Source: Ectobacillus sp. JY-23 (GTDB taxonomy: Bacteria > Bacillota > Bacilli > Bacillales > Bacillaceae_G). Taken from it: 64,000 bases of DNA. Shown here in pieces: positions 1-64,000 of this stretch. Both the position numbers and the translations under genes were made by a program. Within the stretch, counting starts at the first letter, position 1, and each line of letters opens with the position of its first letter. The stretch lies in contig NZ_CP095462.1 in assembly GCF_023022965.1 (NCBI RefSeq), forward strand, positions 434,001 through 498,000. The letters run 5' to 3'. The notes below the pieces were generated by a model, which was not told the origin of the DNA, did no database searches, and was given only the letters and a program-made list of their open reading frames with translations.

Positions 1-237
1 AAAACTATAAAAGCCGCCAAACAAAAGAAATGTCCGTATTGTTTCTTGTACTGTGTTTGGTACCATTTTTATTTCTTCAGTAAATATAGCATATATGACT
101 ACCAGTAAGACCGCTATTGTAAATAACAATGTCGTTCGTCCTTTACCCTGATGTTTTGCTTTTTTTACAGACGGTGCAGTTTTTTTCGTAGCGCCTTTTT
201 GTTTTTGCGTCTGTGTTTTTCGTTTTCTCTGTTCCAA
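1..237 (-). CDS. Lys/Gln-rich single-pass membrane protein, 5' part only
   Basis: The reading frame starts at a TTG (237-235) placed nine bases after AGAAGGGG and stays open to the window edge, giving 79 codons. The first 35 residues are strongly basic and rich in Gln, Lys and Thr, as in a cytoplasmic tail. A single hydrophobic segment (TTLLFTIAVLLVVIYAIF) and a short polar stretch follow. The C-terminus lies outside the window. I do not recognise the family, and the divergent nfeD-floT operon gives no clue. The gene call rests on RBS, open frame and sensible membrane topology. Confidence 0.55.
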   Translation of the reverse strand, partial: MEQRKRKTQTQKQKGATKKTAPSVKKAKHQGKGRTTLLFTIAVLLVVIYAIFTEEIKMVPNTVQETIRTFLLFGGFYSF

Positions 238-407
238 GTAGTAATTCCCCTTCTTTTATATAAACTCTATCCAACCTTATCAGAACATACGTTCATGTTC
301 AATATTGTTATTATATTGATTATAAAGGTTCTATTGAAAGGTCTTTTAACGAGTTCAAAAAACCTTAAATTTTACAAAAACCTCTATTTTTTCAGAAAAT
401 TACGTTG

Positions 408-413
408 TATAAT
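408..413 (+). promoter_or_regulatory. Possible -10 box for nfeD-floT
   Basis: A perfect TATAAT lies about 60 bases before nfeD. No good TTGACA is found 16-18 bases upstream, and no sigma-W type TGAAAC/CGTA pair is visible, although the B. subtilis yuaFGI operon is sigma-W controlled. The assignment is weak. Confidence 0.3.
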
Positions 414-471
414 GATTATAACATCCCGAATTTTCATCTTATGTAAATATAAACCATAAAGGAGGTGTAAA

Positions 472-1008
472 ATGCTTGCGATAGATTGGCAAACGGTATA
501 CTTGTATGGACTTCTCATCGCAGGTAGTGGCACATTATTATATGCACTGTTCGGTGATATATGGGATGCAGTTCACCCTATCAGTCCAATTGCGGTGCTC
601 AGCTTTTTCGCTGTTTTGTCAGGAAGCGGTTATATTTTACAATCTATCACGATGCTTTCTTCCGAGCTCATTCTCATGCTATCTGCTGTTGTTGCTCTAG
701 TGCTCGTTACATGCATGATGTTATTTGTTATTAAACCGCTTTCTAAAGCAGAGCAAAGTAACATTGTTCGAATGAATGACTTTATCGGCACATTCGGTGA
801 AGTGAGTACTGCTATTCCAGAACAAGGCTTGGGAGAGATTATTTTAACAAGAAGTACTGGTATTCAAAATATGTCCGCAAAAAGTGTTAACAACGAATAT
901 ATTCCTAGTGGCACAAAAGTGTTGGTCAGCGACGTGAAAGACGGCATCGTAATGGTTCTGCCGGTACCAAAGCATTTACTACCGAATATGAGAAACGGGG
1001 GAAAATAA
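472..1008 (+). CDS. NfeD-family membrane protein (YuaF-like)
   Basis: This is a partner protein of flotillin in membrane microdomains. The 178-residue product has hydrophobic segments near residues 10-30, 40-60 and 65-85. A soluble C-terminal region of about 75 residues (FIGTFGEVSTAIP onward) has the small beta-barrel character of NfeD OB domains. The start ATG follows AAAGGAGGTGTAAA. The flotillin gene begins two bases after its stop, so the two are almost certainly co-transcribed. The short-type NfeD plus flotillin pair is the usual arrangement in Bacillus (yuaF-yuaG). Family assignment is secure; the biochemical role is known only in general terms. Confidence 0.9.
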   Translation: MLAIDWQTVYLYGLLIAGSGTLLYALFGDIWDAVHPISPIAVLSFFAVLSGSGYILQSITMLSSELILMLSAVVALVLVTCMMLFVIKPLSKAEQSNIVRMNDFIGTFGEVSTAIPEQGLGEIILTRSTGIQNMSAKSVNNEYIPSGTKVLVSDVKDGIVMVLPVPKHLLPNMRNGGK

Positions 1009-1009
1009 C

Positions 1010-2569
1010 ATGACAGCATTTATTATAGGCGGTGTGGTTCTTGCTATTTTACTAATCTTAATTGCAGTATTCGTTATTCGCTATCGTACAGTTGGTCCAG
1101 ATGAAGCACTTATTGTAACAGGAAGCTTTTTAGGAAACGGAACAAATGTTGTTACAGCAGAAGACGGTAAAAAGGTGAAAATCATTCGAGGCGGTGGCAC
1201 ATTTGTTGTCCCTGTGTTGCAATTGGCAGAACGATTAAGCTTACTCAACCATAAGCTAGAAGTAGGAACGCGCGATACATACACAAAGCAAGGGGTTCCC
1301 GTTACAGTCAATGGGGTGTCTATTATTAAAATCGGGTCAACCATTGAAGAAATCTCCACAGCAGCAGAGCAGTATCTTGGTAAAACGAGAGAAGATTTAG
1401 AAAATGAAGCGCGTGAAGTATTGGAAGGTCACCTGCGTGCCATCGTTTCTTCCATGACAGTAGAAGCGGCTTACAGCAATCGCGAGGAATTTGCCCAAAA
1501 AGTACATGAGGTGGCATCCAGTGATTTAATGAAAATGGGCCTTCGCATTGTATCGTTTACTATTAAAGAGATTAATGACCGCAATGGGTATTTAGAAGCA
1601 CTTGGTCAGCCACAGATCGCAGCTGTAAAGCGCGATGCCATCATTGCTAACGCAGAGCGCGAAAAGGAAGCGCGCATTGAACGTGCTCGTGCTGAAAAAG
1701 AAGCACAAGAAGCAGAGTTACAGCGTGACACGCAAATTGCGGAAGCCACAAAGGAAAAAGAATTGAAGGTTCAAGCATATAAGAAAGAACAAGAAGTAGC
1801 AACAGCAGAAGCAGACTTGGCTTATCAGTTCCAGCAAGCTAAAGCACAGCAACGTGTAACAGAAGAGCAAATGCGCGTCAAAATCATTGAGCGCGAAAAG
1901 CAAATCGAGCTTGAAGAAAAAGAAATCCAGCGCCGCGAAAAACAATATGACGCGGAAGTAAAGAAAAAAGCAGACGCTGATCGCTACGCAGCGGAGCAAG
2001 CGGCAGAAGCAGAAAAAATCCGCCAAATTCGTCAGGCAGAAGCGCATCAATTCAGGATTGAAGCAGAAGCACGAGGACGTGCAGAAGAAGTTCGTGTTGA
2101 AGGTTTGGCAAAAGCAGAGATCGAAAAGGCACAAGGTTTTGCGTTAGCACAAGCAGCAGAAGCACAAGGTCGTGCCGATGCTGAAATTATTCGCTTAAAA
2201 GGTTTGGCAGAAGCAGAAGCAAAACAAAAAATCGCGGAAGCATTTGAACTATACGGGCAAGCTGCGATTATGGATATGGTTATTAAAATGTTGCCTGTAT
2301 ATGCGAAAGAAGTTGCAAGCCCACTTGCCAATATTGATAAAATTACAGTTGTTGACACAGGTGGTAGCGGAAAAAATAGTGGTGCTGGCAAAGTAGCTGC
2401 CTATGCAACAGATTTAATGGCTACTGTTCAAGAAACCTTAAAGGCTTCCTCGGGTGTGGATGTTAAGGAGCTACTTGAAAGCTTCGCCGGAAAAGGTAAT
2501 GTGAAAAATAGCCTAGATTCATTGACAAACGAAATTGCTTCTAAAAACCATAAAGAAGGGACAGAATGA
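1010..2569 (+). CDS. floT: Flotillin FloT (YuaG-like), membrane microdomain scaffold
   Basis: The protein organises functional membrane microdomains. It has 519 residues, near the usual length of 500-510. An N-terminal hydrophobic hairpin (residues 3-24) is followed by the SPFH/PHB domain to about residue 200. A long charged coiled coil rich in EA, AEA and EKE repeats covers about residues 205-410. A C-terminal region contains the IDKITVVDTGG motif typical of flotillins. The RBS is GGGGGAAAATAAC inside the end of nfeD. A terminator palindrome directly overlaps the stop codon. No disruption is visible. Confidence 0.95.
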   Translation: MTAFIIGGVVLAILLILIAVFVIRYRTVGPDEALIVTGSFLGNGTNVVTAEDGKKVKIIRGGGTFVVPVLQLAERLSLLNHKLEVGTRDTYTKQGVPVTVNGVSIIKIGSTIEEISTAAEQYLGKTREDLENEAREVLEGHLRAIVSSMTVEAAYSNREEFAQKVHEVASSDLMKMGLRIVSFTIKEINDRNGYLEALGQPQIAAVKRDAIIANAEREKEARIERARAEKEAQEAELQRDTQIAEATKEKELKVQAYKKEQEVATAEADLAYQFQQAKAQQRVTEEQMRVKIIEREKQIELEEKEIQRREKQYDAEVKKKADADRYAAEQAAEAEKIRQIRQAEAHQFRIEAEARGRAEEVRVEGLAKAEIEKAQGFALAQAAEAQGRADAEIIRLKGLAEAEAKQKIAEAFELYGQAAIMDMVIKMLPVYAKEVASPLANIDKITVVDTGGSGKNSGAGKVAAYATDLMATVQETLKASSGVDVKELLESFAGKGNVKNSLDSLTNEIASKNHKEGTE

Positions 2570-2592
2570 GCCAAGCATATGCTTGGCTTTTT
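2569..2592. terminator. Bidirectional terminator between floT and the MFS-half gene
   Basis: A perfect 20-bp palindrome (AGCCAAGCATATGCTTGGCT) is followed by TTTTT on the plus strand. It lies between the two convergent stop codons. Confidence 0.85.
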
Positions 2593-3133
2593 ATATATTT
2601 ATCATACGTTTTTTATTGAGTAGTATTGCACTAACGGCGTAAATGAGCGAAGCAAAATAGAAAATAGCCCCAATTGTTAAAAAATCAATTAAGTAACCTG
2701 TAACAATGACTGCGATTGCCCCAGCTATGGATGTCCATACATGATACCTTCCTACTGTATAACCTGCATTTTCCCGACTTAACTGCCGAACTAAAACCGT
2801 TTTTTCTGTATTTCGCTGCAAAGTGCTTAAGCACCCCATCAGGATTTGTAAACTATACACATGCCATACCTCGGTGGCAATGGGAAAACAAAGCATTAGT
2901 GCTGCCATCCCCCACGCATATAGAACAAGCAGCTTCTGATCGCCTATCCGATCAGCAAGTTTTCCGGCAATAGGGTACACAAGAGCTGCAGTCAAAGCAA
3001 ACAAGCCGTACGCCCAGCCGAACTGAGAAAAACTGTCCCCCACACTGCGCAACAGCAAAATATAAAATGGGAACACCATACTGCCTGCAATCATAATACA
3101 ACTTTGTGATGCGATAAAATATTTATAGGTCAT
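2591..3133 (-). CDS. Half-size MFS transporter (N-terminal six-helix half only)
   Basis: The 180-residue product carries about six hydrophobic segments and the MFS signature between helices 2 and 3 (GKLADRIGDQKL, residues ~57-68). It stops after the sixth helix with a basic tail (NKKRMINI), whereas MFS proteins normally have 12 helices. Its ATG overlaps the stop of the upstream FAD oxidoreductase gene by four bases (ATGA), so translation is coupled. No remnant of a C-terminal half lies downstream, where floT ends. It may be a true half transporter acting as a dimer or an old truncation. The intact frame and coupling favour a functional gene. Confidence 0.75.
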   Translation of the reverse strand: MTYKYFIASQSCIMIAGSMVFPFYILLLRSVGDSFSQFGWAYGLFALTAALVYPIAGKLADRIGDQKLLVLYAWGMAALMLCFPIATEVWHVYSLQILMGCLSTLQRNTEKTVLVRQLSRENAGYTVGRYHVWTSIAGAIAVIVTGYLIDFLTIGAIFYFASLIYAVSAILLNKKRMINI

Positions 3134-4542
3134 AAGCCGTACTCCTTATAAAATAGATTAACAAATCGCTCATTGGGATCGTATTCCTTTTTCTTTCGGA
3201 AAAATTCGTCAGAGCGTGGATAGGCCGCACGAAGTTGAGCTTGAGATGGATACGAGTAGTATGGTAAGTAATAGCTACCACCGTGTGACAGCGTGACGTT
3301 AATCATTTTGCGTATCACTTGCTGCGTATGTGTTATATCTTTTGAAGAACGTCCCTGACGAATTAAGAAGACAAAGGCAAACATATCCTCCTTTGCATAT
3401 GACAGAACGGCTTCCTCATTCTGTTTGACATAGCGAATTGTTATGTTCAAAACATTTAATTCTTCTTGTTTCAAAACAGCGCGAAGTTCGTCTATGTATG
3501 CTGTAAAGGAGTCTACCGGCACAAAGTATTCCTGTAAAATCTCTGTGTGACTAGCGCTTTCGTATTCCATAAAAGCTGTTTCAGAACGCATAGCATTATT
3601 TCGTGTTTCGTACTCCTGTGAGCGAGTAAAGTAGTTTTTTTGGAGATTCCAAAATAGGGTTTTTCCCCACTCACTGTACCGAGATAACCCAAGAAAAAAC
3701 TTTGGTAGTAGTATATTGCTGTCTTCTTTTAGTTTCTCGTATTCTTTCATATGATCAAGATTATCTACTTTCACGTAATCTGTAGCATACATTTCCTGCA
3801 AAAAGCTATTTGGTTCTATTGAAATGCGAGCCATATGCATACGTACCTTTTCATCAGCTTCTACCTGTCTACGAAAATACGATGTATATTCTTTGTATGT
3901 CATAACATGCGTTCGTTTTTGATATAGCTCATTGTTTGTCAAAGACAATGTGATATCCAAAACGATGCCGAACAAGCCGTATCCCCCAATGACCAAAGAA
4001 AACAATTCGGGGTTTTCTGTCCGACTCACATTACGAATTGTTCCATCTGCTGTTAACAAACGAAACGATTGTACTGTTTCAATAAACGAACCATGACGAA
4101 TGTCGCGGCCGTGTACATTCACACTGAGTGAGCCACCTACGGTGAAAATGTTTTGCGATTGCGTAACTTGCAGTGCCAAACCATGTGAGTTAATCACGCG
4201 TTGTATATCATGCCATGTTGCACCGCTTTGTACGCGAATCCATTTTTCCTCCGGGTTGAAGGCTATAATCTTATTGTAGCCTTTCATATCCAGAACGGTT
4301 CCGCCAGGATAATAGGTATGTCCGCCTTGACTATGCTGCATACCGGCAATGGAGATTTTACTCGTTTTGTCTGTTTCTCTAAGCCATTTCTGTAAGTTTT
4401 CCTCTCTGCTCGTGTTATGTATAACCTTCACTTTTGTTGGTAATAGTCGTCCCCGGTCACTAATCGTAGGGTTTTTAATATGATCTAAGTAAATGCTGAC
4501 AGATAATACAAAACAAGCAGAATACATAATCCACCTTTTCAT
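3130..4542 (-). CDS. Membrane-anchored FAD-binding oxidoreductase (PCMH/VAO family)
   Basis: This is a flavin oxidase/dehydrogenase of the vanillyl-alcohol oxidase fold, of the kind that includes D-arabinono-lactone oxidases. Its substrate is not predictable. An N-terminal hydrophobic segment (residues 5-20) suggests anchoring or export. The FAD-binding region shows SIAGMQHSQGGHT (residues ~64-76) and the GGSLSVNVHGRD motif (~131-142), followed by a C-terminal substrate domain to residue 470. The start ATG follows AGGAGGGGAAT. A 28-bp perfect inverted repeat sits just upstream of that RBS. The gene is translationally coupled to the half-MFS gene, which suggests a shared substrate or redox task. 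Confidence 0.85.
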   Translation of the reverse strand: MKRWIMYSACFVLSVSIYLDHIKNPTISDRGRLLPTKVKVIHNTSREENLQKWLRETDKTSKISIAGMQHSQGGHTYYPGGTVLDMKGYNKIIAFNPEEKWIRVQSGATWHDIQRVINSHGLALQVTQSQNIFTVGGSLSVNVHGRDIRHGSFIETVQSFRLLTADGTIRNVSRTENPELFSLVIGGYGLFGIVLDITLSLTNNELYQKRTHVMTYKEYTSYFRRQVEADEKVRMHMARISIEPNSFLQEMYATDYVKVDNLDHMKEYEKLKEDSNILLPKFFLGLSRYSEWGKTLFWNLQKNYFTRSQEYETRNNAMRSETAFMEYESASHTEILQEYFVPVDSFTAYIDELRAVLKQEELNVLNITIRYVKQNEEAVLSYAKEDMFAFVFLIRQGRSSKDITHTQQVIRKMINVTLSHGGSYYLPYYSYPSQAQLRAAYPRSDEFFRKKKEYDPNERFVNLFYKEYGL

Positions 4543-4553
4543 ATTCCCCTCCT

Positions 4554-4581
4554 ATTAAAAGTGTATTTTTACACTTTTAAT
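4554..4581. promoter_or_regulatory. 28-bp perfect dyad, candidate operator of the FAD-oxidoreductase operon
   Basis: The arms ATTAAAAGTGTA and TACACTTTTAAT are separated by TTTT. The dyad lies between the RBS and an AT-rich -10-like stretch (TATAAT on the minus strand). It could be a repressor site or a 5'-UTR hairpin. There is no GC-rich core, so a terminator is unlikely. Confidence 0.6.
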
Positions 4582-4653
4582 ATATATTATATACCTTGTT
4601 GTTTCATATATATAGTAAAATTAGAAAAAGTAGTAAAATTTTGTACAATAAAA

Positions 4654-4676
4654 AAAGGTACCAAAGTGGTACCTTT
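4654..4676 (-). terminator. Terminator of the glutaredoxin gene
   Basis: The hairpin AAAGGTACC / GGTACCTTT has a five-base loop and T-rich flanks, and overlaps the stop codon. Confidence 0.85.
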
Positions 4677-4923
4677 ATTCTAAACCCAATATATTCGCGA
4701 GTTTTTCGCGATCGAACCCCATTACAACTTCTCGCTTCCCGTCTAACTCAACTACTGTAACCGGCGTTGCGCTTGCACCAAGGTCGACCACTTCTTGCAT
4801 ATAAGCACCGTTTTTGCGAATATCTCTGTCTTCAAACGAAATATTATGACTTGTCAGCCACTCTTTCTCTGCGTGACATGGACCACATGTTTCTTGTGTA
4901 TAAATAATCACTTTTTCTGTCAT
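4675..4923 (-). CDS. Glutaredoxin/NrdH-like thiol-disulfide oxidoreductase
   Basis: This small (82-residue) cytoplasmic thioredoxin-fold protein reduces disulfides. It has the redox motif TCGPC near residues 12-16, the cis-proline segment ATPVTVV (~52-58) and a final GFDREKL segment. The size fits NrdH/Grx-type proteins of Bacillus. The RBS GGAGGAATTAC precedes ATG. It is a single-gene unit with its own terminator. The physiological electron donor cannot be deduced. Confidence 0.9.
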   Translation of the reverse strand: MTEKVIIYTQETCGPCHAEKEWLTSHNISFEDRDIRKNGAYMQEVVDLGASATPVTVVELDGKREVVMGFDREKLANILGLE

Positions 4924-4986
4924 TGTAATTCCTCCTTTTCACCTGTAGTATAGCATTTATTTCCAGTGTACATACAAGCTTTTTGC

Positions 4987-5298
4987 TTATACGATTTCGT
5001 CCGGATGAAATTGATATTGCTGCAAGTCTACTAGATGGCCGCGCAGTTCTATGCCCTCACTTTCAAGAGATAGCATTTGTATTTCCTTTGCTTCATCAGC
5101 AATCATGATTTGCCCCTTGGCATTGACGACGCGATGCCAAGGTAAACGATGTGCATCGCTCATGCTATGCAAAATGCGCACCACCTGACGTGCAGCTCTT
5201 GGGTTCCCTGCCAAACGTGCAATTTGCCCATATGTCATAACTTTTCCACTTGGGATATCCTGAATAATTCGTAAAACGGCTGCTGTAAATGCTGTCAA
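4987..5298 (-). CDS. Alkyltransferase-like protein (ATL), MGMT homologue without catalytic Cys
   Basis: ATL proteins bind O6-alkylguanine lesions and hand them to nucleotide excision repair. This protein has the MGMT DNA-binding domain (IPSGKVMTYGQIA; then NPRAARQV, where the Arg finger would lie). The active-site motif reads PWHRV instead of PCHRV, so the alkyl-accepting cysteine is Trp. I chose TTG at 5298, eight bases after AGAGAGG, which gives 103 residues, the normal ATL length. The longer upstream frame would run into the catE-like gene and has no RBS. Spacing to catE (about 60 bases, same strand) suggests co-transcription. Confidence 0.88.
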   Translation of the reverse strand: MTAFTAAVLRIIQDIPSGKVMTYGQIARLAGNPRAARQVVRILHSMSDAHRLPWHRVVNAKGQIMIADEAKEIQMLSLESEGIELRGHLVDLQQYQFHPDEIV

Positions 5299-5360
5299 AT
5301 GGAAAACCTCTCTTGTTGTATTTTCTCCATTGTAGCAACTCATAGCAGATTGTACAAAAT

Positions 5361-6203
5361 TTAGATGACCAGATGAATTGTATTTCCGGCAGGATCTGTT
5401 GTTATTACAATATCTCCTTCCTTTTTTACATTCGCTCCTATTTTGTGTAACCTCGCAATAACTTGGGCTCGCGTTTCCTCGTTTGGAAGCATGAGTGAAA
5501 ACCAATGCAAGCCAGCGCTATTTGGTAGCGGTGCCGGTGCTCCTGCACTTTGCCATGTGTTGAGTCCAATATGATGGTGATAACCACCGGACGAAACAAA
5601 AATAGCGGCATCACTATATCGACTTACAACCTCGAGCCCAAGTCTTGTATAAAACTCTTCCGCTTCTTGCAAATCAGAGACTTGTAGATGAATATGCCCG
5701 ATAATAGTTCCCTTTGGCATTCCCTTCCACTCGCTAGTGGCCTCTTGCAAAACATTTTCCGCATCCAGGCGCTGTGTCGTCATGTGTACTTGCTTGTTTG
5801 TCCATTTCCATGCATTTGCATCGCGATCTATATAAATTTCAATCCCATTTCCATCTGGATCAGCCAAGTATAATGCTTCACTCACAAGATGATCAGATGC
5901 ACCTTGCAGCGGATAGGTATGAAGCAAATGTACTAATATATGCGCTAAGTCCGCACGAGTTGGAAGCAAGAACGCCACGTGGTATAAACCCGTCGTTCGC
6001 CCTTGTCTTGGTGCTGCTTGGGCTGGTTCTTCAATGATAAAAAGTGGGGTTTGTTCATCTGCAGATAATATAACTTTTTTCTCTTCGCGTCTTAAAATCT
6101 GGAATCCCAATACATCTTTATAAAATGCTAGTGAACGTTCAATGTTGGTCACAAATAAATGAACTTGCTGTACGAATGTAACGGGAGCTTGATGAAATTT
6201 CAT
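5361..6203 (-). CDS. catE: CatE-like VOC-family catechol 2,3-dioxygenase
   Basis: This is a two-module vicinal-oxygen-chelate protein of 280 residues, the size of Bacillus CatE (quinone/catechol detoxification). Module 1 (residues ~8-125) retains a full His-His-Glu set in HLFV, YHVAF and NGIEIYI. Module 2 (~168-280) shows HIHLQV and YHHHIG. The third ligand position in module 2 reads NTIHLVI, so His stands where extradiol dioxygenases have Glu. Upstream lies a TTACTT-N5-AAGTAA dyad, as expected for a MarR/DUF24-type repressor site. The family call is firm; the exact substrate and the metal-binding module are inferred. Confidence 0.75.
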   Translation of the reverse strand: MKFHQAPVTFVQQVHLFVTNIERSLAFYKDVLGFQILRREEKKVILSADEQTPLFIIEEPAQAAPRQGRTTGLYHVAFLLPTRADLAHILVHLLHTYPLQGASDHLVSEALYLADPDGNGIEIYIDRDANAWKWTNKQVHMTTQRLDAENVLQEATSEWKGMPKGTIIGHIHLQVSDLQEAEEFYTRLGLEVVSRYSDAAIFVSSGGYHHHIGLNTWQSAGAPAPLPNSAGLHWFSLMLPNEETRAQVIARLHKIGANVKKEGDIVITTDPAGNTIHLVI

Positions 6204-6232
6204 AATTTATTCTCCTTCGTTATATAAATTAA

Positions 6233-6282
6233 TTACTTTATGTAAGTAAGTTTATTATAGTAAGTTAAGGGAGTCAAGTGAA
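6233..6282 (-). promoter_or_regulatory. catE promoter with dyad operator
   Basis: On the minus strand TTCACT (6282-6277), a 17-base spacer and TATAAT (6259-6254) form a sigma-A type promoter. The dyad TTACTT-N5-AAGTAA (6233-6249) lies immediately downstream of the -10 box, where a repressor of the YodB/CatR type would act. Confidence 0.5.
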
Positions 6283-6333
6283 GAGGTATTCTTCCCTTCC
6301 TTTTGGCTACCCTATATACTGGAGGCGATAGGA

Positions 6334-6492
6334 ATGGATAAGTTACAAGCATTATTTGAATATTTAAGTGCACAAGGCATCTCTGTACAAGAAGCATCAG
6401 ACTTATTGCGCGAAGAGATCCTACAGCCGTCAGTTCAAGAACAACTTGACCTCGGTGCATGGTTGTCACATTCAAATGAGGATTGGTTGTAA
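6334..6492 (+). CDS. 52-residue small acidic protein, unknown
   Basis: ATG 6334 follows GGAGGCGATAGGA and opens a 52-codon frame ending at TAA 6490-6492, with a terminator immediately behind. The peptide is helical and acidic (MDKLQALFEYLSAQG...), ending in SNEDWL, with no membrane segment or cysteine. RBS, codon use and terminator support a real gene. It is divergent from catE and may share its regulatory region. The family is not recognised. The IS insertion lies just behind its terminator. Confidence 0.65.
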   Translation: MDKLQALFEYLSAQGISVQEASDLLREEILQPSVQEQLDLGAWLSHSNEDWL

Positions 6493-6523
6493 AAAAAAGA
6501 AGAGGCATAGCCTCTTCTTTTAT
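6493..6523. repeat. Left copy of 31-bp direct repeat (target duplication) = terminator
   Basis: This sequence is identical to 8087-8117. It contains the hairpin GAAGAGGC-ATA-GCCTCTTC followed by TTTTAT, which terminates the 52-codon gene. The IS starts at the next base. Confidence 0.85.
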
Positions 6524-6538
6524 CAGGCTGTGGAGAAA
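6524..6538 (+). repeat. IS left inverted repeat
   Basis: CAGGCTGTGGAGAAA matches the right end in 12 of 15 positions and abuts the left direct repeat. Confidence 0.8.
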
Positions 6539-6621
6539 GTGTTCTCCACAGCCGTTTTTTATGTTTATGACTTCTTTCCACTGTGCAAACTGATTAAAAA
6601 GGAGAGAAGGAGAGATTTGAT

Positions 6622-7194
6622 ATGATGGGTGCACTGAAAAATCACCGAGATGAGCGTGTTACGACTTCAATCGAAGAGCTTGTTCCACAAGATCACTTTT
6701 TACGAGCTGTAGAAGCCACAATAGATTTTGCTTTTATTGAGGAAAAGCTTCGCCCGTATTACTGCGAAGATAATGGGCGTCCTTCCATTCATCCCATCAC
6801 TTTATTCAAGATGATTTTTATCGGTTACTTTTATGGAATCCGTTCCGAACGTCAGTTAGAGAAAGAAATTAAAATGAATCTAGCGTATCGGTGGTTTTTA
6901 GGCTTTTCTTTATCAGATCCTGTTCCTGATCACTCTACTATTAGTTGGAACCGACGTACTCGCTTTGTTCACACAACCATTTTTGAAGACATCTTTCAAG
7001 AGATTGTCAGACAAGCTCAATCCCACCGCATGGTGGGCGGTCGCGCTCTAATGACAGATTCTACGCACGTAAAGGCGAATGCAAATAAAAATAAGTATGT
7101 ACAAAAGCTAAAAAAAGAACAGCCCAAAATCTATCTAGAAGAATTAGAAAAGGCTGTAACTGAGGATCGGCAAACAAACGGAAAAAAGAACTAA
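6622..7194 (+). CDS. IS1182-like transposase, N-terminal frame
   Basis: This 190-codon frame starts with ATGATG after GGAGAGATTTGAT. It contains the DUF772 domain: GRPSIHPITLFKMIFIGYFY, then RSERQLEKEIKMNLAYRWFL and DPVPDHSTISWNRR, and the first catalytic Asp region ALMTDSTHVKANA (near residue 142-154). It ends at TAA 7192-7194 shortly after GGA AAA AAG. A -1 shift on A-AAA-AAG (7182-7188) joins it in frame to the C-terminal part. It is therefore either a programmed frameshift product or a one-base deletion in the A run. Confidence 0.85.
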   Translation: MMGALKNHRDERVTTSIEELVPQDHFLRAVEATIDFAFIEEKLRPYYCEDNGRPSIHPITLFKMIFIGYFYGIRSERQLEKEIKMNLAYRWFLGFSLSDPVPDHSTISWNRRTRFVHTTIFEDIFQEIVRQAQSHRMVGGRALMTDSTHVKANANKNKYVQKLKKEQPKIYLEELEKAVTEDRQTNGKKN

Positions 7195-7982
7195 AACCTC
7201 GAAAGGAAGGCGAAGCCAAACAACCTACTTATATCCGTTCTAGTACAACAGACCCTGACAGTGGATTTCTAATGAGAGACGGAAAACCAAATGGGTTTCA
7301 CTACCTCGATCATCGCACTGTCGATGCAAAATACAATATCATCACAGACACATATATTACGGCCGGGAATGTATCCGATTCTGGGCCGTATTTGGCACGT
7401 CTTAAAGCGCAAATAAAAACCTTTGGATTTCAGGTAGAAGCTGTGGCACTAGATGCGGGATACTTTACAGGTCATATTTGTAAAAATTTAGCGAAACAAA
7501 ACATTTTTATGGTCATGGGATATCGTAGATTCGGAAAAACAAATAAAGAGGTACCAAAACGTTCTTTTCATTATGTAAAAGAGTCAAATCGCTTTGCTTG
7601 CCCGATGGGTTGTATCTTATCTTATGTGACGACAGACCGTGATGGAAATCGACAATATAAATCGAATCCAGATGATTGTGCGGCTTGTCCTCTTCGTCCC
7701 AAGTGTTTTTCTAAACAACAAAAAACGCGTACCATTACTCGACATATTTGGGAGGATTATAAGGACTTGGCTCGCGCCAACAAAAAGACAAGTGCCGGTA
7801 AGCGTCTGTACAAGCTACGTTGTTCTACAATTGAGCGCAGTTTTGCCGATGCGAAAGAACTTCATGGCTACCGGTATGCACGTTTTCGAGGGCGGGAGTC
7901 TGTCCAAATGCAGGCTTTTCTCACCGCAGCTTGTCAAAACATGAAAAAAATTGCCCTTCATCTGACCAAACAGGTCAGATGA
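7188..7982 (+). CDS. IS1182-like transposase, C-terminal frame (-1)
   Basis: Read in the -1 frame from 7188, the product continues with ELKPRKEGEAKQPTYIRS, then STTDPDSGF, and runs to TGA 7980-7982. It carries the second catalytic Asp region (VALDAGYFTG), the zinc-like cysteine set (CPMGC, CAACPLRPKC) and the C-terminal Glu region (STIERSFADAKELHGYRYAR). An internal ATG at 7272 exists but has no RBS. Joined to the first frame it gives one full-length transposase of about 453 residues, the family's usual size. Confidence 0.85.
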   Translation, partial: ELKPRKEGEAKQPTYIRSSTTDPDSGFLMRDGKPNGFHYLDHRTVDAKYNIITDTYITAGNVSDSGPYLARLKAQIKTFGFQVEAVALDAGYFTGHICKNLAKQNIFMVMGYRRFGKTNKEVPKRSFHYVKESNRFACPMGCILSYVTTDRDGNRQYKSNPDDCAACPLRPKCFSKQQKTRTITRHIWEDYKDLARANKKTSAGKRLYKLRCSTIERSFADAKELHGYRYARFRGRESVQMQAFLTAACQNMKKIALHLTKQVR

Positions 7983-7989
7983 AGGGCAA
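7951..7989 (+). terminator. Strong hairpin at the transposase stop
   Basis: Seventeen-base perfect arms (TTGCCCTTCATCTGACC and its complement) with a five-base loop overlap the stop codon, followed by TTCCTGTTTATTTTT. It would end the transposase transcript or block read-through. Confidence 0.7.
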
Positions 7990-8071
7990 TTCCTGTTTAT
8001 TTTTACTTCATTTCAGACATAGTTTCCATAAAAATTGAAACTAGGGACAGAGTATTAAGAAACCTTTTAGG

Positions 8072-8086
8072 TTTCTCAACACTCTG
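8072..8086 (-). repeat. IS right inverted repeat
   Basis: The reverse complement reads CAGAGTGTTGAGAAA. It abuts the right direct repeat. Confidence 0.8.
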
Positions 8087-8117
8087 AAAAAAGAAGAGGC
8101 ATAGCCTCTTCTTTTAT
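8087..8117. repeat. Right copy of 31-bp direct repeat = terminator
   Basis: This sequence is identical to 6493-6523. It overlaps the stop codon of the IDEAL-domain gene and serves as its terminator on the minus strand. Confidence 0.85.
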
Positions 8118-8314
8118 CGTAATGCTTCAAGTGCTTGAAGTTCTGTTGTTAACTCAAAAAAACGTTCTTTATTACCAACATCGAGAGACTGGTCGATTTC
8201 CTTCCAAAGCTGTTCTGTACGAAACGCAAGGACGGCTTTATCTAGTACCATTTCAGCAAACAACGCATCTGTGATTAAAGGCTGTTTTGGGGCATTAAGC
8301 ATATGGTTTTTCAT
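8114..8314 (-). CDS. IDEAL-domain small protein
   Basis: This 66-residue protein has a C-terminal IDEAL domain (VLDKAVLAFRTEQLWKEID, then QSLDVGNKERFFELTTEL), a short Firmicutes helical domain often found on regulatory or adaptor proteins. The start is ATG 8314, nine bases after AAGGAG; the upstream TTG directly abuts the RBS and is unlikely. Its stop overlaps the duplicated terminator created by the IS. Before the IS arrived, this gene and the 52-codon gene would have shared one bidirectional terminator. The specific partner is unknown. Confidence 0.8.
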   Translation of the reverse strand: MKNHMLNAPKQPLITDALFAEMVLDKAVLAFRTEQLWKEIDQSLDVGNKERFFELTTELQALEALR

Positions 8315-8413
8315 AGAAATCAACTCCTTGTCCTTTTTTTGATTATACAGTAAATTTTCTGATAATTCAAATATTATTTTCTGGAATTTTTTAGTGTTTA
8401 TCCGACAAAAAAA

Positions 8414-8433
8414 GACCTGTTGTTCGACAGGTC
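8414..8433 (-). terminator. pepF terminator
   Basis: The hairpin GACCTGT / ACAGGTC is followed on the minus strand by TTTTTTTGT and overlaps the pepF stop. Confidence 0.85.
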
Positions 8434-10222
8434 AATTATAGCTACTTTGTAATTGCGTCACCAGTCGTTGAAACAGCTGCATTGCATGTTGAATCGGTTC
8501 TGGCTGCAGTAAATTTACCCCTGTGTTTTGCAGTAATACAAGTGGTTCTTCACTGCTTCCGCTTTTTAAAAACTCTAAATACACATGCTGTGTATATACA
8601 TCACCAGCTAGTAAACGTTCAGCAATGTCAATAGCAGCTACAAAGCCAGTGGCGTATTTATATACATAAAATGACCGATAAAAGTGAGGAATTCTTGCCC
8701 ATCCATATTTGACTTGCGGATCAACCATGATTGCATCTGCATTGTATGTTACAAACAGTTTTTCATACACATGGCTAAAGCTCTCGGCATGTAATGCTTC
8801 TTTCCGCTCCGCTTTTTCATGTGTAATTTTCTCAAATTCTGCGAACATGACTTGTGTAAAAAAAGTTCCCTTAAATTGGTCAATGAAATGATTGAGCAAA
8901 TGTTGCCGTAAACTCTTGGTATCCGCTCGTTTTAATAAATACTGAATTAATAATACTTCATTTACAGTTGACGCTACTTCGGCAACGAAAATAGAGTACC
9001 CGGCTTTAATTCGTGGTTGAAATTTACCGGAATAATAGCTATGCATCGCATGCCCCATTTCATGTGTAAGTGTGAACATACTGTCTAAATCATCACGGTG
9101 ATTTAAAAGAACGTATGGATGCACACCATATACACCTAAATTGTAAGCGCCTGACCGTTTTCCTGGTGTTTCACGCACATCAATATACCGTTTTTCTTTA
9201 AAAGAAGATAAGATATACACATATTCCTCACCAAGTGGTGTTAAGCTTTCAAGCATGGTTTTGTAGGCGTCTTCATATGAAATCTCAAGCTTTATCCCCT
9301 TGGTTAACGGGACATTTAAGTCATAAGCATGCAAATTTTCCAGTCTGAGCTGCTCTTTACGAATTTCCATATAGGTTTGAAGTGGCTGTAAATGTGATTT
9401 TGCAGTTTCAATTAAGTTTTCATAAACTTGCTTTGGCACACGATCGGAAAATAAAGCCTTCTCAAGGGCGGATGGATAGTTACGCAGCTTTGCGAGCAAT
9501 ACATTATTTTTAATGGCTGCTGATAAGGTCGACGCAATCGTGTTTTCAAGCTGCACATACGGCTTATAATACGCTTCATATGCTTCTTTGCGTACGGATT
9601 GATTCGGGTGCTCCGTCAATCTTGCGTACATCCCTCGTGTAAGTGGAATTTTTTTCCCTTGCTCATCTGTTACGTCTCCAAAGCGCATGTCTGCGTTGTT
9701 AATCATTGAAAATGTATTACGGGGCGCCGAGAGCGCTTCACCCATTTGAGATAGCAACTCTTCCTTTTCCTGGCTTAATACATGGTGTTTGTACCGATAA
9801 GCTTCCAGTAAATCATCTTCAAAATAAGCAAGACCATCTGCTTCTTTTATGTATGAACGAAGTGTGCTTTCTTCCAGTCCCAGTAAAAAAGGCAGGAAAA
9901 ATGCCGTTGCCCTGCTGAAATTCTGTCCTAAGCTACGAACTTTATCAAGTAGAGCTTGCGCCTTTGTTATCCGTGTGTCTAAGTCAGCCTGCAACTGGGC
10001 AAACGCATATAGTTTCCCATAATGATATGTCGCTTCTTCCTTTGTTTGTAAATAGGCATACAAATCAGCGGCGTTGTGAATACGATTTACGTATTGGTTA
10101 AGTTTCGAAATTAATGCTGTTACATGGGCATAATCATTTTCCCAGTCTGCTAAAGTAGGATAAATATCGCATAGGTTCCATGTTTCATTTTCAGGCACAG
10201 TAGTCCTTATCTCATCTTTCAT
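8432..10222 (-). CDS. pepF: Oligoendopeptidase F
   Basis: This is an M3-family zinc metallopeptidase of 596 residues that cleaves short peptides in the cytoplasm. The helical N-terminal region is followed by the active site TLTHEMGHAMHSYYSG (HExxH) and the downstream Glu in FVAEVASTVNEVLL. The start is ATG 10222, six bases after AAAGGAG; the in-frame upstream ATGs lack an RBS. It is monocistronic with its own terminator. Length and motifs agree with Bacillus PepF. Confidence 0.95.
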   Translation of the reverse strand: MKDEIRTTVPENETWNLCDIYPTLADWENDYAHVTALISKLNQYVNRIHNAADLYAYLQTKEEATYHYGKLYAFAQLQADLDTRITKAQALLDKVRSLGQNFSRATAFFLPFLLGLEESTLRSYIKEADGLAYFEDDLLEAYRYKHHVLSQEKEELLSQMGEALSAPRNTFSMINNADMRFGDVTDEQGKKIPLTRGMYARLTEHPNQSVRKEAYEAYYKPYVQLENTIASTLSAAIKNNVLLAKLRNYPSALEKALFSDRVPKQVYENLIETAKSHLQPLQTYMEIRKEQLRLENLHAYDLNVPLTKGIKLEISYEDAYKTMLESLTPLGEEYVYILSSFKEKRYIDVRETPGKRSGAYNLGVYGVHPYVLLNHRDDLDSMFTLTHEMGHAMHSYYSGKFQPRIKAGYSIFVAEVASTVNEVLLIQYLLKRADTKSLRQHLLNHFIDQFKGTFFTQVMFAEFEKITHEKAERKEALHAESFSHVYEKLFVTYNADAIMVDPQVKYGWARIPHFYRSFYVYKYATGFVAAIDIAERLLAGDVYTQHVYLEFLKSGSSEEPLVLLQNTGVNLLQPEPIQHAMQLFQRLVTQLQSSYN

Positions 10223-10252
10223 CTGAATCTCCTTTCTATGCATAAATAGCAT

Positions 10253-10464
10253 AACTGTACGTTATAAACCTCTTTTGTATCATACTATTAATCGTATTAG
10301 CAAAGTAATGACAAAAATAAAAAACTGCAGCATGTGCTGCAGCTTGTTTATGAGCTCCTTTCTTTCAGATTGGTTCTCTATGTTCTATATCAAAGGCCTC
10401 TCACCTTTACCGTATAAAAGTCGCCGCCCCTCCTTATGTATAGATTTGGTATGATGTCGGCAAA
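10253..10464. other. Intergenic region with terminator, no gene
   Basis: A CTGCAGCA/TGCTGCAG hairpin (10325-10342) with a T run on the minus strand ends the upstream gene's transcript. An AAGGAGGGG string near 10430 (minus strand) looks like a Shine-Dalgarno, but no start codon with an open frame follows it. Confidence 0.6.
10325..10342 (-). terminator. Terminator of the 209-codon unknown gene
   Basis: CTGCAGCA-TG-TGCTGCAG is followed on the minus strand by TTTTTTATTTTTG. Confidence 0.7.
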
Positions 10465-11094
10465 TCAAGCTGCTGTTATGTAGTCACCTGGACCGAGAAA
10501 AGGCCACACAATCGGGCGTAGGACCGTTACTTCTTCGAATGACCTCATCGAGAAATTGGGCATTGTTTCTTGTTGAAATAGCTGAATTGGGAGTTTTCGT
10601 AACCAACCGCGCTGTTGTTGTTTTAGAACCTGGTTTCTTGTGGAAGTTCCGTTTGCTTTTACAGCATGTGTACGTGGTTTATTCTCGCTTGGTTGAATTA
10701 CCGTAAAGAGCATATGCTCCGTGACAACTAACTCCGATTTTCGCTTCTTTTTGCGGCGAAACGGCGTTTGCTCTTTTTCCGTTTGGACAAGCATATATGT
10801 ATGCTCGTGCTCATTTTTTTGCTGCACAATTTTTAGTTTATGGCTTAGTTCCAACTCTGTTGCAGTTGCCTTCATTGCGTACTCTGCGAAGGGTTGCTCC
10901 TCTTTTTGTAAGGTAAACTTTAGGCGAAGGGCTTCACTTCTGGTAATCATTCGGATTTGCTTCAAGCTGCCTTTTTCATTTAAAGCTAGGAACACAATGG
11001 CTTCTTTTCTTTTTCGCTCACCATGCTCTTTTACACCGGGAAAGCTCACAAAGATGTTTGTATGAAGCGTTTTTTGTAGTGTCGCGTGACTCAT
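10465..11094 (-). CDS. Uncharacterised basic protein, 209 residues
   Basis: I do not recognise this gene. The start is ATG 11094 after GGGGGTAGC, giving MSHATLQKTLHTNIF... There is no signal peptide or membrane segment. The protein is basic with a run FRRKKKRK near the middle. Its sequence pattern (alternating charged strands with terms such as EKGSLKQIRMI, TYMLVQTEKEQ, HMLFTVIQP) suggests a beta-rich fold. The C-terminus is hydrophobic and aromatic (RPIVWPFLGPGDYI). It stands alone between pepF and a lipoprotein gene. RBS, length and a terminator support a genuine gene. Confidence 0.65.
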   Translation of the reverse strand: MSHATLQKTLHTNIFVSFPGVKEHGERKRKEAIVFLALNEKGSLKQIRMITRSEALRLKFTLQKEEQPFAEYAMKATATELELSHKLKIVQQKNEHEHTYMLVQTEKEQTPFRRKKKRKSELVVTEHMLFTVIQPSENKPRTHAVKANGTSTRNQVLKQQQRGWLRKLPIQLFQQETMPNFSMRSFEEVTVLRPIVWPFLGPGDYITAA

Positions 11095-11311
11095 GCTACC
11101 CCCTACCTTTCCGGAAACGTCAGGTATTTTACCTGTGAGATACAAATTCCCTAAGTATCCCTGTTTCTCCTACTTCACCTCTCTGCCTTTTCATCGTCAA
11201 ATTCTCCTTATTCCTGTGCTCTCTTTTGTTTTTCCGAACATTTGCGAGTGTGTTGTATATCGAAAGTCGCGGATTGCCGTTTTATTTTGTTGAATGAAAT
11301 TACTCAATAAA

Positions 11312-11340
11312 AAAACTTCAGGCAGTTACCCTGAAGTTTT
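11312..11340 (-). terminator. Terminator of the lipoprotein gene
   Basis: ACTTCAGG / CCTGAAGT with a seven-base loop has an A/T-run context and overlaps the stop. Confidence 0.85.
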
Positions 11341-11752
11341 ATTGTAATTCTGTAAGAAACGTATTTAAATCTTGTTGGACCTGCTGCAAAAGGCCTTTTA
11401 TCTTATCAATATCAAGCTCTGTTTTGCCTGTTTCACCAATGAGTGGATAGAGGTGATCTTCAATTTGTTTGTATTGCTCTGGATATTGCTCCTCTACCTC
11501 ATCTTCAAAACTGTCCCATTTCTCTGCTAGAGTTTTACCAAACGATTTGATTTTCTCTTGATCTGCTGCAGTTTGTAAGTATTTTGTGAAGCTTTGCAGC
11601 TCGGTTAAGACACTTTGTACACCTTCAACAATTGCGGCTCGATCTGTCGCGCTTGTTTCAGCTGCTTTCGGCGCTGCTTGTTTATCCTCCTGTGCATGGC
11701 ACCCTGACAGTAAGCATACTGCTGCAATAAGAGATAATGCGTATTTGTACAT
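11339..11752 (-). CDS. Helical lipoprotein, unknown function
   Basis: The 137-residue product has a type II signal peptide (hydrophobic residues 4-15) and lipobox LLSGC at 14-18. The rest is acidic and alpha-helical. The segment AEKWDSFEDEVEEQYPEQYK and the following IEDHLYPLI resemble the extracellular helical domain next to FTR1/EfeO iron-uptake proteins (W-x5-E, then Y-x2-IE), but no permease gene is nearby. The start ATG lies eight bases after AAAGGAGG. The function remains open. Confidence 0.8.
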   Translation of the reverse strand: MYKYALSLIAAVCLLSGCHAQEDKQAAPKAAETSATDRAAIVEGVQSVLTELQSFTKYLQTAADQEKIKSFGKTLAEKWDSFEDEVEEQYPEQYKQIEDHLYPLIGETGKTELDIDKIKGLLQQVQQDLNTFLTELQ

Positions 11753-11800
11753 GTATAACGCCTCCTTTTCACTGTCAGTTGTAGCCAGATTTCCTTGCTT

Positions 11801-12427
11801 TCATACGTTAAGTTTTTGCGTAATGTCAAGAAAATGTTTTAAAACACGAGCCGTTAATCCCCAAATCACATGTCCTTTGTAATGATAAAAATACTCATCC
11901 ATTCCTCTTGTTTGCCAATTATATGACTCCCCGCCCGGTATGAGTTCAAATGGAAAGTCTGAGCCCGGTTCTACCTTATAATGAACGCGATAAACGTCTG
12001 GTGTTTGCCTGAGGAGTTGTGAGAGAGGAACTGTAAATGTGTTTGCCACTTCTGCTGCATTGGGTATGAGTTCACACGAAGGGTCTATAAGTCCTGTATA
12101 GGGATAAATGATAGAGCCGAACGGAGATATCATGTAGTCAAGCGGCGCAATTTGGGAAATGGCATCTGCAGGAATTCCGAGTTCTTCCATTGTTTCTCTC
12201 ATTGCTGCGTGCTGCGGCGTTTCGTCAGAAGTATCAATCTTTCCGCCCGGAAAGCAAATTTCTCCCGGTTGTCTGCGTAAGGTGGCGGACCGCACTTCAA
12301 ATAAGATATGGAGTTCGTTTTCTTTTTGTATAAGCGGCAATAGTATTGCAAATTTCATAAATTGTTCACTACCCAAAATAGAAGGTGTTCGAGTCTGTAG
12401 AGCAGTTAATATTTTTCTTGTGTCCAT
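11801..12427 (-). CDS. CoA pyrophosphatase (NUDIX, UPF0035 type)
   Basis: This enzyme hydrolyses CoA or its derivatives to phosphopantetheine and 3',5'-ADP. It has 208 residues. The UPF0035 signature (LLPLIQKENELHILFEVRS, then LRRQPGEICFPGG) precedes the NUDIX box GGKID...MRETMEELGI, so all catalytic Glu residues are present. The RBS GGAGAGGAGAAGCG precedes ATG. It is separated from the lipoprotein gene by only 48 bases and may be transcribed with it. Confidence 0.92.
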   Translation of the reverse strand: MDTRKILTALQTRTPSILGSEQFMKFAILLPLIQKENELHILFEVRSATLRRQPGEICFPGGKIDTSDETPQHAAMRETMEELGIPADAISQIAPLDYMISPFGSIIYPYTGLIDPSCELIPNAAEVANTFTVPLSQLLRQTPDVYRVHYKVEPGSDFPFELIPGGESYNWQTRGMDEYFYHYKGHVIWGLTARVLKHFLDITQKLNV

Positions 12428-12467
12428 CGCTTCTCCTCTCCTTTATACCTACACTTTTATGTAAATA

Positions 12468-12490
12468 AAGCCCCTTCTAGGAAGGGGCTT
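12468..12490 (-). terminator. Terminator of the carboxymuconolactone-decarboxylase-like gene
   Basis: AAGCCCCTTC-TAG-GAAGGGGCTT is followed by TTATTTAC on the minus strand. Confidence 0.8.
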
Positions 12491-12497
12491 GCTTCTC

Positions 12498-12863
12498 TTA
12501 ATGCTTTTGTTGTTGTAATTCTGAAATGCATTCTTGTACAAGAGTAACAGCTTGGCTCATCGCAGCGCCGCCCGCAAAAGCTGTCGCCACGCCGCATGCT
12601 TCAAAAATCTGTTCTTCTGTACAGCCTTGGTCTATACAACCCTTTGTATGATAAATTGTACAGTATTCATCTTGTGTTGCCAAGCTGATACCAAGTGCGA
12701 TTAATTGCTTTTCACGTTGCGTAAGCGCTCCTTCTTTAAAACAAGCTTCTGTGAACGCGTTATAGGCCTGTGTTAGCTCTGGTGTTTTTTGTAAAAATCT
12801 TCCTAATCCTTCTTTGTAGTGGTATAAAGACTGCTCCACCGAATTTTGAAAGTGCTGTTCCAT
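12498..12863 (-). CDS. Carboxymuconolactone decarboxylase/AhpD-family protein
   Basis: This all-helical protein of 121 residues has the CMD core LTQREKQLIALGISLATQ and the active-site region EYCTIYHTKGC, a Cys-x3-His layout as in AhpD-like peroxidase partners. The start is ATG 12863 after GGAGTGACAACT; the upstream ATG lacks an RBS. The substrate is unknown, and the lone Cys near the His argues for alkylhydroperoxidase-type chemistry rather than lactone decarboxylation. It is a single-gene unit. Confidence 0.85.
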   Translation of the reverse strand: MEQHFQNSVEQSLYHYKEGLGRFLQKTPELTQAYNAFTEACFKEGALTQREKQLIALGISLATQDEYCTIYHTKGCIDQGCTEEQIFEACGVATAFAGGAAMSQAVTLVQECISELQQQKH

Positions 12864-12994
12864 AGTTGTCACTCCGTTTCCCAAATGATGTCTCATGCTT
12901 TAGTATGCTATGAAACGGAAATTGTATGTCTACGTATTAAAATTTCGCATAGCAACTTCGGAAGGAGCCATATTATGAGCAGGAGGTGAAATGT

Positions 12995-13135
12995 ATGGAT
13001 AATGAGCAATGGATGTCTGAAGCTTTAATAGATGCCTATACTAGCGGCCCTGTTTCACAGAAACAGGAACAAAAACAACAAATAAACGCTAAACAGCAGC
13101 TTAAGCAACAAAAGATTGCACGAGATAATCGCTAA
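12995..13135 (+). CDS. 46-residue Gln/Lys-rich small protein
   Basis: AGGAGGTGAAATGT precedes ATG 12995, and the frame ends at TAA 13133-13135. The product begins MDNEQWMSEALIDAY and continues with a very Gln-rich helix (QKQEQKQQ, KQQLKQQK). The ATG four bases earlier opens only three codons. The strong RBS and start distance support translation. There is no signal peptide and no known family; low complexity makes homology hard to judge. Confidence 0.6.
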   Translation: MDNEQWMSEALIDAYTSGPVSQKQEQKQQINAKQQLKQQKIARDNR

Positions 13136-13264
13136 TCCGAGATGAAACACTTGTTGATAAACACCATCTAGTAATACAAATGAATTGATTCGTAAGAAAT
13201 CGTTTTTCTTTCTTCTCTTTCGTATTCTAGATCCAACATGTAAATTCCTGTTTGGAGAAAGAAA

Positions 13265-13289
13265 AGCACACGGAATGTTTCCGTGTGCT
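13265..13289 (-). terminator. Terminator of the sleB-ypeB-yhcN operon
   Basis: AGCACACGGAA / TTCCGTGTGCT with a three-base loop is followed by TTTTCTTTC on the minus strand. Confidence 0.85.
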
Positions 13290-13878
13290 ACTTTGCGTTC
13301 ATATGCTGGTTGGATTGATCATCTTGTTCTTTTTTCAGTTGTTGTTTTTCTCCTTCAGGCAACTGCTTATCATTGCGTTTTGTAGGCTCAGAATCTTTGT
13401 TTTCCAGCATATCTTTTGGCACCTGTGGCATAACACGACCGATGATGGCCGCAAACTCTGCCATTACCGCCTGCGGATTACCTTTTTGGATTTGTTTCCC
13501 CATAGCTTGTACTCTTTGGTACGTATCCGGGTCTGCTACCACAATTGCATTAGCACCGTGTGGGTCATGTTTAATACTTTCCGCAACGGTATATTTAATG
13601 GTTTCAACGCGTGTTCGGTCGAGTTTACTATTGACGTCAATCCCAACAATAGCATAAGGACCGAGCACAACTGCTTTCGCTGCTTTAACATTTGGAATAT
13701 CGGCCGCAAGCTTCTCTAGATGTGCCGCCGCACGAGGGTTGGATTTATATCGTTCGGGTTTGTACGTTGTATTTTTTACGCGTACAGTTTGATCACCGCT
13801 ATATGCTTTTTTTTCTTCCTTCGGTCCGCAAGCTGTTAACAGTAAACATACAATTATCAACCATGAACTGATTTTCAT
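13288..13878 (-). CDS. YhcN/YlaJ-family sporulation lipoprotein
   Basis: This spore-associated lipoprotein is the third gene of the sleB-ypeB operon. It has a lipobox LLTAC (residues 13-17) after a hydrophobic leader. The YhcN/YlaJ domain follows, including HLEKLAADIPNVKAAKAVVL, then ADPDTYQRV and the segment GRVMPQVPKDM. The tail is hydrophilic and repetitive (KQLPEGEKQQLKKEQDDQSN). It has 196 residues, in the family range. The start ATG follows AAGGAGGTGTACAT, 15 bases after ypeB. Family members are made in the forespore, and the operon context fits. Confidence 0.9.
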   Translation of the reverse strand: MKISSWLIIVCLLLTACGPKEEKKAYSGDQTVRVKNTTYKPERYKSNPRAAAHLEKLAADIPNVKAAKAVVLGPYAIVGIDVNSKLDRTRVETIKYTVAESIKHDPHGANAIVVADPDTYQRVQAMGKQIQKGNPQAVMAEFAAIIGRVMPQVPKDMLENKDSEPTKRNDKQLPEGEKQQLKKEQDDQSNQHMNAK

Positions 13879-13893
13879 ATGTACACCTCCTTA

Positions 13894-15237
13894 TCAATCA
13901 TAATTTTCCTCTATGTTATTTAGTTTTTTGACTTGCTCTTCAAATGCTGTATCGGCGTTAATAAAGATCTGGTACGTGTCATTGTTTAACGTCCCAACAA
14001 ACTCATAACACAATACCTCTTTATTTAAATCATTAATAATAATCGCTTTTCGCTCTTCAAGCACTTTTAAGTTTGGGTTAACCTTCTTACGCGCTTCTTC
14101 TACAGATAACTTTGGCTTCGGGATAGAACGTTTGCCTTGATAGGCTGCTAAATAGTCTTTTGCTGAAAAACCGACAATACTACCATCATCAAGTGCAACC
14201 TTCATATTGATCGATTCTGGATAAATTCTTATACCATTTAAGTTAGTAACGTATGTGAATACACCAACGGAATCGTATTGTGAGCTTTCAAACAATTCCA
14301 TATTCGCAAATTTATTATTCTTCAAGAATGTAGCGCCTTTGATAGAAGCAGCATTGAGATCAATCTTTTGCGCACCGATTTCACGGTTATTAATAAGCCA
14401 TACAGGATGACCACCTTTTTGTGTGATATCCATATAAATTTCACTTTTGGTGTTAGGCTGTTGCACTGACAAGCTGTAATAACGATCTTTTTTCTTTTCT
14501 CCTGTTTCTTCTACCTTAATGCCTTCAGTAGTTTTTATACCGAGAAAGCTTTGTGCAATTTCTTTTGCTTGCTGTTTTGAGATAGGTTGGCCTTCCATTT
14601 TATTCAAACCTTTTTCAGCTTGTTTATAGCTTGTAAATGTAGGACCAAAATCAGCCTCCGTATAAGAGTTCACATTCTTTTCAACGGTTTTGAACCCGTC
14701 AATAATCGTATTATCAGACGGTTTGCGATCTGCTGCCAGAGCGAGCTCTACATCCATCCAGCGCAGGTTATTTTTTAGCACAAGATGCTGTACATGACGC
14801 AGTTCGTTTTGGATATCAGCTGATTTTTGGTGCAGTTGCTGCAGGGTCGCATATTCTTTATCATTTAGCGGTTCTTTTTCGAGATCACGCACCGCTGTTC
14901 GGTAACTAAAGTCTCCGATACTGGCTAGAAATTCTTCCGTCTTATTAAATGGCAAAAGTGTTAAGGGTAATTGTCCTACATCGGAGCGTGCTTCAGACGT
15001 AATTCGCCAAACATCAGCTAAAGCAGGTGAAAGAGATGTTCTGGAATTCATGGCAAGTGTGTTCCCAATTTTGTCATGTAATAAATCCATTTCATAAGTC
15101 AATTCATGAAACGCGCGTTGATAATTGTTTTCTGCATGAATTAACACTGCATTTTTTTCTTGATGCTCTAAATATCCCCAGTAGCCGGTTCCCGCTACAA
15201 CAAAGGTTAACGCAATAATTAACAAACCTCTAAGCAT
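13894..15237 (-). CDS. ypeB: Germination protein YpeB
   Basis: YpeB is required for SleB to be stably present in spores and for cortex hydrolysis. The 447-residue product has an N-terminal membrane anchor (LLIIALTFVVAGTGYWGYL), a helical N-terminal domain to about residue 200, and three PepSY-like repeats (SKQQAKEIAQSFLG; SVEEARKKVNPNLKV). The start is ATG 15237, seven bases after AAGGAG; the longer frame would overlap sleB and has no RBS. Its length nearly equals B. subtilis YpeB. It follows sleB by 14 bases. Confidence 0.96.
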   Translation of the reverse strand: MLRGLLIIALTFVVAGTGYWGYLEHQEKNAVLIHAENNYQRAFHELTYEMDLLHDKIGNTLAMNSRTSLSPALADVWRITSEARSDVGQLPLTLLPFNKTEEFLASIGDFSYRTAVRDLEKEPLNDKEYATLQQLHQKSADIQNELRHVQHLVLKNNLRWMDVELALAADRKPSDNTIIDGFKTVEKNVNSYTEADFGPTFTSYKQAEKGLNKMEGQPISKQQAKEIAQSFLGIKTTEGIKVEETGEKKKDRYYSLSVQQPNTKSEIYMDITQKGGHPVWLINNREIGAQKIDLNAASIKGATFLKNNKFANMELFESSQYDSVGVFTYVTNLNGIRIYPESINMKVALDDGSIVGFSAKDYLAAYQGKRSIPKPKLSVEEARKKVNPNLKVLEERKAIIINDLNKEVLCYEFVGTLNNDTYQIFINADTAFEEQVKKLNNIEENYD

Positions 15238-15251
15238 GGTAGAACTCCTTT

Positions 15252-15986
15252 CTATCGGCAAAAAATATGGCGGCCGATTTTTTTTATTTGCGGACGTGAC
15301 CAGATCCACCCGCTTGTCGCTGTGTCTGGATTAAAGTAGTAAATTGCATTTTCTGTCGGATCCCACCCGTTAATTGCATCCAATACAGCTTTTTTCGCTG
15401 TTTCATTCGGTGTTAAATAAATTTGTCCGTCAGCTACTGCTGTGAAAGCACGCGGTTCAAAAATAACACCAGATACCGTATTGGGAAATGAGGGACTGCT
15501 AACGCGATTTAAAATAACGGCTGCAACTGCCACTTGACCAATATAAGGTTCTCCGCGCGACTCGCCATATACGGCGTTGGCCATCAGCTGAATATCATTT
15601 TGTGAGTAGCCATTTGGTACATTGCTGCTTGGTGGTTTAGCTGGCTTATTATTGGCTGTACCGGACGAGCCTTTTTCATATTTCGTTGCTTTAACCAATT
15701 TTTCTTTCGTTTTTTGTCCCACAATTCCATCAACAGGAAGACCAAATTTATCTTGAAAATTGCGGACAGCCCAGTATGTATTCCAGCCGAATACACCATC
15801 TACTTTACTTGTATAATAGCCGTTATACTTTAAGCGTGATTGTAGTTCAATCACATCCTCACCGACTGCTCCTCTTTGAATCACTTGACTGGAAAATGCG
15901 CGCGCCTCTCGTTGACCGTCACCTGCCACTAGCAAAGTGACAATCAATACAAAGAGAAGAGGCGCTTGATAAGCATACTTGCGCAT
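15252..15986 (-). CDS. sleB: Spore cortex-lytic enzyme SleB
   Basis: SleB is a lytic transglycosylase that degrades muramic-lactam-containing cortex peptidoglycan at germination. The 244-residue product has a signal peptide (residues ~5-30, cut near AFSSQV), a peptidoglycan-binding domain (GEDVIELQSRLKYNGYY, then KVDGVFG, VDGIVG), a Ser/Pro linker, and a Hydrolase_2 catalytic domain with the key Glu in NAVYGESRGEPYIGQVAVAA. The start is ATG 15986, six bases after AAGGAGG. It is the first gene of the germination operon. Forespore (sigma-G) control is expected; I could not identify a convincing sigma-G promoter. Confidence 0.96.
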   Translation of the reverse strand: MRKYAYQAPLLFVLIVTLLVAGDGQREARAFSSQVIQRGAVGEDVIELQSRLKYNGYYTSKVDGVFGWNTYWAVRNFQDKFGLPVDGIVGQKTKEKLVKATKYEKGSSGTANNKPAKPPSSNVPNGYSQNDIQLMANAVYGESRGEPYIGQVAVAAVILNRVSSPSFPNTVSGVIFEPRAFTAVADGQIYLTPNETAKKAVLDAINGWDPTENAIYYFNPDTATSGWIWSRPQIKKIGRHIFCR

Positions 15987-16071
15987 ACGTGACCTCCTTA
16001 CTATTTCATGTGTTATACAAGTATGTTTTTGTAAAAAAGACATTTTTATGTAAGTAGTTGAAAAATAACTC

Positions 16072-16507
16072 TTATATGGTGTTAAGATACTCGACGAACT
16101 GTTTGAGCGGGACCAATCCTTTTCGCGGCATGTGACTAGAAATGACTGCTGTCATCGCAAGCTCTGGTACAACCAAAATATACTGTCCTGCATATCCAAG
16201 CGCGAAGTGAATATGGTAACGCACATCAAATGTCGGTTTCTGCATCGTCCACCAATGCAAGCCATATGACCCAATATGTTCATATGTTGTGAACAAAGGT
16301 TTGCAGCATTATCCAGTTGCTTGATACAAGCTGCTGTCCATTCCATATACCTTTTTGTAAATATAATATGCCTAGCTTTAATAAGTCAGAGGGCTTCATT
16401 CTTATACCAAACCCTTCACCTGTTCGCCTCCATTTTATTGCGATTTCTCTCAGGATGTGCAATTTTGGGAAAAGCATCACAAAAAAGGTCAGCATTCGCT
16501 GACCCAT
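16072..16507 (-). pseudogene. Serine hydrolase (beta-lactamase family) remnant
   Basis: The C-terminal third of a class-C-like serine hydrolase is readable only by switching frames. Frame one gives GEGFGIRMKPSDLLKLG and KGIWNGQQLVSSNW. After a shift near 16280-16295 another frame gives YEHIGSYGLHWW, FALGYAGQYILVVPELAM and the C-terminal FVEYLNTI. The catalytic S-x-x-K and Y-x-N parts are missing. It sits between sleB and the GNAT gene, with no RBS at its apparent start. It is dead by frameshift plus N-terminal loss. Confidence 0.85.
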
Positions 16508-16569
16508 CTTTTTATATGTAGTTAATAAGAGCTCGATCCCCCTTCACTCCCATCAACAAGTGCAAATGA

Positions 16570-17037
16570 TCAATATTCGATTTTAACACACCCATCCTTT
16601 TTAAAACAACTAATATAGAAATTAGGTGCTACTTCGATATCGTTTATCCAAAAAAATCCATTTGCTTTGTAAAAACAGATTGCCGGTATATTATCGCGAG
16701 CAGTAGAAACATAATATACCGGATATGGCTGCTTCTCGATGAGATTTGATAAGAGTTTTGTTGCAATGCCTTTTTTAAAATACGTAGGATGGACAACCAA
16801 ACGACAAATGGTAAGCTCTTGGTTTTCAACTGTATAAGAAATTGCACCTGTGAGTTGTGCCTCTATATAGTAACCAAGAAATATTTCACCGCAGGCTTGT
16901 AGTTCTTCTAGTGATTCGTGAAGCGATGGAATCTCATCAAAGCCAATGAGCTCTGCTTCTACTGCATATGAAGTGCGCTGCAGATTCCACAATGCTTTGG
17001 CTGTTTCTATGTGCAACACATCCATCGAACAAATCAT
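16570..17037 (-). CDS. GNAT-family N-acetyltransferase
   Basis: This single-domain acetyl-CoA-dependent acetyltransferase has 155 residues. Motif A reads LVVHPTYFKKGIATKLLSNL (Q/R-x-x-G-x-G/A type), followed by STARDNIPAICFYKANGFF, the classic motif B. The start ATG 17037 overlaps the stop of the histidine kinase gene and lies six bases after GGAG, so the two genes are translationally coupled. The acceptor substrate is unknown. Coupling to a sensor kinase is unusual and may only reflect co-transcription. Confidence 0.85.
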   Translation of the reverse strand: MICSMDVLHIETAKALWNLQRTSYAVEAELIGFDEIPSLHESLEELQACGEIFLGYYIEAQLTGAISYTVENQELTICRLVVHPTYFKKGIATKLLSNLIEKQPYPVYYVSTARDNIPAICFYKANGFFWINDIEVAPNFYISCFKKDGCVKIEY

Positions 17038-18794
17038 CACATGCTCCTTTCGGGCGGCAAAATAATTTGAAACGTAGTACCCTTCCCACGTTCACTTGTT
17101 ACTGTAATACGTCCATGATGATTTTCAATAATTTTAAAGCTGACCATAAGCCCAAGTCCATTTCCATTTTTCTTTGTCGTAAAGAATGGATCGCCCATAT
17201 GCTGGAGCTGCTCTGACGTCATTCCAATACCTGTATCTTGAATGGATATGCAAATCTCTTTGGCTACCTGTAGACTCACATACAAATCTCCACCATTTGG
17301 CATCGCTTCTAATCCATTTTTCACCAAATTCAATAACACCTGCTTAAGTCGTGTGCGATCACATTGTGCAATAACTTGTGCATGCTCGCATACAAAATGA
17401 AGTGCAACACCTTTATGTTCCGCCTGCATTTCTATAAGTGCTAATACCTCATGAATAATCGGGATTATATTTTGTCTTGTAAGCTGTACAGCTTTCGGTT
17501 TGGCTAACACAAGAAAATCTTCTACAATTTCATTAATGCGTTCTACTTCATCTAGGATGATAGATAAATACTCACGTCGCTCTTCATTTTCTTCATCTAG
17601 CTGTAAAAACTCTGCATATCCTTTCATAGAGGTAAGTGGATTGCGAATTTCATGAGCGATTCCGGCCGCCATTTGTCCAACTGCAGCGAGCTTATCTTGT
17701 CGCCTTACTTGCTCTTCTGCTTTCTTTCGTTCTGTGATATCATTTCGAATAGCCAGATATTGATATGGCTTTCCTTTACGGTTCATGAAAGGAACGATTG
17801 TTGTTTCTACCCAGTAATACGTACCATCCTTAGCGCGATTTCTAATTTCTCCCTTCCATACCTGCCCCGCTCCAATGGTTTTCCACATATCCTGAAAGAA
17901 CTCCTTACTGTGATAGCCAGAGTTTAAAATACGATGATCTTTTCCGATAAGTTCTTCTCTACTGTATTTGGAAATCTCGCAAAATTTATCATTTACACTT
18001 GTGATGATACCTTTTCCATTCGTAAAGGCAACAATAGAAGATTGATCGAGTGCAAGTTTAATATCTTGTAAATCACTATCACTTGTAGAGAGGCGTTTGC
18101 TAATGAGTGTTGTTGAAACAACAAGGCTACCTAAGATGATAATAGATGCAACCAGCATGAGATACATCAATAAATCAGCATTCATTTCCATAATAAACTG
18201 CTCGCCATTTTCAGGCAGAGTGACCGTGTGCATGAGTAAAATATGACTTTCCGTAATTGCTACTGTTACAAATGAAGCTGCTAATGGCTTTAACCAAATA
18301 TGTTGATACGGAAGTTTGGCGTAAAATAGTAGCGAGAATGATAACGAAAATGCAATTAAAATGAGTAATGCTGATAACAAGAAAATAAGTGCACTGTAGC
18401 TTACATGTACTTGTATGCCATGTAGGCTAATGAGATGAACAGCAAGTACTGCCGCTGTCATGAATAGACTCATCAGTGTGATACGTAGCTTTGTTGTTTG
18501 CTGCACATGTAATACATACAAAGCAATGGCTGTTAAAACCCAGCCAACAGACCAAGAAAGCACAACAATACTAAGGTGGTAGGATTGCAGCACATTCATA
18601 TTACGCGCCAATAATCCAAAAAAGCTTGTAATCCATATACCTGTTGCTAAAGAAAAAACACTACCCAGAAATAAAAATAATTTGTTTTGTCGTGTGGTTT
18701 TAACTAGTAGTAATAAATCAAAGGCGGTAAAAGAAGCAATGATCGTTAAAATGATGGCAATGAACATTAAAATAGGATTGGTAATTTCGCTCAT
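17037..18794 (-). CDS. Sensor histidine kinase with 7-TM (MHYT-like) input and PAS domain
   Basis: The 585-residue membrane kinase has seven hydrophobic segments to about residue 235, spaced as in MHYT sensors but with the Met-His-Tyr-Thr signature largely degenerate (AVHLISL and ILLMHTV remain). A PAS domain (~250-365; YYWVETTIVPFMNRKGKPYQ) is followed by HisKA with the phospho-acceptor in GIAHEIRNPLTSMKGYAEFL and a full HATPase domain (NLVKNGLEAMP, DTGIGM, KNGNGLGL). The kinase core resembles sporulation kinases KinA-E. No response regulator gene is adjacent, so it is an orphan kinase, consistent with feeding Spo0F. The start ATG lies six bases after AAAGGAT. Confidence 0.88.
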   Translation of the reverse strand: MSEITNPILMFIAIILTIIASFTAFDLLLLVKTTRQNKLFLFLGSVFSLATGIWITSFFGLLARNMNVLQSYHLSIVVLSWSVGWVLTAIALYVLHVQQTTKLRITLMSLFMTAAVLAVHLISLHGIQVHVSYSALIFLLSALLILIAFSLSFSLLFYAKLPYQHIWLKPLAASFVTVAITESHILLMHTVTLPENGEQFIMEMNADLLMYLMLVASIIILGSLVVSTTLISKRLSTSDSDLQDIKLALDQSSIVAFTNGKGIITSVNDKFCEISKYSREELIGKDHRILNSGYHSKEFFQDMWKTIGAGQVWKGEIRNRAKDGTYYWVETTIVPFMNRKGKPYQYLAIRNDITERKKAEEQVRRQDKLAAVGQMAAGIAHEIRNPLTSMKGYAEFLQLDEENEERREYLSIILDEVERINEIVEDFLVLAKPKAVQLTRQNIIPIIHEVLALIEMQAEHKGVALHFVCEHAQVIAQCDRTRLKQVLLNLVKNGLEAMPNGGDLYVSLQVAKEICISIQDTGIGMTSEQLQHMGDPFFTTKKNGNGLGLMVSFKIIENHHGRITVTSERGKGTTFQIILPPERSM

Positions 18795-18865
18795 ATATGT
18801 ATCCTTTTCTCTAAAATAGGTTTTCACTATGATTGTACGGGAAAATGTCATAAGAGAAAAGTTAA

Positions 18866-18898
18866 AAATACACCTACATACGGTATGCAGGTGTATTT
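18866..18898 (-). terminator. Terminator of the sigma factor/clpP remnant unit
   Basis: The arms AAATACACCTACATAC / GTATGCAGGTGTATTT (one mismatch) are followed by TTAACTTTTC on the minus strand. Confidence 0.8.
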
Positions 18899-18933
18899 AT
18901 TCAAGTGCATAGGATTTTCCCATTAAGCCTTTT

Positions 18934-19289
18934 TTATTTTCCAATTACCTTGTCAATAATGCCGTACGCTAATGCTTCCTGTGCACTTAGAAAATAGTCG
19001 CGCTCCGTATCGTGAGCAATTTTTTCTACAGGCTGACCTGTGCGCTCGGCAATCATCTGATTAATGTGTGCCTTTAACTTTACAATACGCTTGGCTGAGA
19101 TTTCAATTTCAGTCGCCTGCCCCCTTGCGCCCCCAAGCGGTTGGTGAATCATAATTTCGCTGTTTGGCAATGCCATACGTTTACCTTTTCATGGCTGATC
19201 ATAATAATACGGTCTTTTAAAAGGCGAGAATAAATATCATACGAACGTTCACCTAGCTTTGTTTGTTCAATCACATATGGAATTGTCAT
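18934..19289 (-). pseudogene. clpP: clpP2-like protease subunit, internally deleted
   Basis: An intact RBS (AGGAGGATAGCT) and N-terminus ([16 protein letters not shown], then [14 protein letters not shown]) run directly into the C-terminal part beginning [20 protein letters not shown]. About 85 residues, including the catalytic Ser region and oligomer contacts, are missing, and the junction also changes frame (near 19180). The His (MIHQPLGG) and Asp (HDTERDYF) parts remain. The ends match the second ClpP paralogue of the B. cereus group more closely than the housekeeping one, judged from memory. The product cannot be an active protease. Confidence 0.9.
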
Positions 19290-19302
19290 AGCTATCCTCC
19301 TA

Positions 19303-19911
19303 TTATGCTGCGCACATAAGCGCGTTTGGTGTGGTGAGCTGTAATGCAGGAGAAACAATATTACGTAGCAGGTCTGGGTTTTGTTGAAGTAGCGATTGTG
19401 TGAATATGGTTACCATTGCATCATCTTGTGCGACTACCTCTTCGTTCTGTAATAACTGCAATTTACTTCTCATACGAAACAATGTGGATTTTACTGCACC
19501 TTCTGTAGTGCCGCACATAGTAGCAATATCAAGCAGGCTGTATTGAAAGCTTTCTTTCAGCACAAACATAGCTGCTTGCTGTGGCGTAAAGTGTGTTACT
19601 AATAAAGCAGCGGCTGTTTGCAAATCTGCATATTGTAACAACGGTTGATGAGAAGGCTCTTGTTCCCACGCACCAGCTCTCTTGTGTTTACGCAATTGAT
19701 CACGCCATGTATTTCGTGCCATCGTGCAAAGCAGTGAGAAGGTAATGGTATTTTCTTGCGGTACATACGTATGCATTGCTTTTGACATTGTATCTTGTAA
19801 TACATCTTCTCCATCCCACACATTGCCGGTCATCTGGCAGCAATAACGGTGCAAAGCTGGATAATATTCTAACAAACGTTCTTCATTTGTTTGTTCTTGC
19901 TGATGATTCAT
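19303..19911 (-). CDS. ECF-type RNA polymerase sigma factor
   Basis: The 202-residue protein has region 2 ([31 protein letters not shown]) and region 4 ([40 protein letters not shown]), the ECF layout without regions 1 and 3. A C-terminal tail of about 45 residues ([20 protein letters not shown]) is longer than in minimal ECF factors. The start ATG lies eight bases after AAGGGGAG. No anti-sigma gene adjoins it; the next gene downstream is the clpP remnant. An ECF-like promoter (GTAAC-N17-CGTTTA) lies upstream, suggesting autoregulation. Confidence 0.85.
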
Positions 19912-19942
19912 GCTATCAACTCCCCTTATTACCTGTAATATA

Positions 19943-19970
19943 TAAACGTATGATACGTATAAAAAGTTAC
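19943..19970 (-). promoter_or_regulatory. ECF-type promoter of the sigma factor gene
   Basis: On the minus strand GTAAC (19970-19966), 17 bases and CGTTTA (19948-19943) form the AAC/CGT layout typical of ECF-sigma promoters, about 30 bases before the start codon. Confidence 0.5.
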
Positions 19971-19994
19971 GATGATATGAAAAAAAGTAAAAAA

Positions 19995-20023
19995 ACACTC
20001 CAGACGACTTCATGTTGGAGTGT
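19995..20023 (-). terminator. degV terminator
   Basis: ACACTCCA / TGGAGTGT with a 13-base loop is followed by TTTTTTACTTTTTT on the minus strand. Confidence 0.75.
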
Positions 20024-20034
20024 GAGAATGCGTG

Positions 20035-20895
20035 TTATTTCGTTTGATTTAAGAAAAACAGAGCTAATGTTCCCGGCCCTGCATGTGCACCGATTGCCGC
20101 TCCGATGGAGTTAATGACAAATGTTTGCGAACCAAAACGTTCTTGAATCATTTCTTGCAGTTTTTGTGCAGCTTCCAAATCATCGCCATGGCTAATTCCG
20201 ATTACTTGTTTTTCCAAATCAATTCCTCGTTCAGCCATTACATCAACCATGCGCTGCAATACTTTCTTACGTCCGCGAATCTTCTCAATTGGAATAAGCT
20301 TGCCCTCCTCTACATGAAGAAGAGGTTTGATGTTTAGGAGACCTCCAATAAAGCCGGCCACTTTACTGACGCGGCCGCCGCGCACGAGTGTCTGCAAATC
20401 ATCTACTGTAAAGATATGCTCTACATGCTGTGTTAAAAATGCGACATGATTACGAATTTCTTCGACTGTTTTTCCTTGCTGCGCTAGCTTGGCAGCTTCT
20501 AGTACAACAAGCCCTTGTCCTGTTGAAGCACATTTTGTGTCTATAATAGAAATGGTTGCTTCCGGATACTCTTCTTCTACATCTTGCTTTACAAGCATTG
20601 CAGATTGATAAGTACCTGATAACTCTGAAGAAAAGGCCAAATACAGACATGGTATGTTCTTCGCAGCATATGTTACAAATGTTTGATGAATGGTTTCATA
20701 AAACGGAAGTGATGTTTTATATACTTGTCCAGCTCTCATACCATCAAATAGTTGTTTAGGTGCCAGCGTCACACCATCAAGAAACTCCTTATCTTGCTCA
20801 TCATATACGCGAAGCGGAATTACATCGATATTATATTGCGTCAATAAATCCTTTGGCAAATCCGCCCCGCTGTCGGTAATAATTTGTACTGTCAT
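20035..20895 (-). CDS. DegV-family fatty-acid-binding protein
   Basis: DegV/FakB-type proteins bind a fatty acid and present it to fatty acid kinase FakA. The 286-residue product has the N-terminal signature ITDSGADLPKDL, the LPFYETIHQTF and FSSELSGTYQSA segments, the DTKCASTGQG loop, and the C-terminal lipid-site region NSIGAAIGAHAGPGTLALFF. The RBS lies in GGCGGGGAAAGCA before ATG. It lies about 140 bases behind the GTPase gene, separated by that gene's terminator, so it is probably its own unit. Which of several DegV paralogues this is cannot be told. Confidence 0.93.
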   Translation of the reverse strand: MTVQIITDSGADLPKDLLTQYNIDVIPLRVYDEQDKEFLDGVTLAPKQLFDGMRAGQVYKTSLPFYETIHQTFVTYAAKNIPCLYLAFSSELSGTYQSAMLVKQDVEEEYPEATISIIDTKCASTGQGLVVLEAAKLAQQGKTVEEIRNHVAFLTQHVEHIFTVDDLQTLVRGGRVSKVAGFIGGLLNIKPLLHVEEGKLIPIEKIRGRKKVLQRMVDVMAERGIDLEKQVIGISHGDDLEAAQKLQEMIQERFGSQTFVINSIGAAIGAHAGPGTLALFFLNQTK

Positions 20896-21003
20896 TGCTT
20901 TCCCCGCCTTTGTTATGTATGTTTATGTTTTATTATATATGCAAATGCGGCAATTGGGAAATCATCTATATACATGCAGATAAAAAACAACATTCTAAAC
21001 AAT

Positions 21004-21029
21004 AAAAAGCCACCTTTTGGTGACTTTTT
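21004..21029 (-). terminator. Terminator of the GTPase gene
   Basis: AAAAAGCCACC / GGTGACTTTTT with loop TTTT has one internal mismatch and a T run on both strands. Confidence 0.8.
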
Positions 21030-21034
21030 ATGCA

Positions 21035-23764
21035 TTAACCGATAGGTTCTACTTCCGGCATCTGTGCTACATAGCGCATATTGCGAATCACTTCCTGCTG
21101 ACGCAGACGCAAATGGAATAACTTAAGCGGATCTTGGAACACTTCTGGATTCGCCTTCATCGCACTATGTTTATCACGTTGCTGTTGAATGTCCATATGT
21201 GTTTCTTCTACTGTTTCTTTCAAGATACGGAATGGTTCAGCGAAGAACATAGATACATCTTCTTCTAGTGCGCGCTCAAACAATGTGAATTGCTCAAAGC
21301 ACATGCGAATTACTTCCTGTGTCACTTCTGTATAATCTTCATTCTCTATATATTTGCGATACTGGTTTTCAAGCAGCTGCTTATTTTGTGAGAATCCGCC
21401 AAATAGTTTACCAGCGCTCTTTAACAAAAATTGTCCAGGTGTAAAACGAAGCAAAATGTTAATGTCAGCAATACGGATGCGGCGTAACATACGTTCCGTA
21501 TCACGGCGCCAATCTTCCAGTACCTTAAAGTCACAGGTTAATTGCATTTTTTCTTCTTCATATAATGAATTGAATGTTTCACTTGTTTCATATAAGTAAG
21601 TTTGACTTTGTGACAATTCTTCCTTTACTTCATCTAGCCAGTTGCGAAGGGCAACTGTTAATTTCGGTAATACCTTTTCTGTAACATAATCCTGTACCAT
21701 ATCATTCATTTGGTCATTTAACGTAACATGAATATTGCGGAAATCTAGCTCATCATGGATGAGAGAAGTAGCTCCTTGTAAGAGCACCGGAATATCACGG
21801 CGCATATCAACAGCAATATTTTCTTTGATGTCGCGATAAGAGGATGAAATCACTTTATATTTCTCTGCTTCTAATGCGGTCAAATTATTGATAAAGCCGT
21901 TTAACTTGACAAGCATATCTTCATTCCAGTGAATGGATTCCATCAAACTGTTTTCTGCTGCGATTCGTTGTTCCATTACATCAATTAAGACGTTGCGCAC
22001 CGCGCTTAGCACTTGATTTGTACGGCGCTCTGCTGGACGTACAGAGCGAGCGAGTGCCTGCATGTATGTCCCAATCTCATTCGCGTGTGCAGTGAATACA
22101 CGTGCATTCGGGAAATATGGCTGTACACGCATTTGCACATCTTCAAGTAACCTTGCTATATCTTCCCTGCGCATACCATCCAATTTATTTAATACGAAAT
22201 GAATTGGTAGGTTTGGCGCTTGCTCTTGCAACGTTAATACGATTTCTTGTTCGCGCGCGGTGAAGGGCTCATGCGCATTTAACACGAATAACAAGCTATC
22301 TCCATAATGCAAGTAGCGGAATAAACGGTTAGTTTCAATTGGTTGATTCGCAAATTCTGGTGTATCAATAAAAGCTAACTCATATTTTTGTAGAAAAGGA
22401 GATGGCAATTGGAATGTAAAAGCTGCATCTTGCTCATTGCCGTGAGCTGTGATTTCATAGAACTCCTCTACATTCATTTCTGCTTGCCCCTCTTGTGATA
22501 CTGCTTGTACAGCTACGTGAGGTGCATCTTCAATGATCACTGTACCTAGGCTGTTGGCGCCAAGCACTTGTTCACCAAGAATGGAATTAATGAAATAGGA
22601 TTTTCCGCTTCCGCTTATAGACGCTACAAGAACATGACTCTTATCTGCATGTAGAAGCTTCTCCATCATCCATCTCACACGAACATCAAGCGGGAATTCG
22701 TTTTGCTCAGCCCATTCTAATACAGTGTCCAATAAATGCAAACCTTCTTCAAGTCCTGTATTTTGCTCTTTGTAGTCATATAAAATATGTTCCGCATGCT
22801 GTAAATCGTTTCCTTCTATGGTAGAAGGAAACAATCCTTCCCAAGCTAACACAGCTGCCGCCGCAAACAAAGCATCCGTTCGATTTGCAATTTTCAACCA
22901 GTTTCCCAATAAGTCTGGCACAAGGTGCTCAAACTCTTTAATGAAGTAAGAACCGCTGATTAAACGCTTGTATGTGCTTCGATATAAGTCAGAAATTTCT
23001 TCCCAAGCAGTTTCTGCATAACCAATTCCGCCAAATAAATTATTTACCGCTTGTAGCCATTGCAGATCGTACGGCGATTGGCTATAGCTGTTCCAGTGCG
23101 CCGATACCATTTCACGAAAACGTGATATATCTGTTTCGTATATAGCGCGCAGCACTTCAGAGAAATAACCTGGCTCTGTGTCTTTAGTAAATCCCTTTTG
23201 TATGTATCCAATGAGCACTTGCATCCATGTGGTTGATTTCGTGCGTATTATCTCATTTACGGCCAGTTCAATCGCACTGGACCAATCCTGCTCTTCTTCA
23301 TAAAATGTTCGAGCCAACGACGTTACGTTCGGATAGTCTGGATTTTGTATCACTGCTTCCTTAATTACACGAAATGCATGTTCTTTCCGCTCTTGCTCTA
23401 AGTAAAGAGAGAACAACTGCAGTGCAATTTCTGATGTTAAAGAAGCTGAATCAGTTTGTACGTTTTTGTATAACTCTTCTGCTTTTGTTGTGTTCCCAAG
23501 TTGAAAATAAGCATCAGCCATATTTTTTTGCGCCCAAGCTACAAATGTCCCATTTACTTTTTCCCATTTATAAATGGCGGCTTCATAATCTTTAAAATGA
23601 TAATAGACTTCGCCCTGCGCATAGCGAATATGCGACAGGTTTTCACTGTCCAGCTCCGTTTCATGAAAGTATGCTTCCCCTAATACGGCAACGGGGTGAT
23701 TCCCTTCTTGATCTACCATAAACGTTTCATAAAACGCTTTATTAATAAAATGTTTTTCAGTCAT
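21035..23764 (-). CDS. TPR-dynamin-like large GTPase
   Basis: This 909-residue protein fuses a TPR-like N-terminal half with a dynamin-type GTPase. Helical repeats (SHIRYAQGEVYYHFKDYEAA; WAQKNMADAYFQLGNTTKAE) cover about residues 40-170, with further helices to ~370. The GTPase domain starts near residue 380 with the P-loop ASISGSGKSYF, followed by FIDTPEF (G3), FVLNKLD (G4) and a long helical C-terminal region (stalk-like). The P-loop lacks the first Gly of GxxxxGKS, and G3 reads DTPE rather than DxPG. The start ATG 23764 follows GTGGGTGAAAAT. It probably acts in membrane remodelling or stress; this is inference. Confidence 0.8.
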   Translation of the reverse strand: MTEKHFINKAFYETFMVDQEGNHPVAVLGEAYFHETELDSENLSHIRYAQGEVYYHFKDYEAAIYKWEKVNGTFVAWAQKNMADAYFQLGNTTKAEELYKNVQTDSASLTSEIALQLFSLYLEQERKEHAFRVIKEAVIQNPDYPNVTSLARTFYEEEQDWSSAIELAVNEIIRTKSTTWMQVLIGYIQKGFTKDTEPGYFSEVLRAIYETDISRFREMVSAHWNSYSQSPYDLQWLQAVNNLFGGIGYAETAWEEISDLYRSTYKRLISGSYFIKEFEHLVPDLLGNWLKIANRTDALFAAAAVLAWEGLFPSTIEGNDLQHAEHILYDYKEQNTGLEEGLHLLDTVLEWAEQNEFPLDVRVRWMMEKLLHADKSHVLVASISGSGKSYFINSILGEQVLGANSLGTVIIEDAPHVAVQAVSQEGQAEMNVEEFYEITAHGNEQDAAFTFQLPSPFLQKYELAFIDTPEFANQPIETNRLFRYLHYGDSLLFVLNAHEPFTAREQEIVLTLQEQAPNLPIHFVLNKLDGMRREDIARLLEDVQMRVQPYFPNARVFTAHANEIGTYMQALARSVRPAERRTNQVLSAVRNVLIDVMEQRIAAENSLMESIHWNEDMLVKLNGFINNLTALEAEKYKVISSSYRDIKENIAVDMRRDIPVLLQGATSLIHDELDFRNIHVTLNDQMNDMVQDYVTEKVLPKLTVALRNWLDEVKEELSQSQTYLYETSETFNSLYEEEKMQLTCDFKVLEDWRRDTERMLRRIRIADINILLRFTPGQFLLKSAGKLFGGFSQNKQLLENQYRKYIENEDYTEVTQEVIRMCFEQFTLFERALEEDVSMFFAEPFRILKETVEETHMDIQQQRDKHSAMKANPEVFQDPLKLFHLRLRQQEVIRNMRYVAQMPEVEPIG

Positions 23765-23897
23765 ATTTTCACCCACTACAATTTCTATTTTTCTCTTTTT
23801 CACCGAACGACACATGATACTATCGGTTGTCTTCCTATTCTAGCAGGAAAGTTTCGCAAATAGATTGCAATTATGTTTCAATTTCAAAACAATCCTA

Positions 23898-24620
23898 CTA
23901 TAAACTAAAGCGTTCCAAGCTTTTGTCCATCATTTCTTGATTAATCCCAATATATTTAAGGGTAATACTGGGGTGAGAGTGATTCAATATATTTTGCAAA
24001 AGTGCTACGTCTTGATACATCTGATAATGCCAATAACCAAACGTTTTCCGGCACGTATGTGACCCGATATGTGACAGCCCGACTTCTTCTGCGGCCGCTC
24101 GTAAAATTTTATATGCTTGCACGCGCTGTAAGGGCAAATCTGTTTTTTGCGAGGGAAACAAATAATCTTCTTCGTCCATATGTCTTGTGTATGCAAGGAT
24201 TGTTTCTCGCAGATCCAAGTTAATTAAAAACCGCTTTCTTTTTTTTGTTTTTTCTTCTTGAATTTCAATATGAGTTCGATTTCGTACGTCTTTTACGCGC
24301 AATTGAAGCAGATCAGAGATACGTAAGCCGGTGTTAATCCCCATTACAAATAAAAACCAATTACGCTCTGATTGCTTGCGTAGCACCTGCTTCATTTGTT
24401 CAATCATATATTTATCCCGAATTGGCTCAACTACCTTCATTCCTTCGCTGATAATTGCTCGGTAGTCTGATTTTAAGTTGCGCTTTTTCTCATCACGACG
24501 TTTCTTTTCGCTTAACGCCGCAATACGCTTTTGTAATTCTCTTTCTCCATATTTATGTGTTAAATAGATGTATTCTCCCTCTGTGAGCGAGACATATGTA
24601 GCGTATTCCTTCTTTTCCAT
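23898..24620 (-). CDS. Tyrosine recombinase/phage-type integrase (stand-alone)
   Basis: This is a 240-residue site-specific recombinase. The catalytic residues are visible: Arg in GINTGLRISDLLQL, the beta-hairpin Lys region (KTKKRKRFLI), H-x-x-R in GSHTCRKTFGYWHYQ, the His in NHSHPSITLKYIGI, and the nucleophile Tyr in LKYIG. The N-terminal 75 residues are a short charged arm rather than a complete core-binding domain. The start is ATG 24620, six bases after GGAG. No phage or ICE genes and no attachment-site repeats surround it, so it is either a domesticated recombinase or a leftover. Confidence 0.85.
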   Translation of the reverse strand: MEKKEYATYVSLTEGEYIYLTHKYGERELQKRIAALSEKKRRDEKKRNLKSDYRAIISEGMKVVEPIRDKYMIEQMKQVLRKQSERNWFLFVMGINTGLRISDLLQLRVKDVRNRTHIEIQEEKTKKRKRFLINLDLRETILAYTRHMDEEDYLFPSQKTDLPLQRVQAYKILRAAAEEVGLSHIGSHTCRKTFGYWHYQMYQDVALLQNILNHSHPSITLKYIGINQEMMDKSLERFSL

Positions 24621-24632
24621 CGCATACTCCAT

Positions 24633-25068
24633 TTACTTTTATTGGATAAAACATTACTAAAATATGTTTCATTCCTATATTTACCTATTTATTACTTTCT
24701 CTTATTTCATAAGCTTTCATAGTATTTTCATAATGAAACAAAATATATCTTTTGTTTCCTGTTTATATTTTACATCTTTCTATGAAAATAGAAAAGAAAA
24801 AGGGTATAAAAATTGCGATTTTAATAAAATCGCTTTAGAAGCTCCAGAATGCTCATTAAGAGGTTTTGTGGTTCTAGGTACATGTCCTATTAACATCACT
24901 CTTTTGACGTCTCTATGAGGCTGTTTTTTTGTCTTTTTGTTTACATAATATTTTTATTGATCACATATACTCTCTGGTCTAAATCTATGTATTGACTTCG
25001 ATATAAGCTACTATCCTTATCGCTATTCACAATGTGTTACAATTCAACTTAGAGGTGGAAATTTAATT
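24633..25068. other. AT-rich intergenic region without a convincing gene
   Basis: The region lies between the recombinase gene and the VOC gene. It holds a hairpin GCGATTTT-AAT-AAAATCGC (24815-24833), terminator-like on the minus strand (followed by AATTTTTATA). It also holds an open plus-strand frame (24664-24918) of poor composition with no RBS. I see nothing else that can be named. Confidence 0.5.
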
Positions 25069-25097
25069 TTGATAAAACAGAACATATGTTTTATAAT
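25069..25097 (+). promoter_or_regulatory. Sigma-A promoter of the VOC gene
   Basis: TTGATA, a 17-base spacer and a perfect TATAAT lie 42 bases before the start codon. Confidence 0.75.
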
Positions 25098-25138
25098 GAA
25101 GGAATGAAAGACACTTCAAGATAAAAGGACGTGATGTC

Positions 25139-25537
25139 GTGAGCAAAGTTACACCATTTCTCATGTTTCAAGATGGAACAGCGGAAGAAGCTATGAATTA
25201 TTACACCTCTCTCATTACCGATTCAAAGATTATGAATATTATGCGCTACGGAGCAGATGGACCAGGAAAAGAAGGCACGGTGATGCATGCAACCTTCTCA
25301 TTAAAAGGACAAGCTTTTATGTGTATCGATAGCCATATCAAGCATGCGTTTGACTTCACTCCATCTTTCTCTATTTATGTGACGTGTGAGTCTGAAGAAG
25401 AAATTTATAATTTGTATGAAAATCTTTTGAAAGATGGACAATCACTCATGCCGCTTGGTAACTATGGTTTCAGCAAGCAATTTGCGTGGCTGAACGACAA
25501 ATTTGGTGTATCATGGCAATTAAATTTACCTAGCTGA
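25139..25537 (+). CDS. PhnB-like VOC-family protein
   Basis: This 132-residue single-module glyoxalase-fold protein is of the PhnB/3-demethylubiquinone-methyltransferase-like type. Its landmarks are KVTPFLMFQDGTAEEAMNYY, ATFSLKGQAFMCIDSH, FTPSFSIYV and the final FAWLNDKFGVSWQLNLP. PhnB-like proteins lack the usual metal set, and their function is unknown. The start is GTG, seven to ten bases after AAAGGAC. It has its own sigma-A promoter and shares a bidirectional terminator with recQ. Confidence 0.88.
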   Translation: MSKVTPFLMFQDGTAEEAMNYYTSLITDSKIMNIMRYGADGPGKEGTVMHATFSLKGQAFMCIDSHIKHAFDFTPSFSIYVTCESEEEIYNLYENLLKDGQSLMPLGNYGFSKQFAWLNDKFGVSWQLNLPS

Positions 25538-25554
25538 ACAGAAAAAATAGACAT

Positions 25555-25590
25555 AAAAAGCCAGTCTAACATCATTTAGGCTGGCTTTTT
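25555..25590. terminator. Bidirectional terminator between the VOC gene and recQ
   Basis: AAAAAGCCAGTCTAA / TTAGGCTGGCTTTTT with a six-base loop carries T runs on both strands. Confidence 0.9.
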
Positions 25591-25599
25591 ACTAACTAT

Positions 25600-27708
25600 T
25601 TATTGATTCAATCGCATTTTCACTAGAACAGTTTTAATAGCAAAGTAACTTACATCTTCAGGTAATGCTTCTTTCAGCGGTTTTAATTTCTCGCCGCCCA
25701 GTTCTATGATTACTTTTCGTATTGTTGCTTCCTGCTCCTGTGAAAGAAAATGTTCCCACTGTACTTCTTTTCCTTCCTCCGCACATTGCAAGATGTGATT
25801 TTCAATTGTAAGCAAGGATAAATTTCGTTCTTGGGCAATATCTCGTAAAGTGTAGCCTTGCTTGTATAACGCATAACTTACAAGATGTGAAGCTTCTTTC
25901 TTTTCCTTCGTTACAACCCTTTGGCTGGACGGCATTACGCCATTTTCAGTCACATACCTATCAATAATAGCTATAAAACGCTTCCCGTAGCGCTCTTGCT
26001 TTTGCTGACCGACGCCTTTTACACTGAGGATTTCTTCAGTCGTTTGTGGTAGTTTTGCTGCCATATCACGAAGTGTCTGATCAGAGAAAATAACGAACGG
26101 TGGTACACCTTCTTCATCGGCAATTTCCTTACGTAGTCCGCGCAGCATTTCAAATAAAGCATCATCAGTAGAAACTTGTACAATTCGCACTTGTTCCTTT
26201 CGTAGTACTTGTGTTTTTCCAAGTAATACTTCTTTTCCTTCATTACTCACAAATAAAACCGGATATTGCCCATCTGTAACGCCAATATATTGCTCGGATG
26301 TAAGAAAATCAATCAAATCAGCTACATCCTTTGCTGCACGGTCTTTCATAATGCCATATGTAGTCAGCTTATCAAAACCTAATTCGAGCACCTTTTTATT
26401 AGATGAGCCGGTAAGAACTTGACTAATTATAGTTTTACCAAACCTTTCTCCCATTCGAATCATACAGGAAAGTACCATTTGTGCATCGCGTGTCACATCT
26501 ACGCTAGTACGTGCATCAACACAATTGCTGCAACGTCCGCACGGCTTCGGGTCATTTTCTCCAAAGTATTGAAGAATAAAGCTCTGCAAGCATCCTTCTG
26601 TATAACAATAATCCTTCATCTGACGCAGCTTATGAAGCTCCTGTTTTTTCTGCTCTTTATGATGAGATTGTTCAATGAGATAGCGCTGTACTTGTATATC
26701 ATGCGGTGAAAACAACAAAATGCACTCACTATCTAGACCGTCACGTCCGGCACGCCCCGCCTCCTGGTAGTAGCTCTCCATATTTTTAGGGAGTTGATAA
26801 TGAAGAACACTCCGCACATTTGATTTGTCAATCCCCATTCCAAAGGCATTTGTTGCCACCATTACAGCAATATCATCTTGCAGAAACAAATCCTGTTGCC
26901 TTGCTCTTTCGCCATCGCTCATCCCAGCATGATAACGTCCCGCACGTATACCCTGCTTTTGTAAAAATTCATATACATGATCTACTTCTTTACGAGTAGC
27001 GGCGTAAATGATGCTTGCTTCATTTTTATTTGTTTCTATATATCTCTTCACATACGCTAAGCGATTTTGCCCCTTTACAATTTTAAAAGAGAGATTCATC
27101 CGAGCAAATCCAGTTACAATTGCACTCTCAGAAACGATGCCCAAAACCTCACAAATATCCTCTCGTACCTGCGGGGTTGCAGTTGCTGTCAGTGCTAAAA
27201 CCGTCGGCTGTTTTGGAAATTGTGTTAACAAATGCTGGATTCGTAAATAACTAGGTCGAAAATCGTGCCCCCACTGTGAGATACAATGAGCTTCATCAAC
27301 TGCGACCAGTGAAACGGGGAGCTCTTTTAATTGCTCTAGAAAAGCAGAAGATTCCAGTCGTTCCGGTGCAATATACAACATTTTATATATACCATGCTGT
27401 ATATCATGCATACGCTCCCTTGTCTCCTTCATCGACAAGCTACTGTTTAAATATGTGGCAGAGATACCAACTTGTTCGAGAGCATCGACTTGATCTTTCA
27501 TGAGAGAAATAAGCGGTGATATGACGAGGGTAATACCAGGGAGAACAAGCGCGGGAATTTGATAGCAAATGGACTTTCCCCCACCAGTTGGCATAATCCC
27601 AGCCGTGTTATAACCTGATAATACACGTGTAATGATTTCCTCTTGTCCGTTCCGAAACGATTCGTAACCAAAGTACTGTTGTAAATATTGTTTCGCTTTT
27701 GCAAGCAA
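25600..27708 (-). CDS. recQ: ATP-dependent DNA helicase RecQ
   Basis: RecQ is a 3'-5' superfamily 2 helicase acting in recombination and fork repair. It has 702 residues. Walker A is MPTGGGKSICYQIPAL (~38-53), the DEAH box is VDEAHCISQWGHDFRPSY, and motif VI is YQEAGRAGRDGLDS. The zinc-binding RQC cysteines (CYTEGCLQSF; CGRCSNC) are intact. An HRDC domain (~525-595, SVKGVGQQKQERYG) and a C-terminal helix-turn-helix region follow. Length and domain order match the long Bacillus RecQ. It is monocistronic. Confidence 0.96.
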   Translation of the reverse strand: MLAKAKQYLQQYFGYESFRNGQEEIITRVLSGYNTAGIMPTGGGKSICYQIPALVLPGITLVISPLISLMKDQVDALEQVGISATYLNSSLSMKETRERMHDIQHGIYKMLYIAPERLESSAFLEQLKELPVSLVAVDEAHCISQWGHDFRPSYLRIQHLLTQFPKQPTVLALTATATPQVREDICEVLGIVSESAIVTGFARMNLSFKIVKGQNRLAYVKRYIETNKNEASIIYAATRKEVDHVYEFLQKQGIRAGRYHAGMSDGERARQQDLFLQDDIAVMVATNAFGMGIDKSNVRSVLHYQLPKNMESYYQEAGRAGRDGLDSECILLFSPHDIQVQRYLIEQSHHKEQKKQELHKLRQMKDYCYTEGCLQSFILQYFGENDPKPCGRCSNCVDARTSVDVTRDAQMVLSCMIRMGERFGKTIISQVLTGSSNKKVLELGFDKLTTYGIMKDRAAKDVADLIDFLTSEQYIGVTDGQYPVLFVSNEGKEVLLGKTQVLRKEQVRIVQVSTDDALFEMLRGLRKEIADEEGVPPFVIFSDQTLRDMAAKLPQTTEEILSVKGVGQQKQERYGKRFIAIIDRYVTENGVMPSSQRVVTKEKKEASHLVSYALYKQGYTLRDIAQERNLSLLTIENHILQCAEEGKEVQWEHFLSQEQEATIRKVIIELGGEKLKPLKEALPEDVSYFAIKTVLVKMRLNQ

Positions 27709-27804
27709 TAAATTCTCCCTCCTTTTTTCTTATTATAACATGATAAACAGCATGGAATCTCATATCTCCCTGCTTTTTCAAACACTGCTAGATGGATATC
27801 AATC

Positions 27805-28128
27805 TCATGATATAGCACTGATAAATGTTATTTGAATAGAACCTTTTATTTCCTTATCTCCATATTCCTTTTCAATTGCTTCAGGAAAGTTTTCGATAAC
27901 TTGCACGCTCTCATCCAATAGTTTCAAACCATTTCCATTCAGCAACTCTAGTAATCTTCTTACACCTTTTATTTCTATTTCAAAATGAATTACAATAACT
28001 TTGTCAGAAAAGGTATTATGATTCGTTATCCAACCGGAAGATGTATGAATACAATGCACTGCATAGTCAATCATTTCATACCTATTTTCTCGTGTCGCTC
28101 CTCTAATTCTGATATTCTCCGGAATCAC
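27805..28128 (-). CDS. Conserved-looking hypothetical protein, 107 residues
   Basis: GTG 28128 follows GAGGTGATAAC. The product is a small soluble mixed alpha/beta protein: MIPENIRIRGATRENRYEMI, central beta segments (DKVIVIHFEIEIKGVRRLLE) and a C-terminal KGSIQITFISAIS. I do not recognise a family. The good RBS and balanced composition support translation, although codon use is somewhat AT-rich compared with its neighbours. It sits alone upstream of recQ on the same strand. Confidence 0.55.
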   Translation of the reverse strand: MIPENIRIRGATRENRYEMIDYAVHCIHTSSGWITNHNTFSDKVIVIHFEIEIKGVRRLLELLNGNGLKLLDESVQVIENFPEAIEKEYGDKEIKGSIQITFISAIS

Positions 28129-28539
28129 GTTATCACCTCACTAATATATACTATCCATTATACATCACGAAGAAATAACTGTGTGAAATCATACTAGCTT
28201 GCTTTCAGCTTGAGTCGATATAATTATATGCCTTATATTTATTACAACTTGCTTAGATTCTGTAGTGTTTGAATCCGTCCAATTTGGAAAACTTTCTTTT
28301 CGGCCACTAGTTTTTTTAGAGAGCTGCGAGATACTTCTTTTTTGTCCAAATTTTAGCATGTTATTTTCTAAAACACTGATTACGAATTGTGCTGCAAATT
28401 TGTGGTCTTTGTACCAATCACTTTACCTAAATGACATACTATAATACGTGCGGGAAGGTTATAAAAATTCTATTCATATTTTCTTGCTCTTTTGCTTATG
28501 GTAGATATTATACAAATTTGTGTTGAAAAGGGTGATGCT
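28129..28539. other. Intergenic region upstream of guaD
   Basis: This AT-rich stretch contains no convincing ORF. A weak sigma-A-like pair TTGCTC-N16-TATTAT (28484-28511) lies close to the guaD start. I looked for a purine riboswitch and did not find its conserved core. Confidence 0.4.
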
Positions 28540-29007
28540 ATGAACCATCTTTATTTTTTAGAGCGTGCATGTCAATTAGCTGAAGTTAATATTGGACAAG
28601 GTGGTGGTCCGTTTGGAGCCATCATTGTCAAAGATGATGTAATCATAGCTGAAGCTGGAAACAGTGTAACTAGAAATAATGACCCTACAGCTCATGCTGA
28701 AGTACAAGTAATTCGAAAAGCATGCGAAGTCCTAGGTCATTTTCAACTTACTGATTGTATATTGTACACCAGCTGTGAGCCTTGTCCTATGTGCTTTGGT
28801 GCGATTTATTGGGCAAGGCCAAAAGCGGTTTACTATGCATGCAACAAGATCGATGCGGCAAGCATTGGCTTTGATGATGCGTTCATCTATCAAGAGTTGG
28901 AAAAGCCATATCAGGAACGGAAAATCTATTTTCAACATCTCCATGTAGATGAAGGGCAGCGCGCATTTCAAGCATGGACCTGTAGCTCACACAAAATTCA
29001 GTATTGA
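28540..29007 (+). CDS. guaD: Guanine deaminase
   Basis: GuaD converts guanine to xanthine in purine salvage and catabolism. The 155-residue product has the CDA-fold zinc site: HAEVQVIRKA (His and catalytic Glu) and CEPCPMCFGAIYWA (two Cys). The N-terminal GGPFGAIIV and the C-terminal FDDAFIYQELEKP match Bacillus GuaD, whose length is 156. ATG 28540 follows AAAAGGGTGATGCT; the longer upstream frame lacks an RBS. A strong terminator follows. Confidence 0.94.
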   Translation: MNHLYFLERACQLAEVNIGQGGGPFGAIIVKDDVIIAEAGNSVTRNNDPTAHAEVQVIRKACEVLGHFQLTDCILYTSCEPCPMCFGAIYWARPKAVYYACNKIDAASIGFDDAFIYQELEKPYQERKIYFQHLHVDEGQRAFQAWTCSSHKIQY

Positions 29008-29049
29008 TGCCATGGAGATGGCATATTAATAGAGTAAATAAATGGTTGT

Positions 29050-29075
29050 CCCCCTCATTGTCAAACATGAGGGGG
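29050..29075 (+). terminator. guaD terminator
   Basis: CCCCCTCAT / ATGAGGGGG with an eight-base loop is followed by TGTTCTTTTAT. Confidence 0.85.
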
Positions 29076-29120
29076 TGTTCTTTTATAGTAGATAAACAAA
29101 ATAGAGCGCCTATATACGAT

Positions 29121-30476
29121 TCACGAAAAGATTATGTGTATCCAATTATATAACAAGAATAAAGTCACTATCACCGACACTGGAATGACAATTAACGATA
29201 CACTTAAGTAATCCTTCCATGTAACTTTGATGTTGTTTTGTCTTAAAATATGCATCCAAATTAAAGAAGCTAACGTTCCGATAGGTAGCAATAATGACCC
29301 TACATCGCTACCGATGATGCTCGCTAAATACATAGTCTTTAAAGTGACAGGGTCCAAATTCATTTCTGTTAATGTGATGGTTCCAATTAATAAAGCTGGA
29401 TGGTTGTTGAAAAAGTTGGATAATATGGACACTAAGCCACCCATGATAAAGCTTGCTTCAAATAAACCTTGTTTAACGACTGGTTCACATATTTGTAAAA
29501 GAAATGCTGTCAATCCTGCATTGTGAAGGCCATAAATAAGTACATACATAGAAAAAGCGAAGATTAGGATATGCCAAGGTGTTTTCTTTAGTATATCAAT
29601 CGGATTGGTGCGTAATTGATACCATCTCCATACAAGCAAAATCAGTGATCCCAACACCGCAACAACCTCAATCGGGATGGCCAGGAACGATGCAACAAAG
29701 AGTGAACAACGTATGATAAAAACAAATAGTAAGATTTTTATCATAAATTTTGTACGTTGACTTTTTGTCTCAACGGATACTTGCCCTTTTAAAGGATGAA
29801 AGTCCTTCGTAAAAAATATTTGTTCCACGTCATACACTGAATCTGGTAATTGTTTGGGTAGTTTTTTCTTTACTATTACATACATTAGCCAAGACATAAA
29901 CACCAGACCCAATGATGAAGGTATAAACATCATCGCAGTATGCATATAAAGAGACATATTAACAATTTCCAATGCTATTAAGTTAACGATATTACTTACG
30001 CCAATAGGAGCACTTGACGCTGTAGCAATTAATGCACCAGTTAATAGGTAGGGAATTTGTTGGTGAGGCTTTAGCTGCAGATTTTTGAGAAGTAAGATTA
30101 AAATAGGAGTCGTAATAAGAATACTACCATCATTGTTAAATAACAGGGTCATCAAAAAACATAATAGTTGAATGTACCAATATAGTTTATAACCTGAACC
30201 TTTAGCTAGCTGTGCCAGTCGCGCAGCTGACCAATGAAAAAAACCGAAACTTTCTAGTATGACAGCCATGACGATTGTTGCAATAATGGTAATTGAGGCT
30301 CCGCCAATCTTATGGATAATATCCAAGATATCAGCATGCGATACAACACCTGCCAACAATACTATTCCCGCGCCAATTGCTGCCGGCCATGCTTCGTTAA
30401 TCCCTTTCGGCCTCCAAAAAATTACTGCAGTCGTGATCAAGAATACGAACACTGAGATCATCATGTGAATATCCAT
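29121..30476 (-). CDS. ArsB/NhaD-family (ion transporter superfamily) membrane transporter
   Basis: This 451-residue polytopic protein with about 11 membrane segments is related to arsenite pump ArsB and NhaD antiporters. Its motifs include FWRPKGINEAWPAAIGAGIV, LLFNNDGSILITTPILILL (discontinuous helix region), TASSAPIGVSNIVNLIAL and IIGSDVGSLLLPIGTLASLI. No ArsR, ArsA or ArsC gene lies nearby, so arsenite is only one possible substrate. It has an RBS (GAAAGGAAGAAACAAT region), stands alone, and is opposite to guaD. Confidence 0.85.
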   Translation of the reverse strand: MDIHMMISVFVFLITTAVIFWRPKGINEAWPAAIGAGIVLLAGVVSHADILDIIHKIGGASITIIATIVMAVILESFGFFHWSAARLAQLAKGSGYKLYWYIQLLCFLMTLLFNNDGSILITTPILILLLKNLQLKPHQQIPYLLTGALIATASSAPIGVSNIVNLIALEIVNMSLYMHTAMMFIPSSLGLVFMSWLMYVIVKKKLPKQLPDSVYDVEQIFFTKDFHPLKGQVSVETKSQRTKFMIKILLFVFIIRCSLFVASFLAIPIEVVAVLGSLILLVWRWYQLRTNPIDILKKTPWHILIFAFSMYVLIYGLHNAGLTAFLLQICEPVVKQGLFEASFIMGGLVSILSNFFNNHPALLIGTITLTEMNLDPVTLKTMYLASIIGSDVGSLLLPIGTLASLIWMHILRQNNIKVTWKDYLSVSLIVIPVSVIVTLFLLYNWIHIIFS

Positions 30477-30646
30477 TGTTGTATTGTTTCTTCCTTTCTA
30501 AATTTCCTAGCATTTACTTGTCCAATAACTAGTTATAGTTTATGTATATGCAAATCTACTCAAAAAAAAGCTAGGTACAAGTCCAATTCATTGAATATGT
30601 GCGTTTGTCCATTTAGGCACGTATACCATACGATAGCTGGATGAAT

Positions 30647-30676
30647 AAAAGCCCTACTGTAATTAGCAGGGCTTTT
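30647..30676 (-). terminator. Terminator of the Sm-like repeat gene
   Basis: AAAAGCCCT / AGGGCTTTT with an inner CT/AG pair has T runs on both strands. Confidence 0.85.
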
Positions 30677-30681
30677 GTACA

Positions 30682-31344
30682 TTAAGGTAAATGCGCAGCT
30701 TTAATATGAGAGATTTTTAAAAATACGGTTTGACCGTTCGCTGTTACAAGCTCAATGACTGTATCGCTCACTTTTTTAACCAATCCTATTTTCATAGGAT
30801 CTGCCCCCATATCAAACACTACAAGTTCTCCTTCCCACTTCTTTAACTGTTCTTCAAAGGAACGAAGAAATGAGAGCTGAGAGGGAATTACAGGAAATTT
30901 TTCATTACTCAAAGTATACGGGGGAGTTTTAAAGTTATATGGAATAAGCCATTTTAGATGGTGAAATGAAATCAATATCGTTTTATAGACGGGAGAGTAA
31001 AAGATAAAATAATCATTGCGAACACTGATAACGTATCCATGTAATGAGATATTACCTGTAACATAAACTTCAACAAAAAGTCCTTTTGCATTATTCAAAA
31101 TTGTACGGTAGGAGATAGATTCTATCCCTTTAGCTAATGATATTTCGCTAGGACTGCTTAGACCTTCCTTTACTAGCGGACTCAGATTTATCCGATGAAC
31201 ATGTAATAGAGGAATATATATAAACCTCTGTCCATCAAACAGTACCAGAATATCTCTACCAACTTCAATAAGTACCCCTTGAAAAGAAGTGTTCCCTGAT
31301 ATTACAACATCAACTTGCTTTCCACATAACGATGCAACACTCAA
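30682..31344 (-). CDS. Protein of three Sm-like (DUF2642-type) repeats
   Basis: The 220-residue product contains three similar segments of about 50 residues: GKQVDVVISGNTSFQGVLIE (1-55), AKGLFVEVYVTGNISLHGYV (80-135) and WEGELVVFDMGADPMKIGLV (165-220). Each runs through a hydrophobic strand pair and ends near a conserved His (LLHVHRI, FHHLKWL, ISHIKAA). The pattern matches the Sm-like fold of DUF2642 proteins, many of which are spore-coat associated. The linker (PPYTLSNEKFPVIPSQ) is Pro-rich. There is no signal peptide. The RBS is GGGAGGGAGTTTTTTG before the start. A spore role is inference. Confidence 0.75.
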   Translation of the reverse strand: MSVASLCGKQVDVVISGNTSFQGVLIEVGRDILVLFDGQRFIYIPLLHVHRINLSPLVKEGLSSPSEISLAKGIESISYRTILNNAKGLFVEVYVTGNISLHGYVISVRNDYFIFYSPVYKTILISFHHLKWLIPYNFKTPPYTLSNEKFPVIPSQLSFLRSFEEQLKKWEGELVVFDMGADPMKIGLVKKVSDTVIELVTANGQTVFLKISHIKAAHLP

Positions 31345-31507
31345 AAAACTCCCTCCCGCTAGGAAAACAGCATAGTAGTACAGTATATGCTCAGATCTTT
31401 TGCTTTAGAAAATAAATCCACATCAACTTACAAATTCAGTTACAGTACAACGTTATATTCGTAAAGTGACGATATTAAAATGTAACATACTTTGTTCTTA
31501 TAGGAAT

Positions 31508-31533
31508 AAAAGCACGGGTTTCCCCGTGCTTTT
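31508..31533 (-). terminator. htpG terminator
   Basis: AAAAGCACGGG / CCCGTGCTTTT has a short loop, with T runs on both sides. Confidence 0.88.
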
Positions 31534-31534
31534 A

Positions 31535-33406
31535 TTACACCATCACTTTACAAATCTTATTCGTAAACTCTATTGGGTCTTCAATCGGTAAGCCTTCAAT
31601 AAGTAATGCCTGATGATATAGTAAGCTCGTATATAATTGTAGCTTTTCTTTATCCTGTGTAAATGCATCTTGTAGCGATTGGAATACTTCGTGATTCACG
31701 TTGATTTCCAAAACCTTCTCTGCTTGAACGTTTTCGTTATGCGGCATTGCTTTTAAGATTTTTTCCATCTCAATTGTAACTTCTCCTTCTGTAGAGAAGC
31801 AGACTGGATGTGTTTTTAAACGCTTTGATGCCCGAACGTCTTTGACCTTGCCGGCAAGCAATTCTTTCATAGAGTCAAACAGCGCTTTTTGCTCTTCTGT
31901 TACGTCTTCGTTTTGCTCATTTGTTTCAATTCCTAAATCGCCACTAGAAACAGATTTGAATTCCTTCTCTTTATACGTCATGAGCATTTTAATCGCAAAT
32001 TCGTCCACTTCATCTGTAAAGTACAAAATTTCATACCCGGCTTCTGCAACAGCTTCCGTTTGTGGCATTTTCTCAATACGTTCATTGCTTTCACCAGATG
32101 CATAGTAGATGTATTTTTGACTTTCTGGCATACGCGATACATATTCGTCAAGGGTAACCATCTTTTTCTCTTTAGAAGAATAGAACAATAATAGATCCTG
32201 TAAGGTGTCTTTGTTAGCACCGAAATCACTGTATACGCCATACTTCAATTGACGACCAAACGATTTGTAGAATGTTTCATACTTCTCTCTATCGTCACGG
32301 AGTAATGTCTGAAGTTGTGTTTTAATTTTGCTTTTGATATTTTTTGCGATGAGCTTCAATTGACGATCATGCTGTAGAATCTCCCTTGAAATATTCAACG
32401 ATAAATCTTCAGAATCAACCATACCTTTTACGAAACTAAAGTAGTCTGGAAGCAAGTCTGAGCATTTCTCCATAATTAAAACGCCACTAGAATACAATTC
32501 AAGACCTTTTTCAAACTCTTTTGTGTAATAGTCAAACGGCATTTGTTCTGGAATAAACAAAATTGCATTGTAGCGAACTGCACCATCTACGCTGATATGG
32601 ACGTGCTTTAGTGGTTTATCAAAGCCATAACGCTTTTCTGCATAAAAGTTCTCGTAATCTTCTGTTGTGAGCTCGCTTTTGTTTTTGCGCCAAATTGGTA
32701 CCATGCTGTTGATGGTTTTCTCTTCTTGTACACTTTCAAATTCACCTTCGCTACCCTCTTTTGGCTTTGTTTCACTAACATCCATCTTAATTGGATAACG
32801 GATAAAATCAGAGTATTTCTTAATGATGGCACGCAGGCGATATTCTTCTAGATACTCATCATATGTTTCTTCTTCCATATTTTCTTTGATTTTTAAAATG
32901 ATTTCTGTACCTCTAGTTTCTTTTTCGCATGGTTCAATTGTATAACCGTCTGCTCCCTCTGACTCCCACTTGTATGCTTGATCGCTGTCAAATGCTTTTG
33001 TAATCACTGTCACCACATCTGCGACCATAAAGGCTGAATAGAAGCCAACGCCGAATTGACCGATGATATCATGACCATCTTTGCTTTCATTTTCTGTTTT
33101 GAAGGCAAGAGAACCGCTTTTCGCTATGATACCAAGGTTCGTTTCCAGTTCTTCCTTTGTCATTCCGATCCCTGTATCCGTAATAGTAAGTGTACGGTCT
33201 TCTTTGTTTGGTGTTACTTTTATGTAGTATTGACTTTGGTCGAATGTGATGCTTTCATCTGTTAAAGCTTTATAGTACATTTTATCGATGGCATCGCTTG
33301 CGTTGGAAATCAACTCGCGCAGGAAAATCTCTTTTTGAGAATAAATGGAGTTAATCATCATTTCTAATAAGCGTTTAGATTCAGCTTGAAATTGCTTTTT
33401 TTCCAT
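31535..33406 (-). CDS. htpG: Chaperone HtpG (Hsp90 family)
   Basis: HtpG is a cytosolic ATP-dependent chaperone dimer. The 623-residue product has the GHKL ATPase motifs [43 protein letters not shown] and the ATP-lid region, the middle domain ([31 protein letters not shown]), and a C-terminal dimerisation domain. The start ATG lies seven bases after AAAGGGGA. A CIRCE inverted repeat between promoter and RBS predicts HrcA repression. In B. subtilis htpG is not in the HrcA regulon, so this control is a real difference. It is monocistronic. Confidence 0.97.
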
Positions 33407-33430
33407 GATACAGTCCCCTTTCTATTTATA

Positions 33431-33463
33431 GTGTTAGCACTCTGTTTTTTAAAGTGCTAACAC
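33431..33463. promoter_or_regulatory. CIRCE element (HrcA operator) upstream of htpG
   Basis: The sequence reads TTAGCACTC-N9-AAGTGCTAA (33434-33460), one mismatch from the CIRCE consensus TTAGCACTC-N9-GAGTGCTAA. The dyad extends to perfect 11-bp arms GTGTTAGCACT / AGTGCTAACAC. It lies just downstream of the -10 box and 25 bases before the start codon. Confidence 0.9.
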
Positions 33464-33468
33464 TTATT

Positions 33469-33497
33469 TTATTACCATAGGAACTATAATCTGTCAA
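33469..33497 (-). promoter_or_regulatory. htpG sigma-A promoter
   Basis: On the minus strand a perfect TTGACA (33497-33492), a 17-base spacer and TAATAA (33474-33469) lie directly upstream of the CIRCE dyad. Confidence 0.75.
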
Positions 33498-33505
33498 ATG
33501 TTTAA

Positions 33506-34633
33506 TTACAATTCAGGGAATTCAATCGCATGCACTACATCATACAAACTAAGATCAATGTCCACTGGTTGATGTAAAGCAATCTTGGCGAGCTGCCAGC
33601 CGAGATAAGGGCCCATTGTTAAACCAGAAGCACCTAACCCATTTGCAATTAATAATCCGTTGTAGCCTGGCATACGTCCGATTACAGGTAAAAATCCAGG
33701 TGTGAACGGTCTGAAGCCGACCTTAACTTCAGTAAGTGTTGCATTAGAAAGTCCCGGTGCAACCGCAACTGCTTTACCAATTACTTCATTCACACCACCT
33801 ACCGTGACACGCAAATCCCAGTTGGGATGATCCTCATGGGTAGCACCCGCCACTATTTGTCCATTCTCAAAAGCCAGTAAATATTGATTATTTGGTGGCA
33901 TCACAACAGGCCATTCTCCTGTGCTAGTCTCTTCTAACTGAAGATGTGCAATTTGCGCTTTTTGGTGCGAAACAAGAAAATTTACTCCAAGGGGGGCCAA
34001 TACTTCGTTTGCCCAGGCACCTGCCGTTACCAACACCTCGTCAGCATCAAGCGTTTCTTCTCCTACCTTGACGCCCCTTATATGTTGTTTATCATAAAGC
34101 AATGTTGCGCTGCCGTACAGGACGGAAGCACCTGCTTTTTGAGCAGCCCTTATTAGTGCATCTCTTAAAGCACGTCCATTCACACGTGCGCCGCCGCTTA
34201 CGTGAACAGCAGCATATTCGGGTGCCAATACTGAAAACTTCGCGCCTGTTTCTTCGGACGACAGCCTTGTAACCCTTCCTATCTCCGGTGCGTCTTCTAA
34301 ACGTTTACGAGCACGCTCTTCTATCTTTTCTAATTTATCTGCATCTGTGTGTAAACTGAGTGCACCGACCTTTTTATAGCTTGTATCCATCTCACCCCAA
34401 TGTGCAAGCTCTTGTATAAGCGGTTCGTAATAAGCAGCTCCCTTTTTAACAAGTTGATACCAAGCTTGATTACGACGCTGTGACAACCAAGGACAAATGA
34501 TGCCAGCTGCAACTGCAGTTGCTTGTCCGGGGTCTTGTCGGTCAATTAATATGACAGAGACGCCTTCTTTTGCAAGATGATAAGCGGCGGAAGCGCCTAA
34601 AATACCGCCGCCAATCACAATATAATTTTTCAT
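33506..34633 (-). CDS. DadA-like FAD-dependent D-amino-acid dehydrogenase/oxidase
   Basis: This DAO-family flavoenzyme oxidises D-amino acids or glycine-type substrates. The 375-residue product has the N-terminal Rossmann motif YIVIGGGILGASAAYHLA followed by the acidic VILIDR, the FAD-contact segment TAVAAGIICPWLSQRR, and the C-terminal GLLIANGLGASGLTMGPYLG that closes the flavin site. The start is ATG 34633, six bases after AAAAGGTG; the longer frame crosses an AT dinucleotide run and has no RBS. It is near the heme-efflux genes but in a separate unit. Confidence 0.9.
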   Translation of the reverse strand: MKNYIVIGGGILGASAAYHLAKEGVSVILIDRQDPGQATAVAAGIICPWLSQRRNQAWYQLVKKGAAYYEPLIQELAHWGEMDTSYKKVGALSLHTDADKLEKIEERARKRLEDAPEIGRVTRLSSEETGAKFSVLAPEYAAVHVSGGARVNGRALRDALIRAAQKAGASVLYGSATLLYDKQHIRGVKVGEETLDADEVLVTAGAWANEVLAPLGVNFLVSHQKAQIAHLQLEETSTGEWPVVMPPNNQYLLAFENGQIVAGATHEDHPNWDLRVTVGGVNEVIGKAVAVAPGLSNATLTEVKVGFRPFTPGFLPVIGRMPGYNGLLIANGLGASGLTMGPYLGWQLAKIALHQPVDIDLSLYDVVHAIEFPEL

Positions 34634-34724
34634 GGCAAACACCTTTTTCATATGAATTCTTTCTATATATATATATATATTGTACTTCATCTCGCAAGAT
34701 AAAATCATCTCTTGTTTGATACGA

Positions 34725-35399
34725 TTAGTTGTATAAAACACCATCTTTAATTGTCACAATGCGATCACATACATCTAACACCCGTTCATCATGCGTGACC
34801 ATCACAGCCGCTTTTCCTCTTGTTTTGACTTCTTGTGCCAACATCTCGACGATTTCTCGCCCTCGTTTTGAATCCAAACTTGCGGTTGGTTCGTCTGCTA
34901 AAATAATAGCCGGATCGTTCATAAAAGCACGAGCGATAGCCACACGTTGTCGTTCTCCTCCTGACAAGTGTTCGGGGTAATGTCGTATACGGTGTGCAAG
35001 CCCTAAACGTTCTAATAAAATCTTTGCTTTTTCCTCCTCTTGTTTCCCCATGTTTTTTGCCAGTCTCGGTACTAGCAATAATTGATCCAATATATGCAGA
35101 TACGGAACTAGATTCGCTGCTTGAAATACAAAACCAATATCGTGAATACGAACATCATGTAGCTCGTTTGAAGAAAGGTGGGTGATATCATGTCCGTTAA
35201 TTGCTATTGTCCCTCCTGAAGGCGTCAGCAAGGCACCTGCAATGGATAAAAAGGTGCTTTTTCCAGAACCTGAAGGTCCCATTACTGCGACAAATTCTCC
35301 TTGTTTGACACGGAGTGAAACCTCATGCAGTGCAGTGACTGCTGTTTCACCTTCCCCATATACTTTGCTAATGTTTTCAAGTACAAGTTTATCGGTCAT
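34725..35399 (-). CDS. hrtA: Heme-efflux ABC transporter ATP-binding protein HrtA
   Basis: This is the MacB/LolD-type ATPase of the HrtAB heme exporter. The 224-residue product contains Walker A (GPSGSGKSTF), a Q-loop (FVFQAANLVPYL), the signature HLSGGERQRVAIARA, Walker B (ILADEPTASLD) and the H-switch VTHDERV. Its ATG overlaps the stop of hrtB by four bases. Assignment to HrtA rests on the adjacent hrtB-like permease, the HssRS genes and a putative HssR direct repeat in front of hrtB. The gene order B-A differs from the usual A-B. Confidence 0.82.
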   Translation of the reverse strand: MTDKLVLENISKVYGEGETAVTALHEVSLRVKQGEFVAVMGPSGSGKSTFLSIAGALLTPSGGTIAINGHDITHLSSNELHDVRIHDIGFVFQAANLVPYLHILDQLLLVPRLAKNMGKQEEEKAKILLERLGLAHRIRHYPEHLSGGERQRVAIARAFMNDPAIILADEPTASLDSKRGREIVEMLAQEVKTRGKAAVMVTHDERVLDVCDRIVTIKDGVLYN

Positions 35400-36496
35400 A
35401 CTTCCATCCTCCCAATCGCTTCAATAGCATCTATTTTTGCAATGCGGCGCAACGATAATAGAGCCCCGCCTACCGCTACAGTGATGAGCAGCCCAGAATA
35501 CTGAAGTAGCATGCTGCCGTTCAGCTCAAACGGTATACTAGCTGGAAGTAAGGCGCTCGTTCCAAAAGTAAGAAGAATGCTCACGATTACAGCTCCGCTC
35601 GCAAGTAAAAGAACCTGACCAATCAAATTTTTTGCTAAGTAAGAGGTTTTGGCGCCAATTGCTTTTAATATGCCGAACTGATTTGTTTTTTGCAGTGTAA
35701 TTACGTAAAAGAACACCGCTTGTACAAATGCTGCAATAATGACCAGAAATGTGATCATCATGGTAAGTGATCCCTGTTCTTCCTTATAGCCAGGAATACC
35801 GTTGGTTGCCTCTTCCTTTGTTATCACCTCTACATCTGAAATCTTTGTTTCCAAGGTTTTCTTTATATTAGGAGTTCCCTCTATAACAATTGCATTATAA
35901 GAAGGCTTCGTTTGTTTTCCAGTAAGCTTCATTAAGTTTTGGAAGCTTTCATTATCTGTATACAAAACGGGCATATGACTAAACATCTGTCCTTTTGCAA
36001 ATCCGATGATCTTGACTTGGATCCCACTATCCTCGTTTTTTAATATATCACCAATTTTAACGCCGTTTTCTTTTAAGGATACATCAGCAATGACCTCTTG
36101 TTTGCTAACCTGCCCTAAACTTTTTCCTTCTGTGACTGTGGGCATCAGTATACTGTCTGCCTCTGTCCCAAAAACAGTAACATCGATTTTCTTGTTTTGT
36201 TTCTCTGTCGTTAGTGTTAGAGTGGTTTGTGTTAATGGGGCGGCTTGTTTCGCATGCTGCTGCACTTCCTCTAATAAAGTGGGTGGGAGTACGGACCTAG
36301 CAAGCTTTTGCTCTGCTTGTTTTTGTAGAAGTACATAATCTCCCTTTATATTTTTCATAGCAGATGCGTTATCCAGGGCAAGACCATTCGCCAATCCCGA
36401 TACAATGAACGTCAGCCATGAGACAAGCAGCATAATACATCCAATTAACAGATAGCGAAATTTTCCGTGCCTTAATTCTCTTATTGCTAAAAACAT
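35396..36496 (-). CDS. hrtB: Heme-efflux ABC transporter permease HrtB (FtsX-like)
   Basis: This 366-residue FtsX/MacB-family permease has one N-terminal helix (RYLLIGCIMLLVSWLTFIV), a long extracytoplasmic domain (residues ~45-235) and three C-terminal helices (LTMMITFLVIIAAFVQAVFF; VLLLASGAVIVSILLTFG; LLQYSGLLITVAVGGALL). The start is ATG 36496, nine bases after GGAG; upstream in-frame ATGs would place the HssR repeats inside the gene. Together with HrtA it should pump excess heme outward from the membrane. It is the first gene of the operon. Confidence 0.82.
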   Translation of the reverse strand: MFLAIRELRHGKFRYLLIGCIMLLVSWLTFIVSGLANGLALDNASAMKNIKGDYVLLQKQAEQKLARSVLPPTLLEEVQQHAKQAAPLTQTTLTLTTEKQNKKIDVTVFGTEADSILMPTVTEGKSLGQVSKQEVIADVSLKENGVKIGDILKNEDSGIQVKIIGFAKGQMFSHMPVLYTDNESFQNLMKLTGKQTKPSYNAIVIEGTPNIKKTLETKISDVEVITKEEATNGIPGYKEEQGSLTMMITFLVIIAAFVQAVFFYVITLQKTNQFGILKAIGAKTSYLAKNLIGQVLLLASGAVIVSILLTFGTSALLPASIPFELNGSMLLQYSGLLITVAVGGALLSLRRIAKIDAIEAIGRMEV

Positions 36497-36557
36497 CTCA
36501 TTCAACTCCATTTCCTTGTTTGTAGGTAACTTCTCTACAAGAACATGGTAAAAAAAG

Positions 36558-36577
36558 AACATGAACACAATGTGAAC
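36558..36577 (-). promoter_or_regulatory. Putative HssR direct repeat upstream of hrtBA
   Basis: On the minus strand the tandem GTTCACATT-GT-GTTCATGTT has an 11-bp period. It closely follows the HssR box known from Staphylococcus (GTTCATATT-N2-GTTCATATT, from memory). It lies about 60 bases before hrtB. Confidence 0.75.
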
Positions 36578-36609
36578 AACTATTTACGTTTGATAAAATC
36601 ACTAAAAAA

Positions 36610-36641
36610 CGGGACAACACGACCTTGGCCGCTTTGTCCCG
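36610..36641 (-). terminator. hssRS terminator
   Basis: CGGGACAA / TTGTCCCG is followed by TTTTTTAG on the minus strand. It separates hssS from the hrtB promoter. Confidence 0.8.
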
Positions 36642-36644
36642 CTT

Positions 36645-38024
36645 TCAGCGTGGAAGTATAACTTGGAAGACAGTACCTTTTCCTACCTCGCTTTGTACTG
36701 TAATCGTTCCTTTATGTAGATAGATAATTTTCTTCACGATGGAAAGACCTAGCCCACTTCCACTTTCTTTTCTTGTTCGAGCTTTATCACCTTTATAATA
36801 TCGATCAAATATATAAGGCATATCCTCTTCATGGATTCCCTGCCCTGTATCTTGTATCGTTACTTGAATAGCAGCTTTGTCCATCATACGAACCGATATG
36901 AAAATTGTGCCACCTGATTCTGTAAACTTAATGCTGTTTTGAATCAGATTGAGCCAGACCTGATGCAAAAAGCGCTTGTCACCTTTTATATATGTAGATG
37001 GCACATCCATCTCAATTCCCAATTCTTTTTCACGCCAAGACCAGGCGGCAGCATGAATAATTTGTTGAATTTGTTCTCCTATATCAAACGTCGTCCACTC
37101 CAATATATCGCGCTCTTTATCCAAAGAAGCTAAAAGGAGCAATTGCTTACTCATAACAGACATGCGCCGGCTTTCTTCCTCTATAATAGCAGCATATTGT
37201 TTTCGTTCTTCTTCCGTTACATGCTCCGTGCGCAAAGCATGTGAAAAGCCCTGAATAGAAGTGAGTGGCGACTGAATTTCATGAGAAACATTTGCAACAA
37301 ATTCTTGTCGCATCTCTTCTAAACGTTGGATACTTTCTGTCATACGTTCAAATGATGTTGCTAATGTTCCAATTTCATCCTTCCGATCAACTGCAAGCTG
37401 TATATCATAATCTCCTTGGGCAATTTTCGTCGTTGCTTTCGTTAAAATTTGAATAGGTCTTACAATATATCGTGTGCCAATGAAGATGAACAGCACTGTC
37501 AAAATCAAGCTCAGTACCAGTAATTGCGCAAAAAAGATGCGCATTTCTCCAAACTGCAATTCGACATCGGGACGAATAAACAAGGCATATTTGTTGCCAT
37601 CTATCTCAAAGGGAACACCGATGGTATTAATTAATTCATCATCAAAAAAACCAGTAATGAACAAACGCTTTGGAAAATTCTTAATACCATGATACACTTG
37701 TCCGTCTAATACAGTTGCAACGACAGTGTGTGGCAGGTATTTAGTTTTAAACGCACTACCATAGTAAGCATCTTGTCCTCGCTCATTTGTTATATGAATT
37801 TGATAACCTGAATGAGCAACAGTCTTGAGATAGTCAGACAGGGAGATACTGGGGAGAGTAGACGCAAACGCTGCAGTTTCTTCGGCAATTTTAGTGATTT
37901 TTTTGTCATTGAATGGTTTTAAATACACTTGATAATACGCGTTGGCTAGAAAAAAAGCGAGTAAACTGCTACTAATTAAAATACAGATAGCCGTTAACAC
38001 AAAGCGAATATATAATGTCTTCAA
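36645..38024 (-). CDS. hssS: Heme-responsive sensor histidine kinase HssS
   Basis: The 459-residue membrane kinase has TM1 at residues ~8-30, an extracytoplasmic sensor (to ~165) containing YHGIKNFPKRLFITGFFDDE, which closely resembles the HssS segment YHGIK...FVTGFFD, then TM2 (LVLSLILTVLFIFIGTRY), HAMP, HisKA (FVANVSHEIQSPLTSIQGFS) and HATPase (NLIQNSIKFTESGG; DTGQGI; SGSGLGLSIVKK). It overlaps hssR by four bases. It activates HssR in response to heme stress. Confidence 0.88.
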   Translation of the reverse strand: MKTLYIRFVLTAICILISSSLLAFFLANAYYQVYLKPFNDKKITKIAEETAAFASTLPSISLSDYLKTVAHSGYQIHITNERGQDAYYGSAFKTKYLPHTVVATVLDGQVYHGIKNFPKRLFITGFFDDELINTIGVPFEIDGNKYALFIRPDVELQFGEMRIFFAQLLVLSLILTVLFIFIGTRYIVRPIQILTKATTKIAQGDYDIQLAVDRKDEIGTLATSFERMTESIQRLEEMRQEFVANVSHEIQSPLTSIQGFSHALRTEHVTEEERKQYAAIIEEESRRMSVMSKQLLLLASLDKERDILEWTTFDIGEQIQQIIHAAAWSWREKELGIEMDVPSTYIKGDKRFLHQVWLNLIQNSIKFTESGGTIFISVRMMDKAAIQVTIQDTGQGIHEEDMPYIFDRYYKGDKARTRKESGSGLGLSIVKKIIYLHKGTITVQSEVGKGTVFQVILPR

Positions 38025-38698
38025 AAGGCCTTCACCTCTAATTTATAGCCTACTCCCCGAACAGTAGAGATCATAAATGCATGTGTTCGATTAGAAAAGC
38101 GTTCCCGTAAACGTTTCACATGTACATCGACGGTACGAGCATCTCCTTCAAAGTCTATTCCCCAAATCAAATCAATTAACTGCTCACGCGTGAACGTCCG
38201 TCCTGGGTTACTCGCAAGTTGTGCCAAAAGCTCGAATTCTTTGAGCGGCAATAAGATGGTACTTCCTCCGCATCGTACTTCATAACTTCTTCGATCAATT
38301 AACGTATCTCCAACTGTAATAGTATCTGCATGTACAAGTTGATAACGCCGCAACAATGCTTTTACCCGAAATAGCAACTCTTTTGGCTCGAACGGCTTTA
38401 CCAAATAATCGTCTGTTCCCGCTAAAAATCCCCGCTCTTTATCAAGGAGCTGTTCTTTGGCTGACAAAATGATAACGGGTATATCAAAATGACTTCGAAT
38501 TTCTGCGCATAACTCATACCCATTTTTATGGGGCATCATAATATCAACGATAGCTAAGTGAATAGTTTCCGTTTCTAAGAGGTGTGAAGCAACGGCACCG
38601 TCTTCCGCTTCTAGTAAAAGATAGCCTTCTTGCTGTAAATAATGACGCATTAGCTTACGAATATGTATATCATCATCTGCAATCAATATGTGTATCAT
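38021..38698 (-). CDS. hssR: Heme response regulator HssR (OmpR family)
   Basis: The 225-residue response regulator has a receiver domain with acidic pocket (ADDD), phospho-Asp in LAIVDIMMPHKNG, Thr/Ser and Lys (ILSAKEQ; YLVKPFEP), and an OmpR/PhoB winged helix (LPLKEFELLAQLASNPGRTF; VDVHVKRLRERF; TVRGVGYKLE). It is the first gene of hssRS. Its predicted target is the direct repeat in front of hrtBA. The size equals that of HssR. Confidence 0.88.
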   Translation of the reverse strand: MIHILIADDDIHIRKLMRHYLQQEGYLLLEAEDGAVASHLLETETIHLAIVDIMMPHKNGYELCAEIRSHFDIPVIILSAKEQLLDKERGFLAGTDDYLVKPFEPKELLFRVKALLRRYQLVHADTITVGDTLIDRRSYEVRCGGSTILLPLKEFELLAQLASNPGRTFTREQLIDLIWGIDFEGDARTVDVHVKRLRERFSNRTHAFMISTVRGVGYKLEVKAF

Positions 38699-38817
38699 TC
38701 ATTTCACTCCCTATTCCATCCATGCTAGTATTAGCATGTCCTTTACAAAGATAGCACATCATTGTTTCTATGGTACAACATCTTTATGAATAGAAGATGA
38801 ACAAAACCATACAAAAA

Positions 38818-38839
38818 AAGAAGAGCATATGCTCTTCTT
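38818..38839. terminator. Palindromic terminator downstream of the DUF2653 gene
   Basis: A perfect 22-bp palindrome with half-site AAGAAGAGCAT has a T run on the minus strand and overlaps the stop codon. Confidence 0.85.
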
Positions 38840-39128
38840 AAAATGTCGCAATGGCGATAATACCCTCGTCCTCATGAAGCTCCAGTTGCAAACGAGCTGC
38901 AAATGGGTCTAGCCCACGTTCCTCTAACCATAAACGAAGTGCTTCGATTAAATTCGCCTTAATTAAAATTTGTGTGCGACCGTTTACTTCCACCTCTGCT
39001 GAAAACCCATATTCATCGTCATACATCAGTTCAGCTAAAACATCTGTAGGCGCTACTTGTCTTTTATCTGCAATATACATGCATAATGCATTAATAATTT
39101 CTTGCTCAGAAATTTTTACTGCTTCCAT
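38838..39128 (-). CDS. DUF2653 (YxcD-like) small protein
   Basis: This soluble 96-residue protein has an N-terminal helix (ISEQEIINALCMYIADKRQV), the segment VLAELMYDDEYGFSAEVEV (DUF2653 landmark) and an acidic C-terminus (LELHEDEGIIAIATF). It overlaps the end of the upstream Tim44-like gene by 13 bases, so both form one operon. Function is unknown; the pairing of the two in Bacillus suggests they work together. Confidence 0.8.
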   Translation of the reverse strand: MEAVKISEQEIINALCMYIADKRQVAPTDVLAELMYDDEYGFSAEVEVNGRTQILIKANLIEALRLWLEERGLDPFAARLQLELHEDEGIIAIATF

Positions 39129-39550
39129 GCTTCACGCTCTTTCTGACGTTTTTTCTTATACGCTTTAAATAGCTTGGCTGCAATCATAATGATACCTGCA
39201 AATAACATCATATTTATCATAAACGCTAAGACTGTTCCGATTGGACCAAGTCCTGCAAATAAACTACCTAACAATAAACCTCCAAGACCACCAAGTAACA
39301 AACCTTTGGCGAAGCTCCCCGCTTTGCTTTTGGGTTTGGTTGTAACCGATGGAGTTGGCTTAGAAGGTGTTGTTTGCTTAATATTAGAGTTTTGGCTTTT
39401 ATTTGTCGGAACCGTTTGGTTTTGACTTGGTGTAAATGAACGTTTCCCCGATTTATAGCCCTTTGCTGCAGCATAATCTACTGTTGTGAAACTAAGAGCC
39501 ACAAATGTAAGTGCAAACGCTGTAATCATTGCCATTATTTTGTTACGCAT
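39116..39550 (-). CDS. Exported/membrane protein with Tim44-like features
   Basis: The 144-residue product has a signal peptide (residues 5-28, ending DYAAAKG), a low-complexity Ser/Thr/Pro/Lys linker (40-75) and two hydrophobic Gly-rich segments (GLLLGGLGGLLLGSLFAGLG; LAFMINMMLFAGIIMIAAKL), then a basic tail (KAYKKKRQKEREAWK). Bacillus proteins with this layout are often annotated as Tim44-like preprotein translocase subunits, but the Tim44 domain itself is not present in full. The RBS AAGGAGAACATTCAC precedes ATG. Confidence 0.75.
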   Translation of the reverse strand: MRNKIMAMITAFALTFVALSFTTVDYAAAKGYKSGKRSFTPSQNQTVPTNKSQNSNIKQTTPSKPTPSVTTKPKSKAGSFAKGLLLGGLGGLLLGSLFAGLGPIGTVLAFMINMMLFAGIIMIAAKLFKAYKKKRQKEREAWKQ

Positions 39551-39785
39551 GTGAATGTTCTCCTTATGATGTATTTAGCTTGTCCATCTTAAAACAAGAA
39601 AAGTTTTCAAATAACAGCTCGTTTTAAGTTCCTATGAACCTATTATATGAACTTACAGAAAAGAAATCAAGTATAATTTGCTATATTCATATCTACTTTT
39701 CATATGACCTTCATCATCACTACTTGCATGAGTGTATCTGTTACATAATACGCTTCATTTTTTTATTATCTTTTGTATGTCACAA
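39551..39785. other. Divergent intergenic region with operator-like dyads
   Basis: The region separates the Tim44-like operon from the DUF1836 gene. It holds one copy of AAGTTC-N4-GAACCT (39626-39641) and a further half-site GAACTT (39649-39654). No gene is seen. Confidence 0.5.
39626..39641. promoter_or_regulatory. Dyad resembling the DUF1836 operator, copy 1
   Basis: AAGTTC-CTAT-GAACCT differs by one base in the arms from the dyad at 39815-39830. It lies about 80 bases upstream of the Tim44-like gene. Confidence 0.45.
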
Positions 39786-39814
39786 TTGACTTTCAGCTGT
39801 ACGCAAACTATGAT
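39786..39814 (+). promoter_or_regulatory. Sigma-A promoter of the DUF1836 gene
   Basis: TTGACT, a 17-base spacer and TATGAT lie 38 bases before the start codon. Confidence 0.7.
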
Positions 39815-39830
39815 AAGTTCATAAGAACTT
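39815..39830. promoter_or_regulatory. Palindromic operator at the DUF1836 transcription start
   Basis: AAGTTC-ATAA-GAACTT begins directly after the -10 box, an ideal site for a repressor. The downstream protein has a DNA-binding-like domain, so autoregulation is likely. Confidence 0.6.
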
Positions 39831-39851
39831 AAAAGAAATGGAGAAACGTTT

Positions 39852-40613
39852 ATGATTACCTTTCTTCTCACTAGAAAAGAAATGGCACACTTACTGTTGT
39901 CATTAAAAGGCTGGCACGAAAAACAGCCATTGACGATTATGCAAGAAGCCTGGCGCCGTATACATAAAGAAGAAGCAATTGATTCTCTTCTAGCGGGGGC
40001 TACATTATCTCCGGTATTAGAAAAAATCATGCGAACAAAAGAACAGGACATTGGTTTTTCATTGACGGAAATCTCAGCGCTCGGCAATCAAATTGAAAAT
40101 ACAAATTTTTCTCTTACTGCGTTACAAAACTGGGTAAAGCGCGATGTAAAGGAGATGGTTAGTACACCTCAACGTGGTAAAAAATACGCACTGGAGCAAG
40201 TGGCACTCTTATTTATAGTCGAGGATTTAAAAACTGCTCTTGATTTTGAATCGATTCGTAAATTGCTTCAATTAATTGTGAATGATCCGGATAACAGAGA
40301 TGATGATTTAATTAATCCTATTTTTTTGTACGAAGCATACTCATCTTTGTTCGAAGAGCTTACACATGACGATAAGGTATATATAGAAACAGACAAAAGT
40401 ACCATTGCATGTATTGAAGAGACCATTAAAGCTAAAGCAGCAGAACTGGCTGTGTCTTTTCCAAATACAACCGAAACACAGCGCGAGGCCATTCGGAATG
40501 TGATTATTATTGCTACTTTATCCGTTCATACTGCTTATTTTCAAATGATGGCCAAGCGTTATTTATCTGCCACGCTTTTTTTGCAAAATATGCAACTTTC
40601 CCAGGATATATAA
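39852..40613 (+). CDS. DUF1836-domain putative transcription regulator
   Basis: This 253-residue protein has a DUF1836 domain at about residues 70-150: FSLTEISALGNQIENTNFSL, then LQNWVKRDVKEM and QVALLFIVEDLKTALDFESI, reminiscent of a MerR-type winged helix. A helical C-terminal region follows (FPNTTETQREAIRNVIIIAT). The RBS GGAGAAACGTTT precedes ATG. The gene has a sigma-A promoter with a palindrome at the start site, and a related dyad lies near the Tim44-like operon, suggesting both as targets. The ligand is unknown. Confidence 0.75.
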   Translation: MITFLLTRKEMAHLLLSLKGWHEKQPLTIMQEAWRRIHKEEAIDSLLAGATLSPVLEKIMRTKEQDIGFSLTEISALGNQIENTNFSLTALQNWVKRDVKEMVSTPQRGKKYALEQVALLFIVEDLKTALDFESIRKLLQLIVNDPDNRDDDLINPIFLYEAYSSLFEELTHDDKVYIETDKSTIACIEETIKAKAAELAVSFPNTTETQREAIRNVIIIATLSVHTAYFQMMAKRYLSATLFLQNMQLSQDI

Positions 40614-40640
40614 AAAACACACCGATATGGTGTGTTTTTT
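40612..40640. terminator. Bidirectional terminator
   Basis: AAAAAACACACC-GATAT-GGTGTGTTTTTT lies between the convergent DUF1836 and hydrolase genes. Confidence 0.9.
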
Positions 40641-41484
40641 ATATACGATTTACTTGTCTCCATACGCGCGCCAAACCATCGGTTACTGTATCAATAATAT
40701 CTGGATCGCGAAAATAACCCGCATGCGACAAAGGATTCCAGCTTGTTAAGAGGTTTCCCACATTAACGGGCTTGTCCGCTGTGACAGCACGCTTGTAGCT
40801 CTCATTTACATCTCGGAGCGGATAGGACATCATATCATCCTTGTCATAAAAATTAATCCACTCCCCATGTACCTTTGGATATAAATCAGCCAAAGCAGCA
40901 GCTGGGATATTAACCGGGCGGTCAAAGTTATAATAGCGAAGACTCCACAGTGAAAGAGTAGTCCCCATGGTATAAAACAAAGCGAGTGTATCTCCTCGCT
41001 CCAGCGGGGAGCTTGGACATACTACTGAATTCGTGCAATTTTTTTGCAAATCATAAAAGTAATTGCTTGCAACAGCCGAGCCGAGGCTATGAGAAATCAC
41101 ACAAAGCGGTGCACGTTCCCCTGCTAGTTCTGAAAGTGCGTGCAGTGTATCACCAATTCTCATATGAATTCGTTCATAGTTATGAGAGCCATCTGACACA
41201 GGTTGATATGCAATAGCATCCGCCAAGTATTGCATCAAAAAACGGCGTAACGTTTTATAGCGAAGTTTATGACGAACCACAAGTTTCTCGTATAATTCCT
41301 CTTCTTTGGGCGTAAAGATGTCTGCCCAATACACAGGACGCACAATAAGCTGCGTTTCGGCGCTGTCTGTCCATTGTTCAATCTTTTTAGCAAAGCTGTT
41401 TTGTAGCTTCATCACCATATCTTCTGCATATTCCTGCTTTTGTGTTCCCATTCCGTGAATGATAGTAGCAGCCACCTTTTGCAT
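40639..41484 (-). CDS. Alpha/beta-hydrolase-fold esterase-like protein
   Basis: The 281-residue protein has an oxyanion-region N-terminus (ATIIHGMGTQKQEYAED) and the nucleophile elbow VISHSLGSAVASNYFYD (residues ~125-141). It has no signal peptide. Later segments (GTTLSLWSLRYYNF; YDKDDMMSYPL) probably carry the acid and His (PLSHAGYFRDPDI). It resembles uncharacterised lipase/PGAP1-like esterases; the substrate is unknown. The start ATG follows AGGGGGAATAAGT. Confidence 0.75.
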   Translation of the reverse strand: MQKVAATIIHGMGTQKQEYAEDMVMKLQNSFAKKIEQWTDSAETQLIVRPVYWADIFTPKEEELYEKLVVRHKLRYKTLRRFLMQYLADAIAYQPVSDGSHNYERIHMRIGDTLHALSELAGERAPLCVISHSLGSAVASNYFYDLQKNCTNSVVCPSSPLERGDTLALFYTMGTTLSLWSLRYYNFDRPVNIPAAALADLYPKVHGEWINFYDKDDMMSYPLRDVNESYKRAVTADKPVNVGNLLTSWNPLSHAGYFRDPDIIDTVTDGLARVWRQVNRI

Positions 41485-41525
41485 ACTTATTCCCCCTAAG
41501 TATGTATCATTTATTTCTCACATCT

Positions 41526-41666
41526 TCACAAGAAGAAAACGTATTTACGGGTAGTTTCATAGACATCTATCGCTTGTTTTGGATTAGGACCGTACGATAT
41601 GTCTTTTATATCGCGTTCACATCCTAGAAGTGTGACAAATAATATGATCATAAAAAGTCTTTTCAT
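41526..41666 (-). CDS. 46-residue lipoprotein
   Basis: ATG 41666 overlaps the stop of the upstream hydrolase (ATGA). The product MKRLFMIILFVTLLGCERDI has a lipobox TLLGC at 12-16, leaving a mature peptide of only 31 residues ending KYVFFL. Coupled translation and a clean signal sequence make it likely real. It may be a small membrane-tethered accessory of the hydrolase; function is unknown. Confidence 0.7.
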   Translation of the reverse strand: MKRLFMIILFVTLLGCERDIKDISYGPNPKQAIDVYETTRKYVFFL

Positions 41667-42454
41667 TGCGCACGCTTCCATTGCTGCGGCTGTAGAATGA
41701 ACCGAAGTGATATTTCGTTGAAGCGATCTGGTTGATCGATATTACACACATGACCAGCATCTTTAATGCAAATAAGACTCACATCTTGTTGTCCTTGTAC
41801 AAGTGCTTTCACAGGTGTGCGAAATAAATAGTCTTCTTCTCCCATTACAAAAAGTGTAGGAATGCCGAAAAAGTCTGTTTGTAGCTTTTTTAAAAATGGC
41901 TGCACGGCTTTCGTCAGTGAAAACCACCGAATAAACTCCTTTTGACACATCTTGGCTGCTTGTCTAACAAAAGCATGCCTTGATTCTGTGTGACTTCGCT
42001 TTGGCATAATAATCCACGCAAATAAGCGATATAACCACATATAAGGCATAATATACTTGCCAACATGACCTACTGAAAGCAAAAAACTTGTACGGAAATT
42101 TAGAGTGACGACAGCCCCTCCTAAAACCATGGAGCGGATGCGCTCTGGGTACTTATGTGCCATCGTTTGAATAACAATTGTTCCAAGAGAAATACCTACA
42201 AAGTGCGCACTTTTAATATGTAGGTGATTCAACACTTGTATCACCTCATCAGCTATCTGCACAAACGTATCTCCTTTTTTCCAACTACCTTTTTGCGATT
42301 TACCGTGACCTCTTAAATCTATTAATAATACATTAAAGTATTTTTTAAACTCTTTCACCTGTTTATACCAAATGGACGAACTGCCGCCTGCTCCATGAAT
42401 AAATACGACCCAAGGGCTTTGCTGTTCTGTTGTGTAAGTTCGATAATATAGCAT
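41663..42454 (-). CDS. Alpha/beta hydrolase
   Basis: This 263-residue enzyme has the oxyanion motif VVFIHGAGGSSSIWYKQ, the nucleophile elbow FVGISLGTIVIQTMA (G-x-S-x-G), acid in FVMGEEDYLF and catalytic His in IKDAGHVCNIDQPD, a full catalytic triad. The cap domain (~125-195) is basic. It is closest in layout to haloperoxidase/esterase-type hydrolases; the substrate is unknown. The start ATG follows GAGCGGGGGATATGA. It is translationally coupled to the small lipoprotein. Confidence 0.88.
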   Translation of the reverse strand: MLYYRTYTTEQQSPWVVFIHGAGGSSSIWYKQVKEFKKYFNVLLIDLRGHGKSQKGSWKKGDTFVQIADEVIQVLNHLHIKSAHFVGISLGTIVIQTMAHKYPERIRSMVLGGAVVTLNFRTSFLLSVGHVGKYIMPYMWLYRLFAWIIMPKRSHTESRHAFVRQAAKMCQKEFIRWFSLTKAVQPFLKKLQTDFFGIPTLFVMGEEDYLFRTPVKALVQGQQDVSLICIKDAGHVCNIDQPDRFNEISLRFILQPQQWKRAQ

Positions 42455-42559
42455 TCATATCCCCCGCTCTCATACGTTGCATGTATCTATCATTCTACAT
42501 GTTTTAGTAGGGAAGTTCTAGTGAAAATAAGATATGATATATAGTATAAATAAAAAGGT

Positions 42560-42670
42560 GCTGATTTCTATTACGGAGGGCTTTTCCTGGGCAGTTAGGG
42601 AGCAGCCTCAGTGCTGTGTGCCTGCCGGGTCTCTCTTTGACTTGCTTTTTCCGCAGGAGTCTCACTCCCA
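42560..42670 (-). repeat. Dispersed Bacillaceae palindromic intergenic repeat
   Basis: This GC-richer, imperfectly self-complementary block of about 111 bp lies in an AT-rich gap. Read on the minus strand it begins GGGAGTGAGACTCCTGCGG, continues AAAGCAAGTCAAAGAGAGAC and CCGGCAGG, and ends near AGAAATCAGC. From memory, this matches the consensus (GACTCCTGCGGGAAAAGC... GACCCCGCAGG... GCGGAAATCAAC) of a very common non-coding repeat in Bacillus, Geobacillus and Oceanobacillus genomes. Function is unknown. Confidence 0.65.
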
Positions 42671-42785
42671 TTAATAAGTGTCAATTAACATCATCGGGCT
42701 TTATCATCACCAATAGAAAAGCGGTAGTTGATTGATGTGTCAATTAAACTGCATAGTTAGAAAGAAAGCGAATGGGGGCAAATGG

Positions 42786-43613
42786 ATGGATCGAAAGGTT
42801 GCGATTGTAACGGGAGCTTCAAGTGGGTTTGGTTTTTTAACTGCGTTAGAGTTAGCCAAAAAAGGATTTCATGTTATTGCAACAGTAAGAACTATAGAAA
42901 AAGGCGCTGCGCTTTTAGAGCAGGCTAACTTACAAAATGTTAAGATTGTTCTCTACGAATTGGACGTGGCCTGTGAGACATCTTTAAAACAGTGGGAATC
43001 TTATGTAAGACAGCTACACCGAGTAGATGTACTTGTAAACAATGCTGGGTTTGCTATGGCAGGCTTTACAGAAGAGATATCCATCGCTTCTTATAAAAAA
43101 CAATTCGAAACCAATTTCTTTGGTGCTATTTCTGTCACACAAGCTGTGCTGCCACTAATGAGAAAAAGACAGAGTGGCTATATTATCAATATGAGCAGTA
43201 TCAGTGGACTCATTGGTTTTCCCGGTTTATCCCCCTATGTTGCGTCCAAGCACGCTTTAGAGGGTTGGAGTGAAAGCTTGCGTTTGGAGCTTAGGCCATT
43301 TGGTATTCACGTTGTCTTAATAGAACCCGGGTCTTTTCAAACCAATATTTGGTCTTCCGGTCGTGAAGTTTCACCTTCACAGCCAGATTCACCGTATTAT
43401 ACGTACATGCAACGATTGGAGCAACACATTTCTGCAGGAAGTTCGTCATTTGGAAATCCTTTAGAAGTCGCACAAAAAATTATACGTATTATAGAAACAA
43501 CAGATCCGTCCTTACGTTATGGAGTAGGAAAAGGTGTTTCTCTGACGATATGGATAAAAAAGATACTACCTTGGCGCATATGGGAAAAACTCGTCTATCG
43601 TCAATTGAAATAA
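42786..43613 (+). CDS. Short-chain dehydrogenase/reductase (SDR)
   Basis: This classical NAD(P)-dependent SDR of 275 residues has the Rossmann motif VTGASSGFGFLTALELA, the NNAG motif (LVNNAGFAMAG), catalytic Ser (NMSSISGLIG) and the Y-x3-K pair (YVASKHALEGWSESL). The C-terminal extension (ILPWRIWEKLVYRQLK) is basic and aromatic. The start ATG 42786 follows AATGGGGGCAAATGG; the longer frame lacks an RBS. The substrate is unknown. The dispersed repeat lies just upstream. Confidence 0.9.
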   Translation: MDRKVAIVTGASSGFGFLTALELAKKGFHVIATVRTIEKGAALLEQANLQNVKIVLYELDVACETSLKQWESYVRQLHRVDVLVNNAGFAMAGFTEEISIASYKKQFETNFFGAISVTQAVLPLMRKRQSGYIINMSSISGLIGFPGLSPYVASKHALEGWSESLRLELRPFGIHVVLIEPGSFQTNIWSSGREVSPSQPDSPYYTYMQRLEQHISAGSSSFGNPLEVAQKIIRIIETTDPSLRYGVGKGVSLTIWIKKILPWRIWEKLVYRQLK

Positions 43614-43730
43614 GGAAATTTCCCGTTTCTTATTATTTCCTCGGCAAGCGCAAAGTCTGCTAAAACCAGACAAATTCTATGATTTGTTTTTACATATTAT
43701 GTACTCATTCGTCATATACTGCGTACAAAC

Positions 43731-43812
43731 AAAAAAACTCTGCACAGTTTACGCCGGTGAGCTGCTTCCGTCAGGACCTGACCCTGTTCCGCGTGTAAAT
43801 TTGTCAGAGAGG
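43731..43812 (-). ncRNA. Compact SRP-like RNA (4.5S-type, complete domain IV)
   Basis: The minus-strand transcript would fold into one hairpin. The outer stem is CUCUGACA/UGU-G-CAGAG, the middle stem UUUAC/GUAAA, and the apical domain is exactly that of SRP RNA: helix GGGU/GCUC, symmetric loop CAGG/AGCA, helix UCC/GGA, tetraloop UGAC, and the asymmetric loop AACA/A below. The closing stem is followed at once by seven U residues, so it also works as a terminator. A perfect TATAAT (43825-43820, minus) lies about ten bases upstream; the -35 is poor. It is far shorter than the ~270-nt Bacillus scRNA and lies away from dnaX. Confidence 0.8.
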
Positions 43813-43819
43813 TAATTAT

Positions 43820-43825
43820 ATTATA
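43820..43825 (-). promoter_or_regulatory. -10 box of the SRP-like RNA
   Basis: TATAAT on the minus strand is partly duplicated (TATAATATAAT), about ten bases before the predicted 5' end. No clear -35 box is seen. Confidence 0.5.
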
Positions 43826-43952
43826 GCTCCGTTATTCTTATTTGCCGATAGCAGGTTCTTGGCAAGTAAACCTGTATTTTCCTTGTCATTTGAATTTTTG
43901 GAAACATTCGCGTTATAATAGCAAAGAGTTTGATACATAAAGGAGAATTTCT

Positions 43953-44273
43953 ATGGCGAAAATCCGAGTTTACCAACCAAAAGAAGAACACTTTGAGAGT
44001 ATTAAAGAGATTATTGATGTGCAAGAAGAAAATCCTTCACCTGAGCTACTTGCAACAATGTACAGCTGTGTACTGGAAACAGAAGAAATGACAATTCCCC
44101 CTGCGTATATGGAGGAAGATATTTTAATTGATTCCGTTGAAGGGATGCTCAATGCTTCTCCAAACAAAACAAAACATTTAGGTGCCTATGATGTAATTGC
44201 TGTTACAACAAAAGAAAAGCGTTTTAAAATTTTGCTTTTAGAAGATGAAGAATACGAGATTATTTCCGAATAA
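43953..44273 (+). CDS. Acidic hypothetical protein, 106 residues
   Basis: I do not recognise the family. ATG follows AAAGGAGAATTTCT. The protein is soluble and acidic (MAKIRVYQPKEEHFESIKEI), with a Pro/Glu-rich middle (EENPSPELLATMYSCVLETE) and beta-strand segments near the end (YDVIAVTTKEKRFKILLLED). It is convergent with mug. Strong RBS, composition and length support a real gene. Confidence 0.7.
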   Translation: MAKIRVYQPKEEHFESIKEIIDVQEENPSPELLATMYSCVLETEEMTIPPAYMEEDILIDSVEGMLNASPNKTKHLGAYDVIAVTTKEKRFKILLLEDEEYEIISE

Positions 44274-44281
44274 AAGGGGGC

Positions 44282-44842
44282 TTATTGCCACCCTTTTTCT
44301 TTTAGGAAATCATGTAGCCTTCTGAACATCGCAAGTCTTTCATCTCTAGAAAAGCTAGCATTAGCACCACTTGTAGATGGAATTACAAACACATAACACC
44401 CTTCCCATGATTCATTTCCAAAAAATAAACCGTTTTGTATACCAAGTTTTATCTTCTCTTTCTTTTTTCCTGTTGCATGTCGAAAAGCGGTGATGCCGTT
44501 AAAACAAATCACTTTGGGTTTGTACGTGATAACAAGAAGCTGAAAGTCAATTGCACCCATCTTGTAATCTTGCGTGTGTAAATCGCCGGATGATCTAGTT
44601 GGGCGAGCTACCAGATCTGTAATACCGTAATTCCAGCGAAGGAGCTGTGCTGTTTCCTGGGGCTTGAGTTGATACGGAGTAAGTCCACCTTCAAACAGCC
44701 CACGCCAAAATAAATTTGCCGGATTTGCGTAATGATATCCTGTGGTAGCTGAAATACGACCAGGGTTAATGCCACAAAACAATACGGTAATATTGGGTTT
44801 AATATAAGTAGGTAACCATTTTTCTTCAAAGGCTTCTTTCAT
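44282..44842 (-). CDS. mug: Mismatch-specific uracil/thymine DNA glycosylase (Mug/TDG family)
   Basis: This base-excision repair enzyme removes uracil from G:U (and thymine from G:T) mismatches. It has 186 residues. The uracil-pocket motif is VLFCGINPGRIS (residues ~22-33), with YHYANPANLFWRGLFEGG following. The C-terminal helix-loop motif is VFVIPSTSGANASFSRDERL, the Gram-positive version of the NPSG motif. The RBS AAAGAGGATAAA precedes ATG. It lies one base behind the small Cys-rich gene, forming an operon with it. Confidence 0.88.
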   Translation of the reverse strand: MKEAFEEKWLPTYIKPNITVLFCGINPGRISATTGYHYANPANLFWRGLFEGGLTPYQLKPQETAQLLRWNYGITDLVARPTRSSGDLHTQDYKMGAIDFQLLVITYKPKVICFNGITAFRHATGKKKEKIKLGIQNGLFFGNESWEGCYVFVIPSTSGANASFSRDERLAMFRRLHDFLKEKGWQ

Positions 44843-44843
44843 T

Positions 44844-45029
44844 TTATCCTCTTTCTTTATCTTCTTTTTTAATCAATTTTTGTACAGCAGATCTTGGATC
44901 CCAACAATTGAATACATAGTCCGGTTTCGTTTCGTATTGCAATCTGGTACAGATGTATCCAATATTTGTTGATTTCACTACAGCAAAATGCACACAAGTT
45001 GCACAGCAATGAAAACGGTTCTTTTTCAT
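44844..45029 (-). CDS. 61-residue Cys-rich small protein
   Basis: The product MKKNRFHCCATCVHFAVVKS has CC-x2-C near the N-terminus and two further cysteines (YICTRL; YVFNCWDP), an arrangement suggesting a metal-binding knuckle. The end is charged. ATG follows AGGGGGATTCT, and the gene runs directly into mug. It is likely a conserved Bacillus hypothetical; function is unknown. Confidence 0.75.
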   Translation of the reverse strand: MKKNRFHCCATCVHFAVVKSTNIGYICTRLQYETKPDYVFNCWDPRSAVQKLIKKEDKERG

Positions 45030-45049
45030 AGAATCCCCCTATATAAGAT

Positions 45050-45071
45050 AAAACCCGCATTTGCGGGTTTT
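45050..45071 (-). terminator. Terminator of the U32 peptidase gene
   Basis: AAACCCGCA-TT-TGCGGGTTT carries a T run on both strands. Confidence 0.85.
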
Positions 45072-47577
45072 ATTGCACATTTGTTCGACTCACATTTTCT
45101 TTTTTGATGAGTTGTCCTCTTGTGACACCAAGCTGATTAGTCGCCTTTAATGAGCGCCATACACTGGTACCAGTTCGTTTGCCAATAAGAGCTTCTCGGT
45201 ATAAGTGAATAACTTCTTGTACTTTGTCTCCGCTTTCTTCCAAAAATTCAACGCGATAATGACGAACACCTTGCTCTAGAAAATGCGGAATATATTCAGC
45301 GCCCGATTGTTCAATGGCATTATAAACAGTATTGCGGCAACCGATATCAACACGCACAGGATGCTGCATGCCAATTCGATCTTGTAAAGAAACACGATGT
45401 GTTTCGCATGGACGTCCACAATTGGTAAAATCAGTGCCGTTACTCAGGAAGGTGCAGTATACACAGTGTTCTGTATGAAACATCGGCAAATGTTGATGTA
45501 TCACAAGCTCCATTTTATCTGTTTGCGATTTTTCAAGCATATCCATAACTTGTTGAATATTTAAATCATACGAAGGCGTCACGCGTTGTAAACCGCGCGC
45601 CAAAAATAAATCAGCTGCAAGGTGATTAGCAATATTTAATGAGAAGTCACCGATTAGTGGGATGCTTACATGCTGTTTTGTATAATATTGAACAGCGCCT
45701 AAGCTTCTTACTAGAATAGCGTCCGGCTCTGCACGTACAATCCCATTTAAAATGCCATTTTCACCTGGCATATGAATACGCGGCGTAGCAAGTGCAATTA
45801 ACTTTCCTTGACCTCGTGCCGCTGCTACTGCCTTTGGATAGTCCGTTGTAAATTCAAAATCTGCGTAAATATAATCAATATCTGTTAAAGAGGCTGCTTC
45901 AATTTGTTCCATCGTACGACATAGCGCGATGAGTGATGGTTTATCTGATATAACAGACTTACGTACAACAGGATATACGACCTCTCTTTTTTGGTACACA
46001 TATGGTGTTTTACGGAGCTGTAATAATTGCTCTATTGCTTCCCTGCGCATTTTGTTGAGCTCTTTTACAGGAAGAATCACATCACCATTTACGTGTAATT
46101 TGACATCGTGAAGTTCAAAAATAGTTCCTCCCAATCGACCCCATTGTTCAAATAAATAACCGCTTGTCAACGGACGTTTGATTGCTTGTTGCAATGGCTC
46201 TTTAGATTGTATTGTTACTGAGCTACCTGTTATCGTATCTCGCCATATAGAGATAAGGGGCTTGCCAACTTTACCGTATGCTTCTATTGTGAGTGGAAAC
46301 AAATGGTGGGCTTGTTCTGTTTCAAAGGTTTTTTGTAAGCGTTTGGATAACTCTTGATCACTTGTTTTCCAAATCCGGTCGCCAACGCGTACTTTTTTTA
46401 GATTTACATCCGTACGTCCTGGTATAATCTCGATGATGCCGCTTATAGCCTCACCCTCTATTTTGCTACCATTTTTACGAAGGTCGTATACCCGCCCACC
46501 TTCTTCTTTTTGCTCAGGGCGACCTGCATCAAACACAATTCCATCACCTCGCTTTAGCGGGGCTTCTAATTCACATATAACGCCATCGCGAAGCACCTTC
46601 TTTACCCTTCCTAGAAATACACCGCGACTCTTTGGATACGTACCATCGAGCAATTGCTTATGATTGGTGCCCGTTAAAAATCCATGTGTCAAACCACGAC
46701 TAAAGCTTTGTTCAAGTTCTCTCATTTCTGCTTTAGATGGTATATAGGTTCGTCCTTCTAGACATTCATCAATTGCCTTTCGATACTTACTGACCACGTT
46801 TGCTACATATTCCGGTGACTTTAAACGCCCTTCAATTTTAAAAGAAGAAACACCAGCCTTAACTAAATCAGGAATAAGATCGATAGCTGCCAAATCCTTT
46901 GGGGACAATAGATATGTAATATTCCCCATATCCTTGCGTTCTCCGTCCACCATTAAATCATATGGCAATCGGCAAGCCTGTGCACATTCGCCTCGATTGG
47001 CCGATCTACCTCCCCACATCTCGGAGGTCAAGCATTGACCGGAATAAGATACGCATAATGCGCCGTGTACAAACACTTCAAGTGGCATATCTGTTTTTTC
47101 TGCTATTGTTTTAATTTGCTTTAGGTTATTTTCTCGCCCAAGTACAACGACTTCTAAATCATAGGGCTTTAAAAAGTCCACCGCTTCTGGTGAAGTAATG
47201 GTCATTTGAGTAGAGCCGTGAATCGGAAAATCAGGAGAGATATCCCGAATGAGTTTTACAAGCCCAACATCTTGTACAATTAAAGCATCAACTCCCGCAT
47301 CGATGCAGGCCTCCACCAAAGATTTTGCATCTTCTAATTCGTTTTCAAAGACCAAAATATTGAATGTTACATAGCCTCTCACATTATATGTATGTAGATA
47401 TGCCATAATGGCTGGTAGCTCATCTATTTGGAAATTTTTAGCACGTACACGCGCATTGAATTTTTCTACCCCAAAGAATACCGCATCTGCTCCGTTTGCA
47501 ACGGCCGCTCGTAGACATTCCCAATTCCCTGCAGGCGCTAATAATTCTACTGTATGTCTTGTGATTCGTTTCATCAT
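45070..47577 (-). CDS. U32-family peptidase, long form (RlhA-like)
   Basis: U32 proteins include the RlhA/YrrO/TrhP group involved in RNA hydroxylation and older collagenase annotations. This one has 835 residues, the long DUF3656-containing type. The N-terminal U32 core shows ELLAPAGNWECLRAAVANGA, VFVHGALCVSYSGQCLTSEM and GGRSANRGECAQACRLPYDL, with conserved cysteines. The middle domain is beta-rich (~330-560). The C-terminal module repeats a TIM-barrel-like fold with CVYCTFLSNGTDFTNCGRPC, probably metal or cluster ligands. Two adjacent ATGs follow GGAAGGATGGAGA; I took the first. Confidence 0.88.
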   Translation of the reverse strand: MMKRITRHTVELLAPAGNWECLRAAVANGADAVFFGVEKFNARVRAKNFQIDELPAIMAYLHTYNVRGYVTFNILVFENELEDAKSLVEACIDAGVDALIVQDVGLVKLIRDISPDFPIHGSTQMTITSPEAVDFLKPYDLEVVVLGRENNLKQIKTIAEKTDMPLEVFVHGALCVSYSGQCLTSEMWGGRSANRGECAQACRLPYDLMVDGERKDMGNITYLLSPKDLAAIDLIPDLVKAGVSSFKIEGRLKSPEYVANVVSKYRKAIDECLEGRTYIPSKAEMRELEQSFSRGLTHGFLTGTNHKQLLDGTYPKSRGVFLGRVKKVLRDGVICELEAPLKRGDGIVFDAGRPEQKEEGGRVYDLRKNGSKIEGEAISGIIEIIPGRTDVNLKKVRVGDRIWKTSDQELSKRLQKTFETEQAHHLFPLTIEAYGKVGKPLISIWRDTITGSSVTIQSKEPLQQAIKRPLTSGYLFEQWGRLGGTIFELHDVKLHVNGDVILPVKELNKMRREAIEQLLQLRKTPYVYQKREVVYPVVRKSVISDKPSLIALCRTMEQIEAASLTDIDYIYADFEFTTDYPKAVAAARGQGKLIALATPRIHMPGENGILNGIVRAEPDAILVRSLGAVQYYTKQHVSIPLIGDFSLNIANHLAADLFLARGLQRVTPSYDLNIQQVMDMLEKSQTDKMELVIHQHLPMFHTEHCVYCTFLSNGTDFTNCGRPCETHRVSLQDRIGMQHPVRVDIGCRNTVYNAIEQSGAEYIPHFLEQGVRHYRVEFLEESGDKVQEVIHLYREALIGKRTGTSVWRSLKATNQLGVTRGQLIKKENVSRTNVQ

Positions 47578-47773
47578 TCTCCATCCTTCCTTACTTGTAA
47601 GTACGTCCACATACAGTATACACGGAATAAAACCATAATAATCGAAAAAATCTCATATTTTCATAATATTCTTGACACCTTTATGATGGACAGTTTAAAT
47701 TGATATGATGGTTTCTTTTTTATTTCATTAGGTAATTAATACATCATATAAACTAAAAGGCAGAGGACATCTT

Positions 47774-48976
47774 ATGTGGAAAAATAAAAACGTTTGGATT
47801 ATCTTAATGGGTGAATTTATTGCAGGTATTGGCTTATGGCTAGGCATTATCGGTAATTTAGAGTTTATGCAGCGACATATTCCGTCAGACTTCATGAAAT
47901 CTTTAATTATGTTTGCAGGATTGTTGGCAGGCGTTATGGTTGGCCCGCTAGCTGGAAGATTAATTGACCAAGCTTCTAAGAAAAAGATTTTATTATATGC
48001 AGGATTTGGACGCGTAGTAAGTGTTGTATTTATGTTTCTTGCCCTGCACTTTGATAATGTTTGGTACATGGTATTATTCATGGTTGCGATTCAAATTTCA
48101 GCTGCTTTTTACTTTCCGGCTTTACAAGCAGTCATTCCTCTTGTCGTACGTGATCAAGATCTCTTACAAATGAATGGTATGCACATGAATGTCGCCACGA
48201 TTGCTAGAATTGCCGGTACTTCCATTGGCGGCGTTTTGCTTGTTGTGTTAAGTCTTGAGTATATGTATGGATTTTCTATGCTAGCATATGCGCTTTTATT
48301 TGCTTCGACATATCTGTTAGAATTTCAAGATACGCCTGTACAGCCCTCCAAAAATGCAACCAATCAAAAAGCAGGATTTACTGAGGTATTTCGCATTTTA
48401 AAAGAAGTTCCTGTTGCATTTAATACGTTAGTTCTCAACATTATTCCCCTTTTGTTTATCGGTGGATTTAACTTGATGGTGATTAACATTAGCGAAATGC
48501 AGAAAGATCCGGCAATCAAAGGTTTGTTATATACTGTGGAAGGTGTTGCATTTATGTTAGGTGCTTTTTTTGTTAAATATGCGTCTAAACGGACTTCTCC
48601 GCAGCGCTTGATGTATACGTACAGTTTTATTATTGCATTTGCACATCTTTCATTATTTTTTAGCGATATCAAATGGATGTCGCTTGTCTCCTTTATAATT
48701 TTTGGTCTTGGTGTAGGTGGATTTTTCCCCGTTGCTTCAACTGTTTTCCAAACTAAAATTGCAAAAACCTACCATGGACGCTTGTTTTCTTTTCGCAATA
48801 TGTTTGAGCGCGTGATGTTTCAAATCGTCTTACTGGCCACAGGCTTATTTTTAGACACAATCGGTCTGCAGTATATGGTGCTAATCTTCGGTCTAGTTTC
48901 GCTTCTGATTTTGTTTTTACTACTATCTAGACCAAAAGCTATGTCTTTGGAAGCAAAAGAGTCGCAATCCTCTTAA
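47774..48976 (+). CDS. MFS transporter, 12 TM
   Basis: This 400-residue major facilitator protein of the YfiS/YfmI-like multidrug type has a modified signature between helices 2 and 3 (GPLAGRLIDQASKKKILLYA). About twelve hydrophobic segments are visible, with a central loop near residues 190-215. The RBS GGCAGAGGACATCTT precedes ATG. No regulator is adjacent. It shares a bidirectional terminator with the MutS2-like gene. Substrate is unknown. Confidence 0.88.
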   Translation: MWKNKNVWIILMGEFIAGIGLWLGIIGNLEFMQRHIPSDFMKSLIMFAGLLAGVMVGPLAGRLIDQASKKKILLYAGFGRVVSVVFMFLALHFDNVWYMVLFMVAIQISAAFYFPALQAVIPLVVRDQDLLQMNGMHMNVATIARIAGTSIGGVLLVVLSLEYMYGFSMLAYALLFASTYLLEFQDTPVQPSKNATNQKAGFTEVFRILKEVPVAFNTLVLNIIPLLFIGGFNLMVINISEMQKDPAIKGLLYTVEGVAFMLGAFFVKYASKRTSPQRLMYTYSFIIAFAHLSLFFSDIKWMSLVSFIIFGLGVGGFFPVASTVFQTKIAKTYHGRLFSFRNMFERVMFQIVLLATGLFLDTIGLQYMVLIFGLVSLLILFLLLSRPKAMSLEAKESQSS

Positions 48977-49000
48977 CGGAACCTTTCATACAATCTAACA

Positions 49001-49026
49001 AAACAACCCGCAGTTGCGGGTTGTTT
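49001..49026. terminator. Bidirectional terminator
   Basis: AAACAACCCGCA-GT-TGCGGGTTGTTT lies between the convergent MFS and MutS2-like genes. Confidence 0.9.
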
Positions 49027-50947
49027 ATTCTTCTTCTCTTTCAATTGTTAAGCCGTCCACATGGCGTTTTTCCATTATACGCTGTTTTTTACGATTCTCC
49101 TTTGTATCAAAAATAATCGCAAAGTCGTAATCTTCCGGATATAATTCAGCAGCAGCAATGTACAACTTTAGCCGCTTATGATTATACATTCGCTTTTCAC
49201 CCTTGACCTGCACAACATAATTACCTGTATCATCCGGACCTTGATAAACAATTCCAAACTCGCCTGTCTCGGTAATTTGCACATTATCACCTATGACAAA
49301 TGTTGGTACATGAATTTGCTTTTCTTTTCCTTCACGATGTCGTTTGATATATCGGTTCGTTGCTAATTGTTTATCCATTTCTTTTTGAGCAGAAGTCTCT
49401 GCGACTGTTTCATATTCTTTCTCTTCTTTATACGTAATCATATGTGCCGCTGTGATCAGCTTTGGATGCATACCAAGACGCAATGCAATTGCAAATGCCT
49501 GACTGTCCCCGCCCTTTCCGATTAGTAGTCGATACGTAGGACGTAATGTTTGTAAATCAAACTCCATAGAACCGTTAATAAAGCCTTCCTGCTGATTTGC
49601 AAAATCTTTAATTTCACTATAATGCGTCGTTGCAAGCAAGGTAGCTCCTTTTTTGTACAGCTCCTGTAAAATTACTGTTGCGAGACCCATTCCTTCGCCA
49701 GGGTCTGTTCCTGAACCCAGCTCATCAAGTAATACAAGGCTTCGGTCGTTTGTTTGCTTTAAAATTTGAATAATATTGACAATGCGTGAACTGAACGTAC
49801 TTAAGTTTTGCTCAATGCTCTGCCCATCACCAATATCTACCCAAATATGTTGAAAAACAGCAATATGACTTCCTTCTTCAACGGGAACATGTAAACCACA
49901 TTGCACCATTAGTGTTAATAAACCGACCGTTTTAATTGTCACCGTTTTACCACCGGTATTAGGTCCTGTAATAACTAAGGCATGATAGTTTTCTCCCATT
50001 TCAACGGTAAGGGGTACAGCTTTCTCACCTAGTAAAGGATGACGACCCGCTTTCAAGGAAATATAATGAGATTCGTTCACTTCTACACTACGTCCTCCAA
50101 TTGCACGGCTATATTTGGCTTTGGCAAACAGTACATCGTAATGCACCATCGTTTCTACAGCCAAGTGGATAGAAGGTTCTTGTTCTTCTACAAGCCCTGT
50201 CAAATAGCTCAAAATACGTTGACATTCTATTTCCTCTTCCACACGTAATAAAAGCAGTTGCTCCTGCCCACGCGTTAATTCATCTGGCTCTATATATACA
50301 GTAGAACCAGATGCAGATACATCAAGGATTGCTCCACTCACTTTACCTTTGTGTTCTTTTTTGAGCGCAAGTACATAGCGTCCATCTCGCTCACTTACAA
50401 TGCTTTCTTGTAAGTACGTTTTGTATTTCTTGAGAAGTTGTTGGATTTTTTCTTTCAAACGTTCTTCGTGGGTTCGGATTTGTTTTCGAACCTTTTCAAG
50501 AGATTTACTCGCGTAATCATCTATCATCCCATTCCGAATACAACGATAGATCTCCTCGGCTAAATGCGGCAACTCCTCAATACCATACACGTAAGATGCT
50601 ACACGCGGTGCAATGTGTACCTTGTCTTCCATAAAACGCTTCAGTTTACGACAGCAATCTAAGAAATCGTATAATCCCACTAATTGATCTGGGCGAAGAG
50701 ATATCCCTTTGTTCAAGCTTTTCAGTAAATGATCCATCCCGTTTAAACCATGAATTGGTACGCTGGTGCTTTTTTCCAAGATGCGTTTCGCTTCGGTTAT
50801 CTCATCTAGCAACGCACGAATTTGTTTTAAATTTGTGTGGGGACCCAAGGCACGCACCTGCGCCTTACCCAAATCAGTTATGGCATGATGAGCTACTTCT
50901 TCTTTAATGTGATGTAAACCTAAGACCGTAAAGGTGTCTATATTCAA
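49025..50947 (-). CDS. MutS2-family ATPase without Smr domain
   Basis: This 640-residue MutS2-type protein has N-terminal clamp/lever helices (residues 1-300), an ABC-like ATPase with Walker A ITGPNTGGKTVTIKTVG, signature region STFSSRIVNIIQIL, Walker B LVLLDELGSGTDPGEG and H-loop LLATTHYSEIK, then a KOW-like beta domain (FVIGDNVQITETGEFGIVYQ). It ends RHVDGLTIEREEE, about where MutS2 would begin its Smr nuclease domain. MutS2 proteins act on branched DNA and on collided ribosomes. The start is TTG 50947, nine bases after AAAGGAGG. The gene lies behind an attenuator-like leader with two terminators. Confidence 0.88.
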   Translation of the reverse strand: MNIDTFTVLGLHHIKEEVAHHAITDLGKAQVRALGPHTNLKQIRALLDEITEAKRILEKSTSVPIHGLNGMDHLLKSLNKGISLRPDQLVGLYDFLDCCRKLKRFMEDKVHIAPRVASYVYGIEELPHLAEEIYRCIRNGMIDDYASKSLEKVRKQIRTHEERLKEKIQQLLKKYKTYLQESIVSERDGRYVLALKKEHKGKVSGAILDVSASGSTVYIEPDELTRGQEQLLLLRVEEEIECQRILSYLTGLVEEQEPSIHLAVETMVHYDVLFAKAKYSRAIGGRSVEVNESHYISLKAGRHPLLGEKAVPLTVEMGENYHALVITGPNTGGKTVTIKTVGLLTLMVQCGLHVPVEEGSHIAVFQHIWVDIGDGQSIEQNLSTFSSRIVNIIQILKQTNDRSLVLLDELGSGTDPGEGMGLATVILQELYKKGATLLATTHYSEIKDFANQQEGFINGSMEFDLQTLRPTYRLLIGKGGDSQAFAIALRLGMHPKLITAAHMITYKEEKEYETVAETSAQKEMDKQLATNRYIKRHREGKEKQIHVPTFVIGDNVQITETGEFGIVYQGPDDTGNYVVQVKGEKRMYNHKRLKLYIAAAELYPEDYDFAIIFDTKENRKKQRIMEKRHVDGLTIEREEE

Positions 50948-50968
50948 TGTTTTTTCCTCCTTTTTTAT

Positions 50969-50999
50969 AAAAAAGCGCAATGAACTTAGTTCATTGCGC
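50969..50999 (-). terminator. Leader terminator 2, directly before the MutS2-like gene
   Basis: Eleven-base perfect arms GCGCAATGAAC / GTTCATTGCGC with loop TAA are followed by TTTTTTATAAAA. It ends only a few bases before the AAAGGAGG of the MutS2-like gene, so it must be bypassed for expression. Confidence 0.85.
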
Positions 51000-51019
51000 A
51001 GATACACTTATGCCTATAC

Positions 51020-51046
51020 AAAAAGGCTGTGCGAAAGCGCACAGCC
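51020..51046 (-). terminator. Leader terminator 1
   Basis: GGCTGTGCG-CTTT-CGCACAGCC (minus strand) is followed by TTTTTG. Confidence 0.85.
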
Positions 51047-51080
51047 GAAAAGGACACAATGGTTCGGATGCTATGACTAT

Positions 51081-51189
51081 CGTTCTTAACTATCAATCGC
51101 AGGCATAGCTAAATAAACCTAATCTTGTCGTTTTTTTAAGATAGGTAAGCTTGCAATTGACCGTATGAAATTACGGTTAGTTAAGAACG
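51081..51189 (-). ncRNA. Structured leader RNA upstream of the MutS2-like gene
   Basis: A perfect 12-bp helix is possible between CGTTCTTAACTA (51189-51178) and TAGTTAAGAACG (51092-51081). It encloses two hairpins: ACCGTA/TACGGT (51177-51160) and ACCTATCTT/AAGATTAGGT with one bulge (51146-51117). A competing local hairpin GTTAG/CTAAC uses the same 5' strand. The 5' helix strand overlaps the last codons of a tiny uORF. The design fits a riboswitch or a ribosome-stalling attenuator. I recognise no known riboswitch class. Confidence 0.7.
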
Positions 51190-51206
51190 GCACCTAACAT
51201 ATACAT
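51177..51206 (-). CDS. Leader peptide (7-9 codons) upstream of the MutS2-like gene
   Basis: AAAGGAG (51216-51210) precedes ATG TAT ATG TTA GGT GCC GTT CTT AAC TAA. The second ATG (51200) has ideal spacing (nine bases), giving MLGAVLN; the first would give MYMLGAVLN. Its final five codons, including the stop, form the 5' strand of the 12-bp leader helix, so ribosome position would control RNA folding. Confidence 0.6.
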   Translation of the reverse strand: MYMLGAVLN

Positions 51207-51242
51207 AGTCTCCTTTACATGCTTATAATGTAATTCTCTTTT

Positions 51243-51270
51243 AGTATATCGCATTTGTATTTTTTTGCAA
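51243..51270 (-). promoter_or_regulatory. Sigma-A promoter of the MutS2-like leader
   Basis: TTGCAA (51270-51265), a 16-base spacer and TATACT (51248-51243) give a predicted start near 51236, about 290 bases before the MutS2-like start codon. Confidence 0.7.
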
Positions 51271-51337
51271 TAGGTGTACATATCTCTTCTGTATAAGAAT
51301 TCCCATTTATGTCAAGCTAAAAACAGGAGGTGATATC

Positions 51338-51580
51338 ATGGAACCTTTACTTTGTCCGGCCTGTAAGACAAACCGAACGCGTTTTAATTTAATTGCGCAG
51401 CAAGTAAAACAAGTAAAACTCAATCCGCAATCCGGCAGCGTTGAACAGGAATTTGCTGAAGATGCAGGACCTTTTCATATGTCCTATCAAGGGCCAGATT
51501 ATCGTGTACAATGTGCTGTATGCGGATTGAACGAAAATATGGATATGTTTGTTAAAATGGCACAAGTTCATAAACAATGA
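51338..51580 (+). CDS. Small zinc-ribbon protein, 80 residues
   Basis: Two CxxC knuckles (LLCPACKTNRTRF at the N-terminus; VQCAVCGLNENMDMF near the C-terminus) frame a polar middle region, as in a stand-alone zinc ribbon. ATG follows AGGAGGTGATATC. It diverges from the MutS2-like leader, whose promoter is about 70 bases away. It may bind nucleic acid or a partner; function is unknown. Confidence 0.8.
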   Translation: MEPLLCPACKTNRTRFNLIAQQVKQVKLNPQSGSVEQEFAEDAGPFHMSYQGPDYRVQCAVCGLNENMDMFVKMAQVHKQ

Positions 51581-51608
51581 AAAAAGCGCCTAAATTGAGC
51601 GCTTTTTT
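51580..51608. terminator. Bidirectional terminator
   Basis: AAAAAAGCGC / GCGCTTTTTT with a nine-base loop lies between the convergent zinc-ribbon and chemoreceptor genes. Confidence 0.88.
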
Positions 51609-53256
51609 ACATTTTAAATTTCCAAACAAGTCCCTGTAGTTGTTCTGCCACTTTTGTTAAAGAGTCTGCGGATAAACGAATCTCTTCCATGGCTAAAAGT
51701 TGTTCTCCTGAAGCTGCGGCGATTTGTGTTGTATTACTATTCGCTTCTTTTGCAACCGCCCCCATATCGTGAACAGAAGTCGCTGTTTTTTGTGTACTGA
51801 TAGAAATTTGGTCAGATAGCGTGTTCATATATTGGACTCGATCAGCCGCATGATTAAGTGCAAGTACGATTTGTTCAAACTTCTGTGCGGTTTCACTTGC
51901 AATGACAATACCGCTTTCTACCTTTTCTTTTGTATCTTGTACAGCCTCTACAGAAACATGCGTTTCCAACTGTACTTCTTGAATAATATAGCGAATCTGA
52001 TTAGCAGAATGAGATGTTTGTTCTGCTAATTTTCGCACTTCTTCTGCAACAATAGCAAATCCTTTTCCTGTCTCTCCAGCACGAGCGGCCTCAATTGCCG
52101 CGTTGAGCGCGAGTAGATTGGTTTGTTTCGCAATTTGGGTAATCATATCAATAATATTTCCAATTTCTTGCGATTTGTGATTGAGTAGATGAATAGATGC
52201 ATCCGTTGCACGTACAGACTCATGAATGAAATTCATTTGTTGAACGGTTTCTGTTACAAATGCTTGCCCTTCCTGCGCTTGCTGCTTTGTCATGGTTGTG
52301 ACTTGTTCTAATTCTCTTGCACCATCTGCGACCTCCACAACAGCTTGTACAGTTTGTAAAACGAATTGTTCACTCGCTGCTGCAATGTTTGTCTGTTGTT
52401 CTGCACCAGAAGAAATACTTTGCATGGCACCAGCGATTTGCTGTGCACCTTTACTCGTCTCATCAGCACTTGCACCTAATTCTTCTGCCGATGCAGCAAC
52501 ATGATTAGCTGTTTGATGTACAGACGCTAGCACATCACGAATATTGATAATCATTTTAGAGAAGGAGCGATGTAGCACGCCAATTTCATCCTGCGTCTTT
52601 GTTTCTGGCAGTTGAACTGTTAAGTCTCCATCTGCAATTGCTTTTGCAGTAGTAGCAAGTTTGTGCATGGCTTTTGATAAGCGATTTGCTTGATATGAAA
52701 CCAGTAATCCTGCTGCAACCAATAATACTATAGATGCAATCAGTGCAAACAACCGAATAAACTGCACCTCATTCTGCAATATTACTTGTGCCGCCTCATA
52801 ATTTTGTGAAGTAATGCGCTTTAGTGTGTGTACATCGTTTTGAATGCCTTTCACTCGAATAGATTGTACTTTTGCTTCTGTTGCATCTTTAGCTTCAATC
52901 AACTTTGTGGTTTTAGTTGAAAGTATTGTTAGCTTTTTTTCAATTTTTTGCAGTTCTTTATGTTGTTCTTCCATTACAATATTTTTCTTCAATACCTGTA
53001 TGCTTTGTGTCACTCTTTCTATGCGGTTTTTTACATCTTCGGCATTTGCTGCTGACGTACTAAAATAGTAATTACTTAATGCCGTTTGAACTGTTAATAG
53101 GGCCCCGTCCAGCTTTTCGACTTCCACCAAGTTTTTCACATCAGAAGAAGTAGTCGCTCGTATATCGTTCATTTGCACAACAATAAAAAAGATAATGCCA
53201 CAAGCAAACACAAGTGGTAACAACGAGAGTAGCAGCAATTTATTTCGGATTTTCAT
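51607..53256 (-). CDS. Methyl-accepting chemotaxis protein
   Basis: This membrane chemoreceptor has 549 residues. TM1 is [20 protein letters not shown], followed by an extracellular four-helix-type ligand domain (~30-185), TM2 ([17 protein letters not shown]), HAMP (~208-262) and a cytoplasmic signalling coiled coil. The conserved hairpin tip is [20 protein letters not shown], with [11 protein letters not shown] following. The gene follows a BMP-type lipoprotein gene by only 12 bases, so the binding protein may deliver or sense the same ligand. RBS AGGAGGAATGCAAC. Confidence 0.93.
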
Positions 53257-53268
53257 GTTGCATTCCTC

Positions 53269-54240
53269 CTATTTTTCATCTACCTGCTTCGTACCGCTTG
53301 CAATGTCTTTTGTCGCGTTTTGAAGTGCTGTTTGCTCTGTTTCCGTTAGCGGTAAGATGCGCACTGGTGCAATACCAACACCTTTTTCTTGAATTCCAAA
53401 TTCCAGATTTTTCTTAGAGACTTTCCCATCATGTTCAAGTTGTTTGGCAACTTCATATATAGCTACATCTATCTTTTTTAACATAGACGATACTACCGCA
53501 CGTTCTGCTATATAAAATTGATCGCTATCTACGCCGAAGGCATATACATTGCGTTCCTGTGCCGCTTGAATCGACCCTACTCCTGTTAAACCAGCAGCTG
53601 GATAAATAAAATCCACACCACTATCAATCATATTGTTAGCAATGCTTTTTCCAACCGTATCGTCACCAAAATTATTGGCATAAGCCACTGTAATTTCAGC
53701 ATTCGGATTAACGGACATTACACCTTGTTTAAATCCAGCTAAAAACTTATTAATAAGCGGTACGTCCATACCACCAATAAAACCAACTTTGTTTGTTTTC
53801 GTTTTCATCCCAGCCAATATACCAATCAGGTATGAACCTTCATTTTCCTTAAAAGTCACACTATGTACATTGGGTAGCTCTGAAACAGCATCTACAAGCA
53901 AAAACTGTTGTTTTGGATTCTTTTTAGCTACTTTTTCAATCGGTTCCTGCATTACGAAACCAAGACCGACCACTAGTTCATGATCTTCTTTTACCAGTTC
54001 TTCTAATCCTGCTTCATAGCTTTTCGTATCGCTAATCTCACGATAATCAAATGCAACATCAAGTTCATCACGCGCACGTTCTAACCCTTTGAACGCAGAG
54101 TCCGAAAAAGATTGATCACCAAGTCCTACATCTGATAACATAATGCCGATAGATGGTTTTTGTTCCTGTGTTGTTACTTTTGTTTCTGAACAGCCAAATA
54201 AAGTAGCTGTACACATTGCAACAATAAGTGACTTTTTCAT
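53269..54240 (-). CDS. BMP-family substrate-binding lipoprotein (Med/PnrA-like)
   Basis: This periplasmic-binding-protein fold lipoprotein of the basic membrane protein family, typically nucleoside binding, has 323 residues. The signal peptide carries lipobox TLFGC (residues 13-17). The fold landmarks are IGIMLSDVGLGDQSFSDSAF, VGFIGGMDVPLINKFLAGFK, DFIYPAAGLTGVGSIQAAQ and AFGVDSDQF. The start ATG 54240 follows GGGGATATTG. No ABC permease or ATPase genes adjoin it; the next gene is an MCP, which points to chemotactic sensing rather than uptake. Confidence 0.9.
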   Translation of the reverse strand: MKKSLIVAMCTATLFGCSETKVTTQEQKPSIGIMLSDVGLGDQSFSDSAFKGLERARDELDVAFDYREISDTKSYEAGLEELVKEDHELVVGLGFVMQEPIEKVAKKNPKQQFLLVDAVSELPNVHSVTFKENEGSYLIGILAGMKTKTNKVGFIGGMDVPLINKFLAGFKQGVMSVNPNAEITVAYANNFGDDTVGKSIANNMIDSGVDFIYPAAGLTGVGSIQAAQERNVYAFGVDSDQFYIAERAVVSSMLKKIDVAIYEVAKQLEHDGKVSKKNLEFGIQEKGVGIAPVRILPLTETEQTALQNATKDIASGTKQVDEK

Positions 54241-54468
54241 CAATATCCCCACTCCCTTTTAAAACAAACAATGATATGCATAGGTGCATATCATTGTTGT
54301 GAATCTAATAGCTTAAAATATTCACTATATATCTTTATATATAAAATAACACACATTTTTGTTTTTTCAATGATTTTTTTATTAAGTAGTTTTTATAATT
54401 ATATAGCAATTAAATTTGTTAATCTTTATATTTAAAATAAAGACTATCACTTGTAACAGGAGGTCACA

Positions 54469-54552
54469 ATGAATAAATTACTTCAATGGGACCCCTATTT
54501 TGTTGAGCTTTTTATTGAAAGCATAAAAAAAGACATACAATCTACAAAATAA
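54469..54552 (+). CDS. 27-residue small protein
   Basis: ACAGGAGGTCACA precedes ATG 54469. The frame encodes MNKLLQWDPYFVELFIESIK and seven more residues, and ends at TAA 54550-54552 inside a strong terminator. The peptide could form one amphipathic helix with aromatic residues. It is a complete unit with RBS and terminator in a gene-free 320-bp gap, hence probably expressed. Function is unknown. Confidence 0.6.
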   Translation: MNKLLQWDPYFVELFIESIKKDIQSTK

Positions 54553-54578
54553 AAAACCGAGCATATGCTCGGTTTTTT
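54551..54578. terminator. Bidirectional palindromic terminator
   Basis: A perfect 28-bp palindrome with half-site AAAAAACCGAGCAT lies between the 27-codon gene and the convergent 130-codon gene. Confidence 0.92.
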
Positions 54579-54969
54579 ATTCGACTTTATTTCCATCTTC
54601 AACAATGTGATACATCAAATGCGCTAAGTGATGCACCGGTCCATAATGATCATCATCTTCATCAGCTTCTTCATTGAACTCTAGGTCATTTAAATACAGA
54701 GCCGTGAATTGATAAAAGTCTTTGAGTTCAAAGGAATAGCAAGCTGTTGGATCTTCATTGTCTTCCTCATAATGTAAAACGAGGTAGGATTCTTTGCCTA
54801 AGCTATCTTGTGCGTCAAAATATACAAAGAAACCCACATTTGTGTCTAGTTCAAACAAATGACGTGTCCCGCCTTCGGTTACCTTATGAAAATCTTCTTC
54901 TGTCAGCTTTTGGACATTCATTGCTTGCACTTGATCATCTTTGTGAAAATGAACGGTAAATGTTTTCAT
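54577..54969 (-). CDS. Acidic hypothetical cytosolic protein, 130 residues
   Basis: The product starts MKTFTVHFHKDDQVQAMNVQ and is strongly acidic with beta-rich character (NVGFFVYFDAQDSLGKESYL). It has an Asp/Glu cluster (EEADEDDDHYG) and a His-rich end (PVHHLAHLMYHIVED). There is no signal peptide. ATG follows GGAGGTGACAGC. It resembles conserved Bacillus hypotheticals of this size; I cannot name a domain. Confidence 0.75.
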   Translation of the reverse strand: MKTFTVHFHKDDQVQAMNVQKLTEEDFHKVTEGGTRHLFELDTNVGFFVYFDAQDSLGKESYLVLHYEEDNEDPTACYSFELKDFYQFTALYLNDLEFNEEADEDDDHYGPVHHLAHLMYHIVEDGNKVE

Positions 54970-55042
54970 GCTGTCACCTCCATAATATGTACGTATCTAG
55001 CATAAACCAAAACCCATGATTTCACACGTAATTTCACCTAAA

Positions 55043-56569
55043 CTACAGCATAAAAGGCCCGAATAAAAATGACAACGCTACAATATTTACGCTCGCATAA
55101 TAAGAAAAACGCTGTAAACTGCTCCATTCATCTCCTTTTACCCACTTCATCAGTACCCAAACAACTAATCCTAACGCAATTGGTAAAATGATATTACTAC
55201 CTGTGAACGTTAAATAATCAGGTGCATAATACAAGCTGTCCTTCTTAAACACTTTTGCAAAGAAGACAAATTGAGAAAGCGTATATAAGCCAATTAGTGT
55301 AATATCTATCCACTTTAACTTATTTTGTTCAAGCTCATCAGTGCGAAAGAAATACACGATTACGTATAAAATAGTAGGAATAATTAGCCAGGAGATAGAT
55401 AAAAGCATCATGATTATACCGCTAAATAAAGACGTGAACGTCCCGTACATTGCATCTTTCCAATCATCTGCCACGATTTGTTCGCTACGGTCAATCAGAT
55501 CCCGGTCTTGACTTGCATACGCCATTGTATACGTCTTTCCAGAAAACGCAGTCCACATGACTTCTTTGTCTGAGAAACGAATTGGATAAGAAGCGACACC
55601 ATCTGTAGTACTGATACGCTGAGAAACCCACTTTCCTCCTTGTTTTTTTGCTTCATATACATTAAAGTTTTCTTCTTTTGCTGCTGTTTGTCCAAACGCT
55701 GTAAATAAAAGCGTAAGCTCTTCTTCCTTACGCACTTGCAAATAACGCGGGTTGCTGAATTCAATACCTTCTTTTGAATATAATTGAAGAGGAACGGGGC
55801 GTTGTTCGGCTTGTTTTGTACCACTAGTTACGTTCCATTCGTAAGCTCGATACGTTTTTATTCCCTGTGCAAGACTTAGCGTAACATAAAAAATTTGAAG
55901 GTCATTTCCCTCTCTAACAAACTGAAATTCTTCTACCTTTTCTGTGCCGCTCATTGTCAGGCTTGGCAATGTCTGTACTTGACCATCTTGTGTTACCAGC
56001 ATAAGTTGTGATTCTACCTGTTCATTTTCTAACACAACCAGTACAGACTGTCCATTTGGCTCTAAAACTACATCTTTAATTTTATAATTAAATGTAGTAA
56101 GTAGACGGGGGGGTCCGTCTGACTTTACTTCGTAGAGTTCCTTCTCTTTCCAATATAGAACAGATTCAGGTAGAGATCTAAAATTAACAACGTCTTGTGC
56201 AATGGTACGCACATCTTTTCCATTTGAAAATTGTAATTCCCCATTGTGAATATACATAATGTCTTCATCTTTTCCCCATAGCCTGGAGTTGAATGATGCC
56301 CGGACATTAACTACATATTGCGTCTTAATATCCATATTTTCATTCAGTACAGTGTGAAGTACATTATTTTTTTGTAATGTGTACACATGATAATCCGAAT
56401 CAGATCTGACAAAAGCATTAAGAGGCATGTCCGACTGCAAATTTATAAAAAATGAGCGACTCCAATCTTTACTCGGTAAAGCGGTCTGTATTTTGATATG
56501 TTCATAGTACAATAATGAAAATATACATATTAGTAAGCAAACAGGAATCAAGATAGCTTTTTTATTCAT
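55043..56569 (-). CDS. Membrane-anchored beta-propeller-like protein, unknown
   Basis: This 508-residue protein has an N-terminal anchor (ILIPVCLLICIFSLLYY) and a long extracytoplasmic region with repeated beta-hairpin texture (DYHVYTLQKNNVLHTVL; EDIMYIHNGELQFSNGKDV; ESVLYWKEKELYEVKSDG), suggesting a propeller, to about residue 370. Four C-terminal membrane helices follow (IIMMLLSISWLIIPTILYVI; LIGLYTLSQFVFF; IILPIALGLVVWVLM; VNIVALSFLFGPFML). ATG follows AAGGAGGAGGAGTT. It is a single gene. I cannot assign a function; similar two-part proteins are found in Bacillus as hypotheticals. Confidence 0.75.
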   Translation of the reverse strand: MNKKAILIPVCLLICIFSLLYYEHIKIQTALPSKDWSRSFFINLQSDMPLNAFVRSDSDYHVYTLQKNNVLHTVLNENMDIKTQYVVNVRASFNSRLWGKDEDIMYIHNGELQFSNGKDVRTIAQDVVNFRSLPESVLYWKEKELYEVKSDGPPRLLTTFNYKIKDVVLEPNGQSVLVVLENEQVESQLMLVTQDGQVQTLPSLTMSGTEKVEEFQFVREGNDLQIFYVTLSLAQGIKTYRAYEWNVTSGTKQAEQRPVPLQLYSKEGIEFSNPRYLQVRKEEELTLLFTAFGQTAAKEENFNVYEAKKQGGKWVSQRISTTDGVASYPIRFSDKEVMWTAFSGKTYTMAYASQDRDLIDRSEQIVADDWKDAMYGTFTSLFSGIIMMLLSISWLIIPTILYVIVYFFRTDELEQNKLKWIDITLIGLYTLSQFVFFAKVFKKDSLYYAPDYLTFTGSNIILPIALGLVVWVLMKWVKGDEWSSLQRFSYYASVNIVALSFLFGPFML

Positions 56570-56729
56570 AACTCCTCCTCCTTCATGGATGTATTTTCCA
56601 TTATACAATTAAATCAATATTCAGAAAAGTTTATAAATGATTTATGTTGTTATTATCAGGTGCACATGAGAGGAAAGCTTCCTCAAAATGAGCTATAATG
56701 GATGTATTTAAGAGATTAGAGGTGTTGAT

Positions 56730-57053
56730 ATGGATGTTAAAATTACTGAAAAAGCAAAAGCAGCATTTCATGCATTGCGTGATACAGCTATAGTTCGTGT
56801 GCATATTACACCAGGCGGCGGTTGTAGTGCAATTGTCAATTTAGATCTAGTATGGGATGAGTTAGTTCCCGAGGAGGTTGTATATGAGGAAAACCTCCTA
56901 TACATTCAAATGAACACCTATGCAAAAGAATATATTGGTGACACGCTGATTATTGACTATGGAACAGGTTTCCGTTTATACACACCAAACGAAACATTAG
57001 GATACGGACTATCTGTACAAAAAGTAAAACCAGTCCCAAATGAGTATTGTTAA
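56730..57053 (+). CDS. yqkB: HesB/IscA-like iron-sulfur biosynthesis family protein (YqkB-like)
   Basis: This 107-residue HesB-fold protein is of the YqkB group. It contains ITEKAKAAFHALRD, the glycine loop HITPGGGCSAIVNLDLVW and the terminal SVQKVKPVPNEYC. Unlike true IscA/SufA scaffolds it lacks the C-x-C pair, having one Cys in GGGCS and one as the last residue. Length is the same as B. subtilis YqkB. The RBS AGAGGTGTTGAT precedes ATG. Function in Fe-S metabolism is inferred from fold only. Confidence 0.88.
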   Translation: MDVKITEKAKAAFHALRDTAIVRVHITPGGGCSAIVNLDLVWDELVPEEVVYEENLLYIQMNTYAKEYIGDTLIIDYGTGFRLYTPNETLGYGLSVQKVKPVPNEYC

Positions 57054-57092
57054 ACCACTTCTTTCCTAGAATTGCATGGGAACAGACAAAGA

Positions 57093-57124
57093 TAAAAAGT
57101 GTCCTGTGGGACACTTTTTATCTT
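57093..57124. terminator. Bidirectional terminator
   Basis: GATAAAAAGTGTCC / GGACACTTTTTATC with a four-base loop lies between yqkB and the convergent 88-codon gene. Confidence 0.9.
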
Positions 57125-57384
57125 TGTTGCTTGGCTTCTTGCAAAAAACGAGATAACGTATCTCTCTTAAGTTGTACATGCTCTTCTTTATCACGCAAGG
57201 AGTCGATATACAACTGTAAAGGCAATTTTGCTGATTGCCGAAACAGCGCTTCTTCTGCCAGTTCTTGTAGTGACTTTGGAATATGTCTCATACGGCGATT
57301 GAATTGCCATTCCAAGTCTTCACCTACATAGCCCTGTTTATGTAAATCTTCTCTTAACCATGCTTGTAATAATAACTCTCCCAA
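57118..57384 (-). CDS. Small helical protein downstream of nrnB, unknown
   Basis: TTG 57384 lies seven bases after AAGGGAG, and that RBS sits at the very end of nrnB, so the pair is translationally linked. The 88-residue product (MGELLLQAWLREDLHKQG...) is fully helical and charged: RRMRHIPKSLQELAEEALF, then KLPLQLYIDSLRDKEEHVQ. It has no known domain. The linkage to nrnB hints at a partner or neighbour in RNA turnover. Confidence 0.7.
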   Translation of the reverse strand: MGELLLQAWLREDLHKQGYVGEDLEWQFNRRMRHIPKSLQELAEEALFRQSAKLPLQLYIDSLRDKEEHVQLKRDTLSRFLQEAKQQR

Positions 57385-57388
57385 CGTC

Positions 57389-58555
57389 TCACTCCCTTGC
57401 TTCTTGCTGTAAAAACAAAACAAACCGTTCATCTTCTACCAAACGGCAAGCATGATGACGCTTTAAGAAACGCTCCGCTTCTGCAAATGTCTTAACGGTT
57501 GTGCGTGATTTCTCATGCCGAATACACCAACTTTCTTCTATAGGAAATACATAGTAATAATCGCCCTTTACAGATTCGTACAATGTGCCTTCCTTTGATT
57601 CTTTTATATTATATACATTTTCTTCGCTGTCCGCACGTAACGGCTCTACTTGAAATGCAGTTGTTACATACGTATGATACGCTTCTTCTGTCAACGAACA
57701 ACCAGCAGCCTTTGCATGTCCCCCGCCGCCAAACGTATGCGCTACCTGTGACACATCCACATGATCGTGTATGGTACGAAATCCGACCCGCTTGCCGCCC
57801 ATATTTAATATAGCGATGTAGTCCATATGAGGATGTTCCTTACCAAGGATATTTCCTAACTCAGAATGGTAAGACTCTGCATGAACAACACCAACACAGT
57901 GTTCTTGCACATGAATTTGTGCCAATTCTCGCTTTTTCTTACGTAAATAACGCTGGATTTTTTCATCTTCCAACGCAAGAAGTTTTTCTTCAAACGCCGT
58001 GAATGCAAAACCAGGCTCAGTTTGTAGACGATGAATCATACTGTCCGTAAAATCTTCAATTGAAGTTAAATATAATAAATCATTTAATTGCTTTGCCTTA
58101 TCATTTTCGTTCTTTTCCCATTCCCACGTATCATATTGCCGAACCAATTCTACAAATTCTTTGAGTGCTTCATTTTCAATAAGTAAGTTTTTCTTGATTA
58201 AATGGTCATAAAATAGAGACGTAGCTGATGTTAATCTACCATCTTCATAGGAAACTGTTACTTGTGCCCATTTCTGTTGATCTAAATGTAGTGCGCTCTT
58301 ATGGTGGTCAATTAATTGTACTTTTCCCCCTTCTTGAAACCATGCCTGCAGTGTTCGTTCATTTTCTTCGTCCACCGCTAAGTCAGTAATGAATACATAT
58401 TTGGTATCATGGCGTTTCTCTAAAAAGCTCTCTATAGCTGGATTTAAAGAAGAAACAGAATGATAACGCACGTCAGCTTCGTCACCGAACGCACATTTTG
58501 CTAAAATGCCACACCCTACGCCGTCTAAATCATTATGAGTAAATAAAACATGCAT
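57389..58555 (-). CDS. nrnB: NrnB-like DHH-family oligoribonuclease
   Basis: NrnB degrades 2-5-nt RNA fragments from the 3' end. The 388-residue product has DHH motifs: FTHNDLDGVGCGILAKCAFG (I), FITDLAVDEENE (II), QLIDHHKSALHLD (III, DHH) and DTWEWEKNENDKAKQLNDLL (IV). The DHHA1 motif is FGGGGHAKAAGCSL. Motif I and length agree with B. subtilis NrnB (YngD). The start is ATG 58555, nine bases after AAAGGAG; the ATG two codons earlier is too close to the RBS. Confidence 0.9.
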   Translation of the reverse strand: MHVLFTHNDLDGVGCGILAKCAFGDEADVRYHSVSSLNPAIESFLEKRHDTKYVFITDLAVDEENERTLQAWFQEGGKVQLIDHHKSALHLDQQKWAQVTVSYEDGRLTSATSLFYDHLIKKNLLIENEALKEFVELVRQYDTWEWEKNENDKAKQLNDLLYLTSIEDFTDSMIHRLQTEPGFAFTAFEEKLLALEDEKIQRYLRKKKRELAQIHVQEHCVGVVHAESYHSELGNILGKEHPHMDYIAILNMGGKRVGFRTIHDHVDVSQVAHTFGGGGHAKAAGCSLTEEAYHTYVTTAFQVEPLRADSEENVYNIKESKEGTLYESVKGDYYYVFPIEESWCIRHEKSRTTVKTFAEAERFLKRHHACRLVEDERFVLFLQQEARE

Positions 58556-58703
58556 ATCCATGTGCTCCTTTATGTGTGCTGTTGTCTAGAGTAGATAGTA
58601 TTTCGTATAGTATGAGTGAAATATAGGTTTCTTACTCAAGCGCATTGTAATATTTTAGAATTTTGCTACTATTAAGAAGTATAACATCAAAGGAGGAATA
58701 CAC

Positions 58704-58757
58704 ATGCGCAATCTACAAAAAACACTACTCAACGAAGAAGGAGGAGTGGACGCTTAA
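58704..58757 (+). CDS. 17-residue leader peptide of the MFS gene
   Basis: AAAGGAGG (58689-58696) lies seven bases before ATG 58704. The frame encodes MRNLQKTLLNEEGGVDA and stops at TAA 58755-58757, 67 bases before the MFS start. The end of the frame (GAAGAAGGAGGAG) nearly copies the sequence around the MFS ribosome binding site (GAAGCAGGAG). It could therefore compete for pairing with the intervening CTCCTGCTTC. The layout is that of translational attenuators of antibiotic-resistance genes. Confidence 0.7.
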   Translation: MRNLQKTLLNEEGGVDA

Positions 58758-58774
58758 TTACACTGAGCTAAACG

Positions 58775-58818
58775 CTCCTGCTTCTTTCAAAACGGTTTCC
58801 TTATTTTGAAGCAGGAGG
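58775..58818 (+). promoter_or_regulatory. Hairpin sequestering the MFS ribosome binding site
   Basis: CTCCTGCTTC (58775-58784) is perfectly complementary to GAAGCAGGAG (58808-58817), which contains the MFS Shine-Dalgarno. TCAAAA/TTTTGA can extend the stem. No T run follows, so this is a translational rather than a transcriptional switch. Confidence 0.75.
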
Positions 58819-58824
58819 ATTTAT

Positions 58825-60006
58825 ATGAAGCAACATACATTAGCATCTCATAATATTAACGTTTTATTTTGGGTGGGTTTTTTTGGAAGTATCAGCTTTA
58901 TCGCACCAGTTATGACCCTCTTCTACATGAAAAATGGCTTGAACGAATCTCATATTCTATGGCTGCTTATGTGCTGGAGTGGCTCTGTGCTAGTAAGCGA
59001 AGTTCCTACCGGTGTGTATGCGGATCGTTTTGGGCCGAAGATTTCTTTTCTAACTGGTTCAGCTTTGCGCTTTTGCAGTGTAGCATTTTTATTATTCGCA
59101 GATCAGCCTTGGGTCTTTTATGCAAGTGCCATTTTAAATGGCGTGTCTGTTACCTTTTTCTCAGGTGCGGATGAAGCGCTCATCTATGAATCCTTGAGAA
59201 TCTCCGGAGAAGAAAATTTGATGGACCGTGCCATGGGTAAAATTCAGTCTGCAAACTTTGCAACGATGATTATTTCTGTTATCATCGGCGCTTATGTCGC
59301 TAAGGGTTTACAAGCAGAGCAATTCACTTTATTAATTGTACTTGGCTTGTGCTTTCAATTTGTAGAGTTTTTATTGCTATTTGCTATAAAAAACCCATCA
59401 CGTCATTCGTATCGTGATAATCCATTTCATCAAGTTCGTGAAGGAATTAAGGCAATTCGCCGTGCGCCCCAGTTGTTCATCATGTTTTTGAACGTCTCAC
59501 TTGTATTTATACCTGCTGGTGCGGTATTCAACAACTTTGATCAGCCACTTCTTAAAGGCGCTGGTGTTCCTGTTGTAATGATTGGGGTCGTGTACGCACT
59601 TGCCGCTTTACTTGGCTTTTTTGCATCTCGTTCTATAGGATGGATGGTAAGTAAAGTTTCAAGACGATCCTGGATGTATATCACTGGTATTATGGCTATC
59701 ATCGGTTTACTCCTATCAGCCTTTTTCGGAGAATCACTATATATCGTATTAGGTGCTGTGTTTATGCTTCGGTTTGTACGCGCCATTCGCTATCCTATCT
59801 ATTCACAGCTCAGCAACGATTTAATTCCATCACATATCCGAGCAACAACCATTTCACTTTTATCGATTATTGACTCTGTGCTGGATTTAATTATTTTTAG
59901 TTCGCTATCTGCTGTGGCAGTCTTTGGAGCGAGCTATCTGTATCTTGGCTGTGCTATAATTGCGGCGATTGGAACTTGCTTACCTATTCCAAAAGAAGCT
60001 AGATGA
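58825..60006 (+). CDS. MFS efflux transporter under leader-peptide control
   Basis: This 393-residue twelve-helix major facilitator protein has signature EVPTGVYADRFGPKISFL between helices 2 and 3, FFSGADEALIYESL in helix 4, and later motifs SLLSIIDSVLDLIIF. It resembles Bacillus MFS drug exporters. The start ATG follows GCAGGAGGATTTAT, which is hidden in a hairpin downstream of a leader peptide, suggesting induction by a ribosome-targeting compound. That would make the protein a drug resistance pump; the substrate is not predictable from sequence. Confidence 0.88.
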   Translation: MKQHTLASHNINVLFWVGFFGSISFIAPVMTLFYMKNGLNESHILWLLMCWSGSVLVSEVPTGVYADRFGPKISFLTGSALRFCSVAFLLFADQPWVFYASAILNGVSVTFFSGADEALIYESLRISGEENLMDRAMGKIQSANFATMIISVIIGAYVAKGLQAEQFTLLIVLGLCFQFVEFLLLFAIKNPSRHSYRDNPFHQVREGIKAIRRAPQLFIMFLNVSLVFIPAGAVFNNFDQPLLKGAGVPVVMIGVVYALAALLGFFASRSIGWMVSKVSRRSWMYITGIMAIIGLLLSAFFGESLYIVLGAVFMLRFVRAIRYPIYSQLSNDLIPSHIRATTISLLSIIDSVLDLIIFSSLSAVAVFGASYLYLGCAIIAAIGTCLPIPKEAR

Positions 60007-60024
60007 AACGTTTTATACTATGAA

Positions 60025-60052
60025 AATAGACTCCTAGCGATAGGAGTCTATT
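60025..60052. terminator. Bidirectional terminator between the MFS gene and serA
   Basis: AATAGACTCCTA-GCGA-TAGGAGTCTATT is followed by TTTTG. Confidence 0.88.
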
Positions 60053-60058
60053 TTTGCG

Positions 60059-61231
60059 TTACTGGATAATGCGAACAGCTGCAACACCAGGGAGGTTTTT
60101 AATTTTTGTAGCAATATCTTCTTTAATTCGCGCATCCACACCATTATCAATATCAATGATTGTGTACGCATAAGAACCTTTGCTGCGATTAATCATGTCT
60201 GCGATGTTGATATGATGTTCCGCTAAAAAGGCTGTCATCTGTCCTACCATATTCGGTACATTTTTATGTGCAACTGTAATGCGCTTTTGTCCAAAGTATG
60301 GTAATTCTACATTAGGAAAATTAACAGAATTGCGAATATTGCCTGTTTCTAAGTAAGTTTTCAATTGCCGCGCTGCCATAATGGCACAATTTTCTTCTGA
60401 CTCATATGTTGATGCACCTAAGTGCGGAATTGGAATTACATTTTTCATACCAAGAACCGTGTTGTTTGGAAAGTCTGTTACATAATTTGCTACAATACCG
60501 CTTTCTAGTGCATCTCGTAAGTCTTCTTCTTGTACAAGCTCACCACGGGAAAAGTTAAAGATACGTACCCCTTTCTTCATGGAACGAAACGCATGGGCGT
60601 TCAGTAGCCCTCTTGTTTGTTCTACCAGCGGAACATGGATGGTGATATAATCACAGGTTGCAAAAATTTGCTCTAGGTTCATTGCACGTTGCACTTGTCT
60701 AGATAATCTCCATGCAGTCTCTACAGACACATACGGATCATATCCAACAACTTCCATCTCTAAAGCAAGTGCATCGTTTGCGACAAGAGCACCAATCGCC
60801 CCCAAACCGATAATACCAAGACGCTTGCCGCGAATTTCATTTCCTACATATTCTTTTTTCCCTGCTTCTACAAGCTCAGGCACAATATCACCGTATCCAT
60901 GAAGCGATTTGGCCCAATTGATACCATCCCATAAATTACGAGAAGCAAGCAATAAACTCGCTAATACCATTTCTTTAACTGCATTCGCGTTTGCACCCGG
61001 TGTATTAAATACAACAATTCCTTTCTCCGTACAAGCTTCGACTGGTATATTATTTACGCCAGCGCCCGCACGTGCAATCGCTTTGACACTAGCTGGCAAT
61101 TCCATCGTATGCATTGGAAAGCTGCGTAGTAAAATGCCATCTGCTTCTCCCTCTGTAATCATTTCATACTGATTTTCAAACACATCCAACCCACACTGCA
61201 CAATATTATTTAACGTTTGAATGGTATACAC
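60059..61231 (-). CDS. serA: D-3-phosphoglycerate dehydrogenase SerA
   Basis: SerA catalyses the first step of serine synthesis (3-phosphoglycerate to 3-phosphohydroxypyruvate). The 390-residue form lacks the intervening domain of the long enzymes. The NAD fold shows GKRLGIIGLGAIGALVANDA, the catalytic Arg region NFSRGELV, Glu region and His in PIPHLGASTYESEENC. A C-terminal ACT domain (VPNMVGQMTAFLAEHHINIA) is the usual serine-feedback site. The start is GTG after TTAGGGGGCATTATT. It lies 11 bases behind serC, forming serCA. Confidence 0.95.
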   Translation of the reverse strand: MYTIQTLNNIVQCGLDVFENQYEMITEGEADGILLRSFPMHTMELPASVKAIARAGAGVNNIPVEACTEKGIVVFNTPGANANAVKEMVLASLLLASRNLWDGINWAKSLHGYGDIVPELVEAGKKEYVGNEIRGKRLGIIGLGAIGALVANDALALEMEVVGYDPYVSVETAWRLSRQVQRAMNLEQIFATCDYITIHVPLVEQTRGLLNAHAFRSMKKGVRIFNFSRGELVQEEDLRDALESGIVANYVTDFPNNTVLGMKNVIPIPHLGASTYESEENCAIMAARQLKTYLETGNIRNSVNFPNVELPYFGQKRITVAHKNVPNMVGQMTAFLAEHHINIADMINRSKGSYAYTIIDIDNGVDARIKEDIATKIKNLPGVAAVRIIQ

Positions 61232-61242
61232 AATAATGCCCC

Positions 61243-62316
61243 CTAACGATAATTTTTCTCAAATGTTTTCATATAAGAAACTAGCTGTTCCACACCTTCC
61301 ATCGGCATAGCATTATAGATACTAGCACGCATACCACCGACTGAGCGATGACCTTTTAACGTTTCTAACCCTTGTGCTTTCGCTCCTTGTAAAAAGGCAG
61401 CGTCCAGTTCAGCTGTAGGTGTCATAAATGGGATGTTCATGATAGAACGATAATCTGACAAAACAGGGGTAGAAAATAACTTGGACTCATCTAAGAAGTC
61501 ATACAACAAAGCTGCCTTTTTACGATTTATTGCTTCAATCGCTTCTACACCACCTTGTTCCTTGAGCCACTCAAATACCAACTTTGCCATATAAATGCTG
61601 TAAGTGGCTGGCGTATTGTACAGGGAACCATGTTTGACATGTGTGCTGTAATCAAGCATGGTCGGGCATTCTTTTTGCGCATGACCAATTAAATCTTCAC
61701 GAATAATTACAACTGTCAATCCTGCCGGTCCAATGTTTTTTTGAGCACCTGCATATATGACTCCAAATTTAGAAATATCATATACTTGCGATAAAATATT
61801 GGAAGACATATCCGCTACTAGCGGAACAGACCCCGTATCAGGAAGTTTTGTAAACACGGTTCCTTCAATAGTGTTGTTGGTTGTGATATGCACATAGTCC
61901 GCTTCTGGGCGAAGATCATGCACATCCGGTATATATGTGAAATTTTGATTTTCTGAGGAAGACGCCACATGGACATGTCCGTATTTACGAGCTTCTGCAA
62001 TCGCTTTTTTGGACCAGGAGCCTGTATGTATATAATCAGCTGTGCCTGCTTTAAATAGATTGAGAGGCACCATCGAAAATTGAAGTGATGCACCACCCTG
62101 TACAAATAACACCTTGTACGTATCAGGTATGTTCATCAATTCTCGCAAAAGTGCCTCTGCTTGTGCAATAATCTCACTAAACGCGCTGGAGCGATGGCTC
62201 ATTTCTAATACAGACATGCCTGTGCCGCAATAATCTAAAAACTCTTGTTGTGCTTTCTCTAAAACAGCAAGCGGCAACATAGATGGACCTGCAGAAAAAT
62301 TATACACTCGACCCAT
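61243..62316 (-). CDS. serC: Phosphoserine aminotransferase SerC
   Basis: SerC is a PLP-dependent class V aminotransferase making phosphoserine. The 357-residue product has VYNFSAGPSMLPLAVLEKAQ at the N-terminus, substrate segment FVQGGASLQFSMVPLNL, the PLP Lys in YAGAQKNIGPAGLTVV, and the C-terminal GHRSVGGMRASIYNAMPMEG. The RBS is GGAGGGGATACT before ATG. It is the first gene of serCA; no T-box or other leader element was recognised upstream. Confidence 0.95.
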   Translation of the reverse strand: MGRVYNFSAGPSMLPLAVLEKAQQEFLDYCGTGMSVLEMSHRSSAFSEIIAQAEALLRELMNIPDTYKVLFVQGGASLQFSMVPLNLFKAGTADYIHTGSWSKKAIAEARKYGHVHVASSSENQNFTYIPDVHDLRPEADYVHITTNNTIEGTVFTKLPDTGSVPLVADMSSNILSQVYDISKFGVIYAGAQKNIGPAGLTVVIIREDLIGHAQKECPTMLDYSTHVKHGSLYNTPATYSIYMAKLVFEWLKEQGGVEAIEAINRKKAALLYDFLDESKLFSTPVLSDYRSIMNIPFMTPTAELDAAFLQGAKAQGLETLKGHRSVGGMRASIYNAMPMEGVEQLVSYMKTFEKNYR

Positions 62317-62401
62317 AGTATCCCCTCCGAATTTACTCTCTTTTTTAAACTTTCTGAATTATAACCCTACTTTCAGCACATGGTCAATGCATTCCCTCTA
62401 A

Positions 62402-62530
62402 ATAAGCCAACAAGCGTTGGAACCGTTTGCAAACGCGAAACTTGCAGAGCAAGAAAGAAAACTTTTTGGATTATACGGATTTAAGAAGGAAGTACAAGTA
62501 TACATGAATTTTTTAGTACAACACACGTAA
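62402..62530 (+). pseudogene. Possible C-terminal remnant of an unknown gene
   Basis: An open frame bounded by a stop at 62399-62401 reads ISQQALEPFANAKLAEQERK, then LFGLYGFKKEVQVYMNFLVQ and HT before TAA 62528-62530. The composition is protein-like (amphipathic helix, good codon use), but there is no start codon with RBS. It looks like the last 42 residues of a deleted gene. The family is not recognised. Confidence 0.35.
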
Positions 62531-62533
62531 AAA

Positions 62534-62558
62534 GAGTGCCAAACATTGTTTGGCACTC
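62534..62558 (-). terminator. Terminator of the DUF378 gene
   Basis: GAGTGCCAAAC / GTTTGGCACTC with loop ATT is followed by TTTTTACG on the minus strand. Confidence 0.88.
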
Positions 62559-62579
62559 AAGGAATAAGTAAAATGATGG

Positions 62580-62768
62580 CTATTTACTGAAAAAACGATC
62601 ATAGATTTGATACAATGCAGAGAGACCAACGAGCCAATACACTGTGTCAACAAGTGCGGGAACAGAACCAAATACCTCTTCCACCAAATTGAAATCCAAA
62701 GCCACGAACAACCAGTTGAGTCCACCGACAATCAACAAAATTGTAGTGAGATACGATAGGAATTTCAT
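62580..62768 (-). CDS. DUF378 (YuzA-like) small membrane protein
   Basis: The 62-residue product has two membrane segments and the DUF378 landmarks LLIVGGLNWLFVALDFNLVE, then DTVYWLVGLSALYQIYDRFF. ATG follows a GGAGGGACATC-type RBS. It is a single gene with its own terminator. Function is unknown. Confidence 0.9.
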   Translation of the reverse strand: MKFLSYLTTILLIVGGLNWLFVALDFNLVEEVFGSVPALVDTVYWLVGLSALYQIYDRFFSK

Positions 62769-62855
62769 GATGTCCCTCCAGGCGGATAGTTTTTGAAAGG
62801 CCTTTCTGTAATACTATATGCCTGGAAATTACAAACTTTCTTATATGTACAAAAT

Positions 62856-63065
62856 TTATTTTTGAATTTGAAGCTTTCCCTCAAACACAATTTTCCTACC
62901 CCATACCTCTGGTACAGATTTCCCATCTTTCATCACTTCTCGAAAAACAGGCTCTTCTGTGCGGCGCGAAGGTACGTAGCCTTCTGCTTCCATTCTTGCC
63001 AAACAATCCGAAATTGTTTCCTCCGGTAGCACTTCAAACCTCTTTTTAGATACTTGTTTTGTCAT
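62856..63065 (-). CDS. NETI-motif-containing protein (YebG-like)
   Basis: The 69-residue protein has the family core EETISDCLARMEAEGYVPSR, RTEEPVFRE; the name-giving NETI reads EETI here. It is small, basic and soluble. In B. subtilis the homologue YebG lies next to purine biosynthesis genes; here it stands alone. Function is unknown. RBS AGGTGAGAAA before ATG. Confidence 0.88.
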   Translation of the reverse strand: MTKQVSKKRFEVLPEETISDCLARMEAEGYVPSRRTEEPVFREVMKDGKSVPEVWGRKIVFEGKLQIQK

Positions 63066-63160
63066 TTTCTCACCTACTTTCTTTTAGTATCATTGTACCC
63101 TACATCTTAAGTAATGATTATTTTCAGAAAATTCATTTAAACAGTTGCTTTTTAAAAGTA

Positions 63161-63193
63161 ATTAGATAATATTCTAATTAGATATCTATCTAA
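63161..63193. promoter_or_regulatory. Tandem dyads in front of the ArsR-family gene
   Basis: ATTAGA-N6-TCTAAT (63161-63178) and TTAGATA-TC-TATCTAA (63178-63193) overlap by one base and end just before the RBS AAAGGAG. They are good candidates for autoregulatory operators. Confidence 0.55.
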
Positions 63194-63211
63194 CGAAAGG
63201 AGATTTTGTTA

Positions 63212-63781
63212 TTGCAATTAAGTCGTTTGGTTCAATTTCATAAAGTAATGAGTGATCCCACTCGAATTCGTATTCTTGTCTTACTTTCTAAAGGGTCTAA
63301 GCATGGACAAACATTGGCAGGTATACTAGGACTTACTCCTCCTACCGTATCTCATCACATGTCAAAACTACGCGAATTAAATCTTGTAGGTGAACATCGG
63401 AACAAGAACACTGTATATTTTCATGTAAACAAGTCGATTTTGGAGCACTATGCTTCTGGTCTAATAGATATACTACAACAGGAGGAAGATGTAATGAAAT
63501 ATAACGCGGAGCATCAAAAAATCGTAGACAATTTCTCACTGAAAGACGGGCGCTTGAAAACAATTCCAGCGCAGCGGAAAAAGAAGCTTATCCTTTTGCA
63601 TCATATAGCTAAAGGGTTAAAGCGTGGCAAAGTGTATGAGGAGAAAGAAATTAATGAATACATTAAACAGTACCATGATGATTATGCGACCATCCGCCGT
63701 GAATTCATTATAAACCAAATCATGTACCGTGAAAAAGGTAGATACGAGCTAAATCCAGAGGAAATGTGGCAAAAACCATGA
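63212..63781 (+). CDS. ArsR-family regulator fused to DUF2087
   Basis: The 189-residue protein has an N-terminal winged helix (MSDPTRIRILVLLSKGSKHG; LGLTPPTVSHHMSKLRELNL as recognition helix; HRNKNTVYFHVN wing) and a C-terminal DUF2087 domain (KDGRLKTIPAQRKKKLILLH; YEEKEINEYIKQYHDDYATI; EFIINQIMYREKGRYELN). I chose TTG 63212, nine bases after GGAG, over TTG 63206. There are no obvious metal-binding Cys pairs. Upstream dyads suggest autoregulation. The convergent MFS gene is a possible target but is not divergently placed. Confidence 0.88.
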   Translation: MQLSRLVQFHKVMSDPTRIRILVLLSKGSKHGQTLAGILGLTPPTVSHHMSKLRELNLVGEHRNKNTVYFHVNKSILEHYASGLIDILQQEEDVMKYNAEHQKIVDNFSLKDGRLKTIPAQRKKKLILLHHIAKGLKRGKVYEEKEINEYIKQYHDDYATIRREFIINQIMYREKGRYELNPEEMWQKP

Positions 63782-63783
63782 GA

Positions 63784-63807
63784 AGGCCGACAATTATATG
63801 CCGGCCT
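63784..63807. terminator. Bidirectional terminator
   Basis: AGGCCG / CGGCCT with a 12-base loop and adjacent A/T runs lies between the ArsR gene and the convergent MFS gene. Confidence 0.7.
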
Positions 63808-64000
63808 AAAAATTTTCTATTCGCTTCTTATTAATGGGGATCTCTTGACGTCTTGTACGTGTGATATAAATCAAACAGACAGCACCGAGTAGTAAAGAAA
63901 TACTAATGTAAAAACTAATACCTGTTAAATATTCAATAAAAATACCGCCAAATATAGGACCTGTAATACTTCCAAGGCTAAAAGCAATTCCGCACAATAT
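63806..64000 (-). CDS. MFS transporter, C-terminal part (gene cut by window end)
   Basis: The open frame enters from the right edge and encodes the last two membrane helices of an MFS protein: FSLGSITGPIFGGIFIEYLT (with the G-x3-GP-x2-G motif typical of drug:H+ antiporters) and ISFYISISLLLGAVCLIYIT, then a basic tail (RTRRQEIPINKKRIENF). The start lies beyond 64000. Substrate is unknown. Confidence 0.8.
   Translation of the reverse strand: MLCGIAFSLGSITGPIFGGIFIEYLTGISFYISISLLLGAVCLIYITRTRRQEIPINKKRIENF

Follow-up and report, generated by a model that had tools for sequence, protein, structure and literature searches.

A compact Alu-less SRP-like RNA gene kept at one locus in Ectobacillus as a candidate second SRP RNA

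Bacterial SRP RNAs are divided into those with an Alu domain, typically from Gram-positive bacteria, and those without one, typically from Gram-negative bacteria (PMC4359368). In B. subtilis the Alu domain is reported to dock into the ribosomal factor site and to block elongation (PMC8137916), and SRP-linked pausing is suggested for this species, but not for E. coli, by the density of ribosomes past the first transmembrane segment (PMC4359368). The GTPase pair of Ffh and FtsY starts at the tetraloop of the RNA and moves to a distal site, at which a base of the RNA is inserted into the active site (PMC5454536, PMC4737761). A literature search, with the 2009 survey of the SRP RNA family and two key mechanism papers lying outside its scope and several sources available in part, returned no report of a second, compact SRP RNA in a cell of this kind, which is weak evidence of absence.

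The window analyzed here is a 64-kb stretch of the 3.9-Mb genome of Ectobacillus sp. JY-23 (G000). Its minus strand, on which all RNA features given below lie, encodes at 43812-43738 a hairpin of ~75 nt with a complete SRP domain IV, as read directly from the sequence. The predicted RNA start is near 43812, and the hairpin runs from 43809 to 43738, closed by a basal stem CUCUG/CAGAG (43809-43805 and 43742-43738); RNAfold gives a single hairpin as both the MFE and the centroid structure. The apex reads GGGUCAGG-UCC-UGAC-GGA-AGCAGCUC, with the tetraloop UGAC at 43770-43773. The two strands of the symmetric loop region, GUCAGG (43777-43782) and AGCAGC (43761-43766), are the putative binding site of the Ffh M domain; both are in upper case in the Rfam consensus. 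The asymmetric loop consists of AACA (43785-43788) on the 5' strand and A43758 opposite. Nearer the base, CAA (43801-43803), 28 nt before the tetraloop, and UGUG (43743-43746), 25 nt after it where 29 is canonical, form the two strands of a putative distal (FtsY/GTPase-docking) site, and beneath it the rod closes with a stem resembling a terminator. The direct reading and the fold thus bear out an earlier note on this DNA, which had described a minus-strand hairpin topped by SRP domain IV with an AACA/A loop; the TATAAT upstream and the U7 run after the base stem that it also mentioned are both present, at 43825-43820 and 43737-43731, respectively. The gene does lie away from the normal SRP locus, the large SRP RNA being about 2 Mb distant. 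The host, which the note took for a Bacillus, is an Ectobacillus and not a Bacillus in the strict sense: a 106-aa protein encoded next to the RNA has 98% identity with an E. antri protein and 75% with an E. panaciterrae protein.

The compact RNA was compared with the two Rfam families of bacterial SRP RNA. No family matched anywhere in the 64-kb window when Rfam was applied at its gathering thresholds, and the analysis therefore turned to a scan with a relaxed cut-off, to orthologues and to genome context. With the cut-off lifted, the small SRP RNA model (RF00169, Bacteria_small_SRP) aligns over its full length (positions 1-97) with 31.4 bits (E 6.7e-5 for a search of 361 bases against all families); model positions at the 5' and 3' ends stay empty, which indicates a shortened basal part. 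Over the whole genome, and up to an E-value of 10, this model finds two places, the canonical gene (78.3 bits) and the compact RNA (31.4 bits, E 1.7e-4), while the large SRP RNA model (RF01854), likewise up to an E-value of 10, finds only the canonical gene of about 264 nt (G000:C1:2471875-2472138, 242.4 bits). The features of long SRP RNAs, which according to the earlier note might lie hidden in the flanks, are consequently absent, and the compact RNA gives no match to RF01854 with its Alu domain 5' of the rod. Like the small SRP RNAs of the E. coli 4.5S type, it is a single hairpin without an Alu domain, with a domain IV comprising symmetric and asymmetric loops and an apical loop of four bases, and with a CAA/UGUG internal-loop pair at comparable distances, ~28 nt from the tetraloop in either direction (G000 has 28 and 25 nt). 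Unlike them, it scores below the cut-off, has a shortened base and a UGAC loop, and occurs in a cell that also has a large SRP RNA. With the latter, of the Bacillus scRNA type, it shares the domain IV apex (24 of 29 aligned nucleotides are identical) and the distance of CAA to the loop, which is 28 nt in both RNAs of G000, whereas the length and the Alu part of the large RNA have no counterpart. An origin by recent copying of the large SRP RNA of this cell was considered and rejected, as only the 29-nt apex aligns and the helix closers differ. The fold energy of the hairpin is ordinary (z -0.32 for the window RNA; -0.77, -0.84, and -0.14 for the three orthologues), so hairpin stability proves nothing and was rejected as evidence for an RNA gene.

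In two further genomes, G001 and G003, presumably E. antri and E. panaciterrae, an SRP-like RNA occurs in the same interval and in the same orientation, between the gene of the 106-aa protein, which has no Pfam family (plus strand, 43953-44273 in the window), and a short-chain dehydrogenase gene (PF00106; plus strand, 42732-43613, listed from its first possible TTG, the true start probably lying further in). Just past the stop of the dehydrogenase gene, the window contains a block (43614-43660; TTTGCGCTTGCCGAGGAAATAA on the minus strand) that is strongly conserved among the three Ectobacillus genomes and has no notable fold on either strand. The compact RNA is thus present at a shared locus in three of the four Ectobacillus genomes (G000, G001, and G003), which represent only two independent lineages because G000 and G001 are near-identical. 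An orthologue at the corresponding place of G002 was sought and rejected: the 106-aa gene there (58% identical) has other neighbors, and no motif-bearing RNA was found in the 700 nt upstream. Each of the genus genomes has a large SRP RNA (238-246 bits), and the remaining 15 genomes of the family, from three genera, have one RF00169 match apiece. The curated RF00169 cut-off of 40 bits is missed by all three compact RNAs (31.4 bits in G000, 27.9 in G001, and 39.3 in G003). By the test that the earlier note had itself named, a covariance model score below threshold, its proposal would formally fall; the orthologues sharing one place, together with the reversed model described next, nevertheless disfavor a chance resemblance.

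For this reversed test a covariance model (R1) was built from the three Ectobacillus RNAs alone, without any known SRP RNA. At an E-value of 0.1, 297 of the 299 Bacillales genomes have a match to it, the exceptions being G106 and the incomplete G222. Its best 30 places outside the genus comprise 22 that overlap RF00169 places, four that are large SRP RNAs according to Rfam (L098-L101) and four that are not comparable, so that all 26 comparable places are SRP genes; the SRP nature of the Ectobacillus RNAs can, on this sequence comparison, be recovered from them without reference to any known SRP RNA. The model gives 102.3, 102.1, and 86.2 bits on its own source RNAs and, among the matches listed, at most 35.9 bits outside the genus, and the Ectobacillus sub-family appears, among these matches, to be confined to the genus in our sample. 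Taken together, the compact RNA is very probably a genuine gene derived from an SRP RNA. That it functions as an Alu-less second SRP RNA beside the Alu-bearing one is the reading that we prefer, with a probability of roughly 0.6.

The pattern of conservation bears on whether the gene is still in use. The 21 proposed base pairs are all formed in G000, 20 of them in G001 and 19 in G003; one pair is changed on both sides in a compensatory manner (U-A to G-C) and three are changed on one side only. In the MAFFT alignment of the three RNAs the GG/CC helix of G003 is displaced by one column, and the pair broken in this way was counted as broken; an alignment of nine compact RNAs, which misaligns the 3' side of the distal site, was left out of the pair counts. 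GUCAGG and AGCAGC are identical in all three genomes, and between G000 and G003 all 19 positions of CAA, GUCAGG, AGCAGC, and UGUG are unchanged as against 37 of the 55 others (p 0.004), a test on motifs of the Rfam consensus that were chosen when the alignment had already been seen. A count over 35 columns (35/35) was discarded because these columns were picked after being seen. The identity over the whole RNA (60/81) is higher than in the spacer just upstream (23/48; p 0.004) but does not exceed that of all other intergenic sequence (166/258; p 0.14), and we read the conservation of the compact RNA as concentrated rather than general. The missed Rfam cut-off, the overall identity no higher than that of other intergenic sequence, and the lack of the RNA at the corresponding place in G002 are what one would see if a compact SRP RNA had been acquired once, had fallen into disuse and were now drifting below recognition. 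Such decay would hardly spare every motif position while the others change, nor keep nearly all pairs with one compensatory change, nor leave promoter, hairpin, and end in their proper order, and we consider a pseudogene improbable.

The distances from the loop are of interest for the part that the RNA may play in targeting. In all 30 canonical Bacillales SRP RNAs compared (L001 and L004-L032) a GGAA loop is preceded by CAA at 28 nt and followed by UGUG at 29 nt, three of them having a second UGUG at 27 nt. In the compact RNAs of G000, G001, and G003, CAA precedes the loop by 28, 28, and 27 nt and UGUG follows it by 25, 25, and 26 nt, the latter distances being 3-4 nt below the canonical one; of the 127,760 anchors that the window offers, 174 show CAA at 27-29 nt combined with UGUG at 25-29 nt. 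We take the CAA/UGUG pair of the compact RNA to be the distal site at which the GTPase pair of Ffh and FtsY docks. The tetraloop is UGAC in G000 and G001 and GGAA in G003. Among 398 genomes of the phylum, 26 contain the sequence GTCAGGNNNTRRCNNNAGCAGC, G000 being one of them, and none contains its reversed control; when 19 of these loci besides that of G000 were submitted to Rfam (six further matches had no locus and were left out), 18 proved to be large SRP RNAs, their loops reading UGAC or UGGC, and L104 was the exception. Other Bacillota thus have such loops in their large SRP RNAs, and UGAC in G000 and G001 does not have to be taken for a defect. These details also decide how much weight is given to the possibility that the RNA is a decoy or regulator, i.e., that it forms a poor targeting particle and titrates Ffh off the large SRP RNA, for example in one growth phase. 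The strictly kept loops for Ffh, next to a tetraloop (the FtsY contact) that varies between species and a UGUG that is too close by 3-4 nt, agree with such a role; CAA and UGUG, however, would be superfluous in a decoy and are kept in all three RNAs, and the variation of the tetraloop loses force where one variant is natural in large SRP RNAs and another is the standard GGAA. We regard a decoy as unlikely, if somewhat less so than a relic.

Upstream of the hairpin, a promoter-like TCGGCA-17-TATAAT (43848-43820; -35 box at 43843-43848, -10 box at 43820-43825) matches at 10 of 12 positions, with 1.1 such sites expected by chance in the region according to shuffles; the counterpart place of G003 has TTGGAA-17-TACAAT, for which the shuffles give a mean of 2.5. 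In both regions the promoter scores are close to chance level. Downstream, the U7 run at 43731-43737 probably marks the transcript end in G000, and a U-rich run is also found in G001. The hairpin with its U7 run could in principle be no more than an intrinsic terminator with an accidental likeness to SRP RNA, and a 67-codon TTG frame in the list of open reading frames (minus strand, 44024-43821) does end just upstream. This frame, however, runs antisense to the gene of the 106-aa protein and is otherwise unsupported, and the next longer minus-strand gene (UDG, 44842-44282) ends 470 nt upstream; a terminator scan of the region, the U7 run included, reported none. Behind the hairpin of G003 stands ACAAUCAUAUGAUUUCUC and no U-run, and farther downstream there is a strong, separate hairpin, in a stretch with a z of -4.94. 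A U-run is thus not shared by all orthologues, no plausible gene ends just upstream, and the similarity to SRP RNA goes far beyond what a terminator needs. Because the SRP part is kept while the transcript end differs between G003 and the other two genomes, the RNA is not merely a terminator, an explanation to which we give very little credence. Among the three readings offered by the earlier note, then, the terminator mimic is disfavored, and a second SRP RNA has the best support, from orthologues at one locus, domain IV, CAA/UGUG near their canonical distance, and tetraloops natural to SRP RNAs.

More than one RF00169 match was found, under strict filters, in 26 of 299 Bacillales genomes; scans over 40 genomes used stricter filters, and weak second copies may be missed. 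Of 21 extra SRP places that were cut out, 19 are full-length large SRP RNAs and two are compact (G244 and G080); those in G252 and G180 are also large, and two places (G160:C29 and G293:C26) were left out of the classification. Further compact extras occur in G037, in G022 (two) and in G002, which adds two large ones. Within the draw of 299 genomes at least six carry a compact extra (G000, G001, G022, G037, G080, and G244). Those of G002, G022, G037, G080, and G244 resemble the Ectobacillus RNA: they are single hairpins (81-92 nt), have domain IV and a CAA/UGUG pair (at 28-29 nt), and share their genomes with a higher-scoring SRP RNA. They differ in scoring above the Rfam cut-off, in having a GGAA loop, and in lying at other loci; with R1 they reach no more than 30.2 bits where listed, the two copies of G022 being absent among the matches listed. 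We read the gain of a second SRP RNA as recurrent in Bacillales, with the Ectobacillus RNA as a separate case kept at one locus.

Several of the extra copies have other RNA genes as neighbors. A second RNase P RNA directly adjoins the second SRP RNA in G002 (L038, 5843-6473), G037 (L040, 5984-6686), G080 (L076, 2014-2600), and G147 (L090, 2475-3289), and each of these genomes has another, higher-scoring RNase P RNA; the adjoining SRP RNA is compact in the first three and large in G147, and the two are separated in L038 by a tRNA gene (anticodon CUA). At G003:C12:105512-105759, G003 has one more RNase P RNA, which is partial and split into two pieces of 149.7 and 38 bits. Extra large SRP RNAs are clustered with 6S RNA in G140 (L091), G216 (L092), G112 (L075), G191 (L078), G002 (L036 and L037), G252 (L096), and G180 (L097), joined by tmRNA in L091 and L092, by tRNA arrays in L036 and L037, and by 5S rRNA in L096 and L097; these clusters could possibly be traveling sets of duplicate housekeeping RNAs. 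The two compact RNAs of G022 are nearly identical (L041, 5836-5916, and L042, 5939-6019), and each lies near an open reading frame that by eye resembles a tyrosine recombinase, the L041 copy also near a tRNA-Val gene. Three large contigs of the viral collection, putative phages, carry SRP RNAs near tRNA genes (L052, 497 kb, 57.7 bits; L058, 372 kb, 57.7 bits; L059, 290 kb, 58.7 bits). That the window RNA came from a phage or plasmid was considered and rejected, blastn of the 361-nt region giving only short phage and plasmid matches with E-values of 0.03 or worse; the exact apex pattern occurs in none of the viral contigs, and no donor was found for the window RNA.

From an RNA gene with these sites encoded and kept, we infer the following for the preferred reading, a second SRP RNA. 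The stand-alone gene would be transcribed from its own promoter as a minimal SRP RNA ending at the basal stem, which would bind the single Ffh of the cell through its symmetric and asymmetric loops, recruit FtsY through its tetraloop and allow the GTPase pair to move to the distal site for hydrolysis. G000 has three genes for SRP GTPases, one per type, which are taken as FtsY, Ffh, and FlhF from the lengths of their frames. Lacking an Alu domain, the compact particle would have no access to the ribosomal factor site, and the second SRP, sharing Ffh with the arresting one, would therefore target without elongation arrest; such sharing seems to us the most economical mechanism. More tentatively, and with rather less confidence than for the second SRP RNA itself, some Ectobacillus cells may possess two SRPs on one Ffh, one Alu-bearing and pausing and the other Alu-less and non-pausing, with the promoter of the small gene setting their ratio and arrest during targeting being regulated in this way.

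The compact RNA is filed as an SRP RNA variant outside both RF00169 and RF01854, because it misses the cut-off of the former and lacks the Alu domain of the latter while it passes the tests of homology. With an apex, a distal site, and a terminator-like stem, the three Ectobacillus RNAs come near to a natural minimal SRP RNA. If both kinds of RNA indeed operate in one bacterium, the purpose of the bacterial Alu domain and of elongation arrest would become directly testable.
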